Assembly: GCF_000746085.1 (NCBI RefSeq)
Contig: NZ_JQKO01000012.1
Span: 1 to 64,000, forward strand
Reading direction: 5' to 3'
DNA length: 64,000 nucleotides
DNA from: Methylocapsa aurea
GTDB taxonomy: Bacteria; Pseudomonadota; Alphaproteobacteria; Rhizobiales; Beijerinckiaceae
In this document: piece by piece, positions 1 through 64,000 of the stretch
Position numbering within the stretch: the first letter of the stretch is position 1
Layout of the letters: each line of letters starts with the position of its first letter
Position numbers and translations under genes: made by a program
Notes under the pieces: model-generated
What the model was told of the DNA's origin: nothing
Databases searched by the model: none
The model's input: the letters and a program-made list of their open reading frames with translations, nothing else

Positions 1-384
1 CATCTCGACGCCGACATGGTCCGCCGCGGCCTCGACGTCCTGCGGCCGGGGTTCGGATCGCTCGTGTTCATCGAGAATGTCGGCAACCTTGTTTGTCCGG
101 CCCTGTTCGATCTCGGCGAACGCGCCAAGGTCGTCGTGTTGTCGGTGACCGAAGGCGACGACAAGCCGCTCAAATATCCGCATATGTTCCGCGCCGCCGA
201 GCTGATGATCATCAGCAAGATCGACCTCGCCCCTTACGTCGATTTCGACATCGCCCGCTGCGAGGAAATGGCCCGCGAAGTCAATCCAGGCATCCGCGCA
301 ATCCACCTCTCCGCCCAATCCGGAGCAGGCCTCGACCAATGGCGCGAATGGATCATAGCCAAAAAGACCCAGCAAGGGGGGTAA
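1..384 (+). CDS. hypB: Hydrogenase nickel incorporation GTPase HypB, C-terminal part
   Basis: This is the C-terminal part of HypB, the GTPase that delivers nickel to [NiFe]-hydrogenase during maturation. The reading frame is open from base 1, so the N-terminus lies outside the window. The visible part has the family stretch [17 protein letters not shown], then [15 protein letters not shown] and the guanine-specificity motif, here SKID where most homologues have NKID. It ends with the usual [12 protein letters not shown] region. Its presence implies a hydrogenase or hyp cluster to the left. The TAA stop is directly followed by a type B repeat. Confidence 0.93.
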
Positions 385-529
385 GAGCATGTTCTTAAAA
401 AAGTCGATCGACTTTTTCGATATTGGGACATCGGATATATCAGATGTCCCATAAGAGCATGCTCCAACCATCTGATCTTAAGCGATTCCTTCCCGATCAG
501 ATGGTTCCATCTGATCGGGAAGCGTTCTA
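385..529 (+). repeat. Type B intergenic palindromic repeat (copy 1)
   Basis: The element starts GAGCATGTTC directly after the hypB stop and ends GCGTTCTAG. It contains an internal hairpin around AAAGTCGATCGACTTTTT, an extra near-palindrome at 425-450 with core ACATCGGATATATC, and a final hairpin with arms CCGATCAGATGG and CCATCTGATCGG. The same architecture occurs at 31639-31753 and 54292-54408. Its last CTAG contains the stop codon of the leftward gene at 527-529. Confidence 0.85.
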
Positions 530-1999
530 GTTCGTGGCTTGACCGATCGCCGCGCGGAGGTCGGCGAGGGTTACGACGCGAGGGCCATGCAGCGCTGCGA
601 TCTGAGACACGTCCAGCTTGAGCTTCTGAATGTTCTCGTAAAGATTCACCGAATAGGGGTTCGGCGCCGCAGGCGGCGTCGCATTGGGGGCGGGCGGCGT
701 ATAGGCGTCGGCCTCGATCAGGATTTTCTCGGTTGGCAGGTAAACCAGAGCCAATTCGTCGCTGTGGCCATTGCCGGCGATCCGATGGATTTCGATCGTG
801 CGCGAACCATCGGTCAGCACATGCTTGTCGGCGTAGGTCTCGAACTTCGCGGCCTTCTGCGACGTCGACAGCCGGTCCGGATGCAGCGCCCGCGGCGCGG
901 CCCATGCCTTTTCGAAATAGGGCTTGTCGAGTTCGTGGGTCACGATGACGGCATCCGCGTCGACGAAGGTGCGCAGGCCGCCCGAATGGTCGAAATGGAC
1001 GTGGCTGTTGACGAGATATTTGATCGGCTTGTTGGGAATTGTCTCTTTGACCTTGTCGATAAGAGCGAGTGAGCGCTCCTCGTTGAGAGGGGCTTCCACC
1101 AGCACGACGTGATCGCGCTGCTCAATGGCCACGCTGTGGTGCGTCCCGCCGGTGAGATAATAGACGCCGTCTGCCAGCTTGTTAACCGCGACCGTAGGCG
1201 GCGTCGGCTGGGAGCTCGCCACATTCTGCGGGATGGCGATGTCCACGGCAGGGTTCAGCTTGACTGCGGCGATAGTCAGATCGAGCACCGGATGGCCGCC
1301 CTGAATTCGCGCGATATGGGCGGGGAATTGGACGCCGCCGAAGTCCTTGTAGTCGGCGAAGCTTGTCTCCACCAACGTGTCGCCGAGGATCGGATTGTCG
1401 ATCCAGGTGCGCACCCGTTCGATCTGGTTGCGCTCGTTGATTGTGCCGACATATCGGTATTTTCCTTCGGCCGTGAAGGATACCTCCACCTTTGCTCCAC
1501 TGGGCTCCGCCTTGGCGTTGTTCGCCAGCGCGGCCTTCAGGAAGCCTTGCGGGGTCGACCAAATTTCCGCGATGCGCTCTTCCACGGCGGCGGGTTGGGC
1601 GGTGGCGACCGGAGCCGTTCCCGGTGGAGAGTTGGGCGGCGGCGCAAGGTTCCAGGCCTGGGCGCCGCTCACATAAAGGTCAGGCTTCTGCTCCACCGGC
1701 GCGGGCCGCTGGCGGCCAGGCTCGATGGCCTGTTTGCGCACGATCTGCACTCGCGCGCTGGGAACGCCATAATCGATGCTGGCGACGTAACTGCTAACAT
1801 CGAACCGCGGCCAGGGAAGGTTCGGATTTGGCGCCTGGCCAAACTGGAACCAGAGTCCGGAACCAGAGAATTCGATGGATTTTACGCCGGCGACGCCAAG
1901 TGCGCTCGCCGCTTCCTGCAAGGAGGCTGCGTGCGCTGAGCACACGGCCATGGTCATGGCCAGCGTCAGGCCGCGAATTGGAATTATCGCTCTCTGCAT
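527..1999 (-). CDS. Exported MBL-fold metallo-hydrolase
   Basis: This is a 490-residue protein with an N-terminal signal peptide (cleavage likely near CSAHAA, about residue 25). It has a large N-terminal domain of unknown fold and a C-terminal metallo-beta-lactamase domain. The zinc-binding motif SHVHFDH lies near residue 335, with a later GHSDE and a DAYTPP region. The substrate cannot be read from the sequence. Related exported MBL proteins are annotated only generically. A GAAGGGG Shine-Dalgarno precedes the ATG. The promoter carries a 17-bp inverted repeat (see 2026-2042), so repression by a small dimeric regulator is plausible. The stop TAG is the edge of a type B repeat. Confidence 0.85.
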   Translation of the reverse strand: MQRAIIPIRGLTLAMTMAVCSAHAASLQEAASALGVAGVKSIEFSGSGLWFQFGQAPNPNLPWPRFDVSSYVASIDYGVPSARVQIVRKQAIEPGRQRPAPVEQKPDLYVSGAQAWNLAPPPNSPPGTAPVATAQPAAVEERIAEIWSTPQGFLKAALANNAKAEPSGAKVEVSFTAEGKYRYVGTINERNQIERVRTWIDNPILGDTLVETSFADYKDFGGVQFPAHIARIQGGHPVLDLTIAAVKLNPAVDIAIPQNVASSQPTPPTVAVNKLADGVYYLTGGTHHSVAIEQRDHVVLVEAPLNEERSLALIDKVKETIPNKPIKYLVNSHVHFDHSGGLRTFVDADAVIVTHELDKPYFEKAWAAPRALHPDRLSTSQKAAKFETYADKHVLTDGSRTIEIHRIAGNGHSDELALVYLPTEKILIEADAYTPPAPNATPPAAPNPYSVNLYENIQKLKLDVSQIAALHGPRVVTLADLRAAIGQATN

Positions 2000-2025
2000 G
2001 AGAACCCCTTCTTTATGGCTAAAAG

Positions 2026-2042
2026 TCTACTAAACTAGTAGA
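2026..2042 (-). promoter_or_regulatory. Putative operator: 17-bp inverted repeat upstream of the MBL gene
   Basis: TCTACTAAACTAGTAGA has 6-bp perfect arms around a 5-base centre. It lies 27 bases before the ATG and directly abuts the proposed -10 box, as expected for a repressor site. A second 12-bp palindrome, ATGCAATTGCAT, lies at 2053-2064 inside the promoter spacer. The regulator is not identified. Confidence 0.5.
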
Positions 2043-2071
2043 ATAAAGCATAATGCAATTGCATCCGTCAA
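2042..2071 (-). promoter_or_regulatory. Putative sigma70-type promoter of the MBL gene
   Basis: On the minus strand, TTGACG (2066-2071) and TTTATT (2042-2047) are separated by 18 bases. The region is A+T-rich compared with its surroundings. The -10 box matches only four of six consensus bases, so this is a prediction. Confidence 0.4.
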
Positions 2072-2339
2072 GACGACCGAGCCAAGAGCTGGGCTAAAAC
2101 CTGACCTAATCCGGGTCTTTCTGCATCCGTTCAGATCGAGGGGCAGGCAATTGGCGCATGCGATACAGCCGGGATTTTCCAACCGGTAGGGCCGGTTGCT
2201 TAAGCGATCGCGTGACCGGAGTTTTGCGTCGAGCTCTCTAGCTGAGGGCGCGTCAATGTACGGCCGCCTCTCATCGACGCGCCGTTCGACCCGCTTTGCC
2301 GCCCGCGCCGTTGCGCCGAGCGTGACCTGATGAGCAAGC

Positions 2340-2392
2340 TAGAGCATGATGCCGAAAAGTGGAAACCGGTTTTCGGCCGACATCATGCTCTA
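2340..2392 (-). repeat. Type C palindromic repeat (copy 1)
   Basis: TA-GAGCATGATGCCGAAAAG ... ACATCATGCTC-TA: a 53-base imperfect palindrome flanked by TA. It is nearly identical, in inverse orientation, to copies at 33212-33264 and 39640-39692. The flanking TCTTTGATGAGAGGCG is also shared with the copy at 33 kb, so the repeated unit is longer than the hairpin. Confidence 0.85.
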
Positions 2393-2465
2393 ACTCTTTG
2401 ATGAGAGGCGGATTTAAGACTTTGGACGAGATCGCGTTGCGATTCCGTCCAAAGTCATCCGGCTC

Positions 2466-2569
2466 TAGAGCGCTTTCAGTTTCGGCGGAATCGGAAAGCA
2501 GCTCTAGGTCTTTGTTTTGTCGTATTTTCTTAACGCGAACCGGTATCCACTTCGCTCGAAAATGCTCTA
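2466..2569 (-). repeat. Type A palindromic repeat (copy 1)
   Basis: A full-length 104-base copy bounded by TA. Read on the minus strand it runs GAGCATTTTCGAGCGAAGTG ... ACTGAAAGCGCTC. It contains two hairpins: GCATTTTC pairs with GAAAATNC, and an imperfect pair lies around CTAGAGCTGCTTTC. Near-identical copies lie at 18435, 20932, 31537, 33097 and 57321. Confidence 0.9.
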
Positions 2570-2673
2570 GCTTTCGTCGGAGCGGCTATCGGTTGTGGAT
2601 CAGCCACGCTCCCGGATATTCGCCATAGGCGCTGCGCCGAGGCGGCCTGAGCGGTGGCTTCGCTCCGAGGCGC

Positions 2674-3402
2674 TCAAAAGGGCTCCTTGAAAGGACGCAG
2701 ATCAAGTTCATGCGTCCAGGCGCTCTTTGTCTGACGATGCAAGGCCCAGTAGACATCGGCGATCGCATCGGGTTCGAGGAGTCCGTCCTCGCCCTTCGAG
2801 TCAAAGAAATCGGGAAACCGGCTTCGGGCGAAATCTCCCCGGATTACGCCGTCGATCACGACATGGGCCACATGTATGCCCGACGGTCCGAATTCTCTCG
2901 CCAACCCCTGCGCGAGCGCGCGCAACGCTGCTTTGGCCGCGGCAAAGGCTGTAAAAGGGGGGCGGGCGCGGAGCGAGGCCGTGGCGCCGGTGAAGATCAA
3001 AGTGCCTTTCTGCTGCGGGAGCATGCGCCGGATCGATTCCCGGCCCGCCAAAAAGCCTCCGAATGCATTCTGCCGCCACAGGCTCTCAAACAAGTCCGCG
3101 TCGGTCTGTAGCAAGGGGGCCATGGCATTGTTGCCGACATTATAGACGACCAGCTCAAGATCGCCCCCAGCGGCGGCGCGGTCGAAGAGCGCGATGACGT
3201 CCGCCTCTCGCGTCGCGTCCGCGACCAGCGTTTCCGCCGCGCCTCCAGAGCGCCGAATGGCCGTTGCGACCGCCTCCAGCCGTTCCGGCGTTCGGCCGGA
3301 CACGATCACGCGCATCCCTTCACGCGCGAATCGGCGAGCCAAGGCGGCGCCGAGGCCCGCCGTGGCTCCAACCCCTAGAACAACTGCCGAGCCAGAATTC
3401 AA
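2674..3402 (-). CDS. SDR-family oxidoreductase with Phe at the catalytic Tyr position
   Basis: This is a 242-residue short-chain dehydrogenase/reductase-like protein, the usual length for a classical SDR. The Rossmann nucleotide motif GVGATAGLG is at residues 11-19. The structural motif reads NVGNN rather than NNAG (about 88-92), and the active-site Ser region GATAS is at 139-143. The canonical YxxxK reads F153-AAA-K157, so the catalytic tyrosine is replaced. It therefore either uses a different acid or is not a standard carbonyl reductase. The substrate is unknown. It stands alone between a repeat-rich gap and the DUF938 gene. Confidence 0.82.
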   Translation of the reverse strand: MNSGSAVVLGVGATAGLGAALARRFAREGMRVIVSGRTPERLEAVATAIRRSGGAAETLVADATREADVIALFDRAAAGGDLELVVYNVGNNAMAPLLQTDADLFESLWRQNAFGGFLAGRESIRRMLPQQKGTLIFTGATASLRARPPFTAFAAAKAALRALAQGLAREFGPSGIHVAHVVIDGVIRGDFARSRFPDFFDSKGEDGLLEPDAIADVYWALHRQTKSAWTHELDLRPFKEPF

Positions 3403-3570
3403 TTTTCATCCCTTTGTGGCCGCAACTTTGCAGTATTGCTGGCGGCCTCGCCAGTTTCAATAGCGAAACGGGCGCCCGCTTCGACAGCAAAGCGAACGCC
3501 CGCCCGCCACTCCGGCCAGCTGCTCAGCCGGCCGCGCTTCCGGCCCCCGCCCCGGGAAGTTCAGCGCACT

Positions 3571-4230
3571 TTAGGGCTTGCCGAAGAGAAGGATGAAATT
3601 GTTCGCCGGCAGGCCTAACTGCTGCTTCAAGACAATCCCGTGCGCATTCGCCGCCCTTTCCAAATCCCGCACGTCCTTGAGTCCCCATTCGGGAACCTTC
3701 GCAGCGAGGATCTCCTTGTCGAAATCCTCGTTGGATTGGGTGGTGTATTTGGCGTCCACCTTAAACGGACCGTAAATGGCGAGGAAGCCGTCGTCCTTGA
3801 GAACCCGCGCAGCCACTTGCGCTATTCCATCAATGATGGACACGGGCGCCACCTGGAACAGGTTGATGACGAAGATGACGTCATAAAGCCGATCCTTCGG
3901 GTCGGGCCATGTTTCCGGATTCGTCAAATCGATGCGCACCGGGTCCGCGACATTGGCGTCGCCGGCCTCGGCCCGCTTCGCCTTGATGCTCTCGAAAACA
4001 TCAGCATCATAATCGGATGGCTGAAACCGCAATTGCGGGAAATGGGGCGCGAAATAATTGATATGCATGCCGCTGCCGCTGGCGAGCTCCAGGACGTCGC
4101 CGGTCTTTGGGAAAAGCTCCTTGAAAACCGAAAGGATCGGATCGCGGTTCCGGTTGCCGGCCCATGCGACATAGGGGCTGAGCGGATAGGGGTCGATCGC
4201 TGGCCTGTCGACGAGATCGATAACAGACAT
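3571..4230 (-). CDS. DUF938-family SAM-dependent methyltransferase-like protein
   Basis: A 219-residue class I methyltransferase-fold protein. It shows the SAM-binding motif I VLELASGSGMH and the DUF938 hallmarks DRPAIDPYPLSPYVAWAGNRN near the start (only part quoted) and AIYGPFK in the middle. The family occurs widely in proteobacteria but has no settled substrate. An upstream in-frame ATG exists at 4251, but the start at 4230 has an AGGAG seven bases ahead and fits the family length. The next gene upstream on the same strand ends 99 bases away, so co-transcription is possible. Confidence 0.85.
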   Translation of the reverse strand: MSVIDLVDRPAIDPYPLSPYVAWAGNRNRDPILSVFKELFPKTGDVLELASGSGMHINYFAPHFPQLRFQPSDYDADVFESIKAKRAEAGDANVADPVRIDLTNPETWPDPKDRLYDVIFVINLFQVAPVSIIDGIAQVAARVLKDDGFLAIYGPFKVDAKYTTQSNEDFDKEILAAKVPEWGLKDVRDLERAANAHGIVLKQQLGLPANNFILLFGKP

Positions 4231-4329
4231 GGTTTCTCCTTGTTTCTTCATGAGCCAAAACCGACGCCGAATGCGACGTCGGTCGCCTCATGCGGGCGAC
4301 TGCCGCCGACGCGCCGGCATTTCAGGACG

Positions 4330-5382
4330 TCAACTTTGCAAGAGCTCTCTCAAATGAGAGTCGATCTGCGCGTTGTACCCAGGGTCGACGCCGAACAGAG
4401 CCAGGTGCCCCCATTGTGACGACACGCGCTTCAATTTGCTGTTTGGCGTGAATGCTTGTTCGAAGGCGATATCCTTGAGGGGAAAAAAGCCATCCTCCTC
4501 GATTGCGATGACGAAGGTTTTCGCGGTGATGCGGGACAGCGCCTTCGTTAAGTCGCCCGAAGCGATCCGGCTGACATCATTCTCCTGCCATTTCGAAGCC
4601 TGCAGGATCAGGTTGTTGGGATCTTGCTGAATGAAATGATTTTCGACGAAGCCGATCACGAAGTCGTCGACGGACGAAAAGCCGAGCGCTCGCCATCCGG
4701 CGGCATTGAAGAGGTTGTGCGTGAAGCCGGAGGTTGCGAATAATTTTGCATGCCGTCGCAGGCCCCGATGCGCGGCGTGCGGGTCGGCGTACCAACCGCC
4801 ATCCAAAGCCGGATCGCTGGCGATCGCCTCGATGAAGGTTTCGACCAGCAATCGATTATGCGGCGCGGTCTTGGCTGCGCCGGCGATAGGCGCCGCTCGC
4901 TTGACGACATCAGGAAAGCGGACGGCCCATTCATAGGTCTGCTGGGCGCCCATCGACCCGCCGAGAACCAACTCAAGTTTCTCGATGCCGAATTTCTCGG
5001 TGATCAGCCGATGCTGCGCCCGCACGTCGTCGGCGATGCGAACGCGGGGAAACCGCGGACCATTGAAAGGGACGGGTGCGTTGTGTGGCGAACTGGAAAG
5101 GCCATTGCCAATCTGGTTGACGAGAATGATGAAATATTTGTCCGGATCAAGCGCGCGACCCGGACCGACATAGGCGCGCTCCAGACTCTTGCTCGTTCCC
5201 GAATACCAGGTTGGAAATAAAATCGCATTGTCCTTGTTAGGGGCAAGCGCGCCAAAGGTGGCGTAGGCTAGTTTCAAGCCTCTGATGCGGCCGCCGTCCT
5301 CCAGGTCGAAATCGCCGAGATCGTAGGTTTCGAACGGCCCATGGCTTTCCTGCGAATAATAAAGATTAGCCACGATCTGCAT
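4330..5382 (-). CDS. MetX-like alpha/beta hydrolase
   Basis: An alpha/beta-hydrolase of the homoserine O-acetyltransferase (MetX) superfamily, about 350 residues. The nucleophile elbow GGSMGAQQ, a late acidic residue in IEEDGFFP and the C-terminal His in SQWGHLALF complete a triad. MetX enzymes acylate homoserine, but many members of this branch are hydrolases of unknown substrate, and no methionine gene is adjacent. The frame extends to an ATG at 5466; the start at 5382 is preferred because the family homology begins soon after, although its Shine-Dalgarno (AAGG) is weak. Confidence 0.75.
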   Translation of the reverse strand: MQIVANLYYSQESHGPFETYDLGDFDLEDGGRIRGLKLAYATFGALAPNKDNAILFPTWYSGTSKSLERAYVGPGRALDPDKYFIILVNQIGNGLSSSPHNAPVPFNGPRFPRVRIADDVRAQHRLITEKFGIEKLELVLGGSMGAQQTYEWAVRFPDVVKRAAPIAGAAKTAPHNRLLVETFIEAIASDPALDGGWYADPHAAHRGLRRHAKLFATSGFTHNLFNAAGWRALGFSSVDDFVIGFVENHFIQQDPNNLILQASKWQENDVSRIASGDLTKALSRITAKTFVIAIEEDGFFPLKDIAFEQAFTPNSKLKRVSSQWGHLALFGVDPGYNAQIDSHLRELLQS

Positions 5383-5729
5383 CCTTATCGCGGGACGATT
5401 GGCCGCAGCTCCCCTGCATATGGGGAAAAACTCCTGCGGGCCTCGGCTCTGGACATATTTGATCAAAGTCTATAGATTTTAGCAATAAAGAAATTTTGAT
5501 CGGATGCGCGGCGGCTTTTTGCTCCGCCGGGGACGGCGTTGGTTTAGGCCATTGGAGGGTCGGGATCGTCAGCTAGCCTTGGCCAAGGATCCGTTGCGAT
5601 GTGCGTTTGCGCAAGGGTTGGGATACAGGCGTCGACATGGGATCGACGCGCAGCCGCGACCTCCCGTCGAACCTGTGCATAGGAACGCAAGCCGCCACAG
5701 GCGGCATTCTCATGAAAGGAAGAGCTGTA

Positions 5730-6068
5730 ATGAGCGTGAGCAAAGTTTTTCTATATGCGGAGATCCAAGTTTCCGTGCCCTTCAACGCAGTGGATTGGCC
5801 CGCGATCAATATCGCCATGAGCAAAGAAAAGGGCTTGAAGAGCAAGACATGGCTGAGCGGCATAGGCGCCAATACGATCGGCGGATTCTACGAATTCGAC
5901 TCCGTTGAAAATGCCAGGGCCTATGCCGAGGGCTATCTTGCTGGGGCCGCCAAGCAGTTGGGCGGCAGTCTTTCGGTGAAGCTCTTTGACGGAGATGTGG
6001 TTGAAGAGGCCAGCCGGGGCATAGCATCGCCCTACTATGCCCGCGTTGACGAGTCCGTCGCCGCGTGA
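5730..6068 (+). CDS. YdhR-like putative monooxygenase (ferredoxin-like fold)
   Basis: A 112-residue protein resembling the YdhR family of small dimeric alpha+beta-barrel proteins, annotated as putative monooxygenases. Matching features are the KGLKSKTWLSG strand, GGFYEFDSVENARAYAEGYL and the conserved VKLFDGD near the C-terminus. The function of the family is not established. The ATG at 5730 is chosen over 5601 and 5712 because an AAGGAAG lies eight bases upstream and family homology starts just after it. It is a single gene divergent from the MetX-like gene. Confidence 0.72.
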   Translation: MSVSKVFLYAEIQVSVPFNAVDWPAINIAMSKEKGLKSKTWLSGIGANTIGGFYEFDSVENARAYAEGYLAGAAKQLGGSLSVKLFDGDVVEEASRGIASPYYARVDESVAA

Positions 6069-6289
6069 ATGGATCGCGCCGCTCGAAACCTATCCAATTA
6101 AGCTAGCTGGCGCGCAATGGTTTCGTTCGCGGCAAGCTCGCGCTTTGAGGCCACGATCTTGCGGCCCTGATAAATGCGACGGCGCAATTACCCTGACGCG
6201 GCCAATTGGTCGAAAGCGCAAGGCCGCGCGATGTCGCCCGCATGGCGCGCGCCCTAAACTTGGCCAAGGCGCGCGCCGCATTCATCGCA

Positions 6290-7711
6290 TCAACGATTGG
6301 CGGCCCGCGCTGACTGCAGGGCGGCTTTTGCGCCGGCGAAATCCTTGACTTCGCCGCCATGGCTTTGCGCCCAGGCCTCGGCGTCGCTCTTCAGGAGGAA
6401 GGCGTTGAGTTCTTCTGGTCCATTGGCGACGAACCATGCTTGGTCGGCGAGAAGTTTAATTCCAGTGTTGCGGTCTTGTGCGTAGACGGCGCCAGTCGAC
6501 TTGCCCGCTTTCTCAAAGCTCAGGAGAGCCTTCAGGGCTGCCTCCGGCGACGCGTAGTGACGGACCAATGGCTCCCCTTTCAGCCAGATCTGAGCGACGC
6601 GCTTCAAATCCGAAATTGGCGCGCCGGTCGTTGCGTCCTTCGCCTTGAGCGGAGACGGAGAATAATTGGCCAGTTGCGCGCTGTAGTCGAGGCCTGACTC
6701 GGCGAAGGCCTGACGGATATATTTATCGACGATGAAGGCATCGAGGTCGAGATCCGTATCCGCGCGCTTCAAGAGTTTCAGCGTTTCGACCGAAGTGGCG
6801 ACGTCCTTGCGATATTCTGGCTTCCACGAAAAATCCCTGGTCTGCAAGCCGAGCGGACCATGGAACAGATAAATGACCGGCGCTTCGATGCCGGAAACTT
6901 TGGCGATGAGCTCGCTGTATTTCTCAGGTTCGGCAGCGACAAGCCGATTGGCCTCGATCGCCGCCTTCAAATAGGCGACCACGATTTCAGGGTATTTTTC
7001 GGCATAATCCGCATCGACCAGAAGGCCATGGAAGGTCGGCGTGTCGGCTTGCGAACCGTCGAAGATCTTGCGCGCGAACCCGCGGGCGGGGAAAAGTTCA
7101 GCGAAGGGAACAAAATCGGCGTGCGCATCGACCTTGTTGCTTTGCAGGGCGGAGCCCGCGACTTCCGGCGCCTGGCTGATTATTTGGACATCTTTTTCCG
7201 GATCCCACCCCTGCGCCTTGACCGCGCGCAAGAGCATTCCGTGGGCGGTCGAGGCGAAAGGCACGGAGATCGTCTTGCCCTTCAAGTCGGCGAGCGACTG
7301 CGCGCTCGACTCCGTCGGCACAACGATCCCGTTCCCGCTGCCTTTGACGCTGCCCGAAAGCACGCTGATGAACAGGCTGCGCTTGCCCGCTTTTTTGAAG
7401 GCGACGCCATTTAGCGAACCCGGGAAATCGGCCATGGCGCCAAAGTCCAGTTTGCCGGCCACCATCTCATTGGTGAGCGGGGCGCCGCTGGTGAAGTTTT
7501 TCCATTGAATGTCGTAGACAGCGTCCTTGTACTTGCCTTTCCGCGGCAGATATTTTTTCAAGAGATCGAGTTCGCGAATGAGGAGCCCGCCCGTCGCGCA
7601 ATTGATGGTCGTGTCCTGCGTGCCGACCGCAACGCGGATCGTCTCGGCTTGCGCCGCGCCGATCATGCTCAAACCGACCGACAAGCTGAAGAGAAGATGA
7701 GGTAGGCGCAT
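6290..7711 (-). CDS. ABC transporter substrate-binding protein, NitT/TauT-like
   Basis: A periplasmic binding protein of the nitrate/sulfonate/taurine type. It has a clear signal peptide ending in GAAQA (about residue 23). At 473 residues it is longer than typical SsuA/TauA (about 320). Features include VAVGTQDTTINCATGG at the mature start, a GKLDFGAMADFP region and LADLKGKTISVP. It is last in a minus-strand series of ATPase, Crp-type regulator, permease and binding protein. The ligand is unknown. The divergent flavoprotein/ferredoxin operon suggests that the imported compound is processed by redox chemistry. Confidence 0.85.
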   Translation of the reverse strand: MRLPHLLFSLSVGLSMIGAAQAETIRVAVGTQDTTINCATGGLLIRELDLLKKYLPRKGKYKDAVYDIQWKNFTSGAPLTNEMVAGKLDFGAMADFPGSLNGVAFKKAGKRSLFISVLSGSVKGSGNGIVVPTESSAQSLADLKGKTISVPFASTAHGMLLRAVKAQGWDPEKDVQIISQAPEVAGSALQSNKVDAHADFVPFAELFPARGFARKIFDGSQADTPTFHGLLVDADYAEKYPEIVVAYLKAAIEANRLVAAEPEKYSELIAKVSGIEAPVIYLFHGPLGLQTRDFSWKPEYRKDVATSVETLKLLKRADTDLDLDAFIVDKYIRQAFAESGLDYSAQLANYSPSPLKAKDATTGAPISDLKRVAQIWLKGEPLVRHYASPEAALKALLSFEKAGKSTGAVYAQDRNTGIKLLADQAWFVANGPEELNAFLLKSDAEAWAQSHGGEVKDFAGAKAALQSARAANR

Positions 7712-7919
7712 GACGATCCTCGTAAGCGGGAAATGACGAAAGACGGATCAAGACCGATCCGCGTGGGTGGCGGCGAACGCGGTGAGACTCCCGCACTCGT
7801 TTATGCATAGGACTCATGTGTGAAAGGCGCGACGCCAATCCATACGTGTAGTGTGAGCTTCGGATGGGTAGAGAGAAGCAATTAATTTCCTGCGTCCGCG
7901 AACCAGAAGATGCTCATCT

Positions 7920-8765
7920 TCACACGCGGCCTTTGACGGCATGCCAAGGCATCGCCCAAGCGCCGATCTTTCGGACTAAGGCGCTGCTCGCCATCCCGAG
8001 AGCGCCGATGATCAACATGCCGACGACGATATCGGCATAGTTCTGCAACGTGTAGGCCTCCCAGGTGTAATAGCCGATGCCGAATTGTCCGGAGATCATC
8101 TCGGCGGTGACGAGGCAGAACCACGCGGTGCCCATGCCGATGGCGAGTCCGGTGACGATCGAGGGCAATGCGCCTGGAACGATGACCTCCCGCAAAATCG
8201 CGCCGCGCCCGGCCCCAAGGCTGCGGGCCGACGCGATAAGCCTGTGGTCGATCCCCTCGACGCCATGAATCGTATTGAGAAGAATCGGAAACACAGCCCC
8301 GGTGAAAGTGATGAATATCATCGAAGCTTCCGCCGAGGGAAACATCAGGATCGCAAGGGGAATCCAGGCCACCGCCGGAATCGGGCGGATCAACTCCAAT
8401 GGCGGCAGCAGGACGTCTTCGGCCCATTTCGTGCGCCCAATGGCAAGGCCAAGGAGAATTCCGAGCCCGCACGCGACGAGATAGCCGCCGAAGACCCGCA
8501 TCAAGCTGCTGCCGAGGTGTGGCAGGAGCTTGGAGGAGTGGGCGAGCGCGAGAGCCGCTTCGAAGACTTCGCTGGGCGGCGGGGTATTGGCGAAGGTGAC
8601 AAGCCCCAAGCTCAGCCGATAGGTCGAAGCCGCTTGCCATAAAAGAACCAGGCCGGCGACGGATGCGAGCCGAAGGAGCAGACGTCGCGGCGGCGGCAAA
8701 CGCGTCCGCATCGACGCGCCGCCTTTTTTCCTTTGGGCCGGAGCATTGGTGGAAATATCGACCAT
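7920..8765 (-). CDS. ABC transporter permease, SsuC/TauC-like
   Basis: Inner-membrane permease, 281 residues with about six hydrophobic segments. It carries the EAA-loop sequence ARSLGAGRGAILREVIVPGA that docks on the ATPase. It belongs to the nitrate/sulfonate/taurine importer class. The ATG at 8765 is preferred to 8810 because a GAAGG lies five bases upstream. A gap of about 150 bases separates it from the upstream regulator gene, so it may have its own promoter. Confidence 0.88.
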   Translation of the reverse strand: MVDISTNAPAQRKKGGASMRTRLPPPRRLLLRLASVAGLVLLWQAASTYRLSLGLVTFANTPPPSEVFEAALALAHSSKLLPHLGSSLMRVFGGYLVACGLGILLGLAIGRTKWAEDVLLPPLELIRPIPAVAWIPLAILMFPSAEASMIFITFTGAVFPILLNTIHGVEGIDHRLIASARSLGAGRGAILREVIVPGALPSIVTGLAIGMGTAWFCLVTAEMISGQFGIGYYTWEAYTLQNYADIVVGMLIIGALGMASSALVRKIGAWAMPWHAVKGRV

Positions 8766-8918
8766 GGCGCCTTCGATGAAACAGAGTGGACGATCCAGGC
8801 TCTTAGGCAAGACCAGGATGCAACCATGTTATCCCTGCGCGGCAAGTGGCTTCGTCAACTAATTGCCTCGACGTCGCGAGACTCCGAGGCCGTCGGCGTT
8901 GCATTTGCCTGCGTGCGT

Positions 8919-9704
8919 CTACAGCGACAAGGGTTGGGGTTCGCTCCCGCGCGGCGAGGCGTCTTCGACGGCGCAACCGGCGAAACGCCGCAGCCTTTGT
9001 TCGTCGAGAATGACGATCTGCGTTCGCCTGATGTCGATCATGCCTTGCGCGACCAAGCGCTCGAGCGTCATCGTCACCCATTGGCGGGTCGCGCCGACCA
9101 TTTTTGCGAGATCTTCATGTGTCAGCGTGCGAGATATAACGACGCCTTCCTTGCAACGCCGTCCGTCCCGGTCCGCCATCAACACGAGCAGTTGCGCCAA
9201 ACGCTCCGACGCCGATCGGGTGCCGAGCATGTGGATCATGGCCGAGTAGCACTTTCCCTTGTGCTCCAAAGCCTCGACCATCGCTATCGCGAGATTGGGC
9301 GTTTCGCTCATCAGACGACGCAATTCGCCGCCCCTGACGTGGAGAACCTGAGTCAGCCGCATCGCCCGGCCAGACCACATATGCTGGCCCCCGCCGAAAA
9401 TCTCCGGGCCGCCGACGAAGTTTCCAGGCGTCCAATAGGCGAGCGTCAATTCGCGTCCCGATGGCCCAGTATAATAGGTGCGCACTTCGCCCGAAAGGAT
9501 GACGAACATTCCTTCGTGCCGCTCGCCTTGTCTGAACACGTCTTGCCCAGCCTGGAATCGCCGCACGGAGGAGACGTCGCGCAGGCGCCGATTTTCCTCA
9601 GCGGTTAGGCTGAGGAGAAGGTTCGGCCCTCCCGCGTCGCGATGGTCGCTCTCGCACAAATAAAGCGAAGGGTTGCGCGCGCCCGCCGGCATCGGGAGGT
9701 TCAT
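8919..9704 (-). CDS. Crp/Fnr-family transcriptional regulator
   Basis: A 261-residue regulator with an N-terminal cyclic-nucleotide-binding-like beta barrel ([19 protein letters not shown]) and a C-terminal winged helix with recognition region [20 protein letters not shown]. It lacks the N-terminal cysteine cluster of oxygen-sensing FNR. The start at 9704 has AAGGAG eight bases upstream, and its ATG overlaps the TGA of the ATPase gene by four bases (ATGA), so the two are translationally coupled. It probably controls the transporter and/or the divergent flavoprotein operon; the effector is unknown. Confidence 0.88.
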
Positions 9705-10519
9705 CGTGCTGCTCCTTGGCCGTCGAATGCGCGTTGGCTCTCCTGCCGGATGAACTTTAGACATTCACGCTTGGCGTCGGCAAAGGCGGGCAGCGCGAAA
9801 ACATCCTGCGGCCGCGGTCGGGGCAGGTCTATGGCTAGGTCGAACAAAACGCGGCCAGGCGCGGCGCTCATGACCACGACGCGATCGGCGAGAAACAAGG
9901 CTTCGTCGACATCATGCGTGACGAAGAGGACGGTTGCGCCGACTTGCGCGCATAGCCGCAACAGATTTTCCTGCATCAGGCAGCGCGTCTGCGCGTCCAG
10001 CGCGCCAAATGGCTCATCCATCAAAAGGACGCTCGGCCGATTGACGAGGGCGCGCGCGATTCCCACGCGCTGCTGCATGCCGCCGGAAAGGGTCGCCGGA
10101 TATTTGTCCGCGCAACCAGCGAGCCCAACCAATTCAATATATTCGCGCGCCTGCCGACGGGCTTCGACCCGCGAGGCGCCCTGCATCCGCGGCCCGAAGG
10201 CGACATTTTCCAGCACGGTCTTCCAGGGGAACAGCGAATATTGCTGAAAAACCATTCCCCGGTCCGCGCCGGGGCCGCGAACCGGGGCGTCATCCACCAG
10301 AATATGGCCAGCCGCGGGCGCAACGAAGCCCGCGACGGCGTTCAGGACGGTCGATTTGCCGCATCCGGATGCGCCGAGGAGGCAAATAAACTCTCCGGGC
10401 GCAATGTCGAGCCGGAATCCTTCAACGGCGATCTGGGCGCCAAACCGCACGCAGAGGTCATGAATGGCCACCCGACCGCGGCTCACTTCATCGGGGCGAC
10501 GCCATGCGCGTGCTGTCAT
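9701..10519 (-). CDS. ABC transporter ATP-binding protein, SsuB/TauB-like
   Basis: Cytoplasmic ATPase of the importer, 272 residues from the chosen start. Walker [10 protein letters not shown] is at 49-57, followed by a Q-loop [11 protein letters not shown], signature LSGGMQQR, Walker [13 protein letters not shown] and the H-loop VTHDVDEA. This is the nitrate/sulfonate/taurine ATPase type. The frame extends to 10642, but the ATG at 10519 has GAAGGA six bases upstream and the extra residues resemble no domain. First gene of the leftward operon, divergent from the flavoprotein gene. Confidence 0.9.
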
Positions 10520-10699
10520 GACATCCTTCGCAAGAAAACGCTCATTTCGCTTGGAGAAGGCCCGCAGGCCCAGCGCGGAACGATAAAGAAATACCTCATT
10601 AGATTTATAGAGTAAAGCGATTGTGCGGGTGGCGAAGAGCAATTACTTGCCAGACAAAGCTCCGACTCGACGCGAAAATGCGGGATGGAGAGTCGAAAG
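10520..10699. promoter_or_regulatory. Divergent promoter region between ABC importer and flavoprotein operons
   Basis: These 180 bases separate the two opposing operons. An A+T-rich island (about 10570-10620, including ATTAGATTTATAGAGTAAAG) is the best candidate for the promoters. No TTGA-N6-TCAA (FNR/Crp-type) site was found here, so any binding site of the neighbouring Crp-type regulator must differ from that consensus. Confidence 0.4.
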
Positions 10700-12433
10700 A
10701 TGCAGATGGCCGAGCCAGACAACCTGTTCGAAACAGATGTGCTTGTCATAGGTGGCGGCACCGCGGGCCCGCTGGCGGCTTACAAGGCAAAAACCGCCAA
10801 TCCGGCGCTGAATGTCCTCCTGCTTGAAAAAGCCAACGTCAAACGCTCCGGCGCCATCGCCATCGGCATGGACGGCTTGAACAATGCCGTCGTTCCGGGC
10901 TTCGCGACGCCGGAGCAATATGTCCGTGAAATCACCATCGCTAATGACGGCATCGTCGATCAGAAGCCCATCCTCGCCTATGCCGAGCGCTCCTTCGACA
11001 TGATCCGGGAACTGGACGATTGGGGCGTCAAGTTCCTCAAGGACGAAAACGGCGATTACGACGTCAAGAAGGTGCATCATCTGGGCGCCTATGTCCTTCC
11101 CATGCCGAACGGCGCCAATGTCAAAAAAATCCTCTACCGCCGGCTGCGGCAAGCCCAGACGCTTATCTCCAACCGCTTCATGGCGACGCGTCTTCTGAGA
11201 GGCGCGGACGGACGGATCGCTGGCGCGATCGCCGTCAACAGCCGCACGGCGGAGATCCTTGTCATCCGCGCCAAGGCGGTCATTCTCGCCATGGGGGCGG
11301 CGGGCCGATTGGGCTTGCCTGCATCGGGATATCTTTGGGGCGGCTACGAGAATCCGACGAATTGCGGCGATGGCTACGCCATGGCCTATCATGCCGGCGC
11401 CGAACTCTCGAACCTTGAATGCTATCAGATCAACCCGCTGATCAAGGACTATAACGGTCCGGCTTGCGCTTATGTCGGCGGCCCGTTCGGAGCCTATACG
11501 GCCAACAGCGAGGGCGCGCGCTTCATCGAATGCGATTATTGGTCCGGCCAGATGATGATGGAATTCTATCGGGAGCTCCACGGCGGCAAAGGGCCCGTCT
11601 TCCTCAAGTTCAATCATCTCGCCTCGGAAACCGTCGCCGAGATCGAGAACATCCTGCATCATGTCGAACGGCCGTCGCGTGGCCTCTTCCATGCCGGCCG
11701 CGGCGCTGACTACCGCCGAGACATGGTCGAAATGCATATTTCGGAGATCGGCTTTTGCGCCGGCCACAGCGCCTCCGGCGTCTTTGTCGACGAACATGCG
11801 CGCACCACCGTCGAGGGCCTTTACGCAGCTGGCGATATGGCGAGCGTCCCTCATAATTACATGCTCGGCGCCTTTGTGAACGGCGCGATCGCAGGGGAGG
11901 ACGCAGCCAGATTCGCGGCCTCCGCGCCGCTCGCCGAATATGACGCCGGCCAGGTCGAGGCCGAGAGGCTGCGCGTGCGCGCTCCGCTGAGCAATGACGA
12001 TGGGCTGCCGCCCAACCAGGTCGAATACAAGATCCGGCGGTTCGTGAACGACTACCTGCAGCCGCCGAAAGTGACGCGAAAATATGAAATCGCGCAACAG
12101 CGCTTTGCGGAAATTCGGGCCGATCTGCCAAGAATGATGGCGCGCGATCCGCACGAATTAATGCGCGCGCTCGAGGTTTATTCAATCCTCGACTGCGCCG
12201 ACATGGCGGCCGCCGCATCGCTCTTTCGCACCGAAAGCCGCTGGGGCCTCTATCACTATCGGATGGATTATCCCGAGCCGAACGATGCCGACTGGTTTTG
12301 TCACCTGCAGCTCTTCAAGGACGAGAACAGCCGGATGGCCTGCCGCAAGCGCCCGATCGAACCTTACATCGTGCCGATCGATGCGACGGAGAAGGACGCC
12401 TATCATCGCCTCCGCATTCCCGCGCACGCCTGA
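10700..12433 (+). CDS. AprA/fumarate-reductase-like FAD flavoprotein
   Basis: A 577-residue flavoprotein of the succinate dehydrogenase/fumarate reductase/APS reductase alpha superfamily. The FAD-binding motif VLVIGGGTAGPLAA lies near the N-terminus, and a second FAD segment GLYAAGDMASVPHNYMLGAF lies in the middle. The C-terminal third (ESRWGLYHYRMDYP, DADWF) resembles AprA more than SdhA, but at 577 residues it is shorter than dissimilatory AprA. The partner is a small ferredoxin rather than canonical AprB. Start 10700 is chosen because GGAGAG is seven bases upstream; 10685 is also open. It is first in an operon with ferredoxin and HEAT genes. The reaction is unknown. Confidence 0.85.
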   Translation: MQMAEPDNLFETDVLVIGGGTAGPLAAYKAKTANPALNVLLLEKANVKRSGAIAIGMDGLNNAVVPGFATPEQYVREITIANDGIVDQKPILAYAERSFDMIRELDDWGVKFLKDENGDYDVKKVHHLGAYVLPMPNGANVKKILYRRLRQAQTLISNRFMATRLLRGADGRIAGAIAVNSRTAEILVIRAKAVILAMGAAGRLGLPASGYLWGGYENPTNCGDGYAMAYHAGAELSNLECYQINPLIKDYNGPACAYVGGPFGAYTANSEGARFIECDYWSGQMMMEFYRELHGGKGPVFLKFNHLASETVAEIENILHHVERPSRGLFHAGRGADYRRDMVEMHISEIGFCAGHSASGVFVDEHARTTVEGLYAAGDMASVPHNYMLGAFVNGAIAGEDAARFAASAPLAEYDAGQVEAERLRVRAPLSNDDGLPPNQVEYKIRRFVNDYLQPPKVTRKYEIAQQRFAEIRADLPRMMARDPHELMRALEVYSILDCADMAAAASLFRTESRWGLYHYRMDYPEPNDADWFCHLQLFKDENSRMACRKRPIEPYIVPIDATEKDAYHRLRIPAHA

Positions 12434-12442
12434 GGTCAATCA

Positions 12443-12676
12443 ATGCCGATAGCAAACAATCCATCTGAAATGCCGGTCAAAATCGACGCGGAAAAATGCA
12501 TCGCGGACAAAGGCTGCACCGTCTGCATCGATGTCTGTCCGCTCGATGTCTTGCGGATAAATCCGGCGAATGGCAAGGCGCATATGCGTTATGACGAATG
12601 CTGGTATTGCCTGCCATGCGCCATCGATTGTCCGACCAAAGCGGTCACTGTCGCCATCCCCTATCTGTTGCGCTGA
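12443..12676 (+). CDS. 2[4Fe-4S] ferredoxin, AprB-like
   Basis: A 77-residue ferredoxin with two iron-sulfur binding motifs: an unusual C-x5-C-x2-C-x3-CP (CIADKGCTVCIDVCP) and a standard C-x2-C-x2-C-x3-CP (CWYCLPCAIDCP). The first spacing and the CWYC form resemble the core of AprB, without AprB's C-terminal tail. It starts nine bases after the flavoprotein gene and its stop overlaps the HEAT-protein ATG, so it is very likely the electron partner of the flavoprotein. Confidence 0.9.
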   Translation: MPIANNPSEMPVKIDAEKCIADKGCTVCIDVCPLDVLRINPANGKAHMRYDECWYCLPCAIDCPTKAVTVAIPYLLR

Positions 12677-13650
12677 TGATGAAACAGTCCGGTTTCTTCG
12701 ATGAGCCGCAGGTCGACTTCGTCGATCTTGAGCGACGGCTGGCGAGCTTTGACGCCGCTGAGCGCAGCGTCGCGGCGAGGGAGGTCGCCGAGACCCCCGG
12801 ACCCGAGGCCGAAAGGCTGCTCATCCACGCCATCGCCGATTCTGACGCCGCCGTTCGCAGGGAGGCGGCGCTCGGTCTGGAGCAGTTCGACGGATTGGCG
12901 CCGGCTGAAGCGCTCGCGCAGGCCCTGCTGGACGAGAACGCGGCGGTGGCCGAGGCCGCCGCCGCAAGTCTCGCGGAATTGAAATCTCCTGAAGCCGCGC
13001 CGCCACTCCTTGCTCTTATCAAGCATCCCCGGGCCGAAGTGCGTATTGCGGTCTGCCGCGGTCTGCGCAATCTGCGCTTAGAAGCGGCTTTCCAGCCAGG
13101 GCTCGAAGCGTTGGGCGATGCCGATGCGCGCGTTCGGCGCGAAGCAGTTGGCATTCTCGCTTATCTCAAGGCCACGAAAGCGCTCCCCGCTCTCGTGAAA
13201 GCTGCGTCCGATGAAAATGTCGAGGTGCGGCGGGCGGCGATCTCGGCGCTCGCCTTCGCGCCTGCCGAGGCGTCGCTCGGCTCGGTTCTCACCTGCCTTT
13301 CGGACCCCCATTGGTTGGTGCGCGAGGCGGCCGTCGTGCTCGCCGGGAGGGTCAAGGCGGAGGGCGCCATCGCCGGACTGATCAATAGCCTCTCCGACGA
13401 GTTCTGGCAGGTTCGAGGCAAGGCTGCTCTCGCGCTTGGCACACTCAAAGCTGTCGCGGCGATCCCGGCGCTCGGCAATCTCATTGGCTTTCCGATCAGC
13501 AATCTTCGCAAGGATGTCGCGGCGGCCCTCGGCGACATCGGTCATCCGGATGCCTTGCCTTTTCTTGAGACGGCAGCTGGGGACATCGATCCCGATGTTC
13601 GGAAAATCGCCCGCCGCTCCATTCAACTCGTTGAGTCCACTCGGAGCTGA
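12676..13650 (+). CDS. HEAT-repeat protein (EZ-HEAT/PBS-lyase type)
   Basis: A 324-residue all-helical protein made of about nine repeats of roughly 31 residues with the consensus (S/A)D-x-x-x-x-VRREA-x-x-AL, for example DSDAAVRREAALGL, DADARVRREAVGIL and DENVEVRRAAISAL. Such repeats occur in scaffold proteins and in phycobilin lyase-type maturation factors. The ATG overlaps the ferredoxin stop (ATGA at 12676), giving strict co-translation. It is inferred to be a scaffold or cofactor-maturation helper of the flavoprotein/ferredoxin pair. No catalytic motif is visible. Confidence 0.88.
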   Translation: MMKQSGFFDEPQVDFVDLERRLASFDAAERSVAAREVAETPGPEAERLLIHAIADSDAAVRREAALGLEQFDGLAPAEALAQALLDENAAVAEAAAASLAELKSPEAAPPLLALIKHPRAEVRIAVCRGLRNLRLEAAFQPGLEALGDADARVRREAVGILAYLKATKALPALVKAASDENVEVRRAAISALAFAPAEASLGSVLTCLSDPHWLVREAAVVLAGRVKAEGAIAGLINSLSDEFWQVRGKAALALGTLKAVAAIPALGNLIGFPISNLRKDVAAALGDIGHPDALPFLETAAGDIDPDVRKIARRSIQLVESTRS

Positions 13651-13764
13651 AAGTTGACTTGCCCAACCCGAGACTCAAGATCGACATAGCGCGAAAAGCG
13701 ATCCAGACCGCTCGTCACCGCCCCGCAGGATTTACTTCTGGCCAAAGGCCTTTTCAACAGCCCG

Positions 13765-13812
13765 CTAGAGCGCTCGCCGATCAGATTCAAAGGGTCTGAG
13801 CATGTTCTAAGA
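13765..13812. repeat. Degenerate type B repeat remnant
   Basis: CTAGAGCGCTCGCCGATCAGATT and GAGCATGTTCTAAG resemble the two ends of a type B element, in a shortened arrangement between the HEAT gene and nikR. Confidence 0.5.
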
Positions 13813-13828
13813 CCAGCGCGCGGCGCCG

Positions 13829-14305
13829 TTATCCAGCGTGGCGGACGTGGATATGCGGATGCCGCTTCGCTTGATCCTTGCCGTGGGCGTGGGTTTCCTG
13901 CTTGACTTCGACCGGGACAGCGACGAGCCGGCCATGCCGGACGCCCCGCTCGGCGATGACATGTTCGGCGAAATGATGCACTTCCTGCGTCGCTCCGCGC
14001 AGCAGCGCAACCTCCATGCAGCTGGCGTGGTCGAGATGAACCTGCATGGCGGCGACCGACAGATCGTGATGGTGGTGATGCGCGTCGGCGAGACGCTTGG
14101 CGAGTTCGCGCACGGTGTGGTCATAGACATAGACCAGCGCGGCGACGCAATCGCCGCTGTCGCTTGTCTCAACCCGCGCCTGCTGCATGCCGGCGCGGGC
14201 GAGATCGCGAATGGCCTCCGACCGGTTCTGATAACCGCGTCCCTTCATGAAGCGGTCCAGTTCCGCGATGAGTTCATCGTCGAGAGTGATGGTGACCCGC
14301 TGCAT
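13829..14305 (-). CDS. nikR: Nickel-responsive regulator NikR with altered nickel site
   Basis: NikR family repressor, 158 residues. An N-terminal ribbon-helix-helix (MQRVTITLDDELIAELD, RSEAIRDLAR) is followed by a C-terminal ACT-like nickel domain. Aligning with E. coli NikR ligands H76, H87, H89 and C95 gives H77, Q88, H90 and C96. The H87 equivalent is therefore glutamine (MQVHLDHASC), while the His-rich HHHHHD and the C-terminal RGVRHG are kept. The tail is about 20 residues longer than in E. coli and His-rich (HAHGKDQAKRHPHIHVRH). Nickel regulation fits the hypB gene at the window start, though no nickel transporter is adjacent. Confidence 0.92.
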   Translation of the reverse strand: MQRVTITLDDELIAELDRFMKGRGYQNRSEAIRDLARAGMQQARVETSDSGDCVAALVYVYDHTVRELAKRLADAHHHHHDLSVAAMQVHLDHASCMEVALLRGATQEVHHFAEHVIAERGVRHGRLVAVPVEVKQETHAHGKDQAKRHPHIHVRHAG

Positions 14306-14454
14306 CGGATGGTTTCCTTCAAAAGCGTCGCATGATCCCCAAGTCGAAGTCTGGCCGAAGGGAGCCTGCGGAGATCAATATTCAAGAGGAGCGCATCCCG
14401 AGAGGTTGCAGACAGTTTGCCGTAGGAAGCGCGCTTGGGCAATCGAGGCGCGGC

Positions 14455-15213
14455 TCAGGCGTCCTTCAAATAATCGAACACGACTTCGCCTAGCCCGAGC
14501 GTCAGATCGGTGACGAAATGGCTGGCGGAGACGACGCCGCGCACCGGCAGGCGGGCGACATCGCACATCGCATGCTCGAACAGCTGGATGGCGGCGGGCC
14601 CCGACCACGCGCCTTTCAGCGTGACGTCCTCGCAATAATAGCGCACCAGCTCGCAGATTCGCGGGGTGCAATCCACATGCGGGATGATCTTGATCATGAA
14701 ATTGGGCCGGGCCAAGCTTTGCAACAAGGGCGCTGGATCGAGCTCGCGATGCTTATAGCCCATCGTGGCGGAGACGCAGAGCACGGAGCCGTAGTGTAAC
14801 GTGCAGACCAGCGTCTCGCTCTCATGGGTGATCTTGGGCGTTGCGAGTTTCTTCGGAAAGCCCCAGATCTCGCGTCCGCCGGCGATCGGCGAGTTGTCAT
14901 CGAGATACATGGCGTGCACATAGCCGCCTTCTTGCGCGACGCCATCCTTGCCCGTAAACCGCACCGGGATGACCTGGCCGGTTTCGGTGTAATCTCCGAA
15001 GCCGGTCGAGTCCGGCATGCGGATAAACTCATAATTGACGGTGTCGCCGATGACCTCGAGCGGCTCGGGCACGACCGCGCGCAAGGCCTCGGGGTCGGTG
15101 CGATAGCTGATCACCACGAATTCGCGATTGTAGAATTTGTAGGGACCCCGCGGATAGGCCGGGTCGTTCAGCGGCATGGCGAAGGCTTTCTTGCGGACCT
15201 CGGCGAGCTTCAT
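14455..15213 (-). CDS. adc: Acetoacetate decarboxylase
   Basis: A 252-residue acetoacetate decarboxylase, converting acetoacetate to acetone and CO2 via a Schiff base. The adjacent lysines K121-K122 in [14 protein letters not shown] match the catalytic Lys pair of the clostridial enzyme (K115/K116), and the total length is close to its 244 residues. The frame runs to 15384 through repeat sequence, but the ATG at 15213 has AGGAG nine bases ahead and begins the homology. It is a single gene; no CoA-transferase is adjacent, so the acetoacetate source is not visible. Confidence 0.9.
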
Positions 15214-15260
15214 CGGTCGGTCTCCTGATTGGCAACAAAAATCTTGCTCAGATTGCTGCA

Positions 15261-15404
15261 TTCCGAACTTTTTCGGAACATGCCCTAGAGCGGGGTGCGA
15301 AAAGGTGGAAATCCGGCTTTTTCGCCTCAAATCCCGCTCTCTTCTCAACAATAGATCACGTTTCACGCTTTTGGATGTTTCCATCTAAAAGCATCGTGAT
15401 CTAG
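15261..15404. repeat. Composite remnant of the palindromic repeats
   Basis: This contains TTCCGAACTTTTTCGGAA (15261-15278), then CTAGAGCGGGGTGCGAAAAGG ... CAAATCCCGCTC (a C-like hairpin), then GATCACG ... CGTGATCTAG with an inner hairpin of TTTTGGATG/CATCTAAAA. The terminal CTAG (15401-15404) contains the stop codon of the leftward patatin gene. Confidence 0.6.
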
Positions 15405-16573
15405 TCCCGCCGCAAGTTGGCGCGGTCAAAGGTGAAGACCCCGTCCGGGCCCTCCGGCCGCTTCAGCACCTCCGGATAACGCAAGGTGTGGACCGCGTCA
15501 TTATATCCCGCCTTCCAATGCTCCAGCATCGTCCGGCGCGAGAACTCAAAATCCTTGGAGCTGCCTTCGTAATTCTGGGCGTGATAGATGAGCTGGACGA
15601 GATTGTAGACCTTCTCATCGGCCTCCGCGGCAAGCAACTCCACCTCCGGAGTCTGAAGCAGCTCCTCGGGAAGTTGCTTCATCAAATGCGCGAAGGCCCG
15701 CCGAAGCGTCTGCATCTTGCGGAATTGATCGGTCCCGGCGCGGGTGCGGCTGGAGTAGCGGATTTCTTTTTGCCGCAGCTCCGTCTCGATCAGATTGCGC
15801 GGCAATTCGCCCCGCGCGTTCCAAAGATCGACCTGAAAGGCGAGCGTATCCTGCCGCGGGCGGCTGTCCAGCACCCATTGCAGCGGGGTATTTGAGACGA
15901 GTCCGCCGTCCCAATATTGCTCGCCGTCGATTTCGGTGGCCGGGAATCCAGGCGGCAAGGCGCCGCTCGCCATCACATGGTCCGGGCCGATCTGATCGAC
16001 ATCATTGTCGAAGTAGACGAAATTGCCGCTGCGAACATTGACCGCGCCGACGCTAAAGCGCATCGCGCCGGAATTGATCAGGTCGAAATCCACCAAACGC
16101 TCCAAAAGCGCCTTCAACGGAGAGACATCGTAATAGCTGAGGGCTTCCGGACTGCCTGGCGGATAGAGGTATGGCGGCGGGATGCGCGGCTTGAAAAATT
16201 GAGGCGCGCCGAAAAGGAGAATGCCGAGAGCGCGGGTCTGATTGACAAGGCGGTGGGTGAAGTCGTCCTTAATTTCGGCCGACGCGAGAGCGGAGAGGCC
16301 AAAGGGAGGCTGGCAGACGGTCTCCCAGAACTCCCGCAGCCGGGCGACGCGATGCTCCGGCGGATTGCCCGCGATCAGCGCCGAATTGACCGCGCCAATC
16401 GAGATGCCCGCGACCCAATCGGGATGGAGATTGGCTTCTGCCAAGGCTTCGTATACGCCGGCCTGATAGGAACCAAGCGCGCCGCCGCCTTGCAGAAGAA
16501 GCGCGATGCGCTCGAAAGGCGGGCGCTCGCGCGGCGCGGGGGTATTCTCCCGCAAATGAGGCTGACCGGACAT
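15401..16573 (-). CDS. Patatin-like phospholipase (with DUF3734 region)
   Basis: A patatin-family lipid acyl hydrolase, 390 residues. The oxyanion loop QGGGALGSYQAGVYEAL precedes the nucleophile motif GISIG with Ser58. The catalytic Asp lies in YWDGGLVSN near residue 217. The C-terminal part (RKMQTLRRAFAHLMKQLPEE, FSRRTMLEHW) matches the extra domain often called DUF3734. Frames to 16699 are open, but the ATG at 16573 follows an AGGGA and starts the homology. Its stop TAG is the edge of a repeat remnant. The natural lipid substrate is unknown. Confidence 0.88.
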   Translation of the reverse strand: MSGQPHLRENTPAPRERPPFERIALLLQGGGALGSYQAGVYEALAEANLHPDWVAGISIGAVNSALIAGNPPEHRVARLREFWETVCQPPFGLSALASAEIKDDFTHRLVNQTRALGILLFGAPQFFKPRIPPPYLYPPGSPEALSYYDVSPLKALLERLVDFDLINSGAMRFSVGAVNVRSGNFVYFDNDVDQIGPDHVMASGALPPGFPATEIDGEQYWDGGLVSNTPLQWVLDSRPRQDTLAFQVDLWNARGELPRNLIETELRQKEIRYSSRTRAGTDQFRKMQTLRRAFAHLMKQLPEELLQTPEVELLAAEADEKVYNLVQLIYHAQNYEGSSKDFEFSRRTMLEHWKAGYNDAVHTLRYPEVLKRPEGPDGVFTFDRANLRRD

Positions 16574-17016
16574 GGCGGGATCCCTATGGGTGGGCTGAAG
16601 GCGCGGCGCGGTTTGGCGCTCGTTTTGAGCGCAATCATTTACTTTTATCACTTTTAGCATTGGCGGCTGTTGCGTGGCAGGACAATTTTTGTTTTCCATC
16701 GGCGCGGCTGAGAGCGGAGGCCCGAATCGTTCTGGAGCTTCAAGTCTGAGAACCCTGGCCTATGCAGTTTTCGTGTACGGGAGTAAGATGACAATCTCTT
16801 CCCTTCGCCGGCGCCGCCATATCCGCCGCGTGGTTGAGCCAAAGGCGAGCCCATCGATGCAGCGCGTCGACGCGCTCGGATCAGCGGGTTGACCGGCGGC
16901 GGCGCGGCCCGGTTTGCACGGACGCCTTGTGTCGGCGGGGACCGCATAAAAATCATTTTTGGACCCAAGCGGCATGGGATCGCCGCGCGCACTGCAGGCA
17001 CTTGGATCAAGCGGCG
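16574..17016. other. Intergenic region, 443 bases, divergent promoters expected
   Basis: It lies between the leftward patatin and the rightward cbpA. No convincing gene or repeat was seen. A 34-codon frame from the ATG at 16788 has a possible GGGAG ahead but is Arg-rich and not supported. No clear heat-shock promoter was recognised. Confidence 0.5.
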
Positions 17017-17910
17017 ATGAAAGATCCCTACCAGATACTCGGCGTTGAGCGCACCGCCAGCGAGAAGGCCATCCAGGCGGCTTATCGCAAGCTCGCCAAA
17101 CAGCACCACCCGGACGTGAACCCGGACAAGCCCGAGGCCGAGGCCCGCTTCAAGGAAATCTCGGCGGCCTACGCGCTGCTTTCGAACACGGAGAAGCGGG
17201 GGCGATTTGATCGCGGCGAAATCGACGCCGACGGCGCTGAAAGGCCGCCGCCGCGCCAATACTATCGCGACTTCGGCGAGGAGGCCGGCGGCGGCAAATA
17301 TCGGCCCGAGACCGGATTTGACGAGGACGATCTCGAAAGCCTGTTGCGGCAGGCCTTCCGCCAACGGGGCCATGGCGGTTTTGCCGCGCGCGGCCAGGAT
17401 GCGCATTACACCCTCGCCGTCGATTTCCTCGACGCGGCGAAAGGCGCCCAGCGCCGCCTCACGCTGCCGGATGGCGGAACTCTGGACGTCGCCATACCGG
17501 CCGGCCTCAAGGACGGCCAGACTTTGCGGCTCGCCGGCAAAGGAATGCCGGGAATCGGCGGCGGCCCCCCGGGCGACGCCTTTGTCGAAGTGACGGTGAC
17601 GCCGCATCGGTTCTTCCGCCGCGAGGGCAATGACATTATTGTCGAACTGCCGGTGTCGATCGCCGAGGCGCGGCTTGGCGCCAAGGTGCATGTGCCGACG
17701 ATCGGCGGGACGGTCGCCGTGACGATCCCCCCCGGCTCCAACAGCGGAACCCGGCTAAGGCTCAAGGGACGCGGCATAGGCGGCGGCCATCAGTTCGTCG
17801 AACTGCTGATCGTTCTGCCTCCGGGCGACGAGCCGGAACTTGCCGCCTTCCTGGAGAATTGGAAACCACGCCATCCCTTCAATCCTCGCGCGACGCTGGA
17901 GGAAGCATGA
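17017..17910 (+). CDS. cbpA: CbpA-type DnaJ-family co-chaperone
   Basis: A 297-residue class B J-protein. The N-terminal J domain has HPD at 31-33 (KQHHPDVNPD). There is no zinc-finger CxxCxGxG region. A short Gly/acidic linker is followed by two substrate-binding beta domains (LDVAIPAGLKDGQTLRLAGK and VAVTIPPGSNSGTRLRLKGRG). It stimulates DnaK ATPase. The start at 17017 begins the J domain directly (MKDPYQILGV); an upstream frame to 16834 carries no domain. The next gene overlaps and encodes its modulator CbpM. Confidence 0.92.
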   Translation: MKDPYQILGVERTASEKAIQAAYRKLAKQHHPDVNPDKPEAEARFKEISAAYALLSNTEKRGRFDRGEIDADGAERPPPRQYYRDFGEEAGGGKYRPETGFDEDDLESLLRQAFRQRGHGGFAARGQDAHYTLAVDFLDAAKGAQRRLTLPDGGTLDVAIPAGLKDGQTLRLAGKGMPGIGGGPPGDAFVEVTVTPHRFFRREGNDIIVELPVSIAEARLGAKVHVPTIGGTVAVTIPPGSNSGTRLRLKGRGIGGGHQFVELLIVLPPGDEPELAAFLENWKPRHPFNPRATLEEA

Positions 17911-18239
17911 TGCGGCTCGAGGCGATCGTCACCCGCTTTCCCGATCTCGAGGTAGTGGAGCTTGCCGCCTGGATCGAACGCGGCTGGGTCCGGCCCGAAC
18001 CGGCCGGGCCGGAAGACTGGATCTTTCAAGAGATCGACATCGCCCGCATCCAGCTCATCTTCGACCTGCGGCGCGATATGGGCGTTTCGGAGGATACCGC
18101 GCCGCTGGTCCTCTCCCTCATCGATCAGGTTTACGATCTGCGCGCGACCCTCAAGGCCCTGACTCGCGCTCTGGAAGGCCAACCGCCGGAGGTTCGCGCC
18201 GCCCTGCTCGCCGCCATCGCCGCGCGCCCGAAGCCTTAA
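17907..18239 (+). CDS. cbpM: CbpA modulator CbpM (MerR-like)
   Basis: A 110-residue MerR-like helical protein of the CbpM family, which binds and inhibits the CbpA J domain. Its short N-terminal helix-turn-helix-like part (VVELAAWIERGWVRPE, QEIDIARIQLIFDL) is followed by an alpha-helical tail. The ATG at 17907 overlaps the cbpA TGA in an ATGA arrangement with GGAGG upstream, so both are made together. The position and size leave little doubt despite modest sequence signals. Confidence 0.85.
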   Translation: MMRLEAIVTRFPDLEVVELAAWIERGWVRPEPAGPEDWIFQEIDIARIQLIFDLRRDMGVSEDTAPLVLSLIDQVYDLRATLKALTRALEGQPPEVRAALLAAIAARPKP

Positions 18240-18434
18240 GGGACCGCCACGATCCCGCTCGCGACAAGCCGCAGAATACTCGGGACATGCTCCAACGCCT
18301 CGAACCGAAGCATGTCCCGATCGATCAGGACGCGCGCTCGGCGTCAGGTCCGAAAAAGGCCGTAGGTCTTTGAGACAACATGATGCAGAATAAAGAAATT
18401 CGGGCAAGATTGCTCGGGCATTTCCCTATTGCCG

Positions 18435-18536
18435 GAGCATTTTCGAGCGAAGTGGATACCGGTTCGCGTTAAGAAAATACGACAAAACAAAGACCTAGAG
18501 CTGCTTTCTGATTCCGCCGAAACTGAAAGCGCTCCA
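18435..18536 (+). repeat. Type A palindromic repeat (copy 2)
   Basis: GAGCATTTTCGAGCGAAGTG ... CTGAAAGCGCTCCAG. This is a full-length copy with degenerate outer TA bases. It ends 18 bases before the PAP2 phosphatase start, so it sits in the promoter or leader of that gene. Confidence 0.9.
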
Positions 18537-18554
18537 GCTTCCAGACGAGGGCCC

Positions 18555-19139
18555 ATGACATTGGCCGCTTTCGGACGGCAATCGATTTCCGCCTGTGAAA
18601 GAGCGGATCTCCTGCTCGTGCGCTGGTGTGCGCGCTCTGCCCGGCCAAGACTCTTCCGCGCTTCCGCCATCGCCATAAGCTGGATGGGAAACGGCTGGAT
18701 TTACCCAGCCTTGGGCAGCTCCTGCCTGGTGCTGGGAGGACCGAGGGCGCTTGCCGTGATCTGGGCTGGCGCCTTGAACGCCACGATCCTCCATTGCGTC
18801 TATCCGCCGCTGAAGCGTTGGATGTCGCGGCCGCGTCCCTTCCAGAAGGCTCCCGATCTCAAGTCCTTGCTCGCCGCGCTCGACGAGCACTCGTTCCCAA
18901 GCGGCCATGCGATGACGCTGACTGGCGGGCTGGTGCCGATCGTCCTGGTGTTTCCCGAAGCGCTTTCGATCTGCCTTGTCCTTTGGGCGGCGATGGCATG
19001 GGCGCGCCTTGCCGCCGCGCATCATTACCCCAGCGACGTCCTGGCGGGCTCTGGGCTGGGGATGCTCGTGTCCTATCCGGTGTCAAGCCTCTCGCTAAGC
19101 TTTGGCGCGCTGATTGTCAGCCTCTTTGGCGGAGCGTGA
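18555..19139 (+). CDS. PAP2-family phosphatase
   Basis: A 194-residue membrane phosphatase of the PAP2 superfamily. The three signature motifs are present: KRWMSRPRP, then PSGH (HSFPSGHAM), then RLAAAHHYPSDVLAG with the catalytic His and Asp. Several hydrophobic segments place it in the inner membrane. Likely substrates are lipid phosphates or undecaprenyl pyrophosphate; the exact one is not determined. The ATG at 18555 has GAGG five bases upstream; the longer frame from 18429 merely reads through a type A repeat. Confidence 0.88.
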   Translation: MTLAAFGRQSISACERADLLLVRWCARSARPRLFRASAIAISWMGNGWIYPALGSSCLVLGGPRALAVIWAGALNATILHCVYPPLKRWMSRPRPFQKAPDLKSLLAALDEHSFPSGHAMTLTGGLVPIVLVFPEALSICLVLWAAMAWARLAAAHHYPSDVLAGSGLGMLVSYPVSSLSLSFGALIVSLFGGA

Positions 19140-19243
19140 CCACAGCGCGTCCTGATCCGATCTCATCGGATCGAAAAGGCATCGCTCTCAAGCGGGCATA
19201 GATCGTCCGGGCTGCGCCGCGCCGCCGCCAAAAACCAAGGCTT

Positions 19244-20020
19244 TCATTCGCGGTAGAACCAGTAGCCCGGCCAGTCGTAGTGGCTGTGCAGCTGCTGTTC
19301 GTAGGAGTGATCGACCATTTCGACGGAGTCCCAGGGCGGACTCGCCTTGACCTGATCGCGCGTGATGTTCAGCTCGATATGGCGATCCGTCCAGTCGATC
19401 TCGCGCACCGCATAAGGCGCGATCAGGACATGCTGTCCCGGCCACCAGTTCCTAGTGTCGACGCCAAGGTAGCGGATGTCCCAATTGGCGTGATCGAAGA
19501 CGAAATTCTCGATATGGCCGATTTCGCCATCGGTGGCGTGGATATGATAGCCGGTGACCTCCGTCGTGCTGCGGAGATGCGGATCCGCGTCTTCGGGAGG
19601 AGCGACGGCCTCAGCCGCCTCCTCGGGCGGGAGGCCTCCCACCAGCGGCGGCGGCGAAAACGGCGTGGCGATCGCGCCAAGGCCGAAATAGCTGCTGCCC
19701 CAGGCGGGATCCCAGCCATAGTAATCGTAAAGATGAGCTTCCATCTGACGCGACACCGGCTGGTGATCGAGGAAGTCCGGGCTCTTCTCGACTTCCGCCT
19801 TGGTCAGCTTCACGGCGATCGATTGCCGCACCGGATCGGGTTCCGCGAGCGCCGAGGGATGGAGCAAAATTTTCCGCCCCGGCAGCCACTCGCCGGGTTC
19901 GAGGACCAGCCATCTGATCTTCCAGCTCTGATCGTCAAAGAGGAAATCGCCGACCGTCCCTATCGCGCCGTCGCTGGCCTCGACGGCGTAACCCTTGAGC
20001 GTTGATTCGACGAACAGCAT
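19244..20020 (-). CDS. Tandem PRC-barrel domain protein
   Basis: A 258-residue protein with two PRC-barrel domains: residues about 5-75 ([20 protein letters not shown]) and about 150-235 ([20 protein letters not shown]). They are joined by a Pro/Glu-rich linker ([16 protein letters not shown]). PRC barrels occur in photosynthetic reaction centre H subunits and in RimM; stand-alone two-domain forms are common in alphaproteobacteria and of unknown role. The start at 20020 has GAGGAAGG upstream. Confidence 0.85.
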
Positions 20021-20162
20021 GGCGGAATCCTTCCTCAATAAGTCTTTTCTATCCGGTCTATCCGGCGGCGCGTTCGCCCTCGTCCGGATCTTGTCACTGC
20101 GGCGGGGTCTTTTTGTCAATGCGTCATTCGCCGACCCCATTGTCGAAGCGGCGAGCGCCCCG

Positions 20163-20888
20163 CTACTCTGGCGGCGCCGGCCGGGCGCGTTGATTGTAGA
20201 GGATCTTGGCCCGGCGCTCCTGTTCCTCCTGCGATAGATTGGCGTTATCGGCGCCGAGCTCCGCCCCGACCGCCATGCCGCGCTGAACCGCCGGCCGCGC
20301 CGCCACGGCCTCGAGCCAGCGCTTGAAATATTTAAACTCGTTGATGTCCTGGCCTTGAGACTCCCAAAGCGCGGACCAGGGATAGGAGATCATGTCGGCG
20401 ATCGTATAATCCGCGCCGGCCAAATAGGGCCGGTCGTAAAGCCGATTGTTCAACACGCCATAAAGGCGGTTCGCCTCGTCGGTGTAACGGCGCACGGCAT
20501 AGGACTGATCCCCTTGCGTGTCGCCAAGCCGCCGGAAATGGCCGCATTCGCCGAGCTTTGGACCCTGATTGGCGGCCTGCCAGATCACCCATTGCGCTGC
20601 TTCATATTTCTGATGGAGCTCCTGCGGCCAAAACAGGCCGGTCTTTTCCGCCAGATAGAACAGGATGGCGGCGGATTCGAAAACGCTGACCGGCGCGCCG
20701 CCGCCAAGTGGGTCATGATCGACGATGACCGGCATGCGATGATTGGGATTAAGGCGCAGGAAACTGTCGGAAAACTGGTCGCCCCGGCCGATATTGACCG
20801 GAACGATCGTGTAGTCGAGGCCCGACTCCTCGAGGAAAATCGTCACCTTCTTGCCGTTCGGGGTCGGCCAATAATAAAGATCGATCAT
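20163..20888 (-). CDS. Nu-class glutathione S-transferase (YfcG/YghU-like)
   Basis: A 241-residue GST-fold protein. An N-terminal thioredoxin-like domain starts [15 protein letters not shown], with the TPNGxK motif of nu-class enzymes, and a glutathione-binding [16 protein letters not shown] follows. The all-helical C-terminal domain includes [13 protein letters not shown]. Nu-class enzymes act as disulfide-bond reductases on glutathionylated or small disulfides. It is a single gene; a type A repeat lies just upstream at 20932. Confidence 0.88.
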
Positions 20889-20931
20889 GGATGCGCTCCG
20901 AATGTGGGGGCGCCGGCGCGGACGCCGCCCT

Positions 20932-21035
20932 TAGAGCATTTTCGAGCGAAGTGGATGCCGGTTCGCGTTAAGAAAATGCGACAAAACAAAGACCTAGAGC
21001 TGCTTTCTGATTCCGCCGAAACTGAAAGCGCTCTA
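20932..21035 (+). repeat. Type A palindromic repeat (copy 3)
   Basis: A full-length copy flanked by TA on both sides (CTTA-GAGCATT ... GCGCTC-TAGA), upstream of the GST gene and of the rightward CDP-archaeol-synthase-like gene. Confidence 0.92.
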
Positions 21036-21177
21036 GATAGGAGACCCTATCGCCTCGAGCCTACATCTTTTGTGACTCGCTGAAACAGCGCCGGGTTCAA
21101 CAGATAATGATTGGCAATTGGCGCGCGTAAATCCATGATCGGGATACTCGGAGGGGCAGTCGAGGGGGGAATGTCGG

Positions 21178-21666
21178 ATGCCGATTTGGCCCATTGTTCA
21201 GGGGCTCACGCTCGTCATGGTGGCGAATGGGACCCCGCTCCTGGCGAAGAAAGTTTTCGGCGCGTGGGGCGCATGGCCGCTCGACTTTGGCGCCCGTTTT
21301 GTCGATGGCCGCCCGCTTTTGGGAACATCCAAGACCATCCGCGGCTTGCTGCTCGCGCTCGTCGCGACCGCGGGCGCGGCGCCGCTTCTTGGCCTTCCCT
21401 GGCAGGTCGGCGCGCTCGCAGGCGCCGCCGCGATGGCCGGCGATCTTCTCTCCAGCTTCATCAAGCGGCGGCTCGGGCTGGCGCCCGAAAGCATGGCCCT
21501 TGGACTCGACCAGGCGCCCGAATCCTTGCTTCCGCTACTCGCATGCAAAAATGACCTCGGCCTCGCCACGACCGATGTCCTGGCCGCCACCGCCTTATTC
21601 TGGGCCGGCGAATTGGCGCTGTCCCGAGCGCTTTACGCGCTGAACATCCGCGACCGGCCCTATTGA
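21178..21666 (+). CDS. CDP-archaeol synthase-like (CarS/DUF46) membrane protein
   Basis: A 162-residue membrane protein of the CDP-archaeol synthase family, known from archaea as a CTP-dependent cytidylyltransferase for ether lipids. Family motifs are present: ANGTPLLAKKVFG, DGRPLLGTSKTIRG, GDLLSSFIKRRLG and LDQAPESLLPLL. Four to five hydrophobic segments are visible. Bacterial homologues exist, but their substrate is unclear; a CdsA-type role on an unusual lipid is possible. The gene converges on the metallophosphoesterase gene with only 16 bases between stops. Confidence 0.82.
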   Translation: MPIWPIVQGLTLVMVANGTPLLAKKVFGAWGAWPLDFGARFVDGRPLLGTSKTIRGLLLALVATAGAAPLLGLPWQVGALAGAAAMAGDLLSSFIKRRLGLAPESMALGLDQAPESLLPLLACKNDLGLATTDVLAATALFWAGELALSRALYALNIRDRPY

Positions 21667-21682
21667 CGGGAACACGCGCGGC

Positions 21683-22675
21683 CTATCGGGATGAGACCGC
21701 GATGGGCGGGGCGCTCCGCTCGAGCCGATGCAGGGTGATCTCGGGCGCGCAGTTCAGCCGGACCGCGACGACGCTCGATCCAGCGCCGACCGACGTATAG
21801 CCGGCCATCTCATTATATTTCCAGGCCCCCGACCCGAACGCCCTCGGCAGCGCCGAATCAAGGGTGATCGGAATGGCGCCGGGGAGGCAGATCTGTCCGC
21901 CATGCGTGTGGCCCGAAAGGAGCGCGCTGAAGCCGGCGTGGGCGGCCTGGCGGTAAATCTCCGGGGTGTGCGACAGCAGGATCGAGTAGGCGCCGGGAGG
22001 AATGCCGGCCGCGGCCTTCTCGATATTGTCGACCCGAAAGAAATGAGCGTCGTCGATCCCGGCGAGATAGATTTGCTGGCCCTGCCGGACGATGGTCTCG
22101 GCCTCGTTCAGAAGCATCCTGATGCCCATGTCCTCGAGCGCGGGAAGCATCAAGATCGTGTCGTGATTGCCGAGAACGCCATAGACCGGCCCCTTGAGAT
22201 GGGCATGCACGAAGGAGACGCCCTTGAGAGCCGCCTCGAACGGGCCGTAAGTCTCGCCCCGATAGTCGCCCGTCAGCACGCAAATATCATAATCGAGCCC
22301 CGCGACGAGTTCGACGAGCCGGTCCATCGCGGGCCGGCTCATATCCGTGTGCAAATCGCTGAGATGGAGGATGGTAAAGCCGTCGAAGGCCGGCGGGAGC
22401 CATGGCGACGCGATAATATTATGGCGCAGTTCGACTTGGCTCGCGTTTTTGCGCGCGCGCCGATAGAGGCCAGCGAGCCAAAGCGCGCCCTTAATGGCCG
22501 AGGGCGCCAACAAAAAATTTTCGATATGGAAAAAATTCAACCCCTGACCGAAAGCTTGGGCCTCGTGATCCTGCTCGATGCCGATCCGCTGGCGCGCATG
22601 CACTCTTCCCAGGCGGCCCTCAAGCCGGTCGACGATTTCGCGGTGTTTCAGAGCCAATCCCTTAATGCTGGCCAT
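21683..22675 (-). CDS. Calcineurin-like metallophosphoesterase (YkuE/LpxG-like)
   Basis: A 330-residue phosphoesterase with the full metal-binding set: SDLHTD, TGDYRG, LGNHDT, LLSHTP and SGHTHGGQ. An N-terminal helical stretch (about residues 45-75, FFHIENFLLAPSAIKGALW) could act as a membrane anchor, as in YkuE/LpxG-type enzymes. LpxG hydrolyses UDP-2,3-diacylglucosamine; whether this protein does cannot be read from sequence. AGGAG lies six bases before the ATG. Confidence 0.85.
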   Translation of the reverse strand: MASIKGLALKHREIVDRLEGRLGRVHARQRIGIEQDHEAQAFGQGLNFFHIENFLLAPSAIKGALWLAGLYRRARKNASQVELRHNIIASPWLPPAFDGFTILHLSDLHTDMSRPAMDRLVELVAGLDYDICVLTGDYRGETYGPFEAALKGVSFVHAHLKGPVYGVLGNHDTILMLPALEDMGIRMLLNEAETIVRQGQQIYLAGIDDAHFFRVDNIEKAAAGIPPGAYSILLSHTPEIYRQAAHAGFSALLSGHTHGGQICLPGAIPITLDSALPRAFGSGAWKYNEMAGYTSVGAGSSVVAVRLNCAPEITLHRLERSAPPIAVSSR

Positions 22676-22882
22676 GCGGGCTCCTGCTGGAAATCCTCTC
22701 GGAGCGATTTCCGCAGGGCGGAAAAGCGCAAGGTCTTACGCGCCAACTCATTGCGCGGCGGCCTCTCGATCGAATAACTGATAACGGCGAGCTTAGATCA
22801 TTTGTCTGTGGATTATTTTATTTCAACCTCCCTCTTTCGCAAAAAAATGCCGCTTATGCGGGAGGAAGATCGACTTGCCATC

Positions 22883-23326
22883 TCACTCGCGCCGCATCGG
22901 CGAGAGGCGCATTAAGACGATGCCGGACGCATCGCGCAACAGCAGCGTCGAACCTTCGAACGAATAGGACCGGGCCGCGCCAAGAGCCTCGAGGAAGCGG
23001 TTTTCCTGAGCCATGACCGCTGGCGGGCAGGCCATTTTGGTCGAGAGAAGCCGACCAAAGGTCAACTGGCTTTCGGCGATCTGCGCGCTTCCCCCAAACC
23101 GGTTGCAGCCGGCATTGCCCGACGCCCGCCCCGCTTCGATGCGCAGCGTAGATTGAAGATTATCGATCACCCCGAGCCGGCCAATGTCCTCGGCAACCCA
23201 AGTCACCGATTCCAGAACCGGAGCGGGCTGGGCGCGGGCCTCGGACACCAGGAGAGCCAAGGCAAACCCGCAGGCCAAGCCGCGCGCTAAAGCCAAGCCA
23301 ATCCCAGGAGCGATCTTGTTTCGCAT
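22883..23326 (-). CDS. Exported META-domain protein (HslJ-like)
   Basis: A 147-residue protein with a signal peptide ending SEARA and a single META domain. Family features are the SGNAGCNRFGGSAQI segment, LSTKMACPPAVMAQE and a final LLLRDASGIVLMRL strand. META proteins such as HslJ are envelope proteins associated with stress resistance; the function is poorly defined. The start at 23326 has GAGGAAG six bases upstream; the longer frame to 23422 is not supported. Confidence 0.85.
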   Translation of the reverse strand: MRNKIAPGIGLALARGLACGFALALLVSEARAQPAPVLESVTWVAEDIGRLGVIDNLQSTLRIEAGRASGNAGCNRFGGSAQIAESQLTFGRLLSTKMACPPAVMAQENRFLEALGAARSYSFEGSTLLLRDASGIVLMRLSPMRRE

Positions 23327-23553
23327 CTCGGCTTCCTCGCCTGGCGGCCCTGTTCGAGCTGGCCAAAGCCTTCGACTTTGAACGCCAGCCGCAGTCTTAT
23401 ACCGCCGAGCGGCGGCTCCCAATAGTTTGTTTCCAATTGCTCCTTATCGATAAAATAACCCGGTTGATTGGGGTTGCGATTTCCGGGTCGAGGACGCATT
23501 TTGGCGACGCAATATTGCCAGCGCGCGAGCCGCTGCAAGAGGAGAGCCGGAAC

Positions 23554-24483
23554 ATGGCGGGAATATTCGGCCAAGGCGCGGACCAGGCCAAGCCGCGGGG
23601 CGCCGCCGAGGGGCCGGAGGGACCTCTCGTCAAGGACGCGACCTTCGAGAGTTTCGGCGCCGACGTCATCGCGGAATCGGCGCGCCAGCCTGTTCTGGTC
23701 GATTTCTGGGCGCCCTGGTGCGAGCCCTGCAAGCAGCTTGGCCCGATTCTTGAGAAAGTGGTGAATGCCGCCGGCGGAAAGGTCAAGCTCGTCAAGATGA
23801 ACATCGACGAGCATCCGCAAATCGCCGGCAGGCTCGGGGTGCGCTCGATCCCGGCGGTAATCGCTTTTCAGCGCTCGCAGCCGGTCGACGGCTTCGTCGG
23901 CGCCCTGGCGGAATCCGAAGTCCGGGGCTTTATCGAGCGGCTCGCTGGCCCCTTGGGCGAGGAGGAGGACCTTCTGGCCGAGGCCGAGGCGCTGCTCGCC
24001 GCCGGCGATCCCGCTTCGGCGGCGGAGATCTTCGCCGCAATCGTCAAGGAAAACCCGAACGAATTCGCCGCCGTCGCCGGGCTCGCAAAGATCTTCACCG
24101 CCGCCGGCCAAATCGAAAGCGCCAAGACCATTCTGGCCTCGGTCCCGGCGAGCGGCGAGCGCGATCCGGCGATCGTCGCCGCCAAGGCGGCGCTCGATCT
24201 TGCCGAGCAAGCCGCCGCCCTCGGCGATTTTTCGGACCTGATCCGCAAGATCGAGGCCGACCCCGCCGATCATCAGGCGCGATTCGATTACGCGATCGCC
24301 CTCAACGCGCAGAACCGGCGGGAGGAGGCGGCGGCCGCCCTTCTCGACATCATCAAACGCGACCGGGCCTGGAGCGAAGACGGCGCCCGCAAGCAATTGC
24401 TGCAGTTTTTCGACGCCTGGGGGCCGATCGATCCGGCGACGATCGGCGCGCGGAAAAAACTGTCGTCGCTGCTGTTTTCTTAA
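23554..24483 (+). CDS. cnoX: Thioredoxin-TPR protein CnoX/YbbN
   Basis: A 309-residue protein. The N-terminal thioredoxin domain has redox motif WAPWCEPCK (C56, C59), and the C-terminal TPR-like helices contain repeated LLAAGDPASAAEIF-type segments. CnoX is a chaperedoxin that protects cysteines and hands clients to GroEL. E. coli CnoX lacks the first cysteine, while this one keeps the full CxxC and could be an active oxidoreductase. The start at 23554 has GGAG upstream. The hydrolase, Lon-domain and Trm112 genes follow on the same strand. Confidence 0.88.
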   Translation: MAGIFGQGADQAKPRGAAEGPEGPLVKDATFESFGADVIAESARQPVLVDFWAPWCEPCKQLGPILEKVVNAAGGKVKLVKMNIDEHPQIAGRLGVRSIPAVIAFQRSQPVDGFVGALAESEVRGFIERLAGPLGEEEDLLAEAEALLAAGDPASAAEIFAAIVKENPNEFAAVAGLAKIFTAAGQIESAKTILASVPASGERDPAIVAAKAALDLAEQAAALGDFSDLIRKIEADPADHQARFDYAIALNAQNRREEAAAALLDIIKRDRAWSEDGARKQLLQFFDAWGPIDPATIGARKKLSSLLFS

Positions 24484-24536
24484 AGGCCGGCGACGATCGG
24501 CCCGAGCCAAAGCCTGCGCGACCCGAGGGGAATGAG

Positions 24537-25259
24537 GTGACCGCGAAGACCTTCGTGCTGGCGCATGGCTCGTGGCATGGCGGATGGTGCTGGAGCCGCG
24601 TCGCGCAACGGCTGCGCGGCCTTGGCCACGCGGTCCACGCGCCGAGCTTTACCGGAATGGGCGAACGCGCCCATCTGTTGAACAAGGACATTTCCATCGA
24701 AACATTCGTCGAGGATCTGGTCCAGCTCATTGCGACGGAAGAGCTGACCGACGTCGTGCTGGTCGGCCACAGTTTCGGCGGCGTTCCGATCACCGGCGTC
24801 GCGGACCGCATCCCCGAAAAAATCGCCCATCTCGTCTATCTTGATGCGGTCGTGCCTGAAAGCGGCAAGAATGCTTTCTCGACATACCCCGCGCGGGAAG
24901 CGCAAGCGCGCATCGCCGCCGCCCAAGAAACCCATGCCGGTCTTGCGGTTCCGGCGCCGGACAACCTGCCCGCGGTTCTCGGGCTCGCGGAAGGAACCCC
25001 CGATTACGCCTGGGTCCGGCGCAGACTGACCCCGCATCCGCTCGGCGCCTATGCGACAGCCCTCACGCTGCGCGCGCCGGCCGGCAATGGCCTGCCCCGC
25101 ACCTATGTGCATTGCATAAAGCCCTCCTTTCCCTTGACCGAGGACTCGCGGCGGCGCGTGCGCTCCTCGCCGGGCTGGAACTGGGTCGAACTCGCAGCGC
25201 CCCATGGCGCCCCGATCACCAATCCCGACGAGGTCGCGCATCTGCTCTTGCAGATATGA
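24537..25259 (+). CDS. Alpha/beta-fold hydrolase (EstC-like)
   Basis: A 240-residue alpha/beta hydrolase. The oxyanion region is VLAHGSWHGGWCW, the nucleophile elbow is GHSFGG and the C-terminal catalytic His is in APHGAPITNP. It resembles the EstC/salicylate-esterase-like group with the WSRVAQRLRGLGH pattern. It starts with GTG (24537), preceded by GAGGGG, 53 bases after cnoX. The substrate is unknown. Confidence 0.85.
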   Translation: MTAKTFVLAHGSWHGGWCWSRVAQRLRGLGHAVHAPSFTGMGERAHLLNKDISIETFVEDLVQLIATEELTDVVLVGHSFGGVPITGVADRIPEKIAHLVYLDAVVPESGKNAFSTYPAREAQARIAAAQETHAGLAVPAPDNLPAVLGLAEGTPDYAWVRRRLTPHPLGAYATALTLRAPAGNGLPRTYVHCIKPSFPLTEDSRRRVRSSPGWNWVELAAPHGAPITNPDEVAHLLLQI

Positions 25260-25623
25260 TCCGCGCCGGCGCGCTCTATCGGCGCCCCAAGCTCCCCCAG
25301 ATTTCCCTTGCCAGGACCAAAAAGAGCGGCAATTGATTTTCCTAGGCCGCAAGGCATGGCGCGACGCCGGCAAGAGGTATATGAACGCGCCCGGCGCTGA
25401 TTGGTCAGGCGCCGCCGCAGGGGAAGTCGCGAGCGAAGCGGCCTCTGCTTCGAAGCATGACCGCCAAAATTTCGCTTTCGTCTCTTGCTATGGGTGAATT
25501 CTTGTGCGGTCCCTTCCTTGCTCGGCATCCTCCAGGCCCGGGCGGAATGGGCCTGGGCCGGCGCAACTTTAGCGGTTGTGGGAAAAAGGACAGGCGCGGG
25601 TTTCGGGAGGCGAGGAATTGGAC
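25260..25623. other. Intergenic region, 364 bases
   Basis: No supported gene. An 8-bp inverted repeat (CCAGGCCC at 25532-25539, GGGCCTGG at 25549-25556) may form a hairpin about 65 bases before the Lon-domain gene. Nothing else was recognised. Confidence 0.5.
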
Positions 25624-26292
25624 ATGAGCACGAACCAATCCTATCTGGGTCCGGATGACCTGCCGGCGGTGTTTCCGATTTTCCCGCTCGCCAAGGCGCT
25701 CTTGCTGCCGCGCGGCCAGTTGCCCCTCAATATTTTCGAACCACGCTATCTCGCCATGGTGGACGACGCCATGAAAGGCGCGCGGATCATCGGAATGATC
25801 CAGCCCGACCCGGCGGCGCCCGGTTCGCGCCTCGCGCCAAGCCTGTTTCCGGTCGGCTGCGCGGGACGCATCACCCAGCTCGCCGAAACCGGGGACGGAC
25901 GGTACCTGATCACCCTGACCGGCATCGCCCGCTTCAAGCTCGTTGAGGAAATCGCCGCGGTCACGCCCTACCGGCAGTGCCGCGCCGATTTCGGTCCGTT
26001 TTTCGTCGATTTCAGCCCGAGCGCGGGCGAGGATCAGGTCGATCGCGATGGCGTCTTGCGGACCTTGCGCGACTTCGCCGAAACCAACAATCTGCAGATC
26101 GACTGGCACAGCATCCACGAAGCGCCGAACGAAGCCCTGGTCAACGCCCTCTCGATGATGAGTCCCTTCGGCCCTAAGGAAAAGCAGGCGCTTCTGGAAG
26201 CGCTCGACCTCAAGGGCCGGGCGGATGTCCTGGTGGCGATCACTGAAATCGAACTCGCGCGCGGAAAAAACGAGCCGCCGCATCTTCAATAG
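25624..26292 (+). CDS. Lon N-terminal-domain protein (LON substrate-binding domain only)
   Basis: A 222-residue protein consisting of the Lon protease substrate-binding domain without ATPase or protease parts. Motifs are VFPIFPLAKALLLPRGQLPL and LNIFEPRYLAMVDDA near the start, and IGMIQPD and FPVGCAGRITQ in the middle. The stand-alone form is conserved in alphaproteobacteria next to a thioredoxin-TPR protein and a Trm112 protein, as here. The role is unknown. The start at 25624 has GAGG eight bases upstream. Confidence 0.88.
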   Translation: MSTNQSYLGPDDLPAVFPIFPLAKALLLPRGQLPLNIFEPRYLAMVDDAMKGARIIGMIQPDPAAPGSRLAPSLFPVGCAGRITQLAETGDGRYLITLTGIARFKLVEEIAAVTPYRQCRADFGPFFVDFSPSAGEDQVDRDGVLRTLRDFAETNNLQIDWHSIHEAPNEALVNALSMMSPFGPKEKQALLEALDLKGRADVLVAITEIELARGKNEPPHLQ

Positions 26293-26367
26293 GCTGCTTC
26301 GCCAAGGGGCATCCTGACGCCCATAGGCCAAACCTTTCGTTTCGCAACACTGACAGGGGACCGACCA

Positions 26368-26589
26368 ATGCCGGATAAGAATCAGAAGCCAAGCGCCGAC
26401 GCCGCGCCCGAATCGTCGCGGATCGACCCGAGGCTGCTCGAAATCCTGGTCTGTCCACGGACCAAGACAACGCTCGAATATGACGCGGACCGCCAGGAAT
26501 TGATTTCGCGGGCCGCCAAGCTCGCCTATCCGATCCGCGACGGCATCCCGATCATGCTGCCTGAGGAAGCGCGCCTGCTCGAGGGTTGA
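26368..26589 (+). CDS. Trm112/UPF0434 (YcaR-like) small zinc-ribbon-type protein
   Basis: A 73-residue Trm112-family protein. The core [17 protein letters not shown] ... [20 protein letters not shown] is typical, with a single Cys left of the ribbon as usual in the bacterial UPF0434 branch. In eukaryotes Trm112 activates methyltransferases; the bacterial role is not settled. AGGGGA precedes the ATG. It follows the Lon-domain gene by 75 bases and is probably co-transcribed. Confidence 0.9.
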
Positions 26590-26963
26590 CGCGCCTTTCG
26601 ATCGGACCGGAGCGCGGATCGAGCTGATTTCAAAGCGGCTCTGGCTCTGCGTCTTGCGCAAACGCCTTGATCCCAAACTGTTCTGGCCCGCGCGAAGCTA
26701 TTTGGCGACGCGGGCCAGAACATGGTCGCACGTCAAAAGGCCTAGACTTTCGCGCGGTTCAGAGTTCTGACGCAGGTGAGGCCAGGGCGGCGCCGGATCA
26801 AAGCTAAGGCGGCGCGGTCATTCTCTTTCTCCGGCGGATCGCTGACGCGCTTGGAAAAGACCGCTGCGACGGGCGAGATAAGACAATCAAAATGGAATCG
26901 AAAACAGCCCGTCCAAGATGGATAGAAGGAGCTGAAATAGCAGTATTTTCAATAGGCCCCCGC
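26590..26963. other. Intergenic region, 374 bases, with a strong hairpin
   Basis: Apart from the hairpin at 26680-26721 nothing specific was recognised. The frame extending the cytochrome gene back to 26892 lacks a signal peptide at its start and is not used. Confidence 0.5.
26680..26721. terminator. 13-bp-stem hairpin, possible terminator of the Lon-domain/Trm112 transcript
   Basis: GTTCTGGCCCGCG (26680-26692) pairs perfectly with CGCGGGCCAGAAC (26709-26721) across a 16-base loop. No T-run follows, so an intrinsic terminator is uncertain; it could also be an RNA-stabilising hairpin. Confidence 0.45.
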
Positions 26964-27257
26964 ATGACGCGCGCCATTTTCCTCGCCGCCCTCGTTTCGA
27001 CCGCTCCGGCCTGGGCGCAACAGGTGGATCGCGACCTGATCTCCGGCTGCGTTCCCTGCCACGGCGCCGACGGCATCGCGAAATTCGGCGAAACGCCCAA
27101 TCTCGCCGGCCAAAACGCGCCCTATCTCCTCAATCAGCTGCGAGCGTTTCACGCGGGAAAGCGTTTGCACAAAGAGATGCGCTATATGAGCCGCCACATG
27201 ACGGAGGCGGAGATGGAGGCCATTGCGGCTTATTTTGCGAGTCTGCCGCCGAGGTGA
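26964..27257 (+). CDS. Small periplasmic cytochrome c (c553-like)
   Basis: A 97-residue class I cytochrome c. A signal peptide (MTRAIFLAALVSTAPAWAQ) leads to a single haem-binding CVPCH at residues 29-33, and a Met-rich segment MRYMSRHMTEAEM supplies the axial ligand. It resembles the small c553/c4-half cytochromes that shuttle electrons in the periplasm. The start at 26964 is chosen because it begins the signal peptide. It lies just before the cyd region, but bd oxidases take electrons from quinol, so its partner is elsewhere. Confidence 0.85.
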   Translation: MTRAIFLAALVSTAPAWAQQVDRDLISGCVPCHGADGIAKFGETPNLAGQNAPYLLNQLRAFHAGKRLHKEMRYMSRHMTEAEMEAIAAYFASLPPR

Positions 27258-27323
27258 CTTGCTTGGCGGCCAAAACGATTCGCTCCTGCCAGGCGACGTC
27301 GCATGCAGCGGAGTTTTTCGAGG

Positions 27324-27416
27324 TTATTTCGAGCGAAGCAGCGACCGCGCCGCGTTGAAACAATGCACCCAAAAGCTAGCGCGGCTTTCTGATTCCGGCG
27401 GACGGTGAGCGTTCTA
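27324..27416 (+). repeat. Degenerate type A repeat
   Basis: TTTCGAGCGAAGCAGCGACC ... GCGGCTTTCTGATTCCGGCGG ... GAGCGTTCTA keeps the order of type A segments with many changes. Its terminal CTA is the stop codon (TAG on the minus strand) of the universal stress protein gene. Confidence 0.65.
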
Positions 27417-27851
27417 ACGGTAGACGAGGACCGGAATCGCGCTGTGGGTGAGCACCTTGACGGTTTCGCTGCCAAGCACGAGGGCGGAAATTCCGCGCCG
27501 TCCATGCGAGGCCATCACGATCAAGTCGCAATGCTGGTCGGTCGCCGCCTCGATGATCGCCTCATAGGGATGATCGCGCTCCATTGTCAGAACATCGCAA
27601 CTCACGCCCTCCGCCAATGCGGCCGCTTTGACCTCCCCGAGATATTTTGCCGCGCGGCTTGCCACATGCTTGTTATATACTTCAGGCGTATCTGTAACCA
27701 TCATTGGCTCCACCGCAAAGATGTGGAACGGCGCCGTCACCGTGACGCCAGTAACCTTAGCGTTCACCGCCTTCGCCAACTGGACGCCATGCTGGACCGC
27801 GGTCTTGGATAGATCGGAGCCATCGGTGGGGATAAGAATATGTTTGTACAT
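27414..27851 (-). CDS. Universal stress protein (UspA family)
   Basis: A 145-residue single-domain UspA protein with the ATP-binding signature ASHGRRGISALVLGS and N-terminal ILIPTDGSDLS. ATP-binding members are typically induced by growth arrest or low oxygen. An FNR/FixK-type site (27909-27922) lies 58 bases upstream of the start, consistent with oxygen control. It is divergent from the HMA chaperone and cyd genes. The TAG stop is the end of a degenerate type A repeat. Confidence 0.9.
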   Translation of the reverse strand: MYKHILIPTDGSDLSKTAVQHGVQLAKAVNAKVTGVTVTAPFHIFAVEPMMVTDTPEVYNKHVASRAAKYLGEVKAAALAEGVSCDVLTMERDHPYEAIIEAATDQHCDLIVMASHGRRGISALVLGSETVKVLTHSAIPVLVYR

Positions 27852-27908
27852 GGCGCTTCGCCTCCGCTCCTTGATGGCGCCAAAATACGCCCTTGTTGGC
27901 GCGAAGGA

Positions 27909-27922
27909 TTGATATTGCTCAA
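27909..27922. promoter_or_regulatory. Putative FNR/FixK-type binding site
   Basis: TTGATATTGCTCAA matches the TTGA-N6-TCAA core exactly and lies between the divergent usp gene (58 bases away) and the HMA gene (about 118 bases away). It is the only such site noticed near the two bd oxidase operons. Confidence 0.5.
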
Positions 27923-28039
27923 GCCGCCCGCGCCCTGACAGGCGGATTCAGATCCGTTGTCGCTTGATTTCGCTCCGGAGCGTCATGATTTACGACCAAG
28001 GAGGCCTTGCCTTGGCCCCGTCCGAGAAGGAAACCGCCG

Positions 28040-28291
28040 ATGTCCTCTCTTCCGCTCGATCCCAAGAAGTCCGAATCCTTCAGCTTTCGCGTCGAAGGAA
28101 TGGCCTGCGACTCCTGCGTCTCACGAGTTGAAAAAGCGATTTCCGCCATGCCGGGCGTCGCCTCGGTCGCCGTCGATCTTGCAACCCATCGCGCCAAAGT
28201 GACCTTTTCCGGCGTTCCCGACATTGCCGCGGTCATCGCGGCGATCGGCGAGGCCGGCTATGAATGCGCGGCGGAAACCGCCGCCTCGTAG
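28040..28291 (+). CDS. Heavy-metal-associated domain protein (CopZ-like chaperone)
   Basis: An 83-residue protein with one HMA domain. The metal-binding loop is GMACDSC (C23, C26) and the fold ends [14 protein letters not shown]. Such proteins carry Cu(I) or Zn(II) in the cytoplasm. The ATG at 28040 is preceded by GAAGGA; an upstream ATG at 28007 has no such signal. It sits before the cyd operon, but no copper ATPase is adjacent, so its client is unknown. Confidence 0.85.
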
Positions 28292-28321
28292 ACCCTTCCG
28301 CGATGACGGTCCCGCCCCGGC

Positions 28322-28352
28322 CCTGCGCCAACCCCTGCGCCAACCCCTGCGC
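28322..28352. repeat. 12-bp tandem repeat, 2.6 copies
   Basis: The unit CCTGCGCCAACC is repeated twice and continued by CCTGCGC, in the leader between the HMA gene and cydP. Confidence 0.8.
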
Positions 28353-28494
28353 GCTCCATCTGAGTCGATTTGCCACGATCTTGATCGAACGCGCGGCCAG
28401 ATAATCGGGCGCCTGCCGGTCGCCTGCGGCAAAAGGGGAGGTCGCTTTGTTCCAGATCAATTTTACTTTGCCGCGGCGCCATAGAAAGACAGGC

Positions 28495-28680
28495 ATGTCG
28501 AAGAACCCGCTCGCCCGCGAAGTCATCCTCGCCCTCTGCGTCAAGCTGGCGATCATCATCGCCGCCGCCTTTTTCGTCTTCGGACCCGGGCAGCGGCCGA
28601 AGGTCGACGCCGGCGGCGTGCAAGCGCGCTTGATCGAACCCTTTTCCCAAAGCCCGCTAGCCAGGACTATTTCTCCATGA
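28495..28680 (+). CDS. cydP: CydP-like small protein preceding cydA
   Basis: A 61-residue single-pass membrane protein: MSKNPLAREVILALCVKLAI begins it, one transmembrane helix follows (about residues 10-29), then a short tail. Its position and pattern match the small CydP-type protein annotated just upstream of cydA in proteobacteria. The start at 28495 gives the right length; the frame extends to 28447. It overlaps the cydA ATG (ATGA at 28677), so the two are translated together. A role in bd oxidase assembly or function is inferred. Confidence 0.7.
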   Translation: MSKNPLAREVILALCVKLAIIIAAAFFVFGPGQRPKVDAGGVQARLIEPFSQSPLARTISP

Positions 28681-30248
28681 GCCTCGCCTTGGACGTCGTG
28701 CAGCTCTCGCGGCTGCAGTTTGGCCTGACCGCCATGTATCATTTCCTCTTCGTGCCGCTCACGCTCGGCCTCGCGGTTCTCCTCGCCATCATGGAGAGCG
28801 TCTATGTCATGACCGGGAAGGAAGTCTACCGGCAGATGACCAAATTCTGGGGCGTGCTCTTTGGCATCAACTTCGCCATGGGGGTCGCAACCGGCATTAC
28901 GATGGAGTTCCAGTTCGGGATGAACTGGGCCTATTACAGCCATTACGTCGGCGACATCTTCGGCGCGCCTCTCGCCATTGAAGGATTGATGGCGTTTTTT
29001 CTCGAGGCCACCTTCATCGGCCTGTTCTTCTTCGGCTGGGATCGCATGTCGAAGGTGGGGCACCTGTGCGTCACGTGCCTCGTCGCCCTTGGCTCCAATC
29101 TGTCCGCGCTGTGGATTCTCGTCGCCAATGGCTGGATGCAAAATCCCGTCGGAGCGCATTTCAATCCCGATACGATGCGGATGGAAGTCACGGATTTCAT
29201 GGCCATCCTTTTCAACCCGGTCGCACAGGCGAAATTCGTTCACACGGTGAGCGCCGGCTATGTCACCGGCGCCATATTCGTCGCCTCGGTCAGTTCGCTT
29301 TTCCTCTTGCGCGGCAAACATCTGGAGCTCGCGCGGCGATCTTTGACCGTTGCGGTGAGTTTCGGGCTGGCCTCCGCGCTATCGGTCGTCGTGCTTGGCG
29401 ACGAAAGCGGATATACGGCCGGCGAAAATCAGAAGATGAAGATCGCCGCGATCGAGGCCATGTGGGAGACAGAACCCGCGCCCGCCTCGTTCACGATCTT
29501 CGGGCTGCCCAATCAGGAAACGCATCAAACCGAATTTGCGGTGCGGGTTCCTTGGCTGCTCGGCCTGATTGCGACGCGATCGATCGATCAGGAGGTGCCC
29601 GGCATCCAAGAGTTGGTCGGGCATGCGCAAGAGCACATCCGGAGCGGGCTCATCGCTTTCAACGCGCTGGAAAAGCTGCGGGCCGACCGCACCGACAAGG
29701 ACGCTCGGGCGCAACTCGACCAATATGGCGGCACTCTGGGCTACGCCCTCCTCCTCAAGAAAATTCGCCCCGATATCGCTCAGGCAACCGACGAAGACAT
29801 CTCGCGCGCCGCTTGGGCGACGGTTCCACGCGTCTCGCCGCTGTTTTGGAGCTTCCGCGTGATGGTCGCGCTTGGATTTTTCTTCATCTTGCTGTTTGGC
29901 TTCGCCTTCTATCTGGCGGCGAGAAGCCGGCTGGAGAAAGCGCGCGGCCTGCTTTGGGTGATGGTCTTCACCTTGCCGCTTCCCTGGATCGCCGCCGAAC
30001 TCGGCTGGTTCGTCGCCGAGGTCGGCCGGCAACCTTGGGTGATCGAGGGCGTTCTGCCGACCTTTCTCGCCGTATCGAGCATTGCGGCCAGCGACGTATG
30101 GATAACGTTGATCGGCTTCATCGCCTTCTATTCGGCGCTGCTCGTCGTCGACATCTACCTGATGGTCAAGGCGATCCGTCACGGTCCAGGCGAACTTGAG
30201 CCGGATGCCTCGGCTCCGCCCTTAGCCGTCGCAAGCGCCGCCGAATAG
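28677..30248 (+). CDS. cydA: Cytochrome bd-I ubiquinol oxidase subunit I
   Basis: A 523-residue CydA, nearly the size of E. coli CydA (522). The haem ligands are visible: H22 (b595) in MYHFLFVP, the b558 His in AKFVHTVSAGY and the b558 Met in SFRVMVALG. The quinol-binding segment KIAAIEAMWETE is conserved. The periplasmic Q-loop is long (an insertion of about 60 residues relative to CioA in this window), which marks the bd-I type. It catalyses quinol oxidation and oxygen reduction in the inner membrane with high oxygen affinity. Second gene of cydP-A-B-X. Confidence 0.96.
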   Translation: MSLALDVVQLSRLQFGLTAMYHFLFVPLTLGLAVLLAIMESVYVMTGKEVYRQMTKFWGVLFGINFAMGVATGITMEFQFGMNWAYYSHYVGDIFGAPLAIEGLMAFFLEATFIGLFFFGWDRMSKVGHLCVTCLVALGSNLSALWILVANGWMQNPVGAHFNPDTMRMEVTDFMAILFNPVAQAKFVHTVSAGYVTGAIFVASVSSLFLLRGKHLELARRSLTVAVSFGLASALSVVVLGDESGYTAGENQKMKIAAIEAMWETEPAPASFTIFGLPNQETHQTEFAVRVPWLLGLIATRSIDQEVPGIQELVGHAQEHIRSGLIAFNALEKLRADRTDKDARAQLDQYGGTLGYALLLKKIRPDIAQATDEDISRAAWATVPRVSPLFWSFRVMVALGFFFILLFGFAFYLAARSRLEKARGLLWVMVFTLPLPWIAAELGWFVAEVGRQPWVIEGVLPTFLAVSSIAASDVWITLIGFIAFYSALLVVDIYLMVKAIRHGPGELEPDASAPPLAVASAAE

Positions 30249-30267
30249 TCCCCAAAAGGAACGCGTC

Positions 30268-31407
30268 ATGCTCGACTATGAAACTCTGCGTCTCGTCTGG
30301 TGGGTCCTGCTCGGCGTTCTCCTGATCGGCTTCGCCGTGATGGACGGCTTCGATCTCGGCGCCGCGATGCTCCTGCCTTTCGTCGCGCGGACGGAAAACG
30401 AACGGCGCGTCGTCGTCAACACGATCGGTCCGTTCTGGGAAGGCAATCAGGTCTGGCTGATCCTCGGCGGCGGCGCGATCTTCGCCGCCTGGCCGACGCT
30501 CTACGCCGTCGCTTTCTCGGGCTTTTATCTGGCCATGTTCCTGGTTCTGGTCACCCTAATCCTGCGGCCGGTCAGTTTCAAATTTCGCTCCAAGATCGAC
30601 AATCCGCGCTGGCACAGCTTTTGGGATTGGGCTCTGTTCGTCGGCGGCCTGGTGCCCGCGCTGATCTTCGGCGTCGCCTTCGGCAATGTCTTGCTTGGGG
30701 TTCCCTTCCGCTTCGACGACATGTTGCGCATCACCTATACGGGAAATCTTTTCGGCCTCCTCAGTCCTTTCGCGCTTCTCTGCGGCTTGGTCAGTTGCGC
30801 GATGCTGGTCATGCATGGCGGCGCCTATCTCGCCCTCAAGGCGGATCGACTTGTCGCCGACCGGGCGGCGGCGGCGGCGCGGATCGCCGCATTGGCGCTG
30901 CTGATTCTTTTCGCCGTAGGTGGGCTTTGCATCGCCTTCCTGATCGATGGCTTCAAGATCACGAGCGACCTCGTTCACGGTGGACCCTCGAACCCCTTGT
31001 TCAAGACCGTCGAGACCGGCGCCGGACTCTGGCTGTCGAATTACAAGCTCTATCCGCTTGCGCTGATCGCGCCTGGGCTGGTCTTTCTCTGCGCGATTCT
31101 GACCGTCCTCCTTCTGTGGGCGCGATGGAATGGCTCCGCCTTTATCGCAAGCGGCCTCGCGGTGGCCGGCGTGATCGCGACAGCGGGGCTCAGCGCCTTT
31201 CCATTCCTTTTGCCCTCCTCGCTCGACCCCAGCGTCAGCCTCACGGTGTGGGATTCGTCATCGAGCCGCTTGACCTTGCTGATCATGCTCATCGTTACGG
31301 CCGTCCTCCTGCCGATCGTTCTGGCCTACACAAGTTTCGCCTATCACGTCCTGCGCGGCCGCGTCAGCTTGGCCTACGTCGAGAAAAACAGCTCCAACGT
31401 CTACTGA
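30268..31407 (+). CDS. cydB: Cytochrome bd-I ubiquinol oxidase subunit II
   Basis: A 379-residue CydB, the same length as the E. coli protein, with about eight transmembrane helices. Family motifs are VMDGFDLGAAMLLPFV, GPFWEGNQVWLILGGGA and AFSGFYLAMFLVL near the N-terminus. It pairs with CydA. It starts 19 bases after cydA with an AAAAGGAA Shine-Dalgarno. Confidence 0.96.
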   Translation: MLDYETLRLVWWVLLGVLLIGFAVMDGFDLGAAMLLPFVARTENERRVVVNTIGPFWEGNQVWLILGGGAIFAAWPTLYAVAFSGFYLAMFLVLVTLILRPVSFKFRSKIDNPRWHSFWDWALFVGGLVPALIFGVAFGNVLLGVPFRFDDMLRITYTGNLFGLLSPFALLCGLVSCAMLVMHGGAYLALKADRLVADRAAAAARIAALALLILFAVGGLCIAFLIDGFKITSDLVHGGPSNPLFKTVETGAGLWLSNYKLYPLALIAPGLVFLCAILTVLLLWARWNGSAFIASGLAVAGVIATAGLSAFPFLLPSSLDPSVSLTVWDSSSSRLTLLIMLIVTAVLLPIVLAYTSFAYHVLRGRVSLAYVEKNSSNVY

Positions 31408-31425
31408 CGGAAAGAAAGTCTCGCG

Positions 31426-31530
31426 ATGTGGTATTTTTCCTGGATTCTCGGCGTCGGCCTGGCGGTCTCCTTCTCGATCATCAACGCCATGTGGCTCGAA
31501 CAGCGACATGAGCCGGAAGACAAACGGTGA
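31426..31530 (+). CDS. cydX: Cytochrome bd-I small subunit CydX
   Basis: A 34-residue peptide starting MWYFSWILGVGLAVSFSIIN. It matches E. coli CydX (MWYFAWILG...) over the transmembrane helix and then has a charged tail ending PEDKR. CydX is needed for stable haem insertion into CydAB. The gene begins 18 bases after cydB, with GGAAAGAAAG upstream, and is too short for most gene finders. A type A repeat follows six bases after its stop. Confidence 0.93.
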   Translation: MWYFSWILGVGLAVSFSIINAMWLEQRHEPEDKR

Positions 31531-31536
31531 CGCGCC

Positions 31537-31640
31537 TAGAGCGCTTTCAGTTTCCGCGGAATTAGAAAGCAGCTCTAGGTCTTTGTTTTATCGTATTTTC
31601 TTAACGCGAACCGGTATCCACTTCGCTCGAAAATGCTCTA
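31537..31640 (-). repeat. Type A palindromic repeat (copy 4), fused to a type B repeat
   Basis: A full copy read on the minus strand, bounded by TA. Its inner-end TA (31639-31640) is shared with the start of the following type B element (GCTC-TA-GAGC), as if one element inserted in the TA end of another. Confidence 0.92.
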
Positions 31641-31753
31641 GAGCATGTTCCGAAAAAGTTGATCGACTTTTTCGATCAGAACATGCTCCAACTTATTGAT
31701 CTGGAGCGAGTTCTTATCGATTGGATGATTCCATCCAATCGGAACGCGCTCTA
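31639..31753 (+). repeat. Type B palindromic repeat (copy 2)
   Basis: TA-GAGCATGTTCCGAAAAAG ... GGAACGCGCTC-TA. The first hairpin pairs GAGCATGTTC with GAACATGCTC. The second has perfect 10-bp arms CGATTGGATG/CATCCAATCG. It sits between cydX and the converging persulfide dioxygenase gene. Confidence 0.9.
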
Positions 31754-31766
31754 GCCGCGCGAAAGT

Positions 31767-32630
31767 TTAGAATTTGTCGATCGGAACCTTGAGGTAACGG
31801 ACGCCATTTTCTTCCGGCGGCGGCAGCTGGCCCGCGCGCATGTTTACTTGCACCGATGGGATAATGAGCTGCGGCATGGCGAGAGCCGCGTCGCGTCGGA
31901 TTCGCATGGCGACGAATTCAGCTTCGGCGACGCCATCATGAACTTGCACATTATGCGCTTTCTCTTCCGCGACGGTTGACTCCCAGCGATATTCGGCTCG
32001 CTCCGGCAAGGGGTAATCATGGCACATGAAGAGCCGGGTTTGCGGCGCCAGCGCGAAGATCCTCTGAATCGAGCGGTAAAGCTGGCGCGCGTCGCCGCCG
32101 GGGAAATCGCAGCGCGCCGTTCCATAGTCCGGCATGAACAAAGTATCTCCGATAAAGGCGGCGGCGTCGAAAATATAGGTCATGCACCCCGGCGTGTGGC
32201 CCGGCATGTCGATGGCGCGTCCGGCGAGGCGTCCGACTTCGATCTCGGCGCCGTCCCCGAATAGGCGGTCGAATTGACTGCCGTCGCGTTTGAATGCGGG
32301 TCCGGCGTTGAACACGTCGCCGAAATAATTCTGCACGATCCCGACCTTGGCGCCGATCCCAATAGTTCCGCCGAGGCGCTCCTTGAGGTAGGCTGCGGCG
32401 GTTAGATGGTCCGCGTGAACATGCGTTTCGAGGATCCATTCGACAGCGAGGCGATGCTCGCGCACATAGGCGATGATCGCGTCGGCGGACTTGGTCGCCG
32501 TGCGGCCGGCGGCGGCATCGTAATCCAGAACCGAATCAATGATCGCACAGGCCGCGGACTCGGGATCTTTCAAGACATAACTGATGGTCTTGGTCTGCTT
32601 GTCAAAGAACGCTTGGATCTGCGGCCGCAT
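31767..32630 (-). CDS. blh: Persulfide dioxygenase (Blh/ETHE1-like MBL fold)
   Basis: A 287-residue MBL-fold enzyme of the ETHE1/Blh group, which oxidises glutathione persulfide to sulfite in sulfide detoxification. Metal ligands are in ETHVHADHLTAA, the PGHTPGC His and the CHDYP His, and MPDYGTARCDFPGG is the family signature. The length equals the catalytic part of Blh. Regulation by a BigR-type repressor is usual, but no bigR is adjacent. A very strong AGGAGGAGGGG precedes the ATG. It lies between two sulfide-tolerant bd oxidases, which fits a sulfide-stress theme. Confidence 0.88.
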   Translation of the reverse strand: MRPQIQAFFDKQTKTISYVLKDPESAACAIIDSVLDYDAAAGRTATKSADAIIAYVREHRLAVEWILETHVHADHLTAAAYLKERLGGTIGIGAKVGIVQNYFGDVFNAGPAFKRDGSQFDRLFGDGAEIEVGRLAGRAIDMPGHTPGCMTYIFDAAAFIGDTLFMPDYGTARCDFPGGDARQLYRSIQRIFALAPQTRLFMCHDYPLPERAEYRWESTVAEEKAHNVQVHDGVAEAEFVAMRIRRDAALAMPQLIIPSVQVNMRAGQLPPPEENGVRYLKVPIDKF

Positions 32631-32690
32631 GGGCCCCTCCTCCTAACGCTGTGCAGGTCAACGCTTGCGAAATGGTCTTGGCGCCGAAAA

Positions 32691-32743
32691 ATCGCATTTT
32701 CTTAACGCAAACCGGCGTCCAATTCGTCCGAAAATACGTTAGG
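32691..32743 (-). repeat. Half-copy of a type A repeat
   Basis: AATCGCATTTTCTTAACGCAAACCGG ... TCGTCCGAAAATACGTTA matches the first hairpin half of type A in reverse, with the second half missing. It lies in the leader of the small exported protein gene. Confidence 0.75.
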
Positions 32744-32827
32744 ATGGCGTTCGTCGCCGCGAAGCGCGGATCCTTTGAAGCCCGAACCCAGCGCGGCTAT
32801 ATGGGCCGCCATCCACGGAGATTTCCT

Positions 32828-33043
32828 ATGAAGCTTGCAATCATTGTCTCCGTCGCCGCGCTCATTGGGATTGGCTCCATGATGGCGGCGGTCGAGGAGG
32901 CGAATGCCGTTGTTTGCGCCCGCGGCGTTTATCGGGCCGGTTGCGTTGGCCCCCGCGGCGCCGTCGTCGCCCGCCGACCTGTCGTCCGGCCAATCGTCCG
33001 GCCGTATCATCGCGGGGTCTATGTTCGCCGCCGAATTTACTGA
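32828..33043 (+). CDS. Small exported basic protein (71 aa)
   Basis: A 71-residue protein with a signal peptide (MKLAIIVSVAALIGIGSMMA ...), then CARGVYRAGCVGPRGAVV and a Val/Arg/Pro-rich tail (RRPVVRPIVRPYHRGVYVR). The two cysteines could form a disulfide. Similar short secreted basic proteins are frequent in Hyphomicrobiales, without known function. The start is set by GGAG eight bases upstream and by the signal peptide. Repeats lie on both sides. Confidence 0.7.
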   Translation: MKLAIIVSVAALIGIGSMMAAVEEANAVVCARGVYRAGCVGPRGAVVARRPVVRPIVRPYHRGVYVRRRIY

Positions 33044-33096
33044 GCGCCGCCGTCCGGATCGGGCGCCCTTCCGTCTACTGGAACGGCGCCCTCGTT

Positions 33097-33199
33097 TAGA
33101 GCATTTTCGAGCGAAGTGGATGCCGGTTCGCGTTTGAGAAAATGCGATAAAACAAAGGTCTAGAGCTGCCTTCTGATTACGCCGCACTGAAAGCGCCTC
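33097..33199 (+). repeat. Type A palindromic repeat (copy 5)
   Basis: TA-GAGCATTTTCGAGCGAAGTG ... GCACTGAAAGCGCCTCT. Near full length with a slightly eroded right end, followed 12 bases on by a type C element. Confidence 0.88.
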
Positions 33200-33211
33200 T
33201 CATCAAAGAGT

Positions 33212-33264
33212 TAGAGCATGATGTCGTCCGAAAACCGGTTTCCACTTTTCGGCATCATGCGCTA
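33212..33264 (+). repeat. Type C palindromic repeat (copy 2)
   Basis: TA-GAGCATGATGTCGTCCGAAA ... TTCGGCATCATGCGC-TA. Its right-hand CTA (33262-33264) is the TAG stop codon of the leftward aldehyde dehydrogenase gene. Confidence 0.88.
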
Positions 33265-34692
33265 GCGCAGCAGGAAGTCGACCAATCGCTCGAACAGCTT
33301 GCCGAACGGCGGGCGCACGACATCGGTTAAATTCACCTTCGCCTGTTCGAAGACGCCCCTGGAGTGGCTGAGGGTCTTGAAGCCTTCATGGCCGTGGTAG
33401 GCGCCCATCCCGCTCGCGCCGACGCCGCCAAAAGGAATATCGTCCTGGGCATAGTGCAAAATGGTCTCGTTGATCGAGACGCCTCCGGACGTCGTGCGCG
33501 CAAGAACCATCCGCCGCCCTGGACCGTCTGGACCGAAGAAATAGAGCGCCAGCGGCCGCGGCCGCGCATTGACATAGGCGACGGCCTCTTCGAGCCTGGC
33601 ATAGGGGATGACGGGGAGGATGGGGCCGAAAATTTCCTCCTTCATCACATTCATGCCATCCGTCGCGCCAAGCACAATTGCTGGCGCGAGCGTCCGCGCG
33701 TTGGTGCGTTCGCCTTCCTTGGGCGCAGCGCCAATCTCGATCACGCGGGCGCCTTTCGCGCGCGCGTCGTCGAGCAAGCCCACGAGCCGCGCATAGTGGT
33801 GGTCGTTGATGATGGATGTGTAGTCGGGGTTGGCGGCAATGTCAGGATAGAGCTTTTCGACCTCAGCGGCATAGGCGGCGACAAAATCATTGATCTCTTG
33901 CGCGGCCGCCAGAACATAGTCGGGCGCGATGCAGGTCTGTCCGCCATTGGCCAGCTTGCCATAGGCGATGCGCCGCGCCGTGGTCTTGAGGCATGAGCCG
34001 CGCTCCACGATAACCGGCGATTTGCCGCCGAGCTCCAGCGTGACCGGGACCAGATTGTCGCTTGCCGCGCGCATGACGGAGCGCCCGACGGGCGTGCTCC
34101 CGGTGAACACCAGATGATCGAATGGCAAAGCCGCGAAGGCCATGCCGACATCGGCTTCGCCGGTCGCGACCGCTGCTTGATCCAACGAGAAAATCTCGCC
34201 AAGAACGGCGCTCATGAGCGCCGAGGTCGCGGGCGTGATTTCGGATGGCTTGATCATGACGCGATTGCCGGCCGCCAAGGCCGTGGCGAGCGGCATCAGC
34301 GCCAGCGCAACGGGATAATTCCAAGGCGATATGACGCCGACCACGCCAAGGGGCTGATATAGCACGCGCGTTGAGCCCGGAAAAAAGTGAAAAGACACCT
34401 TCCGTCGCTCCGGCCGCATCCACAACGCGAGATTGCGGTGTAGATATTTGATGCCCTCTATCACCGGCGACAGCTCCAGCAGGGAGGTCTCCTGGCGCGA
34501 CCTGTGGCCAAAATCGGCGTTGATCGCGGCGACGAAATCCTCCCGATGCGCCAGCAGGGCTCCTTTGAGCCTCATCAAATCGCCGCGCCGTTGCTTGAGG
34601 CTTGGCGGACCCGCCGCCAAGAAGGCCGAGCGCTGGCGCTCGAGCAGCGCGCGCAACCGGATTTCGATCTCGCTAGGGGCCTGAACCGACAT
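33262..34692 (-). CDS. calB: Coniferyl-aldehyde-dehydrogenase-like ALDH
   Basis: A 476-residue NAD(P)-dependent aldehyde dehydrogenase resembling coniferyl aldehyde dehydrogenases and the short FALDH-type class. The general-base Glu is in LELGGKSP and the catalytic Cys is in NGGQTCIAPDY. PWNYPVALALMPLATALAAG and VFTGSTPVGR are typical cofactor-site motifs. The C-terminus has a hydrophobic/basic tail (GKLFERLVDFLLR). The ATG at 34692 has AAGGAG six bases ahead; a longer frame to 34764 is only repeat translation. It lies downstream of cioAB on the same strand. The physiological aldehyde is unknown. Confidence 0.82.
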   Translation of the reverse strand: MSVQAPSEIEIRLRALLERQRSAFLAAGPPSLKQRRGDLMRLKGALLAHREDFVAAINADFGHRSRQETSLLELSPVIEGIKYLHRNLALWMRPERRKVSFHFFPGSTRVLYQPLGVVGVISPWNYPVALALMPLATALAAGNRVMIKPSEITPATSALMSAVLGEIFSLDQAAVATGEADVGMAFAALPFDHLVFTGSTPVGRSVMRAASDNLVPVTLELGGKSPVIVERGSCLKTTARRIAYGKLANGGQTCIAPDYVLAAAQEINDFVAAYAAEVEKLYPDIAANPDYTSIINDHHYARLVGLLDDARAKGARVIEIGAAPKEGERTNARTLAPAIVLGATDGMNVMKEEIFGPILPVIPYARLEEAVAYVNARPRPLALYFFGPDGPGRRMVLARTTSGGVSINETILHYAQDDIPFGGVGASGMGAYHGHEGFKTLSHSRGVFEQAKVNLTDVVRPPFGKLFERLVDFLLR

Positions 34693-34704
34693 GGCGATCT
34701 CCTT

Positions 34705-34756
34705 GAGAGCATTTTCAAGCGAAGCAGACACCCGGTTCGCGTTAAGAAAATGCGAT
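34705..34756 (+). repeat. Half-copy of a type A repeat
   Basis: GAGCATTTTCAAGCGAAGCAG ... GTTCGCGTTAAGAAAATGCG is the first half of type A. It fills nearly the whole space between the cioB stop and the calB Shine-Dalgarno. Confidence 0.85.
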
Positions 34757-34760
34757 AATA

Positions 34761-35810
34761 TCAAAACTCAGAGCGCCCCGCCTCGGCGCTGCTTTCATAG
34801 CGCTCCATCGGGCGCAGCTTGCCGCGGAACAACCAATAGACGGCGACCGTGTAGATCACGATCACCGGCATCGCGAACAGCCCGGCGCCCCAGAACAGGA
34901 AGGACAGCGAGGCCTCCGGCGCGGCGGCGCCGCCGATCGTGATCTCGTAGGGGATCATATAGGGCCAGAACATCACCGCGAGCGTCGCAAAAGCCGCTGC
35001 GAAGAACAGCGCCGTGCAGACGAAAGGCCAAGCCTCGCGACGCAGCGGGATGCTGGCGAAGACGCCCTCCATCGCGACCAGCCCAATCAAGGGGAAAATC
35101 AAGCCCCAGGTCCGGCCGTGCAGCATGCCGCCGATCCGGTCCCTATCGCCAAGCGCGACGAAGAAGGCGACGCAAAGCACCAGCAAAACGGCGCCGGCGA
35201 GCCAGGGGATGCGCCGCCACGCCCAGTCCAGCAAGGCGCCCTCGGATTTCAGCACCAGCCAGCCCGCGCCGAGCAGAGCGTAGCCGAGCACAAGGCCGAT
35301 CCCGCAGACCACGGGAAACGGCCTCAGCCATTCGAACGAGCCGCCGGCATATTGGTTGTCGACGACATGAATGCCGCGGATCATCGCCCCGACGGCGGCC
35401 CCCTGAACGAAGGCGACGACAGTCGAGCCGAGGAAAAATCCCCAGTTCCAAAGCCCGCCGGCGCTGCCGCGATGGCGAAACTCGAAGGCGACGCCGCGGA
35501 AGATCAGCCCAAGCAGCAGCAGCAGCACCGGAAGATAGAAGGCCGGCAGAAACACCGCATAGACGACAGGAAAGGCCGCGAAGAGCGAGGCGCCGACGAC
35601 GACCAGCCAAGTCTCGTTGCCGTCCCAAAAGGGCGCGATCGCCGCTATCATCCCTTCCCGCAGCGGCCCCGCCTTAGCCGCGCCGAACAGAATGCCGACG
35701 CCAAGGTCGAAACCGTCCAGGATCACATAGACCATGATCGAAAGGGCGATTACGCCAGCCCAGAAAAGGGCGAGGCTCGAGGGCTCGAGCGCGGTCACTT
35801 CGACGGCCAT
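34761..35810 (-). CDS. cioB: Cyanide-insensitive-type bd oxidase subunit II
   Basis: A 349-residue CydB/CioB-family membrane protein. Motifs are VILDGFDLGVGILFG, PFWDGNETWLVVVGASLFAA and FLPAFYLPVLLLLLGLIFRG. It pairs with the short-Q-loop subunit CioA. The ATG at 35810 has AAGGAG seven bases upstream and lies 16 bases inside the end of cioA. The longer frame to 36131 is in the shadow of cioA. Confidence 0.93.
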   Translation of the reverse strand: MAVEVTALEPSSLALFWAGVIALSIMVYVILDGFDLGVGILFGAAKAGPLREGMIAAIAPFWDGNETWLVVVGASLFAAFPVVYAVFLPAFYLPVLLLLLGLIFRGVAFEFRHRGSAGGLWNWGFFLGSTVVAFVQGAAVGAMIRGIHVVDNQYAGGSFEWLRPFPVVCGIGLVLGYALLGAGWLVLKSEGALLDWAWRRIPWLAGAVLLVLCVAFFVALGDRDRIGGMLHGRTWGLIFPLIGLVAMEGVFASIPLRREAWPFVCTALFFAAAFATLAVMFWPYMIPYEITIGGAAAPEASLSFLFWGAGLFAMPVIVIYTVAVYWLFRGKLRPMERYESSAEAGRSEF

Positions 35811-37198
35811 TTCTCGCTCCTTGCTTCCGGCCGCATCGCAACAGCCATGGGCCGCGACGGCGTAACCGCGTCGGAAAGCGGCGCGGCGCGCGGCGGTCCG
35901 TCCCGCAAAAGCTGGTAGATGTAAAAGAAGCCGAAGGCGTAGATCACCGCATAGACCGCGACATAGGCCAGGAGCGAGGCGATCACGTCGCCGCTCGCCA
36001 AGGACGGCGTTGCCGCGTCCTTTGTCCGCAACAGCCCATAGACGACCCAAGGCTGACGTCCGACCTCGGCGGTGAACCAGCCCGCGAGCACAGCGACGAA
36101 TCCGCTCGGGAAAGACAGGAAGGCGCACCACAAAAACCAGCGCGCCCGCTCCAGGGCGCCGCGCCAGCGCAAGAAAAGCCCCAGCCAGGAAATAGCCAGC
36201 ATGATCAGCCCCATGCCGACCATGATGCGAAAGGTGAAGAAGGGAATGATCACAGGCGGCCGGTCCGCCTCCGGAAAAGCGTCCAGTCCGACCTCGCGGG
36301 ACTCCCAGTCGCCCGAGGCGATAAAGCTGCCGAGCTTAGGCACTTCGACGGAGAGCCAGTTCCGCTCCCGCGCTGGATCGGGAAGGGCGAGCAGCACCTC
36401 GCTCGCCGGCTGCTGAGTGCGCCATCGCGCCTCGATCGCGGCGAATTTCGCCGGCTGGTAATGGTGAACGTAGTCGCCAGTGAGATGGCCGACGAAGAGC
36501 TGCAGCGGAACGAGAAGCGCCACCAGGGCGAGCCCCCAATTCAGCATCATCGCGGCCTCGGCGCGGTGGACGCCGCGCAGCGCATACCAGGCTCCTGTGG
36601 CGATGACGCTCATGCCGGTGGTCAGGAAAGCGGCCAGCAGCATGTGCGGCCAGCGCACCCGCATGACGGGTCCGGTCGTGATCGCCCACCAGTCTTCCGG
36701 TACAATCTTGCCGTCGACGATCGCGTGACCGACCGGGACCTGCATCCAGCTATTGTTGCCGAGAATCCAGAACGACGACATCATGGTCCCAAGCGAGACC
36801 ATGCAGCAGGACAGGAAATAGAACCAGGGCGGCGCCCGCTCGCGACCGAACAGAACGACCCCGAAGAAGGTCGCCTCCAAGAGAAAGGCGGTGAAGCCCT
36901 CATAGCCAAGCAGCGGTCCCTGGATCGACCCGGTGCGCTCAGCCAGCACGCTCCAATTGGCGCCGAACTGGAAGGCCATGACCACGCCGCTGACGACGCC
37001 CATGCCAAATGACAGCGTGAACACACCAAGCCAGAACTCGAAGACGCGTCGATAAAGCGGATTGCCGCTCGAAAGGTAGGCGCCCTCCAACGTCGCCAGC
37101 CAGGCGGCGAGACCGATGGTGAAGGAAGGGAATATGATGTGGAAGCTGACGACGAAGGCAAACTGCACGCGCGACAACAGCACAGGGTCCCATTCCAT
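35795..37198 (-). CDS. cioA: Cyanide-insensitive-type bd oxidase subunit I
   Basis: A 467-residue CydA-family protein, about 55 residues shorter than the cydA product at 28.7 kb because the Q-loop is short, the mark of the CioA branch. Haem ligands are H20 in VVSFHIIFPSF, the His in RWPHMLLAAF and the Met in FFTFRIMVGMG. The quinol-site KFAAIEARW is present. CioAB-type oxidases resist cyanide and sulfide and often serve under stress. No CydX-like or CydP-like gene is visible next to cioAB, in contrast to the bd-I operon. Confidence 0.93.
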   Translation of the reverse strand: MEWDPVLLSRVQFAFVVSFHIIFPSFTIGLAAWLATLEGAYLSSGNPLYRRVFEFWLGVFTLSFGMGVVSGVVMAFQFGANWSVLAERTGSIQGPLLGYEGFTAFLLEATFFGVVLFGRERAPPWFYFLSCCMVSLGTMMSSFWILGNNSWMQVPVGHAIVDGKIVPEDWWAITTGPVMRVRWPHMLLAAFLTTGMSVIATGAWYALRGVHRAEAAMMLNWGLALVALLVPLQLFVGHLTGDYVHHYQPAKFAAIEARWRTQQPASEVLLALPDPARERNWLSVEVPKLGSFIASGDWESREVGLDAFPEADRPPVIIPFFTFRIMVGMGLIMLAISWLGLFLRWRGALERARWFLWCAFLSFPSGFVAVLAGWFTAEVGRQPWVVYGLLRTKDAATPSLASGDVIASLLAYVAVYAVIYAFGFFYIYQLLRDGPPRAAPLSDAVTPSRPMAVAMRPEARSEKWPSK

Positions 37199-37347
37199 CG
37201 CAGAATGCCTTTAAATGAAAATGCTCGAAATATTGGATCGACTCGGGACGCCGCTTAAGTCTATTGTAAATCATCCAGCAAACTTAAATAGATATACCAT
37301 GGAAAGCTGTATCGGCGCCATGCGGCGGTCTTCACCGCAACTCGCGG

Positions 37348-38118
37348 TCAATCGGCGCATTTAAGGTCGAGCAGCTTTTCCGCGCTTGCGGCGCCCTCAG
37401 GCGAGGCGTGGGAATCGGCGGCCAGCAGATAAAATCCGGCCTTGCCGTCGCCGAAGGTCGCTCCGATCACCGCCAATGTTTGGCTCTCCATCGACACTTT
37501 GCCCGGAATCGGACGGCGCGCCAGAGCCTTGAACGGATTGAGCTGGGCCAGGCTATCCGCCTCGACCCGCATCGCCGCATATCTTCGCCCAAGCAGCGGC
37601 GAACTCAGGGGGGTCCAGGCGGCGCGAATCTCGGCTTGGTGGCGGCGCAGGAAATCGGCGACTGGAGCGGCGATGCAGGCGACATGAATATGCAACTGGT
37701 CCTGGCTGCGCCCGGCGGCGGAATTAATCGCCATTCCGACCTTGTCGCGCGGCAGCGGGCGGCGGACGCCCTCCTCCACGAAGCGGCGGGCGTCCCAGGC
37801 CGCCGCCCAATAATTTGGCGCGTCTTCGCTCAGCAAGGTCGGGCTTTCGATCCCGGAAATGGGAATCGTTGGGACGACGATGACATGCGCGGCGCTCGAC
37901 GGCGTCTGGAGCACGGCGAAGCCCCGATCGAGACCATTGGCGATATTGACCTCGGCGCAAGGAAACGCCACGCCAATACTTTGATAGGCCGTCAGGCAAA
38001 TGTCGTGGACGACGACCCACAAAGCGCCGCGATTGACCGCGGCCACGGAAGGCGGAAGAGCGGCGGCCATGCCGATGATCACCCCGATGAATGCTGCGAA
38101 ATTGGCGGCTTTGCGCAA
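37348..38118 (-). CDS. cdh: CDP-diacylglycerol diphosphatase
   Basis: A 256-residue Cdh-family enzyme that hydrolyses CDP-diacylglycerol to CMP and phosphatidate. An N-terminal signal/anchor helix (FAAFIGVIIGMAAALPPSVAA) places it at the periplasmic side. The HIT-like catalytic motif is DQLHIHVAC, and NYWAAAWDARRFV and INSAAGRSQDQLHIH are family features. It is a single gene upstream of cioAB on the same strand, separated by 149 bases with no visible link. Confidence 0.85.
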   Translation of the reverse strand: MRKAANFAAFIGVIIGMAAALPPSVAAVNRGALWVVVHDICLTAYQSIGVAFPCAEVNIANGLDRGFAVLQTPSSAAHVIVVPTIPISGIESPTLLSEDAPNYWAAAWDARRFVEEGVRRPLPRDKVGMAINSAAGRSQDQLHIHVACIAAPVADFLRRHQAEIRAAWTPLSSPLLGRRYAAMRVEADSLAQLNPFKALARRPIPGKVSMESQTLAVIGATFGDGKAGFYLLAADSHASPEGAASAEKLLDLKCAD

Positions 38119-38288
38119 GTCGAACCCTTCTTGGAAAATGCGTCTATCGCCCGATTAAAGCAGAGTCGGTCTGGTTTTTCACCTTCAATGCCGTAAAGTT
38201 GAAGCCTGAGGGCGGCGAAGGCGCGCCCTGGCGGCGCGGCAAAGGGGACAAGGCCGCGCCGAACGCGCGAACCTCCACCGCACCGGCG

Positions 38289-38360
38289 CTAGAGCTGCTT
38301 TTTGTTCAGTCGCATTCTCTAAACGCGAACCGGCGGGCTGCTTCGCCCGAAAATGCGCTA
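38289..38360 (-). repeat. Degenerate type A repeat
   Basis: CTAGAGCTGCTTTTTGTTCAG ... CTAAACGCGAACCGGCGGGC ... GCCCGAAAATGCGCTA keeps most of type A in reverse order and abuts the stop of the small gene at 38361. Confidence 0.75.
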
Positions 38361-38561
38361 TCAGAGATAACGCCATCCAAGCACGGCGATCCCGAGCGGC
38401 TCCTCCGTTACCGCGTTAAGCCAGGCGCCCTCTTCGAAGCGGCAGGGAAAGGGGAGCACGTAAGTGCCGACATGATCCTCGCACAGCAATTCCACGGAGC
38501 GGCCCAACGCCGGATTCTGGTCGATCGTGAAATCGGCGATCCTGGCATTTCGCGTAACCAT
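38361..38561 (-). CDS. Small conserved-type hypothetical protein (66 aa)
   Basis: A 66-residue protein without signal peptide or membrane segment. The centre reads VELLCEDHVGTYVLPFPCRF, then EEGAWLNAVTEEPLG and IAVLGWRYL. AAAGGA lies seven bases before the ATG, and codon use fits the genome. It resembles short uncharacterised rhizobial proteins with the LPFPCR pattern; the two cysteines could bind metal. The function is unknown. Confidence 0.65.
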   Translation of the reverse strand: MVTRNARIADFTIDQNPALGRSVELLCEDHVGTYVLPFPCRFEEGAWLNAVTEEPLGIAVLGWRYL

Positions 38562-38788
38562 TCTTGATCCTTTCGGGCGCGATGTCTTCAGGCCGAATCG
38601 ATCTGCAACCGATCTATTCTATTTGTTTTGATGAATGATCCTATCCCGGAACGCGGCATCTTTCCAGGATCATGCTTCCGGCGCCTTGAATGAAGCTGAT
38701 CAGATGCAATCGGCGGCAAGATCAGCGATCTTGAGCTTGGACTCTGTTGTCAAATTGGCCGGCGACATGGTAGCGCTTGACCGCATCG

Positions 38789-38816
38789 AAATTTGACGGA
38801 GCAAAAAGTCAAATTT
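38789..38816. promoter_or_regulatory. Inverted repeat, possible operator or hairpin
   Basis: AAATTTGAC (38789-38797) and GTCAAATTT (38808-38816) are perfect inverted arms around 10 bases. This A+T-rich symmetric site in a GC-rich gap resembles a repressor operator. The regulator is unknown. Confidence 0.4.
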
Positions 38817-38899
38817 TCAGGAGTGCTCCGGTTGCGCTTCCGGCCGAGGTTGGCGCAGTCCACCGGCCATCACGCGAAATTGACGCTGCAAGCGCCGCC

Positions 38900-39006
38900 G
38901 TCGCAACATCTTTAGGGTTCGATTCGTCCTGACCCTCTCGAGCACATCGGATATATCCGATGTGCTAATTGTCGCAATCATCTGTAGGGTTCGATTCGTC
39001 CTGACC
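38900..39006. repeat. Direct repeat (35/36 bp) bracketing a perfect 26-bp palindrome
   Basis: Copies at 38900-38934 and 38971-39006 differ by one indel and one substitution and both end TAGGGTTCGATTCGTCCTGA-CC. Between them AGCACATCGGATA/TATCCGATGTGCT (38941-38966) is a perfect 26-bp palindrome. Its core ACATCGGATATATC also occurs in the type B repeat at 425-450. The second copy ends 25 bases before the Nudix gene. Confidence 0.85.
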
Positions 39007-39031
39007 AGCGGAAATAGAAAGAGCAGACAGC

Positions 39032-39592
39032 GTGTCCCAAGCCGACGAGTGGCGCGTCCTGGGCGAAGAGACGGTCTTTGAAGGCGGCTCTTTTTTGCGC
39101 GTGCTGCGCCAGGACGTCGTCACCGACGCTGGCCGGCGCGTTCCGGATTTCTATCAGGTGATCCTGCCCGATTTCGTCATCGCCTGCTCCCTGACGTCCG
39201 ACGGCCGCGTCCTGACGCTGTGGCAATATAAGCATGGCAGCCGCCGCTACGGATTGACTTTCCCCGCCGGTCACATCGAGCCGGGCGAAGCGCCTGAAGC
39301 CGCGATGCGCCGGGAGCTGCTCGAGGAAACCGGATTTACGGCCGAGCGCGTGGTTTTCCTCGGCCGCTACGCCATGAACGGCAATCAACAGTGCGGCTTC
39401 GCCCATCTCTTTCTTCTCGAAGGCTGCCGATGGGTGACTAAAGCCGATTCCGGCGATCTGGAAACCATGGAGCTGCGCTTGATGAGCTTCGATGACGTCG
39501 ACGCGGCTCTTGCGGAGGGCGCCATATCCATCTTGCCGCATCTCAGCGTCTGGCACGCAGCGCGCGCCTATCTTGCGCGTTCAGGCGCATAG
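39032..39592 (+). CDS. Nudix hydrolase (ADP-ribose pyrophosphatase-like)
   Basis: A 186-residue Nudix enzyme. The complete Nudix box is present in GHIEPGEAPEAAMRRELLEE followed by TGF, matching G-x5-E-x7-RE-x2-EE-x-G. The preceding LPDFVIACSLTSDGRVLTLW and YGLTFPAGH resemble ADP-ribose/NDP-sugar hydrolases; the substrate is not proven. It starts with GTG at 39032 behind AGAAAGAG. Its TAG stop (39590-39592) forms the first bases of a repeat remnant. Confidence 0.88.
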   Translation: MSQADEWRVLGEETVFEGGSFLRVLRQDVVTDAGRRVPDFYQVILPDFVIACSLTSDGRVLTLWQYKHGSRRYGLTFPAGHIEPGEAPEAAMRRELLEETGFTAERVVFLGRYAMNGNQQCGFAHLFLLEGCRWVTKADSGDLETMELRLMSFDDVDAALAEGAISILPHLSVWHAARAYLARSGA

Positions 39593-39630
39593 AGCGCGTC
39601 CCGATCGCATCGAATCATGTGATCGAAAAA
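39590..39630. repeat. Type B repeat remnant at the Nudix gene end
   Basis: TAGAGCGCGTCCCGATCGCA and ATCATGTGATCG resemble the right half of type B in reverse. It is followed directly by a type C element. Confidence 0.6.
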
Positions 39631-39639
39631 TCAAAGAGT

Positions 39640-39692
39640 TAGAGCATGATGTCGTCCGAAAACCGGTTTCCACTTTTCGGCATCATGCTCTA
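39640..39692 (+). repeat. Type C palindromic repeat (copy 3)
   Basis: TA-GAGCATGATGTCGTCCGAAA ... TTCGGCATCATGCTC-TA, almost identical to the copy at 33212 and including the upstream ATCAAAGAGT. Confidence 0.9.
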
Positions 39693-39805
39693 GCGGCGGG
39701 AGCTGCGCCCGCGCCGCTTTTCGCTATCCTTCCGCTCGCCTTTCGCGCTCAAAGCGACCGGGGCGCACCATCCTTCGAAAAGGCGATGCGCCCTGTCGTT
39801 CTCCT

Positions 39806-40603
39806 TCAGCGCGCGAACGGAGCCGCCGGCTCCACGACTTTGCGATAGAGGTGCCAAGTAGCGTGGGCCAAAATCGGCACGACGACGGCAAGGCCAACGA
39901 AGAGGAGCGCGAAGCCGACCGCCAGGGCCGCGGCGATGATCAATCCCCAGAGCGCCATCGTCGCCGGGTTCGCCAGCACCGCTCTGATTGAGGTGGAGAC
40001 AGCCACCGCAAGGCCGACATCGCGGTCAAGCAGCAAGGGAAAGGAGACGACGCTGATGCTCAGCACTAACACGGCGAAGAGAGCGCCGAGAGCATTGCCC
40101 AGAACGATCAGGGCCCAGCCGCGCGATGTCGTGAAGATGTCCTGGAAAAACTGCGCATAGGACTCCGGCTGCCGCGCGCCGAACAACCAGAAGTAAAGCT
40201 GCTCGGCGCTCGCCCGCCAGCACATGAAGATGATCAGCAGCACGAGACCCAGCGCCAGGATCGCGGGGATCGAGGGCGAATGCCGCACATCGAAGGCGTG
40301 AGTCCAGGAGCTCTCCAAGCCAAGTTCGCGTCGGCGGCTCATCTCATACAGGCCGATCGCCGCGAAGGGTCCCACGAGAGCGAACCCGGCCATGAGCGGA
40401 AACAGCAAGTAGACCGCGCTGCGGGCGAGAAAAATGCCGATGAGCGGGTAGATCAGGCCAAGGAATACAAGATGTGACGGCATGGCCAGAAAATCATCAA
40501 GGCCCTTAGACAGAGCGTCTTTAAGGTCCGCAGGTCCAATCTTACGCACGACGGTCTCGGCCGGGGTCGCATCCGGTCCGGCGATCACATGGAAATTCGT
40601 CAT
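39806..40603 (-). CDS. DUF2189 integral membrane protein
   Basis: A 265-residue protein with about six transmembrane helices, preceded by a soluble N-terminal part (VRKIGPADLKDALSKGLDDF) that is typical of DUF2189. The conserved PLMAGFALVGPFAAIGLYEM segment is present. The function is unknown. It is a single gene, and the 267 bases upstream show nothing specific. Confidence 0.85.
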   Translation of the reverse strand: MTNFHVIAGPDATPAETVVRKIGPADLKDALSKGLDDFLAMPSHLVFLGLIYPLIGIFLARSAVYLLFPLMAGFALVGPFAAIGLYEMSRRRELGLESSWTHAFDVRHSPSIPAILALGLVLLIIFMCWRASAEQLYFWLFGARQPESYAQFFQDIFTTSRGWALIVLGNALGALFAVLVLSISVVSFPLLLDRDVGLAVAVSTSIRAVLANPATMALWGLIIAAALAVGFALLFVGLAVVVPILAHATWHLYRKVVEPAAPFAR

Positions 40604-40870
40604 CAGCGTTCCTCCTCATCCCGGCGGCAAACGGTTACGAGGCGACAGCGACGCAGCAAAAAACTCAGCTGGCCACACACGACATCGACCCGCGCTCTAC
40701 TCGGCAACAAGTGAACCTAGCTGAGAAGGAAAGGTTCCCGCCGACGGCGGGGCCGCCGATGATCGGCCGGCTCAGTCCAAGCGCTGGGCAGCGGCTCTTT
40801 CGAGAGCGACTCTATTGAGGACGCGAATCGAGCGCGGGGAGGAATCCGCCGCGTCACTCTTTGCGAAGCG

Positions 40871-42643
40871 CTACCCTTCGAGCCCTAAAGCCGCTTTCAC
40901 GCGTCGGGAATAGCCATAGATGTCGTCGCGCAATTGCAGGCGGCCTGCCTCATCGACGTAAGTGGTGAAATATTCCAGATGGACCGGCAAAGGTTTCGGC
41001 AAATGGACGTAGCGCTCCTTGCCGCCGATCAAGCCCTTGACGCGTTGCTCGCTCCAGCCCTTCCCCAGCACGGTTTCGGCGAAGCGGAACGGATCGTCAA
41101 CGCGAACGCAGCCATGGCTGAAGGCCCGCTTGTCGGCGGCAAACAGCGCGCGGGAGGGCGTATCGTGCAGATAGACCGCGTAGTCGTTCGGGAACATGAA
41201 CTTAATGCGCCCCAGCGCATTGCGTTCGCCCGGCGGCTGGCGCACGGTGAGCCTGCCGTCCCTGGAGCCGACCTCATAGCCAAGGCGGCGCAGATAGCCC
41301 GAATCCGCGGCCAGCTTTGGCAGCATCTCCTTCCTGATGATCGATTGCGGCACGTTCCAATAGGGATTGACGATCAGGAACTGCATCGTGTTGGAGAAAA
41401 CCGGCGTCGGCGTCTGCTCTTTGCCGACGACGACGCGATTGCGCTGCACGACGCGCCCATTTTCGATGACGACGGCTTCATAGTTGGGAATATTGACCTC
41501 GATGCGGCTCTCGCCCATGTCGCGCGGCATCCAGCGCCAGCGCTCCATATTGGCGAGGATTTCGGCCTCCAGCCGCGACGGCTGTCCGCCGGACAGGACG
41601 GCAATCGTCCGCGCGGTCAAGACGCCGGAGGCCGGCAGGCCATTGGCCTTCTGGAAGTCGGCGACTGCCGTCGCGATCCGCGTGTCATAGATCAGCTCGT
41701 CCGGCGCGCCGGAGCGTTGCCCGTCGAGGCTAAGGCGGGCTCGAATCAAGGGCACGCGCGGATCGCGCATTCCCACGCTCAAGACGGGTCCGGCGGGGAT
41801 GATCGGCGCGCGCGCGGCGGGCGCGCGCGCGCGGCGCAACTCCGCCAGCTTGTCGCGCAGCGCCGCATAGGCTTTTTGCGGCGGGTTGAATCTTTGCAGC
41901 TCGGCGCCGGCGTCCGGCCCAGCGGCGGCGACGATCGCCAGGACGATCGCGGCGTCGGCGACTTCCGGCTTGGACCCGATCAAGGGCGAAATCACATGTG
42001 GATCGATGCGGGAGCCGCTCGCCTGCCGGCCATAGGCGACGACCGCGTCGGTCAGCGCGATATCGGCGGCGGCGATTTCTTCCTCCGATCCGGCGCGCAT
42101 CGAGCGCGACGGAAGGGCCCTGAGCTCCAGCCCATCGTCGCCGGCGCGCTCCAGCCGGGCCATCACGGGCTTCACCTCGGCATTGGCCTTGCCATCGCTC
42201 CACCACAGCGGCGCGAAATCGCGGGCCGCGTAAAAAGCGGCGATCGCTTCGCGCTCCTTGCGCTGCGCGAGGGAGCCCTTGGCGTTCCAACGCGCCTCAA
42301 GCGCCGCCTTCAACGCCATATTGACCGAAGGCAGGGCGGGCTGCTCAGCGGTTTGGCCGACGCCATCGGGGTTTGCCGGAGCCAGCGTCTGCTTGGAGGG
42401 AGCGGAATTGTCCTCGCCGCCATTCGCATCCGCGGCGGGTGGCTCCGCCGCCTCGGGATCAGCTGGAACTGTCGCTGCATGGCCACGCAACATCAGTGAG
42501 GACGCCGGCGCTCCGGCAAGCGACGCGACCGTGCGCGCCGCATCTTTCTCGTCGGCGCCGCTGGCCGGCATGTTCGCGAGGCTGATGAGAAGCGCCAGAG
42601 CCGATGCGCTTGTGAAAATGGCCCTGCCAACCGGCGCCCGCAT
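40871..42643 (-). CDS. L,D-transpeptidase, YcbB/LdtD-type
   Basis: A 590-residue periplasmic L,D-transpeptidase that makes 3-3 crosslinks in peptidoglycan. An N-terminal signal sequence (GRAIFTSASALALLISLANM) is followed by an Ala/Pro-rich low-complexity segment. Next come a helical scaffold, a peptidoglycan-binding-like segment (RARLSLDGQ, ADFQKANGLPASGVL), and the YkuD catalytic domain with SHGCVRVDD (catalytic Cys). Overall order and length match YcbB. The ATG at 42643 has AGGGGA six bases upstream; frames up to 42712 are open but unsupported. Confidence 0.9.
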   Translation of the reverse strand: MRAPVGRAIFTSASALALLISLANMPASGADEKDAARTVASLAGAPASSLMLRGHAATVPADPEAAEPPAADANGGEDNSAPSKQTLAPANPDGVGQTAEQPALPSVNMALKAALEARWNAKGSLAQRKEREAIAAFYAARDFAPLWWSDGKANAEVKPVMARLERAGDDGLELRALPSRSMRAGSEEEIAAADIALTDAVVAYGRQASGSRIDPHVISPLIGSKPEVADAAIVLAIVAAAGPDAGAELQRFNPPQKAYAALRDKLAELRRARAPAARAPIIPAGPVLSVGMRDPRVPLIRARLSLDGQRSGAPDELIYDTRIATAVADFQKANGLPASGVLTARTIAVLSGGQPSRLEAEILANMERWRWMPRDMGESRIEVNIPNYEAVVIENGRVVQRNRVVVGKEQTPTPVFSNTMQFLIVNPYWNVPQSIIRKEMLPKLAADSGYLRRLGYEVGSRDGRLTVRQPPGERNALGRIKFMFPNDYAVYLHDTPSRALFAADKRAFSHGCVRVDDPFRFAETVLGKGWSEQRVKGLIGGKERYVHLPKPLPVHLEYFTTYVDEAGRLQLRDDIYGYSRRVKAALGLEG

Positions 42644-42926
42644 TTTATGTCCCCTGATCGTTTCCGCCATGGCGCCCGCGGCGCGCGGGTTGAAATGGCC
42701 TCGCCAAGCCAAGCTATGTCACATCTCGACTGAATCGTCGGTAAAGGTTTCTTACGAAATCAACGTTGAAATTCACGTGCGCGGAAGCACGCCGCGCGCA
42801 ATCGCCCAAGCTTGCAACGCCGTCACAGCGGAGCAGTTCCAAGGCGATGACGGCGCCGGGGATTTTTTTCTGCATCTCCGCGCGGCGGAGTAGATAAGGC
42901 GATTTTTTGCCACATTTGATCATGCT

Positions 42927-44468
42927 CTAAGCCGCGGCCCCATTGCGACCGCTAGCGCAAATTTCCGTCGAATCCTCCATGGCGCCGTTCTCGACGGCGC
43001 TGTCCTCGGCGGCGGGCGCAAAGCCATATTCCTTCATCTTGCGATAGAGCGTCGAGCGGCCGATTCCGAGCTTGCGCGCCACCGCCGACATCCGGCCGCG
43101 ATGCTGGACGAGCGCGAAGCGAATGGCTTCCGCCTCCAATTGATCGAGCCGGCGCATGTCGCCATTTTCATTCAGAAGCGGCAGAACATTCGGATCGCGC
43201 ACTTCAACGCGGACGAATTCCTTCTCGCGCGGGGCTTGGAGCGCGACCGGCGCTGGCGCCGCCGGAACCCGGACGTCGAAGCCCTGGACCTGCGCGGCGA
43301 TCTGCGGAAATTCGGCGACGGTCAATTCGTCGCCATCGGCGAGGACCACGGCGCGGAACACCGCATTTTCCAATTGCCGGACATTGCCCGGCCAATCATA
43401 GGCGCCAAGCAAGGCCAGCGCCTCGGCGCCGATTCCGCGCAGGCGCTTGCCCTCCTCGGCGGCAAAGCGCGCGGCGAATCTGCGGGAAAGATCGGCGATA
43501 TCGTCCCGGCGCTGGCGCAGCGGCGGCACGCCGATCGGAAAGACATTCAGCCGGTAGTACAGATCCTCCCGGAACCGGCCGCCTTTGACGAGCTCGATCA
43601 AATTCTGATTGGTCGCCGAGATCAGGCGGATGTCGACCTTGACCGGGCGCTTGGCTCCGACCGGATCGACCTCGCCTTCCTGGAGCGCGCGCAGCAGCTT
43701 GACTTGCGCGTCCAAAGGCAATTCGCCGATCTCGTCGAGAAAAAGCGTGCCGCCATGCGCCTCGACGAATTTGCCGGCATGTTTTTCATTGGCCCCGGTG
43801 AAGGCCCCCTTTTCATGCCCAAACAGGATCGATTCGATGAGATTTTCCGGCAGGGCGCCGCAATTGACCGTGACAAAGGCGCGCCCGCGCCGGTCGGAGG
43901 CCCCCTGGATCGCCCGCGCGATAATTTCCTTGCCGACGCCCGATTCGCCTTCAAGAAGCACCGGAATGGTCGATTTCGCCGCCCGCTCCCCGAGCTTGAC
44001 GACGCGCTCCATGTCCGGGCTCTTACTGGCGATGTCCTTGAAGGACAAGGCGCCCAGAGCCTGACGGCTCAAGCGCCGAACTTCATCCTCCAGCGCATCG
44101 ACGCGCAAGGCGTTCTTGATCGAGACCTGGAGCCGTTCAGCCCCAACCGGCTTCACCACGAAATCGAGGGCGCCAGCGCGCATCGCAGAAATCACCGCCT
44201 CGATCGATCCATTCGCGGTCTGCACGATGGTTGGAATCTTGAGCCCCCGCTCGCGCATCCGGCCGAGCACCGCCATGCCGTCGAGATCGGGCATGACCAG
44301 ATCGAGGATCAACAGATCGATTGGCGCATCCCCCACACCCTGCAACCGCTTCAGCGCCGCTTCGCCGCCGTCGAGAACCTCGGCGCCATAGCCGAAGCGG
44401 TGGACCAAGGCTTCGAGCAACCGGCGCTGCACGGGATCATCGTCGACGATCAGAATTCTGGGGGACAT
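42927..44468 (-). CDS. NtrC-class sigma54-dependent response regulator
   Basis: A 513-residue three-domain regulator. The receiver domain has the phospho-acceptor D56 in LILDLVMPD. The AAA+ domain has Walker A GESGVGKE, the sigma54-contact loop GAFTGA and Walker B GGTLFLDEIGELP. The C-terminal Fis-type helix-turn-helix is VARKLGIGRSTLYRKMKEYG. No partner histidine kinase is adjacent. The ATG at 44468 follows GAGG by six bases. The TAG stop coincides with a repeat remnant ending ATCATGCTCTA. Targets are unknown. Confidence 0.9.
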   Translation of the reverse strand: MSPRILIVDDDPVQRRLLEALVHRFGYGAEVLDGGEAALKRLQGVGDAPIDLLILDLVMPDLDGMAVLGRMRERGLKIPTIVQTANGSIEAVISAMRAGALDFVVKPVGAERLQVSIKNALRVDALEDEVRRLSRQALGALSFKDIASKSPDMERVVKLGERAAKSTIPVLLEGESGVGKEIIARAIQGASDRRGRAFVTVNCGALPENLIESILFGHEKGAFTGANEKHAGKFVEAHGGTLFLDEIGELPLDAQVKLLRALQEGEVDPVGAKRPVKVDIRLISATNQNLIELVKGGRFREDLYYRLNVFPIGVPPLRQRRDDIADLSRRFAARFAAEEGKRLRGIGAEALALLGAYDWPGNVRQLENAVFRAVVLADGDELTVAEFPQIAAQVQGFDVRVPAAPAPVALQAPREKEFVRVEVRDPNVLPLLNENGDMRRLDQLEAEAIRFALVQHRGRMSAVARKLGIGRSTLYRKMKEYGFAPAAEDSAVENGAMEDSTEICASGRNGAAA

Positions 44469-44719
44469 CAGGCCTCGCCAGTGGTCCGGCCTCGACGCTT
44501 GGGGCGTTGCCGAGCCGGCGCACAAATCAGGAAATCGGGTCCAAACGCCCTTCCCGCATGCTGGCCGATTAGGGTAAATGTGGCGTTAACGGGCGGGCAA
44601 AGTTCTGCCGATCAGACCGATGGAAGCTCGACCGACGCCGCCATCTCCGCCGCCCGCCGCCAAGTTGACATTGCATCGTAGGGTGGCCACCCTGCCGACG
44701 TCTCAAAGCCGGTGACGCC

Positions 44720-45544
44720 ATGTCGCGACGAAATCTTGTTTTCCAACTCATCGCCCTCTTTCTTCTCCTCGCATCGCCAGCGCGGGCAGACGATTCCTTC
44801 ATCACCCTCGCCTCGACGACCTCCACCGAGCAATCGGGCCTCTTTGGCTTCATCATCCCCTTGTTCAAACAGGCAAGCGGCATCGACGTCCATGTCGTCG
44901 CGGTCGGCACTGGACAGGCTCTTGCGGTCGGGACGCGGGGCGACGCCGACGCGCTTCTGGTGCATGACCGCGCCGGCGAGGATAAATTCATCGCCGAGGG
45001 GCATGGGATCGACCGGCGCGACGTGATGTTCAATGATTTCGTCCTCATCGGCCCCAAGGCCGATCCCGCCGGCGTCAAGGGCGTGAAGGACGCCAAGGAG
45101 GCTCTGCGCCAGATCGCCGCGGCCAAGGCCGCTTTCGCCTCGCGCGGCGATGACAGCGGCACCCACCGGATGGAGTTGCGGCTCTGGAAGGCGGCGGGCG
45201 TCGATCTCGCCGGCAACCCGGCATGGCGCAAGGAAACGGGTTCGGGCATGGGACCGACCCTTAATGTCGCCGCGAGTCTCGACGCCTATGTCCTGGCCGA
45301 TCGCGCCACCTGGGCCAATTTCAAGAACCGCCAGAACCTCGAGATTGTGAGCGAGGGCGATCCCGTCCTGTTCAACCCTTACGGCAGCATTCTGGTCAAC
45401 CCGGGCCTGCATCCGCAGGTCAAGGCGCAAGCGGCCAGGCGCTGGCATGAATGGCTGACCTCGGAAGCGGGCCGGGCGGCGATCGGGGCCTATAAAATCA
45501 ACGGCGAGCAGGTGTTTTTTCTTGAGCCGGCGCTGGCTGACTAA
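44720..45544 (+). CDS. tupA: Tungstate ABC transporter binding protein
   Basis: A 274-residue periplasmic oxyanion-binding protein of the TupA type. A signal peptide ends SPARA; the mature start ITLASTTSTEQSGLFGFIIP carries the TTST ligand motif, and the second ligand site is SRGDDSGTHRMEL. TupA binds tungstate with high selectivity. It is divergent from the NtrC-class gene and is followed after nine bases by the permease gene tupB. Confidence 0.9.
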   Translation: MSRRNLVFQLIALFLLLASPARADDSFITLASTTSTEQSGLFGFIIPLFKQASGIDVHVVAVGTGQALAVGTRGDADALLVHDRAGEDKFIAEGHGIDRRDVMFNDFVLIGPKADPAGVKGVKDAKEALRQIAAAKAAFASRGDDSGTHRMELRLWKAAGVDLAGNPAWRKETGSGMGPTLNVAASLDAYVLADRATWANFKNRQNLEIVSEGDPVLFNPYGSILVNPGLHPQVKAQAARRWHEWLTSEAGRAAIGAYKINGEQVFFLEPALAD

Positions 45545-45553
45545 GCCGGTTCA

Positions 45554-46255
45554 ATGGAGGATATAGGTCAGGCCTTCGTCATCGCGTTGGAGTTGATCGC
45601 CGCTGGCGACCCGGAGCTCTTGGCGACGGTTTTGCTCTCGCTCGGCGTCAGCCTCTGCGCCGCCGCCGCCGCTTTTCTGCTCGGCGCGCCGGCGGGCGCC
45701 TTTCTGGTCACCCAAAGGTTCCGGGTCCAGCCGGTTCTGGTTGTCTTTCTCAATGCGCTGCTTGGCCTGCCTTCGGTCGTGGTCGGCCTCGTCGTCTATC
45801 TGCTTCTGTCGCGCTCGGGACCTCTTGGGGCCTTGGGCCTGCTCTTCACGCCAAGGGCGATGGTCCTCGCCCAAACGATTCTGACGCTGCCCATCGTCGC
45901 CGCCTTGACCTATCGCGCGACGGAAAATTATTGGGCGATGTATCGCGATACGTTCCTGATTTTTGGCGCGGGCCGGCTGCGCGCCATCGCAACCCTGCTC
46001 GCGGCGGCGCGCGGCGCGCTGGTCACCGTGTTTCTGGCGGCGTTCGGCCGGGCGATCGCCGAGGTCGGCGCGATCATGATCGTCGGCGGCAATATCAGGG
46101 GCTTCACCCGCACCATGACGACGACGATCGCACTAGAAACAAGCCGGGGCGATCTCGCGCTGGCGCTCGGCCTCGGGCTGATTCTGGTGAGCCTGACGCT
46201 GCTGATCAGCGGCGCGGCTTTCTTGCTCAACCAGCGGATGTCGGATGAACGATAA
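45554..46255 (+). CDS. tupB: Tungstate ABC transporter permease
   Basis: A 233-residue permease with about five transmembrane helices and the TupB-type EAA region (FGAGRLRAIATLLAAARGAL, FGRAIAEVGAIMIVGGNIRG). It forms the membrane channel for the tupA product. In most organisms tupC, encoding the ATPase, follows directly. Here the next complete gene is a peptidase, and only a 17-codon frame overlaps the tupB stop. Confidence 0.9.
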   Translation: MEDIGQAFVIALELIAAGDPELLATVLLSLGVSLCAAAAAFLLGAPAGAFLVTQRFRVQPVLVVFLNALLGLPSVVVGLVVYLLLSRSGPLGALGLLFTPRAMVLAQTILTLPIVAALTYRATENYWAMYRDTFLIFGAGRLRAIATLLAAARGALVTVFLAAFGRAIAEVGAIMIVGGNIRGFTRTMTTTIALETSRGDLALALGLGLILVSLTLLISGAAFLLNQRMSDER

Positions 46256-46298
46256 GGCGCCCCCCAAGGTTGATCTTGTCGGGCGAGATCCGATATGA
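46245..46298 (+). pseudogene. 17-codon frame overlapping the tupB stop: possible tupC remnant
   Basis: A frame reading MNDKAPPKVDLVGRDPI starts inside the tupB end and stops at 46298. Its position equals the expected start of tupC and it reads like the start of a soluble protein, but it is too short to prove homology. It may be what is left after a deletion joined tupB to the peptidase gene, or simply a chance frame. Confidence 0.25.
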
Positions 46299-48205
46299 AC
46301 CCTCTCAAGCGCCCGCCAAGACTTTTCTCAAGACCGGTCATGCTCCCCATGCGATCCTTCGGCCTTCCCGACATTCTCCGCGCCGCCCCGCCGGCCGCCG
46401 CCGCGAGCGGAGCGGCGCCCGCGCCCGAGACCCTGCCGGAGTGGAACCTTGGCGATCTTTACGCCTCGATGGAGGACCCCGCCTTCGCGCGCGACCTCGC
46501 CCAGGCGGCCTCCGAGGCAAAGGCTTTCAACACGGCCTATAAGGGCCGGCTCGAGATGCTGGCCAGGGATGAATCGGGCGCCGGCCTTCTCGAGGCGGTC
46601 CGGCGCTATGAAGCGCTGGAGGAATTGTTAGGGCGCATCATGTCCTACGCCGGGCTCGTTTACGCCGGCGACACCTCCGATCCGTTGCGCGGCAAATTCC
46701 ATGGCGACGCGCAGGAGAAAATCACTTCCGCCTCATCCGATCTCCTCTTTTTCGAACTTGAATTGAACCGGCTCGCCGACGGCGCGCTCGACAAGCCGAT
46801 GGCGGCGGGGCCGCTCGCCCATTACCGGCCCTGGATCGAGGACATCCGCAAGGGCAAGCCTTACCAGCTCGACGACCGGCTCGAGCAATTGTTTCATGAA
46901 AAATCCGTCACCGCCTTCGGCGCCTGGAACCGGCTGTTCGACGAGACCATCGCCGCGCTGCGCTTTTCCGTCGATGGCGAAAAGCTGAGCCTCGAGCCCG
47001 TGCTCAACCTGATGCAGTCCGACAAGGAAGAGATTCGCGAAAAGGCGGCCAATGCCTTTGGCGCGGGTTTGAAGGAAAATCTGCGGACCTTCGCGCTAAT
47101 CTCCAACACCCTGGCCAAGGATAAGGAGATTTCCGACCGCTGGCGCGGCTTCAAGGATGTCGCCGACGCGAGGCATCTCGCCAACCGGGTCGAGCGGGAA
47201 GTCGTCGATGCGCTGGTCGAGGCGGTCCACGCCGCCTATCCGCGCCTGTCGCATCGCTATTACAAGCTCAAGGCCAAATGGTTCGGCAAACCGAAGCTCA
47301 AACATTGGGATCGCAACGCGCCGCTGCCGAACGTCCCGGCCAAGACCTATCGCTGGGGCGAGGCGCGGGACACGGTGCTCGACGCCTATGGCGCTTTTTC
47401 CCCGAAGATGGCCGGCATCGCCAAGCGCTTTTTCGACGAGCGCTGGATCGATGCGCCGGTGCGGCCGGGCAAGGCGCCGGGGGCCTTCGCGCATCCGACC
47501 GTGCCCTCCGCGCATCCCTATGTGCTGCTGAACTATCAGGGCAAGCCGCGCGACGTGATGACCCTCGCCCATGAGCTCGGCCACGGCGTGCATCAGGTCC
47601 TGGCGGGACCCAATGGCGCCTTGATGGCGCCGACGCCGCTGACCCTGGCGGAAACCGCCTCGGTCTTTGGCGAAATGCTGACCTTCCGCGCGCTGCTCGA
47701 GCAAACCAGCGCCGTTAGCGAGCGCCGCGCCATGCTCGCCGCCAAGGTCGAGGACATGCTCAACACGGTGGTGCGGCAGATCGCCTTCTATTCCTTCGAG
47801 CGCGCGGTTCACCTCGAACGGCGCAATGGCGAACTCACGGCCGATCAGATCTGCGCGCTATGGATGCGCGAGCAGTCGGAAAGCCTCGGGCCCTCGATCG
47901 AACTCGGCCAGGACTATGAGGCCTATTGGGCCTATATTCCGCATTTCGTCCATTCGCCCTTTTATGTCTACGCCTATGCGTTCGGGGATTGCCTCGTCAA
48001 TTCGCTCTATGGCGTCTATCAGGGCGCGCAGGAGGGTTTCGCGGAGCGCTATCTCGCCATGCTATCGGCTGGCGGCACGAAACATCATGCCGAGCTTCTC
48101 GCGCCCTTCGGCCTCGATGCCCGCGATCCGGCATTTTGGCAGATCGGGCTCTCAATGATCGAGGCAATGATCATCGAGCTCGAAGGTTTGGAAGGAAAGG
48201 CGTAG
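46295..48205 (+). CDS. pepF: M3-family oligoendopeptidase (PepF-type)
   Basis: A 636-residue zinc metallopeptidase of the M3B oligoendopeptidase F family, cleaving short peptides in the cytoplasm. The catalytic HEXXH is HELGH (about residues 426-430) in TLAHELGHGVHQ. The third ligand Glu is in LAETASVFGEML. Helical N-terminal features such as EWNLGDLYASMEDPAF are typical. The start is uncertain: 46295 is the first ATG, while 46340 or 46349 fit family starts equally well. Confidence 0.9.
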   Translation: MNPLKRPPRLFSRPVMLPMRSFGLPDILRAAPPAAAASGAAPAPETLPEWNLGDLYASMEDPAFARDLAQAASEAKAFNTAYKGRLEMLARDESGAGLLEAVRRYEALEELLGRIMSYAGLVYAGDTSDPLRGKFHGDAQEKITSASSDLLFFELELNRLADGALDKPMAAGPLAHYRPWIEDIRKGKPYQLDDRLEQLFHEKSVTAFGAWNRLFDETIAALRFSVDGEKLSLEPVLNLMQSDKEEIREKAANAFGAGLKENLRTFALISNTLAKDKEISDRWRGFKDVADARHLANRVEREVVDALVEAVHAAYPRLSHRYYKLKAKWFGKPKLKHWDRNAPLPNVPAKTYRWGEARDTVLDAYGAFSPKMAGIAKRFFDERWIDAPVRPGKAPGAFAHPTVPSAHPYVLLNYQGKPRDVMTLAHELGHGVHQVLAGPNGALMAPTPLTLAETASVFGEMLTFRALLEQTSAVSERRAMLAAKVEDMLNTVVRQIAFYSFERAVHLERRNGELTADQICALWMREQSESLGPSIELGQDYEAYWAYIPHFVHSPFYVYAYAFGDCLVNSLYGVYQGAQEGFAERYLAMLSAGGTKHHAELLAPFGLDARDPAFWQIGLSMIEAMIIELEGLEGKA

Positions 48206-48242
48206 GACGGTCGCGCCCGCTCGGCTGGGCGCGCGTCGGCTT

Positions 48243-48287
48243 TTTTGTGAATGCAAACCGGTTGCCGCTTCGCTCGAAGGCGTTCTA
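48243..48287 (-). repeat. Half-copy of a type A repeat
   Basis: TGAATGCAAACCGGTTGCCGC ... TTCGCTCGAAGGCGTTCTA is the first half of type A in reverse. Its end CTA (48285-48287) is the stop codon of the leftward small exported protein gene. Confidence 0.7.
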
Positions 48288-48740
48288 TCGAATGCTTCCG
48301 ACGGCCATCTCGTCGAGAGGGCCGAGCCCATTCTGGGCGCGAATTATGCTGGCGATTCGACTCGCCTTTTCGCGTGTTCCCGCCGTAAAAACCGCGGCCC
48401 TCGCGCAGGCGTAAAGGACGTTATAGCCACCAATTCCCGCCGCGTTCGACCGCTTGACGCAATTGACCCTCGCCGCCGCCGGGACATCCCGCCATTCGCG
48501 CGACGCCAGTCCGGCAATCCGGTTCAGCCGCGCGATGCAGACAGCGCGGGCAGCCTCCGCCGCGACCCTATTTCCCGGCCACGCCGCATTGCAGCGCGCT
48601 GCGACATCATAGCGCGGAAAGTCATCGCCGACGGCGTCGGCGATCGAGATCTCCGGTCCCTTAAAAATCGTGTGTCCGTCCACCGCGCCCGCTGGGGCCG
48701 GCGCCAGCGCCAACGCCAGAAAAAGGACGAGTCTCTTCAA
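48285..48740 (-). CDS. Small exported protein, TTG start
   Basis: A 151-residue protein with a signal peptide (KRLVLFLALALAPAPAGAVDG). The mature part is Ala/Arg-rich with four cysteines (AARCNAAW, ARAVCIARL, ARVNCVKRS, LYACARAAV), likely two disulfides. An ATG exists at 48818, but the TTG at 48740 is preceded by GGAGGAG at seven bases and starts the signal peptide exactly, so it is the better start. The function is unknown. The TAG stop is the edge of a type A half-repeat. Confidence 0.72.
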   Translation of the reverse strand: MKRLVLFLALALAPAPAGAVDGHTIFKGPEISIADAVGDDFPRYDVAARCNAAWPGNRVAAEAARAVCIARLNRIAGLASREWRDVPAAARVNCVKRSNAAGIGGYNVLYACARAAVFTAGTREKASRIASIIRAQNGLGPLDEMAVGSIR

Positions 48741-48814
48741 TCTGATCTCCTCCGCTTGAGCGCCAATTTGCGGCCGCCGCCGAACCGCGCCTGGATTGAT
48801 GTTCACAGCATGAG

Positions 48815-48905
48815 GCAAGGAGCCTCATCGGCTCCAGTCCTTTGTCTTGCCGCTTTTCTCTTGCGCGAATCTGGATCCGTCGCGCGAAAAGCGAGTTGCT
48901 TATCG
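48815..48905 (-). repeat. Degenerate type A repeat
   Basis: GGAGCCTCATCGGCTCCAGTCC, then TTTGTCTTGCCGCTTTTCTCTTGCGCGAATC and GTCGCGCGAAAAGCGAGTTGCT, follow the type A order in reverse with many substitutions, upstream of the small exported protein gene and after trpS. Confidence 0.5.
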
Positions 48906-48930
48906 TAAGCCATTCGCCCCGATATGTGCC

Positions 48931-49965
48931 TTAGCGCACAAAGCCTAAAATATCCTTCACGGCGGCCATGTTCTCGCGGGCGATGGTTTTTGCTCGGTAA
49001 GCGCCGTCGGCCAGGACCGCGTCGATATAGGAGACATCGTCCTTCAATCGCTTCATTTCAGCCCCGATCGGTCCGAGCTTGGCCACAGAGAGGTCGACGA
49101 GAGCCGATTTGAACGCCGAGAAATTGCCGCCCCCGAACGCCCTGAGGACCTCCGGTTTCGTCTCGCCATTGAGCGCGGCGTAGATGCCGACGAGATTGTC
49201 CGCTTCCGGCCGATGCGCGAGGCCCGCCGGTTCGGAGGGCAGCGCTTCCGGATCGGTCTTCGCCTTGCGAATTTTCTGCGCGATCGTGTCCGCATCGTCG
49301 GACAGATTGATCCGCGAATAATCGGACGGATCGGATTTCGACATTTTCTTGGAGCCGTCGCGAAGGCTCATGACGCGCGTGGCGGGCCCCTGAATCAAAG
49401 GCTCCGGAGAGGGAAAAAACGCGTCGCCGTGACCATGCGCGGCGATCGACTCGGCAAAATCGAGATTGAATTTTTGCGCGATGTCGCGCGCAAGTTCGAG
49501 ATGCTGTTTCTGGTCCTCGCCAACCGGAACATGGGTCGCGCGATAAAGGAGAATATCCGCGGCCATCAGGCAGGGATAAGCGTAAAGGCCAACCGAGGCG
49601 TTCTCTTTGTCCTTGCCGGCCTTTTCCTTGAATTGCGTCATCCGACTCAGCCAGCCGACGCGCGCGACGCAATTGAAGACCCAGGCGAGCTCTGCATGCT
49701 CGGCAACTTGGCTCTGATTGAAGACGATATGCTGTTTCGGATCGATGCCGGCGGCGACGTAAGCCGCCGTCACTTCGCGGATATTCGCCCTTAGCTCCTC
49801 CGGCTTTTGCGGAACGGTGATCGCATGCAGATCGACGACGCAATAGAGGCAATCATGGGTGCTCTGCAATTCGACGAATTTGACGATCGCGCCGAGATAA
49901 TTGCCCAAGTGCAGGTTCCCGGTTGGCTGCACGCCGGAGAAAACGCGTTCGATAAACTTTGCCAT
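48931..49965 (-). CDS. trpS: Tryptophanyl-tRNA synthetase
   Basis: A 344-residue class I aminoacyl-tRNA synthetase charging tRNA-Trp. The HIGH-like motif is [14 protein letters not shown] and the KMSKS loop is [10 protein letters not shown]; the tryptophan-pocket region [13 protein letters not shown] is present. The start at 49965 has GGAG five bases upstream and begins [11 protein letters not shown]; the longer frame to 50205 is unsupported. Confidence 0.96.
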
Positions 49966-50192
49966 GCTGGCTCCAGATGTCGGGCTGAGCAGCCCTCTTA
50001 CTTCCTCGAACGCGCGAAGGCAAAAGACGCGCTGTCGCGGTTGTGGATCCGGCCTGGCACAACCAGTCATATCGCGCGCCCTGGTCTCGGATCGGGACGC
50101 GCCCTGGGCGCAAATCGTCCCGGCGCCGGCGACGTCAAACCCTTCCTGAGGTAATGTCGTTGCATTGGGATCGCCCAACCAGGGAGGGAAAC

Positions 50193-51296
50193 ATGCGCGA
50201 AGCATTCATGCCCATCGTTATGTGCCTCACGGCGGCTTTCGGACTTACTGCGAACGCCCTTGCCGAACAGCCCGAACCGCTTCATCCGACGCAGGTTTTT
50301 ACGGTGAAGCCGCCGTTTCTGGAGAAAAAGAACAAGGATGACGACGATGAAAAAATCGCCGAGGACCTGAGCGGCGCCGCATGCGCGCCTTCCGGCATTT
50401 GTCTCGCCATCAACGACCAGAGCCGGTTCGCCCAGCCTTTCACCATCGACAAAGAGAGCGGCGACGACCGCAAGGGGCGGATAAGGGCCGGAGAACCGGT
50501 CAAGATCATCGGCAAGAATCCCAGCGCCGCAACGCTGGGGGCGGCGCCGGCCGTCGACAGTTGCCCCGGTGAAAAAGATGATTTTAAGGATTTAGACGGC
50601 GAGGGGGTGGCCTATGCGGCGCCCTATTTCTACATCGTCGGATCGCACGGCTGCACGCGCAAGGACGGCGATTTCCTGCTCTCGTCCTTCATTCTGGCGC
50701 GCATTCGCGCGGACCAAGTCAGCCCCTCGGGATCCGGGGAAGACGCAAGCGTGGAGACGACCTATCGTCTGGCCGATGCGCTCCGGGCGGCGCCGACGGT
50801 CGGGCCCTTTTTCGGCAAGGATCTCAACGACGACGAGGGCCTCAACATTGAAGGCCTCGCGGTCGTCGGGAGCCGCCTGTTCGTCGGCCTGCGGGCGCCC
50901 TCGATCAAGGGAGAGGCTTTTCTGGTCAGCGCGCCGATCGATCGACTTTTCGCATCCGGCCATGATCCCCTGGACGCAACGCCCGAGGTCGTTCCTCTTG
51001 CATTGGGCCACAAGGTCGGCATTCGCGATCTCGCCGCCTTGCCTGATGGCCGGCTTCTGGTTCTCGCCGGTCCCACCCAAGAGCAAGCGGACATTCCCTA
51101 CAGCCTGTTCATCGTCGAGCCCAACGTCGGCGGCGAGGCAAAGCAGATCGCCACGCTGGAAGATGTGTACGAAAAAAAGGACAAACGCGCCAAGGCCGAG
51201 GCCGTCACGATCCTTGACCCGGACCCGCTGCGCATTCTCGTTTTCTTCGACGGGCCAAAGAACGGAGCGCCGCGCGAATTCGTGATTTCGCGATAG
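50193..51296 (+). CDS. Exported DUF3616-family protein
   Basis: A 367-residue protein with a signal peptide ([19 protein letters not shown]) and a mature domain resembling DUF3616. The signature [19 protein letters not shown] sits in a beta-propeller-like pattern ([27 protein letters not shown]). The function is unknown. AGGGAGGG before the ATG gives a strong start. It is divergent from trpS. Confidence 0.82.
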
Positions 51297-51443
51297 GCCG
51301 CCAAGATGGCGCGCTTCTCGACAAGGCCGCGTTGAGCGCCGGCGGAGGGGCGCTATTGCAGCCGTTTTTGACGCTCAAGCGACCAATTTTGTGGTAGCTA
51401 TTTGGCGACGCGCAAACGCGTCGAATCGCTTTAGGGGGGACAC

Positions 51444-52031
51444 ATGAAAGCCGCCATATTTGCGGTCGCGGCGCTCGCCGCTGCGACCTATCCTGGTGCT
51501 TGCGCTCGGGCCGAGCAAAAACCTGCGAACGAAGAAAACACAGTGGCGATTCCGCCCGCCAATTGGCTGTTTGTCCAGACCGCCGACTCGATGACCTTTA
51601 AGGGCGCGACCCTAACGCTCAAGGGCGTAGCTCCCCAGACCATCATGTTCAGCGACCGGCCGGAACGGCTGACGGGCGACGCTCCAACCGCAAAATTCGT
51701 GAGCTTCTGGACCTCCGGCAAAAGCGATTTCGAGAAAGATCCGCCAAATGCGACGCTCTCGGTGAACGTCGACGGCAAGACTCATCTCTCGGTCATCGAG
51801 CTCACCGACCCTCAGATCAAGGGAGACACCCTGACTTATACGGTCAAGGTGCTGGGCGATGCTCCACCCGCCGCCGGCCAGGAGGCGACGCTGTTCATCG
51901 ACTGGTGGTACGGGCCGGGTTGGGGTCCGCGTCATTATTGGGGTCCCGGCCCCTGGGGCCCGTGGCGCGGCGGCGCGTGCTGGCGGGGTCCGTATGGAGG
52001 ACTGCATTGCCGTCCGGCGTGGGCCTGGTAA
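51444..52031 (+). CDS. Exported protein with Trp/Gly/Pro-rich C-terminus
   Basis: A 195-residue protein with a signal peptide ending CARA. The folded middle (ANWLFVQTADSMTFKGATLT, VSFWTSGKSDFEKDPPNATL, VIELTDPQIKGDTLTYTVKV) resembles exported beta-sandwich proteins of unknown role. It ends in a tail rich in Trp, Gly and Pro (YGPGWGPRHYWGPGPWGPWR) with two cysteines. GGGGGGA precedes the ATG. It may act in the envelope; no function is assigned. Confidence 0.72.
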   Translation: MKAAIFAVAALAAATYPGACARAEQKPANEENTVAIPPANWLFVQTADSMTFKGATLTLKGVAPQTIMFSDRPERLTGDAPTAKFVSFWTSGKSDFEKDPPNATLSVNVDGKTHLSVIELTDPQIKGDTLTYTVKVLGDAPPAAGQEATLFIDWWYGPGWGPRHYWGPGPWGPWRGGACWRGPYGGLHCRPAWAW

Positions 52032-52145
52032 GGCGACAGCCTCTCTCGATCAATCATCAACTGCCGGAAGTCGCGCCGCAGATTGGCGCGACTTCTTCCT
52101 TAGAGACCGGCCAACCTTAAGACCGCCCAAGAATGGGCCGCGCCT

Positions 52146-53456
52146 TTAGAGAATGAACCGGCTCAGGTCGGCGTTCTTGGCGAGGTCGCCGATGTTGCGC
52201 TCGACGAAATCGGCGTCGATCTCGATCCGTTCGCCGGATCGGTCGGAGGCGGTGAAACTCACATCGTCGAGGACGCGCTCCATCACGGTCTGCAACCGCC
52301 GCGCGCCAATATTCTCCACCGTGGAATTGACCTGCGCCGCGATCCGCGCCAGCGCGTTCACGGCGGCTGGCAAAAACACGAGCTCGACGCCTTCGGTGAG
52401 GAGCAAGGCTTCATATTGCTTGATGAGGCTCACTTCCGTTTCGGTGAGGATGCGGCGGAAGTCCTCCTCGGTCAGCGGCGCGAGCTCGACCCGGATCGGC
52501 AGCCGCCCCTGCAATTCCGGCAGGAGGTCGGAAGGTTTCGACACATGAAACGCGCCCGAGGCGATGAAGAGGATATGATCGGTCTTGACCGCCCCATGTT
52601 TGGTCGCGACCGTCGTGCCTTCGATCAGCGGCAAAAGATCGCGTTGGACGCCTTCGCGCGAGACGTCGGCGCCGCCGCCGCGCCCCTCGCGCGCGCAAAT
52701 CTTGTCGATCTCGTCAAGGAACACGATGCCATTATTTTCGACGTCGCGAATGGCGTCCTGAATGATCTGATCCTGGTCGATCAGCTTGTCGCTTTCCTCA
52801 AGGATCAGGGGCGCCGTCGCGTCCTTGACCGTCGTGCGGCGGGGCTTGGCGCGATTGCCGAGCGACTTGCCGAAAATATCGCCGATCGAAATCGCGCCGA
52901 TCGAGGCGCCGGGCATGTTGGGCAAATCGAACATCGGCATCGACGAGGAGGCTTGGGCGATCTCGATCTCGATCTCCTTGTCGTCGAGGTCGCCGGCGCG
53001 CAGCTTCTTGCGGAAGGCGTCGCGGGTTCCGGGCGAGGCGTTGACGCCGACGAGAGCGTCGAGAATCCGCTCTTCGGCGGCAAGCTCCGCCCGCGCATGC
53101 ACCAGCTTGCGCCGCTCTTCCTTGCTCATCGCGATCGCGGTTTCGACCAGATCGCGAATGATCTGCTCGACGTCCCGGCCGACATAGCCGACCTCGGTGA
53201 ATTTGGTCGCCTCGACCTTCAAGAAAGGCGCGCCGGCGAGTTTCGCGAGCCGGCGCGAAATCTCGGTCTTGCCGCAGCCGGTCGGTCCGATCATCAGGAT
53301 ATTCTTGGGCAGAACCTCGTCGCGCATCGAACCCTCGAGGCGCAGGCGCCGCCAGCGATTGCGCAAGGCGATCGCCACGGCGCGTTTGGCGTCGTTTTGC
53401 CCGACGATGAAACGGTCGAGTTCGGAAACGATCTCACGCGGAGAAAAATCGGTCAT
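52146..53456 (-). CDS. hslU: HslU ATPase of the HslVU protease
   Basis: A 436-residue AAA+ unfoldase. Walker A is GPTGCGKTE, Walker B is [11 protein letters not shown] and the inserted I-domain spans about residues 110-240. The C-terminal LSRFIL tail docks into HslV and is intact. It unfolds substrates for degradation in the cytoplasm. It starts 22 bases after hslV on the same strand and is co-transcribed with it. Confidence 0.97.
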
Positions 53457-53478
53457 TGCGTTAGGCTTCCCCGCGCGG

Positions 53479-54066
53479 TCATTTCGAGGCTATCGATTCC
53501 AGCACATGATTTGCGTTGGTGTAGACGCAGATTTCCGAGGCGATCTGGAGCGCGCGGCGGGCGATGGCCTCCGCGTCCATATCGGTGGCGAGCAGGGCGC
53601 GGCCGGCGGCCAGCGCATAATTGCCGCCCGATCCGATCCCCATCACGCTGCCCCGCTCGGCGGCCTCCGGCTCCAGCACGTCGCCGGTGCCGGTGAGCAC
53701 CAGAGCGGCTTCTTTATCGGCGACCAGCATCATCGCCTCGAGCCGGCGCAAATAGCGATCCGTGCGCCAATCCTTGGCGAGCTCCACGCAAGCGCGCATG
53801 AGCTGGCCGGGATATTGCTCGAGCTTGCTTTCGAGCCGCTCGAACAAGGTGAAGGCATCGGCGGTGGCCCCGGCGAACCCGCCGATCACCTCGCCCTTGG
53901 CGAGCCGGCGGACCTTCTTGGCGTTGCCCTTGACGATCGTCTGGCCGATCGAAACCTGGCCGTCGCCGCCAATCACGGTGCGGCCGTCCTTCTTCACCAT
54001 GATGATGGTGGTCCCATGCCAGCCGGATTGCCGGCCCTCGCCCCCGGGCGGATGATCTTGCATCAA
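53479..54066 (-). CDS. hslV: HslV peptidase of the HslVU protease
   Basis: A 195-residue N-terminal-nucleophile threonine protease. The mature sequence starts at the TT of [10 protein letters not shown] (T19/T20), so about 18 residues form a propeptide, longer than the one-residue leader in E. coli. The GGDGQVS and GFAGATADA motifs are conserved. First gene of hslVU. Induction by heat shock is usual, but no heat-shock promoter was recognised. Confidence 0.96.
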
Positions 54067-54435
54067 AACTCTCTAAATGACATTACGCCCGGCCCCCGGG
54101 CGCGGCGGAGGAAGGGTTCGACAGACAATGTTCATGTATGGCCTCGCGCCGGAGCTTGCAAGCCGGGCGGGGCCAGGGACCGCCGCAAGGCGGGTCCCCG
54201 CGCCCTCTCGGTCTGGCATTTGAAGATCTGTTCGGTCGGCGGCGCCGCCGCGCTTCGAACGCCGGCGGGAAATCCCACCGGCGCCCGCGTCTAGAGCATA
54301 TTCCGAACAGATTGGTTCAATCTGTTCGACGAGAATATGCTCAGCCTCTTTAACACTGGAGCGATTTCTGATCGATCGAATGACTCCATTCGATCGGAAA
54401 GCGCTCTAGCGCGTTAGCGTCGCGCCAACGCGCGG
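54067..54435. other. Intergenic region, 369 bases, with a type B repeat
   Basis: It lies between the phosphoesterase 3' end and hslV. Apart from the repeat at 54292-54408, nothing specific was recognised. Confidence 0.6.
54292..54408 (+). repeat. Type B palindromic repeat (copy 3)
   Basis: TA-GAGCATATTCCGAACAGATTG ... GGAAAGCGCTC-TA with two hairpins: AACAGATTG/CAATCTGTT inside GAGCATATTC/GAATATGCTC, and CGATCGAATG/CATTCGATCG. The stem bases differ from copies 1 and 2 on both sides at once, so pairing is conserved while the sequence changes. Confidence 0.9.
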
Positions 54436-56397
54436 TTAAGAGCGATTGTCATGTCCATAATCGTCATGGCGGTCGAAATCGAACATATCGAAGAGATCGC
54501 CAATGGCCGGCATGTTGCTCGGCACATAGACATTGTGGTCGTTCTGCCTGGGATTGGGCAGGTTGTCGCGGCTGCGCTTGGTCAGCGTCTCCTTGAGCTT
54601 CCAGTTCCGTTCGATGAATTTCACAAACGAGGAATGCTCGTTATAGACATGGCTGACATGGCCACCGGTCGAGAACGGCGACACAGCAATCATCGGGACG
54701 CGCGGCCCCGTGCCGAAAAAGTCGACCGGTTGGATGAAGCCCGAATCATAGTAGCCGCCGCCTTCATCGGCCGTCACGAAGATCGCGGTCTCGGCCCATT
54801 GCTCCTTGTTGCTCTGTGCGAGCGTGATGATATTGTCGACGAAAGCTTCGAAGAGACCCCATTTGGACGAGGCCGGGTGGCCGTCGAGCGCGCCGTCCGG
54901 CTTCACGTAGGACACCGCCGGCAACGTGCCTTTGGCGAGGTCGGTGAAGAGATCGGTCACGTCGCGCATATGATCGGCCCGAAGCGAGGGATAGTTCGCC
55001 TGATGCTCGAAGGGATTGCAAATGGTGCAATAGCCGTTGACCGCGGCGCCGGCCACCGAAAGCTTATAGCCGCCGCCATAGTAGATCCACGGAATGTGGT
55101 GGTCGTTCATCACGTCGCCGATGCTGCGGATATAGACCGGTGGAATGATATTATTGGTTGGGTTGGCATTGTCGGGCGCGCCGGTCGGAATCCCCGCCGG
55201 CGTGAAGGCCGGACCGACATTGACCGCCGGATAGTAGTGGCCGGGATCGCATTTCGTATCGACCTTATAAGGCAAGGCGCGCAGGTAGTCGGCTATTGGC
55301 TTCACTCCGGGCGCGCTTTCATCCGAACAATTGAACCATTGCGCGCGCAACGTATAAAGATTGAGGGTTCCGGGTTGCGGATTGGGATTGTAAATGCGGG
55401 TCGCGATCGGCGTCGCGGCCTTGCCGGTTGAATCGCCGAAGTAGATTTGGTCGGCGAAGCCGAGCGGAATGCTGTCGGGACCCGTTCCGCCCATCACCGA
55501 CTGATGATAATTATCGCTGATCGTGTATTTGTCGGCGAGGCGCTTGGTGATCGCCGCGTCGCCCTGCTGCATGTTGAAAAAGGCCATGGTCTGGCCGGTG
55601 TCATGCGGCGTTCCGCCGAGCGGAGTATTGTATGTCGTGGTAATCGCCGATTGCAAATCCTTCAGGCAACCGGTCGGATTTTCTCGCGACGCATGCTCTT
55701 TGTCGATAGCGCAATCCATTTGCTGATACATCTGGAAGAACTGATGGATCGTGTCGGCGGTGAAAGCGTCATAGGGCATCCCCGGCCCGGTCAATTGGAA
55801 CGGTCCCGGCGGCAAGGTCGTGACATTGGCGATGCGCGTATCGGGGCCAAGGGTGACGGGAAGACCCGTGCCGCCTGTGCCGAAGAGATATTGATCCTTC
55901 TGCGGAATGCCTGGGTCGCCGCCTGGCGTGTTCAAGATGAACGCAAGCGGCGATGCCGCCGGCACGCCGCCAATATCGGGCGCTGGCAAGGTCGTGTAGA
56001 GCGTCTTATTTTCGTGGCCGGCGCTGATGAAGAACCGGTCTCCATTCGGCGCCGAAGTGATCTTATATTGTTTAGCTTTAGCAAAATGCGGCCCCGGCGC
56101 GCCATCGGCCTTCACAATGCCCTGCGACAACAGGTTCAATATTTTCTCGTCGCGGCGCTTCGGCGCATAAGTGGCGAAGAGATGATCGAAGGAGCGGTTT
56201 TCTCCGACGATGATGATGACGTGCTTGATCGGGCTCGCCGTCCTAAGCGAATGAGCTGACTTGCCCGCGAGAGTTTCGGCGTTGGTCGCGGCGCCAAAGC
56301 CTAGGGGCGACAAAGTGAGCGCGACCGCGCAAACGGCGACCGTAAATCTCAATCTCATCTTATGGCTTGGAGCTAATTTTCTATTTTTCCAATTCAT
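54436..56397 (-). CDS. Exported phosphoesterase (phospholipase C/acid phosphatase type)
   Basis: A 653-residue secreted enzyme of the phospholipase C/AcpA phosphoesterase family. A signal sequence (RFTVAVCAVALTLSPLGFGA) precedes the metal-site motif HVIIIVGENRSFDHLFATY. Further conserved sites are ISDNYHQSVMGGTGP, VTADEGGGYYDSG and GTGPRVPMIAVSP. It releases phosphate or cleaves phospholipids outside the cytoplasm; the sequence does not decide which. It separates hslVU from the his block, where the two are often close in relatives, so it may be an insertion. Confidence 0.87.
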   Translation of the reverse strand: MNWKNRKLAPSHKMRLRFTVAVCAVALTLSPLGFGAATNAETLAGKSAHSLRTASPIKHVIIIVGENRSFDHLFATYAPKRRDEKILNLLSQGIVKADGAPGPHFAKAKQYKITSAPNGDRFFISAGHENKTLYTTLPAPDIGGVPAASPLAFILNTPGGDPGIPQKDQYLFGTGGTGLPVTLGPDTRIANVTTLPPGPFQLTGPGMPYDAFTADTIHQFFQMYQQMDCAIDKEHASRENPTGCLKDLQSAITTTYNTPLGGTPHDTGQTMAFFNMQQGDAAITKRLADKYTISDNYHQSVMGGTGPDSIPLGFADQIYFGDSTGKAATPIATRIYNPNPQPGTLNLYTLRAQWFNCSDESAPGVKPIADYLRALPYKVDTKCDPGHYYPAVNVGPAFTPAGIPTGAPDNANPTNNIIPPVYIRSIGDVMNDHHIPWIYYGGGYKLSVAGAAVNGYCTICNPFEHQANYPSLRADHMRDVTDLFTDLAKGTLPAVSYVKPDGALDGHPASSKWGLFEAFVDNIITLAQSNKEQWAETAIFVTADEGGGYYDSGFIQPVDFFGTGPRVPMIAVSPFSTGGHVSHVYNEHSSFVKFIERNWKLKETLTKRSRDNLPNPRQNDHNVYVPSNMPAIGDLFDMFDFDRHDDYGHDNRS

Positions 56398-56729
56398 CGG
56401 TCCCTCCAGAGGTCCATGCGAACCATTTAGAAGGTTAATTCGCCCATGCGACCGGCAACGGTCGGTTGGATGTCCGTTATTTGAATATTGTTTTTAAGGC
56501 TTCGACGCGAGGCTTCGGTCGCCCAGTTGAATTGCGATGTCGGATCGGATCACTGATGCCCGCCCAATCACCGCATCGCGCACCGCTCAAACCTCAACCC
56601 AGCCACGCCCGCAAACCGCGAAGGTAGCCAAGCGCCCGCCAAGTTGCTAGAGCATCTCGAAATCCCATTCAGGCTCCGGTTCCTTGAAAGAGTTCAGCAA
56701 CCGCCAAGCCGCAGTTTCCGAGCCCGTTC
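56398..56729. other. Intergenic region, 332 bases, divergent promoters expected
   Basis: It separates the leftward phosphoesterase from the rightward hisB. No repeat of the A/B/C families and no convincing motif was recognised, apart from a partial CTAGAGCAT at 56648-56656. Confidence 0.5.
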
Positions 56730-57323
56730 ATGCGCGCCGCCGCCGTATCCCGCAAAACCAAGGAGACCGAGATCGAGGTCCATGTCCATCTCGACGGCTC
56801 TGGCTTGGCCAAAATTTCGACCGGAATCGGCTTTTTCGATCACATGCTGGAGCAGCTCGCCCGCCATTCGCTGATCGATATGGAGATCAAGGCGAAGGGC
56901 GATCTCCATATCGATCAGCATCATACGGTCGAGGATACTGGCATCGCGCTGGGACAGGCGGTCCGGCGCGCGCTTGGCGACATGGCGGGCATCACCCGCT
57001 TCGCCGATGTGCTCCTGCCGATGGACGAGACCTTGACCCGCGTCGCGATCGATATTTCCGGTCGGCCGTTTCTGGTGTTCAGGACGCAATTCGCAAGGGC
57101 CAAGATCGGCAATTTCGACACCGAACTCGTGCGCGAATTTTTCCAGGCCTTCACCATGCACGCCGGGATGAATGTTCACGTCGAGACCCTATATGGTGAA
57201 AATTCGCATCATATTTCGGAATCCTCGTTCAAGGGCCTCGCCCGCGCCCTGCGGCTCGCCGTGGCCGTGGACCATCGCCAGCTCGGCGCGATTCCCTCGA
57301 CCAAGGGATCGCTCGCGGGCTAG
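56730..57323 (+). CDS. hisB: Imidazoleglycerol-phosphate dehydratase
   Basis: A 197-residue HisB, sixth step of histidine synthesis. The manganese-binding motifs [10 protein letters not shown] and [16 protein letters not shown] are intact, with [12 protein letters not shown] in between. It is monofunctional, without the N-terminal phosphatase domain of enterobacteria. First gene of hisB-DUF2628-hisH-A-F-E-coaA. Its TAG stop is the first three bases of a type A repeat. Confidence 0.96.
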
Positions 57324-57425
57324 AGCATTTTCGAGCGAAGTGGATACCGGTTCGCGTTAAGAAAATGCGACAAAACAAAGAACTAGATCTGCTTTCCGAT
57401 TCCATGGAATCGGAAAGCAGATCTA
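57321..57425 (+). repeat. Type A repeat (copy 6) with a perfect 44-bp palindrome
   Basis: TAGAGCATTTTCGAGCGAAG ... as in other copies, but the second hairpin is a perfect 44-base palindrome at 57383-57426 (CTAGATCTGCTTTCCGATTC and its exact complement about the centre CATG). It gives hisB its stop codon and lies inside the his operon, 65 bases before the DUF2628 gene. It is followed by a type B fragment (GAGCATGTTCTGATTG). Confidence 0.93.
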
Positions 57426-57489
57426 GAGCATGTTCTGATTGAGATCATGCGTTGAAGCCAAGCCCATTGGCCTAAAGAGGAGCCTGACC

Positions 57490-57960
57490 ATGGCCGTCTA
57501 TTCGGTCCATCTGCAAGGAGACGACGCGTCCGACCTCACCGAGGCCGCCTTCACGCGCTCGGGATTCGAGTGGGCCGCTTTCTTGAACGGACCCTTCTGG
57601 CTGCTTGGGCATCGGCTTTGGCTCGCCGCCGCGCTTTGGACGGCGTCGCTCCTCTTGCTGGTCGTCTTGGTCTCGCTCGGATTTTTGTCCCCCGGCGCGG
57701 GCCTGACTCTTATCCTGCTCCTCGAGATCCTGCTCGGGCTCGAGGCCAATCGCCTGCTTGAGGCGCGGCTGGAGCGGCGCGGCTATCGGCTCGTCGAAAT
57801 AATCGCGGCGCCCGCCCGCGACGAGGCGGAAGCGGCTTTTTACCGTCGCTTGGAAACGCTGGACGCGCCGGCGCCGCCGGAACCGGGGCCAAGGGCTCGC
57901 AGCCCGGCACCCCATCATGACGTGCTGGGCCATTTTCCTGAGCCTGGGGGACGCCGGTGA
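57490..57960 (+). CDS. DUF2628 membrane protein in the his operon
   Basis: A 156-residue protein with a soluble N-terminal part ([20 protein letters not shown]) and two to three transmembrane helices (about residues 35-85), then an Ala/Pro-rich tail. DUF2628 proteins are conserved between hisB and hisH in alphaproteobacteria; the function is unknown. GAGGAG precedes the ATG. Its TGA overlaps the GTG start of hisH (GTGA at 57957). Confidence 0.85.
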
Positions 57961-58619
57961 GCGTCGCCATCATCGATTACGGTTCGGGCAATCTCCATTC
58001 CGCCCATAAGGCCTTCGAGCGCGCCGCGCGCGAAGCCGGCCTCTCCTGCGCGATCAAGGTGACGCGCGATCCGGACGATGTCTTGCGCGCCGATCACATT
58101 GTCTTGCCCGGCGTCGGCGCCTTCGCCGATTGCCGCCGCGGCCTCGGCGCCGCGCCCGGCATGGTCGAGGCCATGACCGCGGCCGTCCGCGAAAAGGGCC
58201 GGCCCTTTCTGGGGATTTGCGTCGGCATGCAATTGATGGCGACGCGGGGCTTGGAGCATGAGGTCACGGCCGGCCTCGATTGGATCGAGGGCGACGTCGC
58301 CGCCATCGACCCGAATGGCCAGTCCCTTGACCAACCGTTGCGCATTCCGCACATGGGCTGGAACACGCTCGACCCGCGCGTCGACCATCCGCTGCTTGAG
58401 GGCATTCCAACCGGGCCGGAAGGGCTGCACGCCTATTTCGTCCATTCCTACGCGTTCAGCCCAAAGGCCGAGGAATTCGTCATCGCCGCGACCGATTACG
58501 GCGGGCCCGTGACCGCGCTGATCGGCCGCGAGAATATGGCCGGCACGCAATTCCATCCGGAAAAGAGCCAGACCCTCGGCCTTGCCCTGATCGCCAATTT
58601 CCTGCGGTGGCGGCCATGA
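57957..58619 (+). CDS. hisH: Imidazole glycerol phosphate synthase subunit HisH
   Basis: A 220-residue class I glutamine amidotransferase. The nucleophile Cys is in [11 protein letters not shown] and the catalytic His in QFHPEKSQ. It supplies ammonia to HisF. It starts with GTG and overlaps the DUF2628 gene by four bases; its stop overlaps hisA (ATGA at 58616). Confidence 0.95.
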
Positions 58620-59356
58620 TCCTTTTCCCAGCGATCGACCTCAAGGAAGGCCGCTGCGTCCGGCTCCAGCAGGGCGACATGGCGAAGGCGACGATCTTCA
58701 ACGAGGATCCGGCGGCGCAAGCGCAGGCCTTCGAGCGGCAGGGCTTCGAATATCTTCATGTCGTCGATCTCGACGGCGCCTTCGCCGGCCGGCCGATGAA
58801 CGCCAAGGCCGTCGAGGCGATCCTGGCCAAGGTCAAAATGCCGGTCCAGCTCGGCGGCGGGATCCGCGATCTTGCCACCATCGAGGCTTGGCTCGGCAAA
58901 GGCGTCGCCCGGGTCATCATCGGGACCGCGGCGGTCCGCGATCCCGATCTCGTCCGGCAGGCGGCGAAGCTCTATCCAGGCGCCATCGCGGTCGGCATCG
59001 ACGCCAAGGACGGCGCCGTCGCGGTCGAAGGCTGGGCCAAAACCTCGGCGCTCGGCGCGGTCGAACTCGGCAAGCGCTTCGAGGACGCCGGGGTTGCGGC
59101 AATCATCTATACCGACATCGCCCGCGACGGCGTCCTGCAAGGGTTGAACATAGCGGCGACCCTGGCGCTCGCCGACGCGCTCGCCATTCCCGTCATCGCC
59201 TCGGGCGGCCTCGCCTCGCTCGATGACATAGAGCGCCTGCTGCAACCAGATTGCGCCAAGCTTGCGGGAGCCATCACCGGCCGGGCGCTTTACGACGGAC
59301 GGCTCGATCCAGCGCAGGCGCTGCGCCTGATCGCGCAGGCGAAGGCGGCGGCATGA
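58616..59356 (+). CDS. hisA: Phosphoribosylformimino-AICAR isomerase HisA
   Basis: A 246-residue (beta-alpha)8-barrel isomerase. The general base Asp is in [10 protein letters not shown] and the general acid Asp in YTDIARDG; phosphate loops are VQLGGGIRD and [10 protein letters not shown]. The start at 58616 is chosen because it overlaps the hisH stop in an ATGA arrangement and gives [10 protein letters not shown], the usual N-terminus. Confidence 0.95.
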
Positions 59357-59386
59357 AGATGAACCCTGTCGCCGGAGCCATGCCTC

Positions 59387-60211
59387 ATGCTTAAAGCCCG
59401 CGTCATCCCCTGCCTCGACGTCAAAGATGGCCGCGTCGTCAAGGGCGTCAATTTCGTCGATCTGCGCGACGCCGGCGATCCGGTCGCCTGCGCGATCGCC
59501 TATGACGCCGCCGGCGCCGACGAACTCTGTTTCCTCGACATCACCGCCAGCCACGAGAACCGCGGGATTATCCTCGACGTCGTCCAGCGCACGGCGGAGG
59601 CCTGCTTCATGCCGCTCACCGTCGGCGGCGGGGTGCGCACCCTGGAGGATATCCGCAAGCTTCTCCTCGCCGGCGCCGACAAGGTCTCGATCATGACCGC
59701 CGCCGTCGCGAAGCGCGATTTCGTGCGCGAGGCGGCGGAGAAATTCGGCAGCCAATGCGTCGTCGTGGCGATCGACGCGAAGCAGACCGGCTCCGCCAAA
59801 TGGGAAATCTTCACCCATGGCGGGCGGCAAGCCACCGGCCTCGACGCAGTCGCCTATGCCCGCGAGGTCGTTGCGCTCGGGGCGGGCGAAATCCTGTTGA
59901 CGTCGATGGACCGCGACGGCGCCAAGAGCGGATTTGATCTCGCCCTCACCCGCGCCGTCACCGACGCCGTCGGCGTTCCGGTCATCGCCTCGGGCGGCGT
60001 CGGGACGCTCGACCATCTCGTCGAGGGCATTCGCGAGGGCGGCGCCACCGCCGTATTGGCCGCCTCGATCTTCCATTTCGGCGAATTCACCATCTCCGAA
60101 GCCAAAAGCTATATGGCCGGTTTCGGATTGCCGATGCGTCTCGACGCCGTCCCCGAAGCGGCGCGCGCCCATGAGAGAGACGCGGCCATTGGCGCGAAGG
60201 CGGCTCGATGA
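59387..60211 (+). CDS. hisF: Imidazole glycerol phosphate synthase subunit HisF
   Basis: A 274-residue cyclase barrel, about 20 residues longer than usual because of an extra C-terminal tail ([15 protein letters not shown]). The catalytic Asp residues are in [14 protein letters not shown] and [14 protein letters not shown]. It forms the synthase with HisH. Its stop overlaps the hisE ATG (ATGA at 60208). Confidence 0.95.
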
Positions 60212-60537
60212 CGGCCTTTACCTTGGACGATCTCGCCGCGATCATAGCCGCGCGCAGCGGATCGACCGCCGAGGCCTCCTACACCAAATCGCTTCTTGAC
60301 GCCGGTCCCGCCCGCGCGGCGAAGAAATTGGGCGAGGAGGCCGTCGAACTCGTGATCGCCGCCGTTGAAGGGGACCGCAAGGCCATCGCCAGCGAAAGCG
60401 CCGATCTGCTATACCATTTGCTGGTTGTGCTGCAGCAGGGCGGCGTCGCCTTGAGCGAGGTTCTGGCCGAACTCGAGCGGCGGACCAATTTGTCCGGGCA
60501 TCAAGAAAAAGCCGCGCGGAAGAGTGATTTGCCTTGA
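60208..60537 (+). CDS. hisE: Phosphoribosyl-ATP diphosphatase HisE
   Basis: A 109-residue all-helical MazG-like enzyme, second step of histidine synthesis. The metal-binding motif [14 protein letters not shown] and the [13 protein letters not shown] helix are intact. It is separate from HisI, which is not in the window. It overlaps hisF upstream and ends next to coaA. Confidence 0.95.
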
Positions 60538-60599
60538 CCGATGGGGGCTCCGGCGCGGCAAAATCCGGCGGAGCTCCGGATTTGAGCAAAGGATCCTTC

Positions 60600-61562
60600 A
60601 TGGACGAGCGGGCGCCTCCTGCCGCCGCGACCCTTTCTCCCTATCACCGCTTCAGCCGGAGCGAATGGGCGGACCTGCGCGCCGATACGCCGCTGACGCT
60701 GACCAGCGGTGACCTCGCGAGGTTGCGATCGCTGAACGATCCGATTTCGCTCGAAGAGGTCATCGCGATCTATCTGCCGCTGTCGCGCCTCCTCGCGCTT
60801 TATGTCGCGGCGACGCAGGGCCTCTATAAGGCGACCCAGCGCTTTCTCGGCGATGAAGACGGAAAGACGCCTTATATCATCGGGGTGGCTGGGTCTGTCT
60901 CGGTCGGCAAATCGACCTTGTCGCGGGTCATGCAGGCGCTGCTGTCCCGCTGGCCGAATACGCCCAAGGTTGAGCTCGTCACCACCGACGGATTTTTGCA
61001 TCCCAACGCCACGCTCGAAAGCGAAGGGCTGATGGCGAAAAAGGGCTTTCCGGAAAGCTACGACAGCGCCGGACTGCTACGCTTTCTCTCTGAAGTGAAG
61101 GCCGGCGAACGCGAGGTCAGGGCGCCGGTCTATTCGCATGTCACCTATGACGTGCTTCCCGGCGAGAGCATTGTCGTCGACCGTCCCGACATTCTGATCG
61201 TCGAGGGTCTGAACGTGCTTTTGCCCAATCGCCCCGCCAAGGACGGAAGGGCGACGCCCTTCGTTTCGGATTTCTTCGATTTTTCGATTTATCTCCATGC
61301 GGAGGAGAGCGATCTCGAAAAATGGTTCATCTCGCGCTTCATCGGACTGCGCGAGACCTCGTTTCGCGATCCGTCCTCCTATTTCAAGAAATACGCCGAC
61401 CTCGACGACCCCGCGGCGGAAGCCACCGCGCGGGACATCTGGACCCGGATCAATCTCCGCAACCTGCGCGAAAATATCCTGCCGACCAGAGCTCGGGCCA
61501 ATCTGGTTTTGACCAAAGGCCCAAGCCACCGCATCGAGGAAGTGGAATTGCGGAAGTTATAG
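60600..61562 (+). CDS. coaA: Type I pantothenate kinase
   Basis: A 320-residue CoaA, first step of coenzyme A synthesis. The Walker A is [12 protein letters not shown] (about residues 94-105); [25 protein letters not shown] and [11 protein letters not shown] are conserved. The ATG at 60600 has AAAGGAT seven bases ahead. A TTG at 60534 overlapping the hisE stop would add 22 residues and cannot be excluded. It is the last gene of the his block, an arrangement conserved in rhizobial relatives. Confidence 0.94.
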
Positions 61563-61693
61563 GGGCGTATGCGCCCGTGAATTGACTCCGCCATTAAAGC
61601 CCAGCTTTGAAATCCTGGCGCGCTCCTTGCTGATCTCGAAACTCTCGTTTCGCTTAGATCCGATCCGAGCCCGAACCAAAGAGCAGCGCCGAA

Positions 61694-62017
61694 ATGACCA
61701 AGATCACGTTTATCGAATTTGATGGCACGCCGCATCCGGTCGAAGCTGAAAATGGCGCGATCCTCATGCGCGTTGGCCAGCACAATGAGATCCCCACCAT
61801 TCGCGGGGAATGCGGCGGAACCTGCAGTTGCGGCTCATGCCATGTTTACGTCGATGAGGCATGGTTTGAACGGCTGAAGCCTCCGCACGAACTGGAGCAG
61901 ATGATGATCGACAGTTTGGCCATGACGAAACAGGACAATAGCCGCCTGACCTGCATGATTCTCGTGACGCCCGAAATCGACGGACTCATTCTTCACCTGC
62001 CCAATCCGAATTTATGA
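61694..62017 (+). CDS. Adrenodoxin-type 2Fe-2S ferredoxin
   Basis: A 107-residue ferredoxin with the adrenodoxin spacing: C40-x5-C46-x2-C49 and C87 (GECGGTCSCGSCHVYV ... SRLTCMI). An extra C44 lies within the loop. Such ferredoxins pass electrons to cytochromes P450, dioxygenases or Fe-S assembly. No partner is adjacent, so its redox partner is unknown. Confidence 0.9.
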   Translation: MTKITFIEFDGTPHPVEAENGAILMRVGQHNEIPTIRGECGGTCSCGSCHVYVDEAWFERLKPPHELEQMMIDSLAMTKQDNSRLTCMILVTPEIDGLILHLPNPNL

Positions 62018-62056
62018 TTTGGCGTCAAAGACCACAGCGGCGAAAACTGACGCTTG

Positions 62057-62124
62057 GAGCATTTTTGAGCGAAGTGGATGCTGGTTCGCGTTAGGAAAAT
62101 GCGACGGAAACTGAAAACGCTCTA
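62057..62124 (+). repeat. Shortened type A repeat
   Basis: GAGCATTTTTGAGCGAAGTGG ... GTTAGGAAAATGCGAC joined directly to GGAAACTGAAAACGCTC-TA. The middle segment with the AAACAAAGACCTAGAGC part is deleted, but both termini remain. Confidence 0.85.
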
Positions 62125-62215
62125 GCAAACCCATCGATGGCCTTCTCCAACCCGTTCCAGCCGCCTTGAATCGGGTATAGAGTGTTAGAATAAGGTTCGG
62201 CGCACAGGTTTTTCG

Positions 62216-63421
62216 ATGTCCCCCTTCATCCCGGCCGATCCGGCCGAGGTCGCGGCCGCCGTGACCCTCGCGGCGGCGTCGAAAACGCCGCTCCTGGTCA
62301 CCGGCCTCGGCTCGAAGGCGGCGCTTGGCAGGCCGGCCAAGGCACTCCGGCGGCTCGACCTCTCGGCCTTGTCCGGCGTCTCCTTCTACGAGCCCGAAGA
62401 GCTTGTGTTCACCGCGCTGGCCGCCACCCCGATCGAGATGATCGACGCGCTTCTGGCCGAAAACAACCAAGAACTCGCCTTCGAGCCCATGTCTTTCGCC
62501 GCGCTTTACGGGACCGGGGCGGGAACCATCGGCGGCTGTCTCATGACCAATCTTTCCGGTCCGCGCCGGATCAAGGCGGGATCCGCGCGGGATCATATCC
62601 TTGGTCTTAAAGCTGTCTCCGGCCGCGGCGAGGCCTTCAAGGCCGGCGGCAAGGTCGTCAAGAACGTCACCGGCTATGATCTGTCCCGCGGTCTCGCCGG
62701 CTCCTTCGGGACCCTCGCAATCGCCACCGAACTCACGTTCAAGGTCTCGCCCCGCGCGGAAACCGTCACGACTTTGGTTTTGCCCGGCCTGGAGCCCGCC
62801 GCCGGAGTGGGCGCCCTTTGCGCCGCCATGGGGGCTCCGGTCGACGTTTCCGGCGCGGCGCATCTACCCCCTTTCGCCGCCAGCTGCCAGGGGTTCGCGA
62901 CCTCGATCACCGCTTTGCGCCTCGAGGGCATCGCGCCTTCCATCGAGGAGCGGTTCGAGCGGCTGGCTTTGCGCCTCAAACCCTTCGGCGGGGCGGAGCG
63001 GCTGGGGCCGGAGGCGTCCCAGCGTTTGTGGCGGGCGATCCGCGACGTCGCGCCGCTGGCCGAGCCGCATGATGCAATCATCTGGAAAATCTCGGTAGCC
63101 CCGACCGCCGGACCGGTCGTCGCCGCCGCCATCGGCAAGAGTCATCCGGGGCAATTTATGTTCGATTGGTCGGGCGGACTTGTCTGGCTGGCGCTCGATC
63201 CGCAGGCCAGCCCCGACGCCGGCGCGGCCACTATTCGGCGCGCGATTTTAGAAAATGGCGGCGGCCATGCGACTTTGATGCGCGCTCAAACCGAGGTTCG
63301 ATCGCGCGTCCCGGTGTTCGAGCCGCAGGAAAAAGCGCTCGCCGCTTTGTCCCGCCGTCTCAAGGCGCAGTTCGATCCGCTCGCGATTTTGGAGCCCGGA
63401 CGGCTCGCCGCCGACCTCTGA
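62216..63421 (+). CDS. glcE: Glycolate oxidase FAD-binding subunit GlcE
   Basis: A 401-residue FAD-binding PCMH-type protein. GTGAGTIGGCLMTNLSGPRR and KAGGKVVKNVTGYDL are the flavin-binding hallmarks of GlcE. With GlcD and GlcF it oxidises glycolate to glyoxylate. It is followed after 28 bases by glcF. glcD would be expected nearby but is not in this window. Confidence 0.93.
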   Translation: MSPFIPADPAEVAAAVTLAAASKTPLLVTGLGSKAALGRPAKALRRLDLSALSGVSFYEPEELVFTALAATPIEMIDALLAENNQELAFEPMSFAALYGTGAGTIGGCLMTNLSGPRRIKAGSARDHILGLKAVSGRGEAFKAGGKVVKNVTGYDLSRGLAGSFGTLAIATELTFKVSPRAETVTTLVLPGLEPAAGVGALCAAMGAPVDVSGAAHLPPFAASCQGFATSITALRLEGIAPSIEERFERLALRLKPFGGAERLGPEASQRLWRAIRDVAPLAEPHDAIIWKISVAPTAGPVVAAAIGKSHPGQFMFDWSGGLVWLALDPQASPDAGAATIRRAILENGGGHATLMRAQTEVRSRVPVFEPQEKALAALSRRLKAQFDPLAILEPGRLAADL

Positions 63422-63449
63422 CACCCGACCTCTTACATTAAGCTCTGAC

Positions 63450-64000
63450 ATGCAGACGCATTTCACTTTGGCGCAGCTCCGAAATCCCGCCACCGCCGAG
63501 GCGGAGAAGATTTTGCGCGCCTGCGTCCATTGCGGCTTTTGCACCGCGACCTGCCCGACCTTCGTGCTGCTCGGGGATGAGCTGGACAGCCCGCGCGGGC
63601 GCATCTACCTCATCAAGGAAATGCTGGAAAGCGACCGGCTCGCGGACGGCGAGACAGTCAAACATATCGACCGCTGCCTCTCCTGCCTTTCCTGCATGAC
63701 GACCTGTCCTTCCGGGGTGCATTATATGCATCTCGTCGACGAGGCGCGGGTCCGGATCGAGAAAACCTATCGCCGGCCGTTCGAGGATCGGCTGATCCGC
63801 GGCTTGCTCGCCTTGGTTCTCCCCTATCCCGGGCGATTTCGTCTGGCGCTGCGCGGGGCTCGGCTCGCCGCGCCTCTGGCGCCGCTTTTCGCCCGCCTCG
63901 GCGAGCCAGGCCGGCGCCTCGCAGCGATGCTCCGCCTCGCGCCCAAGGCGGCGCTTCCCCGCACGACCTTTCCGCGCGGCGGGGCGCCGGCCGAAGCAAA
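63450..64000 (+). CDS. glcF: Glycolate oxidase iron-sulfur subunit GlcF, N-terminal part
   Basis: The frame from ATG 63450 stays open to the window end (183 complete codons). Two 4Fe-4S motifs identify GlcF: CVHCGFCTATCPTF and CLSCLSCMTTCPSGV, with SPRGRIYLIKEML between them. It transfers electrons from the flavin subunits to the respiratory chain. The C-terminal part lies outside the window. Confidence 0.94.
   Translation, partial: MQTHFTLAQLRNPATAEAEKILRACVHCGFCTATCPTFVLLGDELDSPRGRIYLIKEMLESDRLADGETVKHIDRCLSCLSCMTTCPSGVHYMHLVDEARVRIEKTYRRPFEDRLIRGLLALVLPYPGRFRLALRGARLAAPLAPLFARLGEPGRRLAAMLRLAPKAALPRTTFPRGGAPAEA

What the first reader, a model, noticed from the sequence alone, without database searches (positions are those of the whole stretch)
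6290..13650. Uncharacterised ABC importer - AprA-like flavoprotein - ferredoxin - HEAT protein system
Two divergent operons seem to form one system. One encodes a NitT/TauT-type importer with a Crp-type regulator. The other encodes an AprA/fumarate-reductase-like flavoprotein, an AprB-like 2[4Fe-4S] ferredoxin and a HEAT-repeat protein with overlapping genes. The C-terminal third of the flavoprotein resembles APS reductase alpha, but both subunits are shorter than dissimilatory AprAB, and no sat, qmo or dsr genes are near. It may process an imported organosulfur or nitrogen compound by an unrecognised redox reaction.
Basis: partly seen in the sequence, partly recalled or inferred. Interest (0 to 1): 0.72.

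Follow-up and report, generated by a model that had tools for sequence, protein, structure and literature searches.

The report
APS-reductase-like organosulfur scavenging system
A widespread but uncharacterised bacterial gene set pairs an importer for sulfur-containing organic molecules with a relative of the sulfur enzyme APS reductase, and it probably frees the sulfur for growth by a reaction that still has to be measured.

Summary
Of 297 Hyphomicrobiales genomes, 26 have the flavoprotein, 23 the binding protein and 22 both, close together in 21 of the 22. The flavoprotein belongs to NF006131/PRK08275, a family for which I found no tested function. Its clade is sister to AprA (38 of 38 tips, support 0.98). 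It keeps AprA's active-site Asn and His, but not the Trp and Arg that bind APS.

The cargo is very likely organosulfur. The binding protein is TauA/SsuA-like with a NosL-like tail. The three full-length flavoprotein-free importers I opened sit beside an arylsulfatase and a formylglycine-generating enzyme, nested at two places among flavoprotein-linked importers. Four of nine importer-free copies carry an ssuD-like gene. Ferredoxin or ferredoxin-NADP reductase genes (47 of 80 loci) and YeiH exporters (24 of 80) are neighbours; neither occurs in 40 control stretches.

Best reading: an imported sulfate ester (or sulfonate) is cleaved reductively by ferredoxin and FAD, releasing sulfite. Organosulfur role about 0.8 likely; the reaction about 0.4. 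It is not AprAB, Frd/Sdh or AsfAB.

The parts
6290..7711 (-). Periplasmic substrate-binding protein, 473 aa: TauA/SsuA-like domain plus a NosL-like C-terminal region (about residues 372-459)
   Evidence: NMT1_2 48.9 bits; profile of 24 relatives hits TauA 6ssy at 4.6e-26 and SsuA 2x26 at 4e-22, NosL 7og7 at 2.8e-4; NosL PF05573 21.3 bits for the tail alone, below its cut-off of 24
7920..8810 (-). ABC permease, NitT/TauT type, 296 aa
   Evidence: BPD_transp_1 77.7 bits; nearest NCBIfam models SaoP, NtrB, SsuC, TauC, all below cut-off
8919..9764 (-). Crp/Fnr-family regulator, 281 aa
   Evidence: cNMP_binding 67.4 and HTH_Crp_2 59.9 bits; a relative near the flavoprotein in 45 of 80 loci
9701..10642 (-). 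ABC ATPase, 313 aa as called; true start probably further in
   Evidence: ABC_tran 115 bits; overlaps the regulator frame by 64 bases
10685..12433 (+). FAD flavoprotein, 582 aa, family NF006131/PRK08275, sister clade of AprA
   Evidence: 1048.4 bits, cut-off 587; tree
12443..12676 (+). 2[4Fe-4S] ferredoxin, 77 aa, like the N-terminal half of AprB
   Evidence: Fer4_7 35.2 bits; aprB model positions 1-64 of 132; present in 78 of 80 loci
12676..13650 (+). HEAT-repeat protein, 324 aa; the open frame itself begins at 12598
   Evidence: HEAT_2 159.3 bits; matches positions 655-895 of PRK13800, a flavoprotein-HEAT fusion; present in 79 of 80 loci

Best explanation
An organosulfur scavenging system. 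Step 1 (strong support from context): a NitT/TauT-type importer with a TauA/SsuA-like binding protein brings a small organic sulfur compound into the cell, most likely a sulfate ester, possibly a sulfonate. Step 2 (inferred): the AprA-related flavoprotein, fed by its own 2[4Fe-4S] ferredoxin and often by FdxA or ferredoxin-NADP reductase, attacks the sulfur with reduced FAD, as APS reductase does when it reduces APS, and splits R-O-SO3 into R-OH and sulfite. Step 3 (inferred): sulfite goes to a sulfite reductase, and any excess leaves through YeiH or TSUP exporters where these are present. The HEAT protein is taken as a physical partner of the flavoprotein because the two are one gene in actinobacteria; DUF971 or Mrp/NBP35 next door would fit iron-sulfur maturation (my reading, untested). 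A Crp- or GntR-type regulator would switch it.
For: One system: 22 of 297 genomes with both, 21 of those 22 with the genes at most 7.2 kb apart; 71 of 80 loci against 0 of 40 controls. Cargo: SBP closest to TauA and SsuA among solved proteins. When the flavoprotein is missing, the importer sits with an arylsulfatase and a formylglycine-generating enzyme in all three full-length cases opened; the sulfatases are 70-86% identical with a CTPTR motif, and their SBPs nest inside flavoprotein-linked SBPs at two places (support 0.906 and 1.0). When the importer is missing, 4 of 9 loci carry an ssuD-like gene. SsuD is over-represented in flavoprotein genomes: 17 of 26 against 39 of 271 (p 4e-8); by genus 6 of 12 against 18 of 111 (p 0.012). 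Chemistry: sister clade of AprA (0.984), with Asn66, His361 and His390 shared by 26 of 26 and 12 of 12. Electrons: FdxA or ferredoxin-NADP reductase near in 47 of 80 loci, 0 of 40 controls for each. Product: YeiH near in 24 of 80, 0 of 40 controls; YeiH and TauE/SafE downstream in three cyanobacterial plasmids, TauE upstream in Aquabacterium. HEAT fused to the flavoprotein in Tsukamurella.
Against: No activity, mutant or expression result exists here. Sulfur oxidisers (Thiobacillus, Halothiobacillus, Sulfuriferula, Acidithiobacillus caldus) carry it and should not need scavenged sulfur. The sulfate-ester step rests on three loci, and SBP subtypes are only 31-48% identical to the window SBP in the comparison, so ligands may differ. 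The window's own genome has no YeiH and does have SsuD. TauE/SafE is near in only 1 of 80 loci, and none was within 10 kb in 21 genomes in a cut list. Exporter specificities are poorly known. By genus the YeiH link is 2 lineages in 21 genomes (p 0.004). SCO1, PCuAC and cytochrome c in some marine clusters are not explained. In AprA the lost Trp and Arg bind the substrate, so mechanism need not carry over.
Confidence: 0.42

Rival explanations
1. The flavoprotein-ferredoxin pair is only an electron chain for an SsuD-like oxygenase that cleaves sulfonates. This is how AsfA/AsfB of Pseudomonas putida S-313 are read in a review.
For: PMC4267179 (passages) describes asfRABC as binding protein, ABC transporter, reductase/ferredoxin electron transport and LysR regulator that complement ssu. 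SsuD co-occurs with the flavoprotein, lies next to it in 5 of 80 loci, and is in the window's genome.
Against: 9 of 26 flavoprotein genomes in the order have no SsuD over the cut-off, though two of the nine are incomplete. No oxygenase is in the window operons. The flavoprotein is AprA-like with conserved catalytic-type residues and is not close to the AsfA candidate (26% identity; residues differ).
Confidence: 0.18
2. The flavoprotein itself cleaves the C-S bond of an imported sulfonate (reductive desulfonation), rather than a sulfate ester.
For: TauA/SsuA-like binding protein; ssuD-like genes beside the importer-free copies; sulfite as expected product, as for the exporter neighbours.
Against: Three importer copies are paired with a sulfatase, which acts on sulfate esters, not sulfonates. 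Reductive C-S cleavage needs a poor leaving group, unlike APS.
Confidence: 0.17
3. It is a ferredoxin-dependent assimilatory APS or PAPS reductase.
For: Best solved relative is a PAPS reductase; AprA is the sister clade.
Against: The Arg and Trp that bind APS are Leu252 and Tyr221 in 26 of 26 members, while 12 of 12 AprA keep Arg and Trp, and 8a8o keeps them too (alignment). The importer is not a sulfate importer by family. No sat seen nearby.
Confidence: 0.04
4. It is a dehydrogenase or reductase of an imported carboxylate, like succinate dehydrogenase, fumarate reductase or aspartate oxidase.
For: Same superfamily; the family's automatic name.
Against: 140 bits to the Sdh/Frd model against a cut-off of 567. 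The two Arg of E. coli SdhA (286, 399; roles recalled, positions counted on the alignment) fall in insertions without a counterpart. Sulfur-type neighbours.
Confidence: 0.07
5. The system serves copper or copper-enzyme assembly, as the NosL-like tail might suggest.
For: NosL match; SCO1-SenC, PCuAC and cytochrome c in L060 and similar frames by eye in L004 and L170.
Against: In the tail of 24 SBPs no Cys or Met column is shared by 6 or more; one His column has 6 of 24. The copper-type neighbours were seen in one group of loci only.
Confidence: 0.04

Closest known systems
Dissimilatory APS reductase AprAB and the PAPS reductase of Methanothermococcus thermolithotrophicus (8a8o)
   Same: FAD_binding_2 flavoprotein with a 2[4Fe-4S] partner; full-length alignment; sister clade to AprA; active-site Asn and His kept
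   Different: 168 bits to aprA against a cut-off of 642; APS-binding Trp and Arg replaced in 26 of 26; ferredoxin without the AprB tail; tied to an importer and a HEAT protein
asfRABC aryl-sulfonate desulfurisation genes (Pseudomonas putida S-313; AsfAB candidate in Cupriavidus metallidurans)
   Same: Reductase + ferredoxin + binding protein + ABC transporter, in sulfur scavenging (PMC4267179, passages); AsfA-like genes seen beside SsuA-type importers, LLM oxygenases and a sulfate exporter (not all in each)
   Different: 26% identity to the candidate; separate clade; no HEAT protein or NosL-like tail seen there; no real AsfA sequence was available to me
ssu and tau sulfonate systems
   Same: Importer family; binding protein nearest TauA/SsuA; shared neighbourhoods in L075 and L077
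   Different: SBP below the SsuA_fam cut-off (120.6 of 163.5); no oxygenase in the window operons
PRK13800 / NF010374 flavoprotein-HEAT fusion of actinobacteria
   Same: Same two parts; same operon partners in Tsukamurella
   Different: One gene there, two here; window flavoprotein 838 bits against a cut-off of 1196

Membership tests
NF006131 / PRK08275 flavoprotein | Score over the curated cut-off of 587 bits | tested here: met
   1048.4 bits
AprA (TIGR02061) | Score over the curated cut-off of 641.75 bits | tested here: not met
   168.2 bits
AprA (TIGR02061) | Active-site Trp and Arg that bind APS/sulfite (roles recalled) | tested here: not met
   Tyr221 and Leu252 in 26 of 26; Trp and Arg in 12 of 12 AprA
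AprA (TIGR02061) | Active-site Asn and His | tested here: met
   Asn66 and His361 in 26 of 26; Asn and His in 12 of 12 AprA
AprB (TIGR02060) | Score over 135.65 bits and full length | tested here: not met
   30 bits, positions 1-64 of 132
Sdh/Frd flavoprotein (TIGR01812) | Score over 567.3 bits; catalytic Arg residues | tested here: not met
   139.5 bits; both SdhA Arg fall in insertions (alignment)
AsfA | Close kin of AsfA | tested here: inconclusive
   No proven AsfA sequence at hand; only 26% identical to the candidate in C. metallidurans, a separate clade
Organosulfur scavenging system | Growth on the compound as sole sulfur source; control by sulfur supply | not testable with these tools
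   Needs mutants and expression data
SsuA family (TIGR01728) | Score over 163.5 bits | tested here: not met
   120.6 bits
NosL (PF05573) | Score over 24 bits | tested here: not met
   21.3 bits for the tail alone; 18.3 in the whole protein; 11 of 24 relatives match at E<=0.01, best 1.3e-6
NosL (PF05573) | Conserved Cu(I) ligands of Cys/Met/His type (recalled) | tested here: not met
   No Cys or Met column with 6 or more of 24; one His column with 6

The most novel reading that the evidence does not exclude
The pair is a ferredoxin-dependent organosulfate reductase: an APS-reductase relative that takes an organic sulfate ester in place of APS and splits off sulfite reductively, without ATP activation and without oxygen. 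A hydrolytic sulfatase and this reductase would then be interchangeable enzymes behind one importer lineage. I recall no enzyme described with this activity, and none of my paper searches was aimed at it.
Probability: 0.36. Interest if true: 0.82.

Novelty: new variant of a known kind. Interest (0 to 1): 0.62.

Why it matters
Sulfate esters and sulfonates are called the major forms of organic sulfur in soil (abstract passage of PMC4267179). A dedicated flavoenzyme-importer set for such compounds occurs in Proteobacteria, cyanobacteria and actinobacteria under the name of a fumarate reductase/succinate dehydrogenase subunit; one capped scan confirmed 556 candidate stretches. If the reading is right, these names mislead, a route from organic sulfur to sulfite exists that spares the ATP of sulfate activation, and sulfur scavenging without oxygen gets a gene to test. 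It also shows how an AprA-type active site may change its substrate.

Tried and rejected
Considered and put aside: nitrogen cargo; AprAB proper; Sdh/Frd; copper or N2O biology; AsfA itself. AsfA was my strongest early lead, from PMC2864759 (passages). It weakened when the C. metallidurans megaplasmid proved to hold no NF006131 member over the cut-off. In the stretches that I read (722-936 kb) the flavoprotein with a small 2[4Fe-4S] ferredoxin is at 928 kb and is 26% identical; a second flavoprotein at 895 kb has a larger iron-sulfur partner. The record is unannotated, so Rmet_4334/5 could not be tied to coordinates, and 722-890 kb gave no other such pair. The other flavoprotein hits of that record were not checked for ferredoxins, except the one near 794 kb, whose surroundings I read.

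Paper searches found no study of this family. One search (the family names) found one paper, on mycorrhizal fungi (PMC8401276), seen in the listing only. Searches gave the asf literature. One search gave Bradyrhizobium and other sulfur papers, of which I looked into PMC2864759 (passages) and PMC3511301 (a find without a match). PMC8557817 (passages) had nothing on the family; PMC3506598 and PMC7494797 (passages) were not useful. 'No function found' holds only for these searches of this library.

Limits of the counts. One search kept the best 80 of 556 confirmed candidates, so closer relatives are favoured and rarer contexts may be missing; several loci are cut by contig ends. The bit thresholds are mine. 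Its 40 controls are 20 kb stretches at round coordinates that I picked in twelve flavoprotein genomes, not in the genomes of the 80 loci. Related genomes are not independent; genus-level figures are given where I made them. The plasmid searches used different E limits (flavoprotein 1e-60, SBP 1e-40). The trees held AprA rows read from the wrong strand and are replaced; one search stopped on the same fault. An in-frame TGA reported for the G012 SBP is probably the gene's own stop at the end of the match, since one search shows an open frame there.

No structure model was obtained and no fold search was run.


Full report
What is there. The region holds two divergent operons. On the minus strand, in transcription order: ABC ATPase (10642-9701), Crp/Fnr-type regulator (9764-8919), permease (8810-7920), binding protein (7711-6290). 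On the plus strand: flavoprotein (10685-12433), ferredoxin (12443-12676), HEAT protein (12676-13650).

The flavoprotein. It scores 1048 bits against NF006131/PRK08275 (cut-off 587), a family with the automatic name of a fumarate reductase/succinate dehydrogenase subunit. Next come PRK13800 (838), PRK06854 (295), aprA (168, cut-off 642) and sdhA/frdA (140). The best solved relative is the PAPS reductase alpha subunit of Methanothermococcus thermolithotrophicus, aligned over nearly the full length (PMC10322725, passages). In a FastTree phylogeny of 26 family members, 12 AprA, 5 AsfA-like, one SdhA and one NadB-like sequence (the last two labels are mine), rooted on SdhA, the family is one clade (26 of 26, support 0.963). 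Family plus AprA is one clade (38 of 38, 0.984), with the AsfA-like proteins outside. Asn66, His361 and His390 are invariant in the family and shared by 12 of 12 AprA. The AprA Trp and Arg that bind APS or sulfite are Tyr221 and Leu252 in 26 of 26; Glu222, Cys246 and Cys261 are also invariant here and different in AprA. The roles and the AprA number of the His are recalled; Trp234 and Arg265 could be counted on the printed alignment. Cyanobacterial and actinobacterial members are still 56-62% identical to the window protein. So it is an APS-reductase relative with a changed and then strongly kept pocket.

The partners. In 80 loci from genome contigs the ferredoxin is present in 78, HEAT in 79, the SBP in 71, the permease in 68, the ATPase in 70; none of these relatives occurs in 40 control stretches of 20 kb at my thresholds. 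In the order of the window's genome, 26 of 297 genomes have the flavoprotein, 23 the SBP, 22 both (p 3e-28). In 21 of the 22 the genes are at most 7.2 kb apart; G028 has them far apart. G587 has the SBP only. G495, G545, G601 and G604 have the flavoprotein only, and in G495 and G601 it lies within 1 kb of a contig end. In Tsukamurella flavoprotein and HEAT are one 893 aa gene in one operon with ferredoxin, SBP, permease and ATPase, which argues for a physical complex. DUF971 lies near in 62 of 80 loci; Mrp/NBP35 follows HEAT in four cyanobacterial clusters. FdxA or ferredoxin-NADP reductase lies near in 47 of 80, which points to a reduction driven by low-potential electrons.

The cargo. The SBP's main domain is closest to TauA (E 4.6e-26) and SsuA (4e-22) among solved proteins. 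Its tail matches NosL weakly (21.3 bits, cut-off 24; 11 of 24 relatives at E<=0.01) and shows no shared Cys or Met column. I then asked what the importer does where the flavoprotein is absent. In the order sample the single such genome, G587, has SBP-permease-ATPase followed by an arylsulfatase, a formylglycine-generating enzyme and SulP. Among plasmids 43 records hold the SBP at 1e-40, and 4 of these are not among the 51 records of the flavoprotein search at 1e-60. Paraburkholderia largidicola and Gordonia amicalis have an arylsulfatase and a formylglycine-generating enzyme. The other two are Acidithiobacillus caldus plasmids with a match over SBP residues 2-285 only; I opened one and found a transposase beside it. 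The three sulfatases are 70-86% identical, have CTPTR and show no obvious signal peptide by eye. Their SBPs nest inside the flavoprotein-linked SBPs at two places: beside the thiobacilli-type clade (support 0.906) and with Tsukamurella (1.0) (79 SBPs). So sulfatase and flavoprotein have apparently replaced each other at least twice behind one importer lineage. Conversely, 4 of the 9 loci that lack the SBP hold an ssuD-like gene, and L075 and L077 (Methylococcales) read by eye as ssu-type clusters. SsuD is also over-represented in flavoprotein genomes: 17 of 26 against 39 of 271, and by genus 6 of 12 against 18 of 111. Together this makes an organosulfur cargo very likely and favours a sulfate ester.

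The product. YeiH, annotated as a putative sulfate exporter, lies near in 24 of 80 loci in several genera and in 0 of 40 controls. By position, 6 of 21 genomes have YeiH within 10 kb of the flavoprotein against 0.09 expected; counted by genus it is 2 (p 0.004). Three cyanobacterial plasmids have YeiH-type and TauE/SafE genes downstream, and Aquabacterium has TauE upstream. Two of the three sulfatase versions have SulP instead. Sulfite release in one case and sulfate release in the other would fit, but exporter specificity is poorly known. Against it: the window's own genome has no YeiH; TauE is near in 1 of 80 loci and in none of 21 genomes in a cut list. The genome has four sulfite/nitrite reductase domain matches in two frames and an SsuD.

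How it most likely works. Import of a sulfate ester (or sulfonate); reduction of FAD through the 2[4Fe-4S] ferredoxin; attack of reduced flavin on the sulfur; release of the alcohol and sulfite, as APS reductase does with AMP as leaving group. Shown: the genes, their linkage, the phylogeny, the residue pattern. Inferred: the cargo class (strong), electron flow (moderate), the reaction (weak to moderate).

Comparison with the known. The nearest published function is asf. Reviews and papers describe asfRABC as binding protein, ABC transporter, reductase/ferredoxin and LysR regulator needed, with ssu, for aromatic sulfonates (PMC4267179, passages; PMC9694294, passages). C. metallidurans is said to have AsfA/AsfB (PMC2864759, passages). 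Its megaplasmid has no NF006131 member over the cut-off but has a flavoprotein-ferredoxin pair beside what read by eye as importer ATPase and permease genes. Relatives of that pair lie beside SsuA-type importers, LLM monooxygenases, SsuD, a sulfatase or a sulfate exporter in the four regions opened, not all in each. I take the pair as AsfAB, unproven. It is a second, more distant flavoprotein-ferredoxin family in the same trade; the Nostoc plasmid carries both.

Distribution. The family is accessory: 21 of 398 genomes drawn across the phylum, and 51 plasmid records.

What does not fit. Sulfur oxidisers carry it. A marine alphaproteobacterial version adds SCO1, PCuAC, a thioredoxin-type protein and cytochrome c (L060; L004 and L170 by eye). 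No structure model could be made.

Noticed in passing
window 6293-6871 (-), SBP tail: A NosL-like C-terminal region on a TauA/SsuA-type binding protein, without shared Cys or Met ligands; an apparently unreported fusion whose use is unclear.
   Followed up: partly
L060:13774-20507; L004:13766-20360; L170:12119-18917: In marine-type alphaproteobacteria the same cluster gains a TlpA-type thioredoxin, SCO1/SenC, copper chaperone PCuAC, a cytochrome c and an extra membrane protein without a Pfam match (L060 by Pfam; the others by eye).
   Followed up: partly
L157:9959-17163; L158:1689-13451; L160:3575-10970: The importer paired with arylsulfatase and formylglycine-generating enzyme, with SulP in two of three: possibly a sulfate-ester scavenging island.
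   Followed up: yes
L133:39882-41863; L137, L138, L139, L140: A second flavoprotein-ferredoxin family in sulfur-scavenging contexts (AsfAB candidates), in 56 plasmid records at 1e-80.
   Followed up: partly
L085:10574-14035; L041:6995-10513: A very long FAD-dependent oxidoreductase (1153-1172 aa, only a Pyr_redox_2 match) downstream of the flavoprotein in Acidithiobacillus caldus and sulfur-oxidiser-type loci.
   Followed up: no
window 4330-5466 (-): MetX-like alpha/beta hydrolase of subfamily PRK07581 (484 bits, cut-off 332) next to the SBP gene; link to the system unknown.
   Followed up: no
window 13829-14305 (-): Nickel-responsive regulator NikR just downstream of the HEAT gene on the other strand.
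   Followed up: no
L086:5871-27926 and L138: Nostoc edaphicum plasmid pNe_5 looks like a sulfur island: this system, AsfAB-like genes, SsuD, sulfonate binding proteins, MetX, O-acetylhomoserine sulfhydrylase and YeeE/YedE.
   Followed up: partly
L009:13072-14577: An RnfC-like protein by eye, with a TSUP-type transporter nearby, downstream of the flavoprotein genes in a gammaproteobacterial MAG; not scanned.
   Followed up: no
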